8,342 nt of DNA from a bacterium (GTDB taxonomy: Bacteria > UBA9089 > CG2-30-40-21 > SBAY01), in contig JBFLYA010000127.1 of assembly GCA_040757115.1 (NCBI GenBank), positions 1 through 8,342 on the forward strand, in the 5' to 3' direction. Both the position numbers and the translations under genes were made by a program. The notes beneath the pieces were generated by a model. That model was not told the DNA's origin. It was given only the letters and a program-made list of their open reading frames with translations, and ran no database searches. Of the stretch, positions 1-8,342 are shown one piece after another (within the stretch, counting starts at the first letter, position 1; each line of letters begins with the position of its first letter).

Positions 1-88
1 CCTTAATTTTGATATTTGCTCTTTGATTTTTGATATGATATTTGATATGTCATTTTGCATTTTAATATTTAATTTTTGATTTTGTATT

Positions 89-104
89 ACACAACTTGTT
101 GTGT
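89..104. repeat. Short perfect palindrome
   Basis: Two perfect 7-bp arms (ACACAAC and GTTGTGT) flank a TT centre, downstream of the broken hepT on its own strand. No clear U-tract follows in the minus direction, so I do not call it a terminator. The surrounding bases 1-88 are AT-rich with recurring TTTGATATTTG-like words and no coding signal. Confidence 0.5.
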
Positions 105-148
105 TTGAAGTGGTTTCGCACTAAGTCTGTACCATTCATTTGTGCTCT

Positions 149-183
149 CTGACCACGCTAAACAGGTACTGACCTGTGGTCAG
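149..183. repeat. Bulged inverted repeat at the end of hepT
   Basis: CTGACC (149-154) pairs with GGTCAG (178-183), and ACAGGT (162-167) pairs with ACCTGT (172-177). Seven unpaired bases lie on one side. The hairpin overlaps the present stop codon of the hepT frame (158-160). This suggests that the last roughly 18 residues of that frame are read into former intergenic sequence. No run of T follows on either side, so a terminator role is unsupported. Confidence 0.5.
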
Positions 184-551
184 GATTAGTTTGTGCATAA
201 TGATTAGATTGATTCTCTTCCTTTTCAATAATATATTTCAATTCGTTTTTCAATACAGGAATATCCCTTTCAACCGCATCCCAAACAGCATCTATATCTA
301 CATCTAAATAATCGTGTATCAATTTGTCCCTCATTCCAGCCATTTTCTTCCGGGTATATTCGGATATTTATCTCTAATTGCTGAGTCAATTTTTTAGTTG
401 CTTCTCCAATTATTTCCAGTTCTCTTATAACACCTGCTTGAATCAGATTACTATTCATGAAATTACTGTAGTTTACTTCTTTAGTGTAGTCTTCAATGCG
501 GTGTATAGCATCAAAAATGTCTTTTAAGTAGATAGTGTCATCCTTATTCAT
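158..551 (-). pseudogene. hepT: HepT-family toxin (HEPN, DUF86), two frameshifts
   Basis: HepT proteins are HEPN-domain ribonucleases that form toxin-antitoxin pairs with MntA-type nucleotidyltransferases. The N-terminal half reads from ATG at 549-551 and contains a typical HepT segment (VIRELEIIGEATKKL). The C-terminal half lies in another frame and contains MAGMRDKLIHDY, with the family's R-x4-H catalytic motif intact, followed by VWDAVERDIPVLK. The normal linking sequence (DKYP-IP-W-KKMAG) can be restored by adding one base near 374-378 and another near 350-354. Two one-base losses therefore best explain the break. The ATG overlaps the mntA stop by 4 bp (ATGA), which indicates translational coupling. 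As it stands, the frame from the ATG ends near 270 without the catalytic half. Assembly error is possible but would require two errors within about 30 bp. Confidence 0.85.
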
Positions 552-838
552 TCGTATATCACTTTCATTTCCTTTTTAATCCTGCCAATGAGGTATGGAC
601 TTATAGACCTCTCTGTGAGCAAATCGACCTTAATACCCAGGGTATCAGACAGTTCCTGCTCTATTCCAACAAGGTCAAGCAAACTTTTTCTTTCCGAAAA
701 TTCAACAATAATATCTATGTCGCTTTCTGGCTTTTCATCTCCTTTTACATAGGAGCCAAATAGTGCGGCCTTTTTTACTCTGTGTTTTCTCAGCACCCGA
801 ATAATGTTTCTTTGAATATTTTCAACTTGAGGATTCAT
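548..838 (-). CDS. mntA: MntA-type minimal nucleotidyltransferase antitoxin
   Basis: This 96-residue protein belongs to the minimal nucleotidyltransferase family. It carries the complete GS-x10-D-x-D signature (G28-S29, D40, D42), which binds metal and nucleotide. A later VDLLTERSI strand probably supplies the third acidic position. In characterised MntA-HepT (type VII) systems, MntA AMPylates the HepT toxin near its active site and neutralises it. The start is fixed by a GAGGTGG ribosome site a few bases upstream of the ATG at 836-838. The gene overlaps the downstream hepT by 4 bp. It is intact while its toxin partner is broken, so it looks like an orphan antitoxin. At 96 residues it belongs to the short class; some characterised MntA proteins are longer. 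Confidence 0.88.
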   Translation of the reverse strand: MNPQVENIQRNIIRVLRKHRVKKAALFGSYVKGDEKPESDIDIIVEFSERKSLLDLVGIEQELSDTLGIKVDLLTERSISPYLIGRIKKEMKVIYE

Positions 839-907
839 CTTCTACCACCTCACGGCTATTTGTGGAGTAATTTGAGCACCGTCAGTACGGTATTCAGGTT
901 AGACCTC

Positions 908-1017
908 GAAAGCAGAATTAACTATAACTGATAGAAATTTGCTTTCTGGAGCATTTTTTGCTTCGCAACATTTTGCTTACGCAACATTCTTACGAATTCT
1001 CGCTTTGCTCGAATTCG
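908..1017. repeat. Cluster of small palindromes and a tandem repeat upstream of mntA
   Basis: Within the likely mntA 5' leader three structures are visible. GAAAGCA (908-914) pairs with TGCTTTC (940-946). A 17-18-bp tandem repeat (956-972 and 971-988) consists of TTTTGCTT(A)CGCAACATT, and each copy is itself a small TTGC/GCAA palindrome. CGAATTC (993-999) pairs with GAATTCG (1011-1017) across 11 bases. No ORF or RNA family is recognised here. It could be leader RNA structure or a decayed mobile repeat. Confidence 0.5.
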
Positions 1018-1039
1018 GATGTTACCTTCACTTTTGCCC

Positions 1040-1063
1040 ATTATGGGAATATATTACCATAAT
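1040..1063. promoter_or_regulatory. Candidate operator palindrome over the mntA -10 box
   Basis: Perfect 7-bp arms ATTATGG (1040-1046) and CCATAAT (1057-1063) are separated by 10 bp that contain the proposed -10 hexamer. A palindrome in this place is typical of repressor operators. Autoregulation by a toxin-antitoxin complex is an inference; neither protein has an obvious DNA-binding fold. Confidence 0.35.
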
Positions 1064-1079
1064 CTTTCCCTATTGTCAA
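1051..1079 (-). promoter_or_regulatory. Probable sigma70-type promoter of mntA-hepT
   Basis: On the minus strand a perfect TTGACA (1074-1079) is followed after exactly 17 bp by TAATAT (1051-1056), four of six bases matching the -10 consensus. Transcription would run toward mntA with a leader of about 205 nt containing the palindromes at 908-1017. The -35 is strong and the -10 is moderate. Confidence 0.5.
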
Positions 1080-1144
1080 CAAAATTCTTATCGGTTTCCG
1101 TAAGGCGTTAGCTATTGGTGGGAGAAAGGCACAAAGATTAAATT

Positions 1145-1390
1145 TCTCGCAAAGACGCAAAGAACACAAAGTACTCAGAAATTCCAAATTTCAAGCACCA
1201 AATTACAAATAAATTCCAAACACCACATTCTATTCGTTCAGAGTTCATTGTTTAAGACTCCTGGTTTATTCGTTCAACGAATAATGATAAATGGATTGAT
1301 GTGGAAGTTTAAATTTTAGCCATTGGGATTTATTTGTCCTTTGGAATTTGTGATTTGAAATTTCTTTGAGTCCTTTGCGTCTTTGCGAGA
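1145..1390. mobile_element. 246-bp foldback (MITE-like) inverted-repeat element
   Basis: The ends are a perfect 18-bp inverted repeat: TCTCGCAAAGACGCAAAG (1145-1162) and its complement at 1373-1390. Complementarity continues imperfectly inward, 1173-1217 against 1326-1371. Near the centre is a perfect palindrome with 9-bp arms (TTATTCGTT / AACGAATAA, 1266-1284). The element has no ORF. Its size and architecture resemble a miniature inverted-repeat element, or two opposed copies of an interspersed repeat. No clear target-site duplication was seen. It lies immediately upstream of the etfB remnant and may have split that gene. Confidence 0.6.
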
Positions 1391-1425
1391 GGAATATCTT
1401 TTACCACCGATAACTGACCCATTAC

Positions 1426-1641
1426 TCGGTTTCTTTAGTCCTTTGCGGTAAACAGGCTATAGATGGTGATACAGCCCAGGTTGGGCATGAATTGGCTGAG
1501 TTCTTAGATATAACGCAGGGCTCTTATGTGCGTAAGATATGCTCATTCAATCAAACCCCCACTGCAACTATGGTTGTAGAGAGGGTGTTAGAGGATGGCT
1601 ATGAGGTGCTTGAGGTCTCCTTACCAGCCTTATTTACTTGA
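1426..1641 (+). pseudogene. etfB: Electron-transfer flavoprotein beta subunit remnant
   Basis: One open frame with no start codon encodes a diagnostic internal block of EtfB/FixA. The visible order is SLVLCGKQAIDGDTAQVG, then a helix ending ELAEFL, then YVRKI, then VVERVLEDGYEVLEV and LPALF, ending at TGA 1639-1641. The GKQAIDGDTAQVG segment is the family signature around the AMP/FAD-binding site. Intact EtfB proteins are about 250-270 residues and pair with EtfA to carry electrons from flavin dehydrogenases. Only about 70 residues survive, with both ends missing, and no etfA is visible. A possible upstream scrap, FRKALAIG (1096-1119, same strand and frame), lies on the other side of the foldback element and fits the block that precedes this region in EtfB. 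It is too short to be sure. Confidence 0.82.
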
Positions 1642-1680
1642 TAATCTGCGAAAATCTACATCCCATATCCAATCCTAAAT

Positions 1681-2031
1681 TCATTTAATAATCCCAATCT
1701 TTCCTATCTTCTTTCCTCCACCTCCGCCGGTGATGCAGTAGATATAGATACCTGAAGCAAGGTTTTTGCTTTGAATATCCCATTTCGGATGGCATTCGGT
1801 TACAGGTATCTCATCTATTAATTCACCGACAATGTTGTAAATCCGAATAGTTGAACCTTCGCTAACCCTGTCAAAATAGATATACCTTCCTCCATATTTT
1901 GAATCGCCTTTCTTCCATGGACCTGGATAGGCAAAGACATCATTGTTTGTTGGGGTAAAGATTACGCCTCCTGAGGTAAAGGTTGTAAAAGGTAGTAAAA
2001 TAAAACTCCGTAGAGTAAACTTATCTATCAA
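1681..2031 (-). pseudogene. C-terminal T9SS type A-like sorting/FlgD-like domain, N-terminus lost
   Basis: The frame encodes an Ig-like C-terminal module of the kind annotated as 'T9SS type A sorting' or FlgD-like domains. Visible elements are DVFAYPGPWKKGD, then STIRIYNIVGELIDEI, then WDIQSKNLASGIYIY, a Gly-run and KKIGKIGIIK at the end. Such domains normally terminate large exported proteins and act as export or anchoring signals. Here only about 116 codons exist, beginning at a TTG with no recognisable ribosome site. The frame stays open upstream only to 2112, where it enters palindromic intergenic repeats. I therefore read it as the 3' tail of a lost larger gene. The usual Asn-Pro-Trp is Gly-Pro-Trp here. 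A short functional protein cannot be excluded. Confidence 0.65.
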
Positions 2032-2051
2032 AAAGTCAAGCGGAAGTGTAA

Positions 2052-2104
2052 GGACAGGGCTTGTCCCTGTCCATTCCGTAAGCGGACAACCACAAGGGTT
2101 GTCC
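2052..2104. repeat. Twin stem-loops of parallel design
   Basis: Two adjacent hairpins have the same geometry. GGACAGGG-(5)-CCCTGTCC occupies 2052-2072, and GGACAACC-(5)-GGTTGTCC occupies 2084-2104. Each has perfect 8-bp arms, a 5-base loop, a GGACA start and a TGTCC end. They are separated by 11 bp and resemble REP/BIME-like intergenic palindromes. No U-tract follows. They sit just before the truncated end of the sorting-domain remnant. Confidence 0.65.
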
Positions 2105-2250
2105 CTACAACCCTAATTGCATGCAAATACACTGTAGCGGGATTTTCCGTGTTTCATCCGTGTTCATCCGTGGCTGAACAGTTACGATTTTTTAGTATAA
2201 TAAATAGCGGTTCCTGGGGAATTGAAATAATAGTTTTTTGTAACAGAAAT

Positions 2251-2289
2251 GGTAACTATTCACCACGAAGAGCACGAAGGACACGAAGA
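2251..2289 (+). repeat. Interspersed CACCACGAAG repeat, copy 1
   Basis: This copy contains GGTAACTATTCACCACGAAG followed by an AGCACGAAGGACACGAAG ladder. An inverted copy lies at 2609-2638, and a related TAATTCACCGCAGAGACGC sequence lies at 3680-3716. Such purine-rich ladders recur in intergenic DNA of several environmental bacterial lineages. They translate into spurious Arg-rich peptides and should not be called genes. Confidence 0.7.
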
Positions 2290-2608
2290 TGTTACAGAAC
2301 AAATCTCTTTATGCCTTCTTCCAATCTTTCCACGTGAATTCAAACAAACATGGCTCAAGAGTTCGATGCACCGCTATAGTGCATCCAATGACTCTATTCG
2401 ATAATTTGTAACCGTTCAGGTCTTGAGTTACTAATATTGATTGAGATTTCGGAACACTTACAAAATATTGAATGTAGAATGTTCAAAGTATAAAAACGGC
2501 CAAACAGAAAAATCCAGAAACTTCATCATTCTACATTCAGTATTCTACATTCGATATTCAATATTATTCTTGTGTTACCTGAACGATTACGATAATTTAT
2601 CAAATTTC

Positions 2609-2638
2609 ACTTCGTGTCCTTCGTGGTGAATAATTACC
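2609..2638 (-). repeat. Interspersed CACCACGAAG repeat, inverted copy 2
   Basis: On the minus strand it reads GGTAATTATTCACCACGAAG followed by GACACGAAGT. This matches copy 1 (2251-2289) except for one substitution in the core and loss of one AGCACGAAG step. It begins exactly where homology of the adjacent transposase remnant to its family stops, so it marks the truncation point. Confidence 0.7.
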
Positions 2639-2874
2639 TCTATCTTTTATCTTTGCGGGTATTGCTCTGCTTGAGGGTTTTCCTCGCAATCTATGCGCTA
2701 TACCTGTATTACCTTCAACCTTAACCCTTTTACCAGCCTTTTTATTTGCCTTTTGCTTAAACCTAAAATATCTGCTGCTTCTGTCTGTTTTAGCTGTTTG
2801 TCCAATACCTTGCAAATTACATGTAATTGCCTCAGCTCCTTTTGATTCAACATGATAATATCCTTTTCTGCCAT
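2639..2874 (-). pseudogene. IS transposase N-terminus (ISNCY/IS1202-like), frameshifted and truncated
   Basis: The start is ATG at 2872-2874, preceded by AAAGGAG six bases upstream. The first 49 codons encode MLNQKELRQLHVI, then a helix-turn-helix (KQTEAADILGLSKRQIKRLVK, roughly residues 29-49). An apparent missing A in the A-run near 2728-2731 throws the frame to a stop at 2698-2700. The next frame continues the family sequence as KRVKVEGNTGIAHRLRGKPSSRAIP. Coding homology ends at the interspersed repeat near 2638. No DDE catalytic domain remains, so the element cannot transpose itself. Assignment to the ISNCY/IS1202 type rests on the recalled pattern of N-terminal HTH followed by HRLRGKPSNRAIP and is moderate. 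Confidence 0.72.
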
Positions 2875-2915
2875 AACATACTCCTTTTTTGAAAGATATT
2901 ATAGCATCCTTAGGG

Positions 2916-2955
2916 GACATTTTCATTTTGGTAAAAGGTGACATTATCATATTGG
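2916..2955. mobile_element. Putative IS end with two 16-bp iterons
   Basis: GACATTTTCATTTTGG (2916-2931) and GACATTATCATATTGG (2940-2955) are direct repeats matching at 14 of 16 positions, on a 24-bp period. They lie just upstream of the transposase start, where IS elements carry their terminal transposase-binding sites. The facing IS end is absent, consistent with truncation on the other side. The exact outer boundary is not visible. Confidence 0.5.
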
Positions 2956-2973
2956 GATGACAGAAAAAAAAAG

Positions 2974-3002
2974 TTGACAGGAAACTGGAATTATGTTATG
3001 AT
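2974..3002 (+). promoter_or_regulatory. Strong sigma70-type promoter for the coiled-coil gene
   Basis: A perfect TTGACA (2974-2979), a 17-bp spacer and TATGAT (2997-3002; five of six bases match consensus) precede the ribosome site and ATG at 3058. This promoter excludes the longer in-frame start near 2938, which would lie upstream of the transcript. It begins about 18 bp outside the IS iterons, so the IS may have supplied or repositioned it. Confidence 0.75.
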
Positions 3003-3057
3003 AAAAATGTTTCCTGCGAACAGACTTCTAAAATTGACTAAAAAGGAGATAAAAAAT

Positions 3058-3627
3058 ATGGCTACATATACCTTGCCGCGAACAACCTATGATTTATTAA
3101 CAGAGGCATTAGGAGAAAAACAAAAGGCAGAGATTTTTGCTAAGTCAATAGAGTCAGTAATTGAAGCAATTGAGAAGAAGGCAGAAGAGATAATCGTAGA
3201 AAAGAAGAGCCAGATAAAAACTGAATTAAAAGATGAATTAAGAAATGAGCTGGTAACAAGAGAATTATTTGATGAAAGATTTAAAGCCCTTGAACATAAT
3301 GAGCTGGTAACAAGAGAGTTATTTGATGAAAGATTTAAAACACTTGAACATGAGGTGAATGAAAGATTTAAGGTTGTAGATGAAAAATTCAAGGCTCTTG
3401 AAAGTAAGATGGAGGAAAAATTTAATGTTGTAGATGAAAGATTCAAGGCTCTTGAAAGTAAGATGGAGGAAAGATTTAATGTTGTAGATGAAAGATTTAA
3501 GATTGTAGATGAGAAGTTCAAAAGCCTTAACTTTAGGCTTAATATCTTCATCGCCATTGCCCTTATTGCCCTAACCTTTGCTAATCCTACTTTTGTGAAA
3601 CTAATAGAAAAGGTTTTTGGGATTTAA
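3058..3627 (+). CDS. Coiled-coil protein with C-terminal membrane anchor
   Basis: The 189-residue product starts at ATG 3058, set by AAGGAG nine bases upstream and by the promoter at 2974-3002. A short N-terminal segment (MATYTLPRTTYDLL) leads into a charged helix. Residues 63-98 are two copies of an 18-residue unit beginning NELVTRELFDERFK. Residues 106-158 hold nearly three copies of a related unit (VVDERFKALESKMEERFN). One hydrophobic segment (about 161-180, NIFIAIALIALTFANPTF) follows, and the protein ends in KLIEKVFGI. The layout resembles DUF1640/CCDC90-type tail-anchored coiled-coil proteins. A membrane-tethered rod or oligomerisation role is inferred. The gene stands alone, with IS debris upstream. 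I do not recognise a specific function. Confidence 0.85.
   Translation: MATYTLPRTTYDLLTEALGEKQKAEIFAKSIESVIEAIEKKAEEIIVEKKSQIKTELKDELRNELVTRELFDERFKALEHNELVTRELFDERFKTLEHEVNERFKVVDEKFKALESKMEEKFNVVDERFKALESKMEERFNVVDERFKIVDEKFKSLNFRLNIFIAIALIALTFANPTFVKLIEKVFGI
3244..3531 (+). repeat. 54-bp tandem repeats inside the coiled-coil gene
   Basis: Two copies begin with AATGAGCTGGTAACAAGAGA at 3244 and 3298. After a partial unit, related copies begin with GTTGTAGATGAAA at 3373, 3427 and 3481. All spacings within each group are exactly 54 bp, so the frame is kept. Neighbouring copies are nearly identical, which indicates recent expansion. The 18-residue unit equals one heptad plus one hendecad, giving 3.6 residues per turn. 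Confidence 0.85.
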
Positions 3628-4032
3628 GGCGGTAAGGGATTAGTGATTTGGGATAAAAGAAATCCTGTAACCGTTCAGATAGTAATTCACCGCAGAGACG
3701 CAAGAGTTCGCAGAGAAGACATAGAAATAAATTAGATAACATAAAAGATTATTGATGCAGACAGGGAAATACCTCTGACCTGCTTGCCGAATGTTCAGCA
3801 GGCAAGCCAGATTGGTTAATAATTTTAATGTTGCTGGACTCAAGAGATTGCCCTGATGAGAATCCTTATCCTTACCCACAAATTTTAGTGGACACCGTGA
3901 AGCGTGAGAAGAAAGGAGTTTTAATAATTGACAATTGACAATTCACCCATTCACCATTATTAAGAAAATTTAGGGAAAAAATTGTGAATTGTGAATGAAT
4001 GCATAGTTAATAATATTGTCCAGTAAAAGATG
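3628..4032. other. Gene-free spacer with repeat modules
   Basis: No gene is supported between the coiled-coil gene and the phosphorylase. It holds a TGTAACCGTTCAG motif (3666-3678) followed by an ATTCACCGCAGAGACGC ladder related to the repeats at 2251 and 2609. An inverted repeat with 7-bp arms (GCTTGCC 3782-3788, GGCAAGC 3801-3807) follows. An AATTGACAATTGACAATTC run (3926-3944) faces AATTGTGAATTGTGAATG near 3980-3999 in partial complement. No terminator with a U-tract was found for the coiled-coil gene. Confidence 0.55.
3935..3963 (+). promoter_or_regulatory. Possible promoter of the phosphorylase gene
   Basis: TTGACA (3935-3940) is followed after 17 bp by TATTAA (3958-3963), four of six bases matching the -10 consensus. 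The TTGACA is the second of two tandem copies in a repeat-like run, so the match may be incidental. It would give a leader of about 80 nt before the TTG start. Confidence 0.3.
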
Positions 4033-4040
4033 AAGGAGGT
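4033..4040 (+). promoter_or_regulatory. Ribosome binding site fixing a TTG start
   Basis: AAGGAGGT, a near-perfect anti-16S match, lies nine bases before TTG at 4050. No ATG is better placed, and the conserved N-terminal motif (GVIGGSGLY) begins only seven codons inside. This decides the unusual TTG initiation codon. Confidence 0.8.
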
Positions 4041-4049
4041 TGAATAAAA

Positions 4050-4913
4050 TTGGAAAAGGTAAGCATTGGAGTAATTGGAGGCAGTGGATTATATCAAATG
4101 GAGGAATTAAAGGAGATTGAGAAAAAACAAGTCCCTACCCCCTATGGTCTTCCTTCTAATGATATTGTCATTGGTAGATTGGGAGAAAAGAAGGTTGCTT
4201 TTTTACCCAGGCATAAAGAAGGACATTGTATTATGCCAACGGAGATAAATTCAAGGGCAAATATTTATGCCTTAAAATCATTAGGCGTTGAGCGGATAAT
4301 TGGCGTAAGTGCGGTAGGTAGTTTAAAAGAAGAATTGAAACCACTGGATATAGTTATTCCAGACCAATTAGTTGACCGAACTTTAGGTCTAAGACAACAT
4401 ACTTTCTTTGGAGAAGGTGCTGTTGGACATATAAGTTTTGCCGACCCTTATTGTCCAGAATTAAATAAGTTATTGTATGAAACTGGAAAAGAATCAGGCT
4501 ACACGATTCATCAAGGCGGAATTTATATCTGTATCGAAGGACCACAGTTTTCCACCCGGGCGGAATCTAATATTTATCGAAAGTGGGGATGTGATATTAT
4601 TGGTATGACTAACATCCCGGAGGCGAGATTGGCGCGTGAGGCGGAAATTTGCTATGCGACGATTGCTTTAGTTACGGACTACGATGTCTGGCATGAAACC
4701 GCAGAAGATGTAACCATAGAAATGGTCATAAATAATCTGATGAAAAATGTCGAGCATGCAAAACAGATGATTAAAAAGATAATTACTCAAGTTCCCGATA
4801 CCCGGCATTGTGTCTGTGCCACAGCACTTAAAGATGGAATAATTACAAAATCTGAATTAATTCCTCAAAGCACCAAAGAGAAATTAAAACTTATAATTGG
4901 AGAGTATTTGTAA
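4050..4913 (+). CDS. mtnP: S-methyl-5'-thioadenosine phosphorylase
   Basis: This 287-residue enzyme of the trimeric purine-nucleoside phosphorylase family cleaves methylthioadenosine with phosphate, giving adenine and 5-methylthioribose-1-phosphate. It recycles the by-product of polyamine synthesis in the cytoplasm. Visible motifs are the phosphate loop GGSG (10-13), the RH pair (54-55), CIEGPQFSTRAE (161-172), GMTN (185-188) and TDYD (209-212). The two aspartates D210 and D212 correspond to the pair that selects adenine rather than guanine or hypoxanthine in MTAP, which favours this activity over PNP. Length fits the family. Initiation is at TTG behind AAGGAGGT. No other methionine-salvage gene is adjacent, and a terminator follows 27 bp after the stop, so it is probably monocistronic. 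Confidence 0.93.
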   Translation: MEKVSIGVIGGSGLYQMEELKEIEKKQVPTPYGLPSNDIVIGRLGEKKVAFLPRHKEGHCIMPTEINSRANIYALKSLGVERIIGVSAVGSLKEELKPLDIVIPDQLVDRTLGLRQHTFFGEGAVGHISFADPYCPELNKLLYETGKESGYTIHQGGIYICIEGPQFSTRAESNIYRKWGCDIIGMTNIPEARLAREAEICYATIALVTDYDVWHETAEDVTIEMVINNLMKNVEHAKQMIKKIITQVPDTRHCVCATALKDGIITKSELIPQSTKEKLKLIIGEYL

Positions 4914-4939
4914 GACATAACGATTACCTGAAAAAAAAA

Positions 4940-4978
4940 GGGCAATCCCACTTCCGTGGAAGATTGCCCCTTTTTTTT
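4940..4978. terminator. Strong, probably bidirectional intrinsic terminator
   Basis: GGGCAATC (4940-4947) pairs with GATTGCCC (4962-4969). Inside, CCAC (4948-4951) pairs with GTGG (4956-4959) around a TTCC loop, with an AA bulge. Eight T follow on the plus strand (4971-4978). Nine A precede the stem (4931-4939), giving the U-run for minus-strand transcripts. It therefore ends both the phosphorylase gene and the convergent Cys-Pro repeat gene, whose stop is at 5002. Confidence 0.9.
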
Positions 4979-5001
4979 GTCTTAATTCCCCTTTTTATTG
5001 T

Positions 5002-6279
5002 CTATCTTGAAATTGTCACTGGACATGGTGAGGGACATTTCGTCCTTATTACTGGACATTTAGTTTGCTCTTCTGGACATCTCGTCCTTATCATCGGACA
5101 TTTTGTCTTTATTACTGGACATTTAGTTTGCTCTTCTGGACATCTCGTCCTTATCATCGGACATTTTGTTGGTTCTTTTGGACATCTTGTCTGAATCACT
5201 GGACATTCAGTCCTTCTCACTGGACATTTGGTTTGCTCTTCTGGACATCTCGTCCTTATCATCGGACATGTGGTCCTTATTGGTTGTTGGGTGATATTAC
5301 ACGGGGGACATTGTGTATCTACAATTGGACATCGGGTTCTTATCTCAGGACATTTCGTCTGAATCACTGGACATTTAGTTGTCACTATTGGACATTTGGT
5401 GTTAATTGGTTCTTGAGTGATATTACACGGGGGACATTCTGTTTCTACAATTGGACATCGGGTTTTCATCTCCGGACATTTAGTCAGCACTGGTGGACAT
5501 TTTGTTTCTGCTTCTGGACAGCGAGTAAGCGGTTGTGGACACTTAGTCCTTTCTACCGGACATTTGGTGTTAATTGGTTCTTGAGTGATATTACACGGGG
5601 GACATTCTGTTTCTACAATTGGACATCGGGTTTTCATCTCCGGACATTTAGTCAGCACTGGTGGACATTTTGTTTCTGCTTCTGGACAGCGAGTAGGCAG
5701 TTGTGGACACTTAGTCCTTTCTACAGGACATTGGGTGTTAATTGGTTCTTGAGTGATATTACACGGTGGACATTCTGTTTCTACAATTGGACATCGGGTT
5801 TTCATCTCCGGACATTTAGTCAGCACTGGTGGACATTTTGTTTCTGCTTCTGGACAGCGAGTAGGCGCTTGTGGACACTTAGTCCTTTCTACGGGACATT
5901 GGGTGTTAATTGGTTCTTGAGTGATATTATGCGGTGGACATTCTGTTTCTACAATTGGACATCGGGTTTTCATCTCCGGACATTTAGTCAGCACTGGTGG
6001 ACATTTTGTTTCTGCTTCTGGACAGCGAGTAAGCGGTTGTGGACACTTAGTCCTTTCTACAGGACATTGGGTATTGACAGGTTCTTGAGTTGGAAATTGT
6101 GGTTCTGGTTCATTAGCTTGAACAACAACAATTCCAGTATTGTTGAACTGTAAGGCTGACTTTAAAGTGGATTTATAGAGTGGAGAATCATTCGCATCTT
6201 CAAAACTGCTGGCTTGTTGAACTCCAAAAGTCAAACTTCCTACCATCACAGCCGTTAACCATAGTAACCGTTTATTCAT
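5002..6279 (-). CDS. Secreted Cys-Pro heptad-repeat protein (unrecognised family)
   Basis: The 425-residue product starts at ATG 6277-6279 behind AAAGGAGGTG. An N-terminal signal peptide is clear: KR, a hydrophobic core at about 5-20, and likely cleavage near Ala23-Ser25. Residues 26-69 form a Cys-free linker. Residues 70-419 are 50 unbroken heptads; 45 read T-x-C-P-x-x-x, with x mostly K, R, E or Q. Five spacer heptads read ITQEPIN or ITQQPIR. Four 56-residue units (70-125, 126-181, 182-237, 238-293), each seven Cys heptads plus one spacer, precede a 42-residue unit (294-335) and a 12-heptad tail (336-419). By my count there are 50 Cys, all outside the signal and linker. There is no lipobox, C-terminal anchor or sorting tail. 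I know no matching family. A disulfide-linked or metal- or heme-binding surface fibre is conjecture. Confidence 0.88.
   Translation of the reverse strand: MNKRLLWLTAVMVGSLTFGVQQASSFEDANDSPLYKSTLKSALQFNNTGIVVVQANEPEPQFPTQEPVNTQCPVERTKCPQPLTRCPEAETKCPPVLTKCPEMKTRCPIVETECPPHNITQEPINTQCPVERTKCPQAPTRCPEAETKCPPVLTKCPEMKTRCPIVETECPPCNITQEPINTQCPVERTKCPQLPTRCPEAETKCPPVLTKCPEMKTRCPIVETECPPCNITQEPINTKCPVERTKCPQPLTRCPEAETKCPPVLTKCPEMKTRCPIVETECPPCNITQEPINTKCPIVTTKCPVIQTKCPEIRTRCPIVDTQCPPCNITQQPIRTTCPMIRTRCPEEQTKCPVRRTECPVIQTRCPKEPTKCPMIRTRCPEEQTKCPVIKTKCPMIRTRCPEEQTKCPVIRTKCPSPCPVTISR
5023..5274 (-). repeat. Tail array of 21-bp Cys-Pro heptad codon repeats
   Basis: Twelve consecutive 21-bp units encode T-x-C-P-x-x-x. 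A three-heptad sub-unit (CPMIR, TRCPEEQ, TKCPV) occurs three times, so the tail expanded by a different unit length from the 168-bp array. On the plus strand it appears as recurring GGACATCTCGTCC and ATCATCGGACAT words. Confidence 0.85.
5275..6072 (-). repeat. 168-bp tandem repeats in the Cys-Pro gene
   Basis: Four full 168-bp units (5905-6072, 5737-5904, 5569-5736, 5401-5568) are nearly identical. A shortened, more diverged 126-bp unit follows (5275-5400). Differences cluster at the end of the second heptad (QPL, QAP, QLP, QPL) and in the PPHN/PPCN position. This pattern indicates recent unequal crossing-over or homogenisation. Length variation between strains is likely, and short-read assemblies may collapse the array. 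Confidence 0.9.
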
Positions 6280-6286
6280 TTTATTT

Positions 6287-6296
6287 CACCTCCTTT
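6287..6296 (-). promoter_or_regulatory. Ribosome binding site of the Cys-Pro repeat gene
   Basis: AAAGGAGGTG on the minus strand, seven bases before ATG 6279, is close to a perfect Shine-Dalgarno match. It confirms the start that includes the signal peptide and suggests efficient translation. Confidence 0.85.
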
Positions 6297-6320
6297 CTTT
6301 TGGTAATTGGTAACTGGTGA

Positions 6321-6456
6321 ATGGTAATTAGTTAGCAATTACCATTTAACCGATTACTTACTTTATAATTTCGTGAAGCCCTATTTTAGCACAACACTCT
6401 CAGATAAAACCTGTTCCTGTCCCTGATTAAATCAGGGATTCAGGAATTGAGTGTTG
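6321..6456. repeat. Inverted repeats in the leader of the Cys-Pro repeat gene
   Basis: ATGGTAATT (6321-6329) pairs with AATTACCAT (6337-6345). A longer foldback has outer arms CAACACTC (6392-6399) and GAGTGTTG (6449-6456) around a perfect inner palindrome TCCCTGATT-A-AATCAGGGA (6420-6438). Both lie in the roughly 195-nt leader between promoter and start codon. They could be leader RNA structures or an inserted repeat. No U-tract makes either a clear attenuator. Confidence 0.55.
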
Positions 6457-6482
6457 AGTGGTAATTAAACTACCAATGAGTT

Positions 6483-6511
6483 AGTATAGCATATTTTCTA
6501 TTCAGTGTCAA
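6483..6511 (-). promoter_or_regulatory. Promoter of the Cys-Pro repeat gene
   Basis: On the minus strand a perfect TTGACA (6506-6511), a 17-bp spacer and TATACT (6483-6488, five of six consensus bases) point toward the gene at 6279. It is back to back with the promoter at 6554-6582. Confidence 0.78.
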
Positions 6512-6553
6512 TCTTTTTTTTATACCAAAATTAAAAAAACTTAATTTTTTTAA

Positions 6554-6582
6554 TTGACATTCCGATATTAATAATGTATAAT
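6554..6582 (+). promoter_or_regulatory. Fully consensus promoter of the PilB/GspE gene
   Basis: TTGACA (6554-6559), 17 bp, then TATAAT (6577-6582) form a perfect sigma70 consensus, 38 bp before the proposed TTG start. The 42 bp separating its -35 box from that of the divergent promoter are AT-rich A/T runs that could hold a shared regulator. Confidence 0.85.
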
Positions 6583-6620
6583 AAAATAAGGTTGATGATA
6601 TAAAGGGGTGAATAAAAATC

Positions 6621-8342
6621 TTGGAAAAAGAAATTAAGCAAAAAAAGAAAGAGGAAATTACTTCTCCAGAAACAGGAAGGAAAAAACTTAGACTGGGCGA
6701 AATGTTAGTTGAACGGGGAATTATCAATTATACCCAGCTTAATGAGGCGCTATCGGTCCAGAAGAAAAGAGGAGATAGATTGGCGTGTATCCTGGTAGAA
6801 TTAGGTCTTATGAAGGAAGATGATATTGCAGATTTCTTTTCACAAGAATTAAAAATACCGAGAGTAAAGGCAAAAGATTTAGATAAAATTGAACTGAGCG
6901 TAAAAAATATTATACCCGAAAATATTATGCGACGGGAATTAACTCTACCAATAAGTAAAAAGGACAATATATTAGTTGTAGCGTTAGTTGACCCTCTAAA
7001 TGTTATTGCCATTGATGAAGTAAGGTCACGAACTGGGTGTGAAATTAAAACAGTTGTTGCGACGGAAAGAGAAATAAGAAATGCCATCGAAAAACATTAT
7101 GGAAAAATCATCTCTATGGATGATTTGGTTAAAAAGATGGAGCATAAAGATGAGGTAGAAGTAGTTAAAGAAGAGGTAGTTATCCAGGAGGAAGATTTAA
7201 GTAACTTAGTAAAGAAAGGGACAGAACCATCCATTGTTGATTTAGTAAATTATATATTAGTCGATGCTATCAAATCAAGAGCATCAGATATACATATTGA
7301 GCCACAAGAAAAGTCTGTTAGACTGCGTAATAGAATTGACGGCGTGTTATATACAATTCCATCTCCACCTAAACGATTTCAAAATGCAATTATCTCAAGA
7401 ATAAAAATTATGGCAGGAATGGATATTGCCGAGCATAGATTACCACAAGATGGTAGATTTAAAGTTCGGTATGAAAAAAGGGATATAGATTTCCGTGTAT
7501 CAGTTATTCCAACTACTTATGGAGAAAAAGCAGTTTTAAGAATCCTTGATGCTAGTAATCTGTGTTTAGAGTTAGATGAGTTAGGTTTTGAACCAAAGGC
7601 ATTACCACTTTATAAAAAATATATCCGTGCACCTCATGGAATTATCTTAGTCACAGGACCAACCGGATGTGGGAAATCTACCACCCTTTATTCGACCTTA
7701 AGAACGATAAATTCAGAGGATCAAAATATAGTAACAGTTGAAGACCCAATAGAATATCTTTTGCCAGGAATAAGTCAGGTTCAGGTCAGAACAGAAATAG
7801 GATTAGATTTTACAGATGGACTGCGGCATTTTTTACGGCAAGACCCTGATATTATTATGGTAGGTGAAATAAGAGACCGTGAGGCGGCGGAAGTAGCCAT
7901 CAATGCCGCTTTAACTGGACATCTGGTATTTTCTACTTTGCATACTAATGATGCCGCAGGAGCAGTAACTCGATTACTTAATATGGGAATAGAGCCATTT
8001 TTAATCTCATCCACTATCTTGTTAAGTATTGCTCAACGATTAGTTCGAAAAATATGTCCAGAATGTAAAGAGTCTTATGAAGCATCCACGCAGACCTTGC
8101 GTAGTGTAGGAATTAAAGTTGAAGGAGATAAAAAATTTCCTTTATATCGCGGTAGAGGCTGTGATAGATGTAACAATGTTGGCTACAAAGGCAGAATTGG
8201 TGTATATGAAGTAATGATTATTAATGATGATATTCGCCAGCTTATTTTGAACCGTGAACCGGCACAAACAATTAAAGAATTAGCAGAAGAGATGGGAATG
8301 ATTTCTTTAAGAGAATCGGCATTAAGAAAAGTAATCCGCGGA
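6621..8342 (+). CDS. pilB: Type IV pilus/type II secretion assembly ATPase (PilB/GspE), partial
   Basis: The frame is open for 574 codons to the window edge, so the C-terminus is cut. The proposed start is TTG at 6621, behind AGGGGTG and 38 bp after a consensus promoter. After a Lys/Glu-rich N-terminus comes a GSPII_E/MshEN-type domain (about 25-155, KLRLGEMLVERG, then LVVALVDPLNV). The ATPase core shows Walker A GPTGCGKST (346-354), the Walker B region DPDIIMVGEIRD (408-419), the His box HLVFSTLH (434-441) and a zinc-binding four-Cys site (C479, C482, C514, C517). These cytoplasmic hexameric motors hydrolyse ATP to drive pilin or pseudopilin polymerisation through a PilC/GspF platform. The MshEN domain in this family can bind c-di-GMP, but I have not checked those residues. 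PilB is preferred over GspE by length and domain order, without certainty; pilT and pilC downstream would settle it. Confidence 0.9.
   Translation, partial: MEKEIKQKKKEEITSPETGRKKLRLGEMLVERGIINYTQLNEALSVQKKRGDRLACILVELGLMKEDDIADFFSQELKIPRVKAKDLDKIELSVKNIIPENIMRRELTLPISKKDNILVVALVDPLNVIAIDEVRSRTGCEIKTVVATEREIRNAIEKHYGKIISMDDLVKKMEHKDEVEVVKEEVVIQEEDLSNLVKKGTEPSIVDLVNYILVDAIKSRASDIHIEPQEKSVRLRNRIDGVLYTIPSPPKRFQNAIISRIKIMAGMDIAEHRLPQDGRFKVRYEKRDIDFRVSVIPTTYGEKAVLRILDASNLCLELDELGFEPKALPLYKKYIRAPHGIILVTGPTGCGKSTTLYSTLRTINSEDQNIVTVEDPIEYLLPGISQVQVRTEIGLDFTDGLRHFLRQDPDIIMVGEIRDREAAEVAINAALTGHLVFSTLHTNDAAGAVTRLLNMGIEPFLISSTILLSIAQRLVRKICPECKESYEASTQTLRSVGIKVEGDKKFPLYRGRGCDRCNNVGYKGRIGVYEVMIINDDIRQLILNREPAQTIKELAEEMGMISLRESALRKVIRG

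Follow-up and report, generated by a model that had tools for sequence, protein, structure and literature searches.

What might a bacterium do with an exported-looking protein in which a cysteine followed by a proline returns every seven residues without ever losing phase? The question is raised by a gene in a stretch of 8,342 nucleotides (the window), which is the first 8342 of the 10981 bases of contig C127 in genome G000 (4.3 Mb, 99.9% complete). Relatives elsewhere are encoded in three-gene units together with two membrane proteins that resemble sugar binders, and on this ground the product probably serves as a building material of the cell surface, of a type that the searched sources do not describe.

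The gene and its product

The features of the window that matter here are as follows.

5002-6279, minus strand: gene for the TxCP-heptad protein, with an ATG start, 425 amino acids and a stop (reading of the open frame)
6205-6279, minus strand: predicted signal peptide, residues 1-25 (MNKRLLWLTAVMVGSLTFGVQQASS), inferred from inspection and hydropathy
6145-6204, minus strand: N-terminal SPLY motif, residues 26-45 (FEDANDSPLYKSTLKSALQF), found also in exported proteins adjoining the genes for membrane proteins A and B elsewhere
5023-6072, minus strand: array of 50 in-phase heptads (45 of them TxCP), residues 70-419, from an in-phase parse, as are the five linkers
5905-5925, minus strand: in-phase linker heptad ITQEPIN, residues 119-125
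5737-5757, minus strand: in-phase linker heptad ITQEPIN, residues 175-181
5569-5589, minus strand: in-phase linker heptad ITQEPIN, residues 231-237
5401-5421, minus strand: in-phase linker heptad ITQEPIN, residues 287-293
5275-5295, minus strand: in-phase linker heptad ITQQPIR, residues 329-335
6287-6294, minus strand: Shine-Dalgarno sequence AGGAGGTG, from the sequence
6483-6511, minus strand: putative promoter TTGACA-17-TATACT, a consensus match only (11/12), with TG preceding the second hexamer
about 4932-4979, no strand assigned: strong hairpin between runs of A and of T (-27.1 kcal/mol, z -6.0)
6621-8342, plus strand: pilB/gspE-type ATPase gene, the divergent neighbour, identified by profile matches and listed for context

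Parsed from the first TxCP at residue 70, residues 70-419 fall into exactly 50 heptads (350 residues), namely 45 T-x-C-P-x-x-x, four ITQEPIN and one ITQQPIR, and the phase is strict throughout. A preliminary description of this DNA had given the same counts of 50 and 45, and had seen a signal peptide ahead of 350 repeat residues, ITQEPIN-type heptads as the only interruptions and about 50 cysteines confined to the repeat region. The analysis bears it out on each point: by inspection and hydropathy a Sec signal peptide is plausible for residues 1-25, the five linkers keep the phase, and the 50 cysteines all lie in the repeat region, 45 of them in phase, four at heptad position 6 and one terminal (SPC). 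The four at position 6 sit in TECPPCN or TQCPPCN and so form CPPC. Across the TxCP heptads T, C and P are each present in 45 of 45, and the residue after T is mostly K or R. Composition-matched shuffles of the 350 residues contain 1.4 TxCP on average and 7 at most (5000 shuffles). Proline (18.6%), threonine (14.9%) and cysteine (14.3%) are abundant in the repeat region, while glycine and aromatic residues are absent. Part of the regularity is due to recent duplication, since four units of 56 residues (168 bp) are near-identical, with 53-54 of 56 residues the same; the remaining heptads vary freely at the x positions. All 50 cysteine codons are TGT.

The gene is flanked by mtnP and pilB, and A and B are not adjacent to it. 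The hairpin at 4932-4979 is likely, from its sequence, to be a bidirectional terminator common to mtnP and the TxCP gene. Several other features of the window can be mentioned. An NTP_transf_2 nucleotidyltransferase gene (158-838, minus strand) is followed by a HepT-like gene that is apparently frame-shifted or truncated, and the two resemble an MNT-HepT toxin-antitoxin pair. A C-terminal fragment at 1681-2031 (minus strand) resembles T9SS type A sorting domains (TIGR04183), and 3058-3627 (plus strand) encodes a coiled-coil-like protein that has a C-terminal membrane helix and is built from 54-bp (18-residue) repeats.

Family and fold

No NCBIfam family matches the window protein, no solved structure is a significant relative, and the open-licence literature yielded nothing relevant on the TxCP repeat. 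The only Pfam match above cut-off, Cementoin (PF10511, 37.4 bits), is compositional. The transglutaminase-substrate repeat of cementoin and trappin is likewise short and proline-rich, but the window protein covers only 11 of the 30 profile positions, its best stretch being positions 16-26. The preliminary description had recognized no family with such a period, and indeed no Pfam or NCBIfam model describes the array, the Cementoin match being fragmentary.

Two further suggestions fared less well. A regular solenoid had been envisaged, but AlphaFold, given a 12-heptad block with 26 in-phase rows, returned a model with no helices or strands (pLDDT 61.5, pTM 0.14); metals and interchain disulfides lie outside its scope. 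The idea of a heme-binding or conductive fibre found no support, its sole hint being a weak cytochrome c-like tail in a planctomycete TxCP protein (L038, 2521-3237), which has CSCHG in place of CxxCH.

Relatives near and far

We use the name TxCP-heptad proteins for open frames that hold an unbroken run of 3-4 or more T/S-x-C-P heptads and whose x residues vary; the window protein shows all of these features. A DNA pattern of three heptads matched all four genomes of the window's family and none of 15 other genomes of its phylum; the reversed pattern gave 0 matches in the phylum and in 14 genomes reached via pattern matches. A protein-level search of the genome-contig collection with the window protein found no relatives. 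In the same genus, the ortholog in G001 adjoins pilB, is identical over its first 63 residues and differs in its array by whole units. G001 carries a second TxCP copy, next to which a pilB-like gene is represented by no more than its first ~70 codons (L013, 1343-1576), and for this reason the sequence suggests a duplicated and broken TxCP-pilB region. The versions in G002 and G003 have 259 and 160 amino acids, respectively. G003 also holds a decayed TxCP remnant (QTRCPEVETQCPPVCTEK; L028, about 3060-3123), which is flanked by miaA and acpS and has a pilB-type gene nearby. A diverged KPTKC array is present in G005, of the same order. Matches in G008, of the same phylum, are intergenic GATGCTC-type DNA repeats and not relatives; many intergenic arrays of GGATGCTCGATGCTCGATACT-type repeats occur on its contigs (L007, L021 and others) and are a source of false protein matches.

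Over the genome collection a four-heptad pattern matched at least 119 stretches. At least 23 of these are TxCP-rich frames with varied x residues, from Planctomycetota, Verrucomicrobiota and Victivallales, the largest among the matches listed having 153 TxCP. Most other matches (Actinobacteria, Nostoc, Bacteroidetes, viral contigs) appear to be 21-bp DNA repeats, their frames being short or uniform. Judged by the heptad itself, then, the window repeat is not unique: it is found in these three groups and in one family of the window's phylum. Its distribution is patchy, with genuine arrays in about 6 of 392 genomes of a Planctomycetota sample, meaning that the TxCP material is dispensable in most relatives.

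In a 26-row in-phase alignment T, C and P are kept nearly everywhere, which is not independent evidence because the rows were picked for the motif. A test for common descent of the arrays across phyla did not establish it: outside these three positions the window array is no closer to most PVC arrays than are its phase-preserving shuffles, and the test is clear only against G001b and G002 and marginal against L083, L108 and L111. In some Phycisphaerae and Sedimentisphaerales the array forms the C-terminal part of large GEVED/DUF7901 proteins, which would fit a surface role. Six planctomycete TxCP proteins (L046, L049, L109, L111, L117, L136) have a common tail after the array, CPxxExxC[PL][TS], plus DYLxxA in some; the tail is possibly a sorting or anchoring signal.

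Constraint on threonine, cysteine and proline

Diverged pairs of arrays are more informative. Between L083 and L140 identity is 0.89-0.95 at T, C and P and 0.27 at the x positions, and 48-67% of the identical T/C/P codons differ silently. Between G001b and G002 the corresponding identities are 0.94-1.00 and 0.34. Over the diverged pairs, the share of identical T/C/P codons with silent differences runs from a quarter to three quarters. L083 and L140 have the run pattern 13-13-5-4-5-10-2-5 in common, and the interruptions of the arrays across relatives are mostly in phase. Because the three residues are kept through silent codon changes while x has diverged, the constraint acts on the protein and is not the inertia of a DNA repeat. 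These comparisons thus show purifying selection on T, C and P at the protein level.

Membrane proteins A and B

Downstream of the TxCP gene, PVC bacteria typically have a gene for a membrane protein of ~870 amino acids, A, and then one for a related protein, B; both proteins have DUF4350/GIFT/ABC_transp_aux domains. By tblastn, A/B adjoin TxCP in 12 of 23 genuine loci (among the matches listed), several others ending before the downstream gene, and stand beside 0 of the other pattern-match loci from the scans. Extended DNA adds three genomes with the order TxCP-A-B (G062, G063 and G124) and one, G115, where TxCP-A runs to the end of the contig; of the PVC loci with sufficient flanking DNA, most have A-B adjoining TxCP. 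A is present in 16 of 18 TxCP genomes and in 1 of 31 control Planctomycetota (Fisher p 7e-10), a value that is only indicative, since 14 of the 18 were chosen through TxCP matches and the set includes Verrucomicrobiota. A plasmid search with A gave no match.

In the window's phylum both genes occur in all four TxCP genomes. Three sister-family genomes have a diverged B, two of the same three a diverged A, and none of the other genomes of the phylum that were searched has either. The order is broken in the window's genus: in G000, A is split over C34:23787-24602 and C50:17813-18529, and B lies at C123:5127-7571. On contig C144 of G003 the order is A-B-TxCP; here A shares 48% identity with PVC A, and B is interrupted by a stop.

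The GIFT profile (PF23355, cut-off 27.2) scores 33-50 bits in most full-length A and B tested and 24.7 bits in the truncated B of G003, and does not match two partial A. About 10 membrane helices lie at the N-terminus of A, whose model (pLDDT 66) combines an N-terminal helical part with two flavodoxin-like domains. Of its extracytoplasmic domains, the second resembles IFT52 (VIA-align Z 17.6) and OST48/Wbp1 (Z 14-16) in a fold comparison that barely covers the N-terminal membrane part.

A link between the window protein and A-B is provided by its N-terminus. The motif FEDANDSPLYKSTLKSAL recurs in exported proteins adjoining A-B. The mature N-terminus FEDANDSPLYKSTLKSALQF has a counterpart (FEDAPISPLYQSTLDSAFNR) in the planctomycete G120, in a TPR protein encoded immediately upstream of A-B. 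In G064 and G065 the motif takes the form SGSPLYGxAVxEAIxGL and belongs to exported-looking proteins encoded immediately downstream of A-B. The proteins beside A-B in these two genomes bear WCxxCKxYH repeats. Exported-looking verrucomicrobial proteins adjoining A-B (L283, 9475-10503; L284, 9667-10449) have repeated YWCxxCKxYH and long Pro/Ala tails.

What might the protein do?

We tentatively propose, with somewhat less than even confidence, that the TxCP protein is an extended, crosslinkable polymer of the surface or matrix and a client of the A-B pair. The purifying selection, the recurring TxCP-A-B order, the co-occurrence of TxCP with A, the presence of A and B in G000 and the SPLY link speak for this reading, and AlphaFold finds no fold for the array. 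Neither DsbB (12 carrier genomes) nor VKOR (seven genomes of the window's order) was found, which makes enzymatic disulfide formation less plausible; the crosslinks may be non-enzymatic disulfides, metal bridges or added glycans. Besides this lack of an oxidase, the separation of the window gene from A and B, the gene order broken in its genus, the array comparison across phyla and the patchy distribution speak against the reading. As a proposed mechanism, the protein would leave the cytoplasm via Sec, and at the membrane A and B would take charge of it, perhaps recognizing the SPLY motif. Having no glycine, aromatics or hydrophobic core, the array would stay an extended, proline-rich chain displaying one thiol and one threonine hydroxyl per seven residues, and would act as building material of the cell surface or matrix. 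Chains would probably be joined via their thiols, either by interchain disulfides formed without known Dsb enzymes or by shared metal ions, and the threonines may bear glycans. A fuller version, which we consider doubtful as a whole, is that TxCP-A-B constitutes an undescribed envelope system of PVC bacteria and their relatives. Here two dedicated membrane proteins with GIFT domains (OST48/GldG-like) would turn a Sec-exported polymer, periodic in thiols and threonines, into a wall, a sheath or a matrix. They would do so without Dsb enzymes, and thiol crosslinking might be coupled with O-glycosylation of the invariant threonine.

Other suggestions can be made. If the thiols stay reduced, the spaced cysteines and the CPPC or CPPH at each unit end could capture soft metals or metal sulfides outside the cytoplasm and so detoxify or store them. 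Cysteine makes up 14% of the array and is interchanged with histidine at the unit end in the window and G001, G005 has CHI heptads, the exported proteins beside A-B in G064 and G065 repeat YWCxxCKxYH, and the missing DsbB and VKOR would suit reduced thiols. Yet metal binding needs neither the invariant threonine nor the proline, histidine in place of cysteine is rare, and no metal-transport genes were recognized adjoining the cassettes read. Metallothionein-like proteins, moreover, have dense CxC/CxxC clusters, whereas TxCP cysteines stand seven apart. All in all, we find a metal binder unlikely. A mucin-like glycoprotein, in which the invariant threonine would accept O-glycans, A-B with their OST48-like GIFT domains would serve glycosylation, and Cys-Pro would provide spacing and crosslinks, we find quite unlikely. 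Threonine is present in 45 of 45 heptads, always with proline at +3; however, the preference for proline at +3 belongs to eukaryotic mucin glycosylation and is not known from these bacteria. By inspection, an A-like N-half in G000 lies near a gene for a 653-aa polytopic protein and an LptF/G-like gene. GIFT domains resemble OST48/Wbp1 and have been proposed as sugar binders (PMC7226087), but OST48 is a non-catalytic subunit and A and B carry no assigned glycosyltransferase activity.

Could the protein instead be an accessory of a pilus or type II secretion system, acting with the divergent pilB-pilT-pilC genes? Two points would speak for this: in G000 and G001 the gene and pilB stand head-to-head, each side having a near-consensus putative promoter, and a pilB fragment lies beside the second G001 copy. 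Outside the genus, however, the pilB neighbour is not conserved: the divergent neighbour in G002 is a FecR-domain gene, the G003 TxCP gene sits with A-B, and PVC TxCP genes do not adjoin pil genes, all of which makes such a role improbable. The array might even be a low-complexity sequence with no selected function, maintained by replication slippage, as the four near-identical 168-bp units, the gain or loss of whole units between G000 and G001 and the uniform TGT codons would allow. This already disfavoured option appears highly improbable, given that T, C and P survive silent codon changes while x diverges, that interruptions stay in phase and that the partner genes are conserved.

Significance and comparison with known systems

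If the proposed polymer and its A-B partners are real, they would add a repeat family and a three-gene unit without Pfam or NCBIfam description across several largely uncultured groups. They would also be a concrete, testable candidate for a surface material made of protein, in bacteria with unusual and debated envelopes. The TxCP repeat would be a simple natural periodic thiol polymer, and through the A-B pair a defined bacterial client would be linked to GIFT domains, which are familiar from gliding, cilia and N-glycosylation.

Cysteine-rich surface repeat proteins and GldG-like complexes are already known in outline. YTV-domain proteins (PF07639) are exported, cysteine-rich, found in cell-wall preparations and reported to be restricted to Planctomycetales (PMC8567305). 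Like TxCP proteins they are exported or exported-looking, bear repeats and occur in PVC bacteria, but the repeats differ and TxCP is mainly found in other orders. That the TxCP protein is itself a YTV protein can be ruled out, as neither it nor its genome has a YTV match; there are 0 matches in G000-G003, and the domain is absent from 17 of 18 genomes tested, G062 alone having both. The proteinaceous wall of Isosphaera is reported to be without cysteine and proline (PMC3072084), and for this reason we do not claim a general link to planctomycete walls.

With GldG (TIGR03521) of the Flavobacterium gliding apparatus the GIFT domains of A and B have a weak similarity, and at 14.8-18.8 bits (cut-off 389.85) orthology is ruled out. 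Archaeal DUF4350/GldG-like proteins (arCOG01314) have been predicted to form a secretion or membrane-remodelling complex with S-layer-like proteins (Makarova and co-workers, PMC5898192). A differs in its roughly 10 N-terminal membrane helices and two such domains, and a MoxR ATPase, a vWA protein and an ABC transporter were not recognized in the A-B cassettes read. What A and B have in common with that complex are the DUF4350, GIFT and ABC_transp_aux domains and the company of an exported protein; by this analogy, TxCP-A-B may be a bacterial system of the same general kind with a new client.
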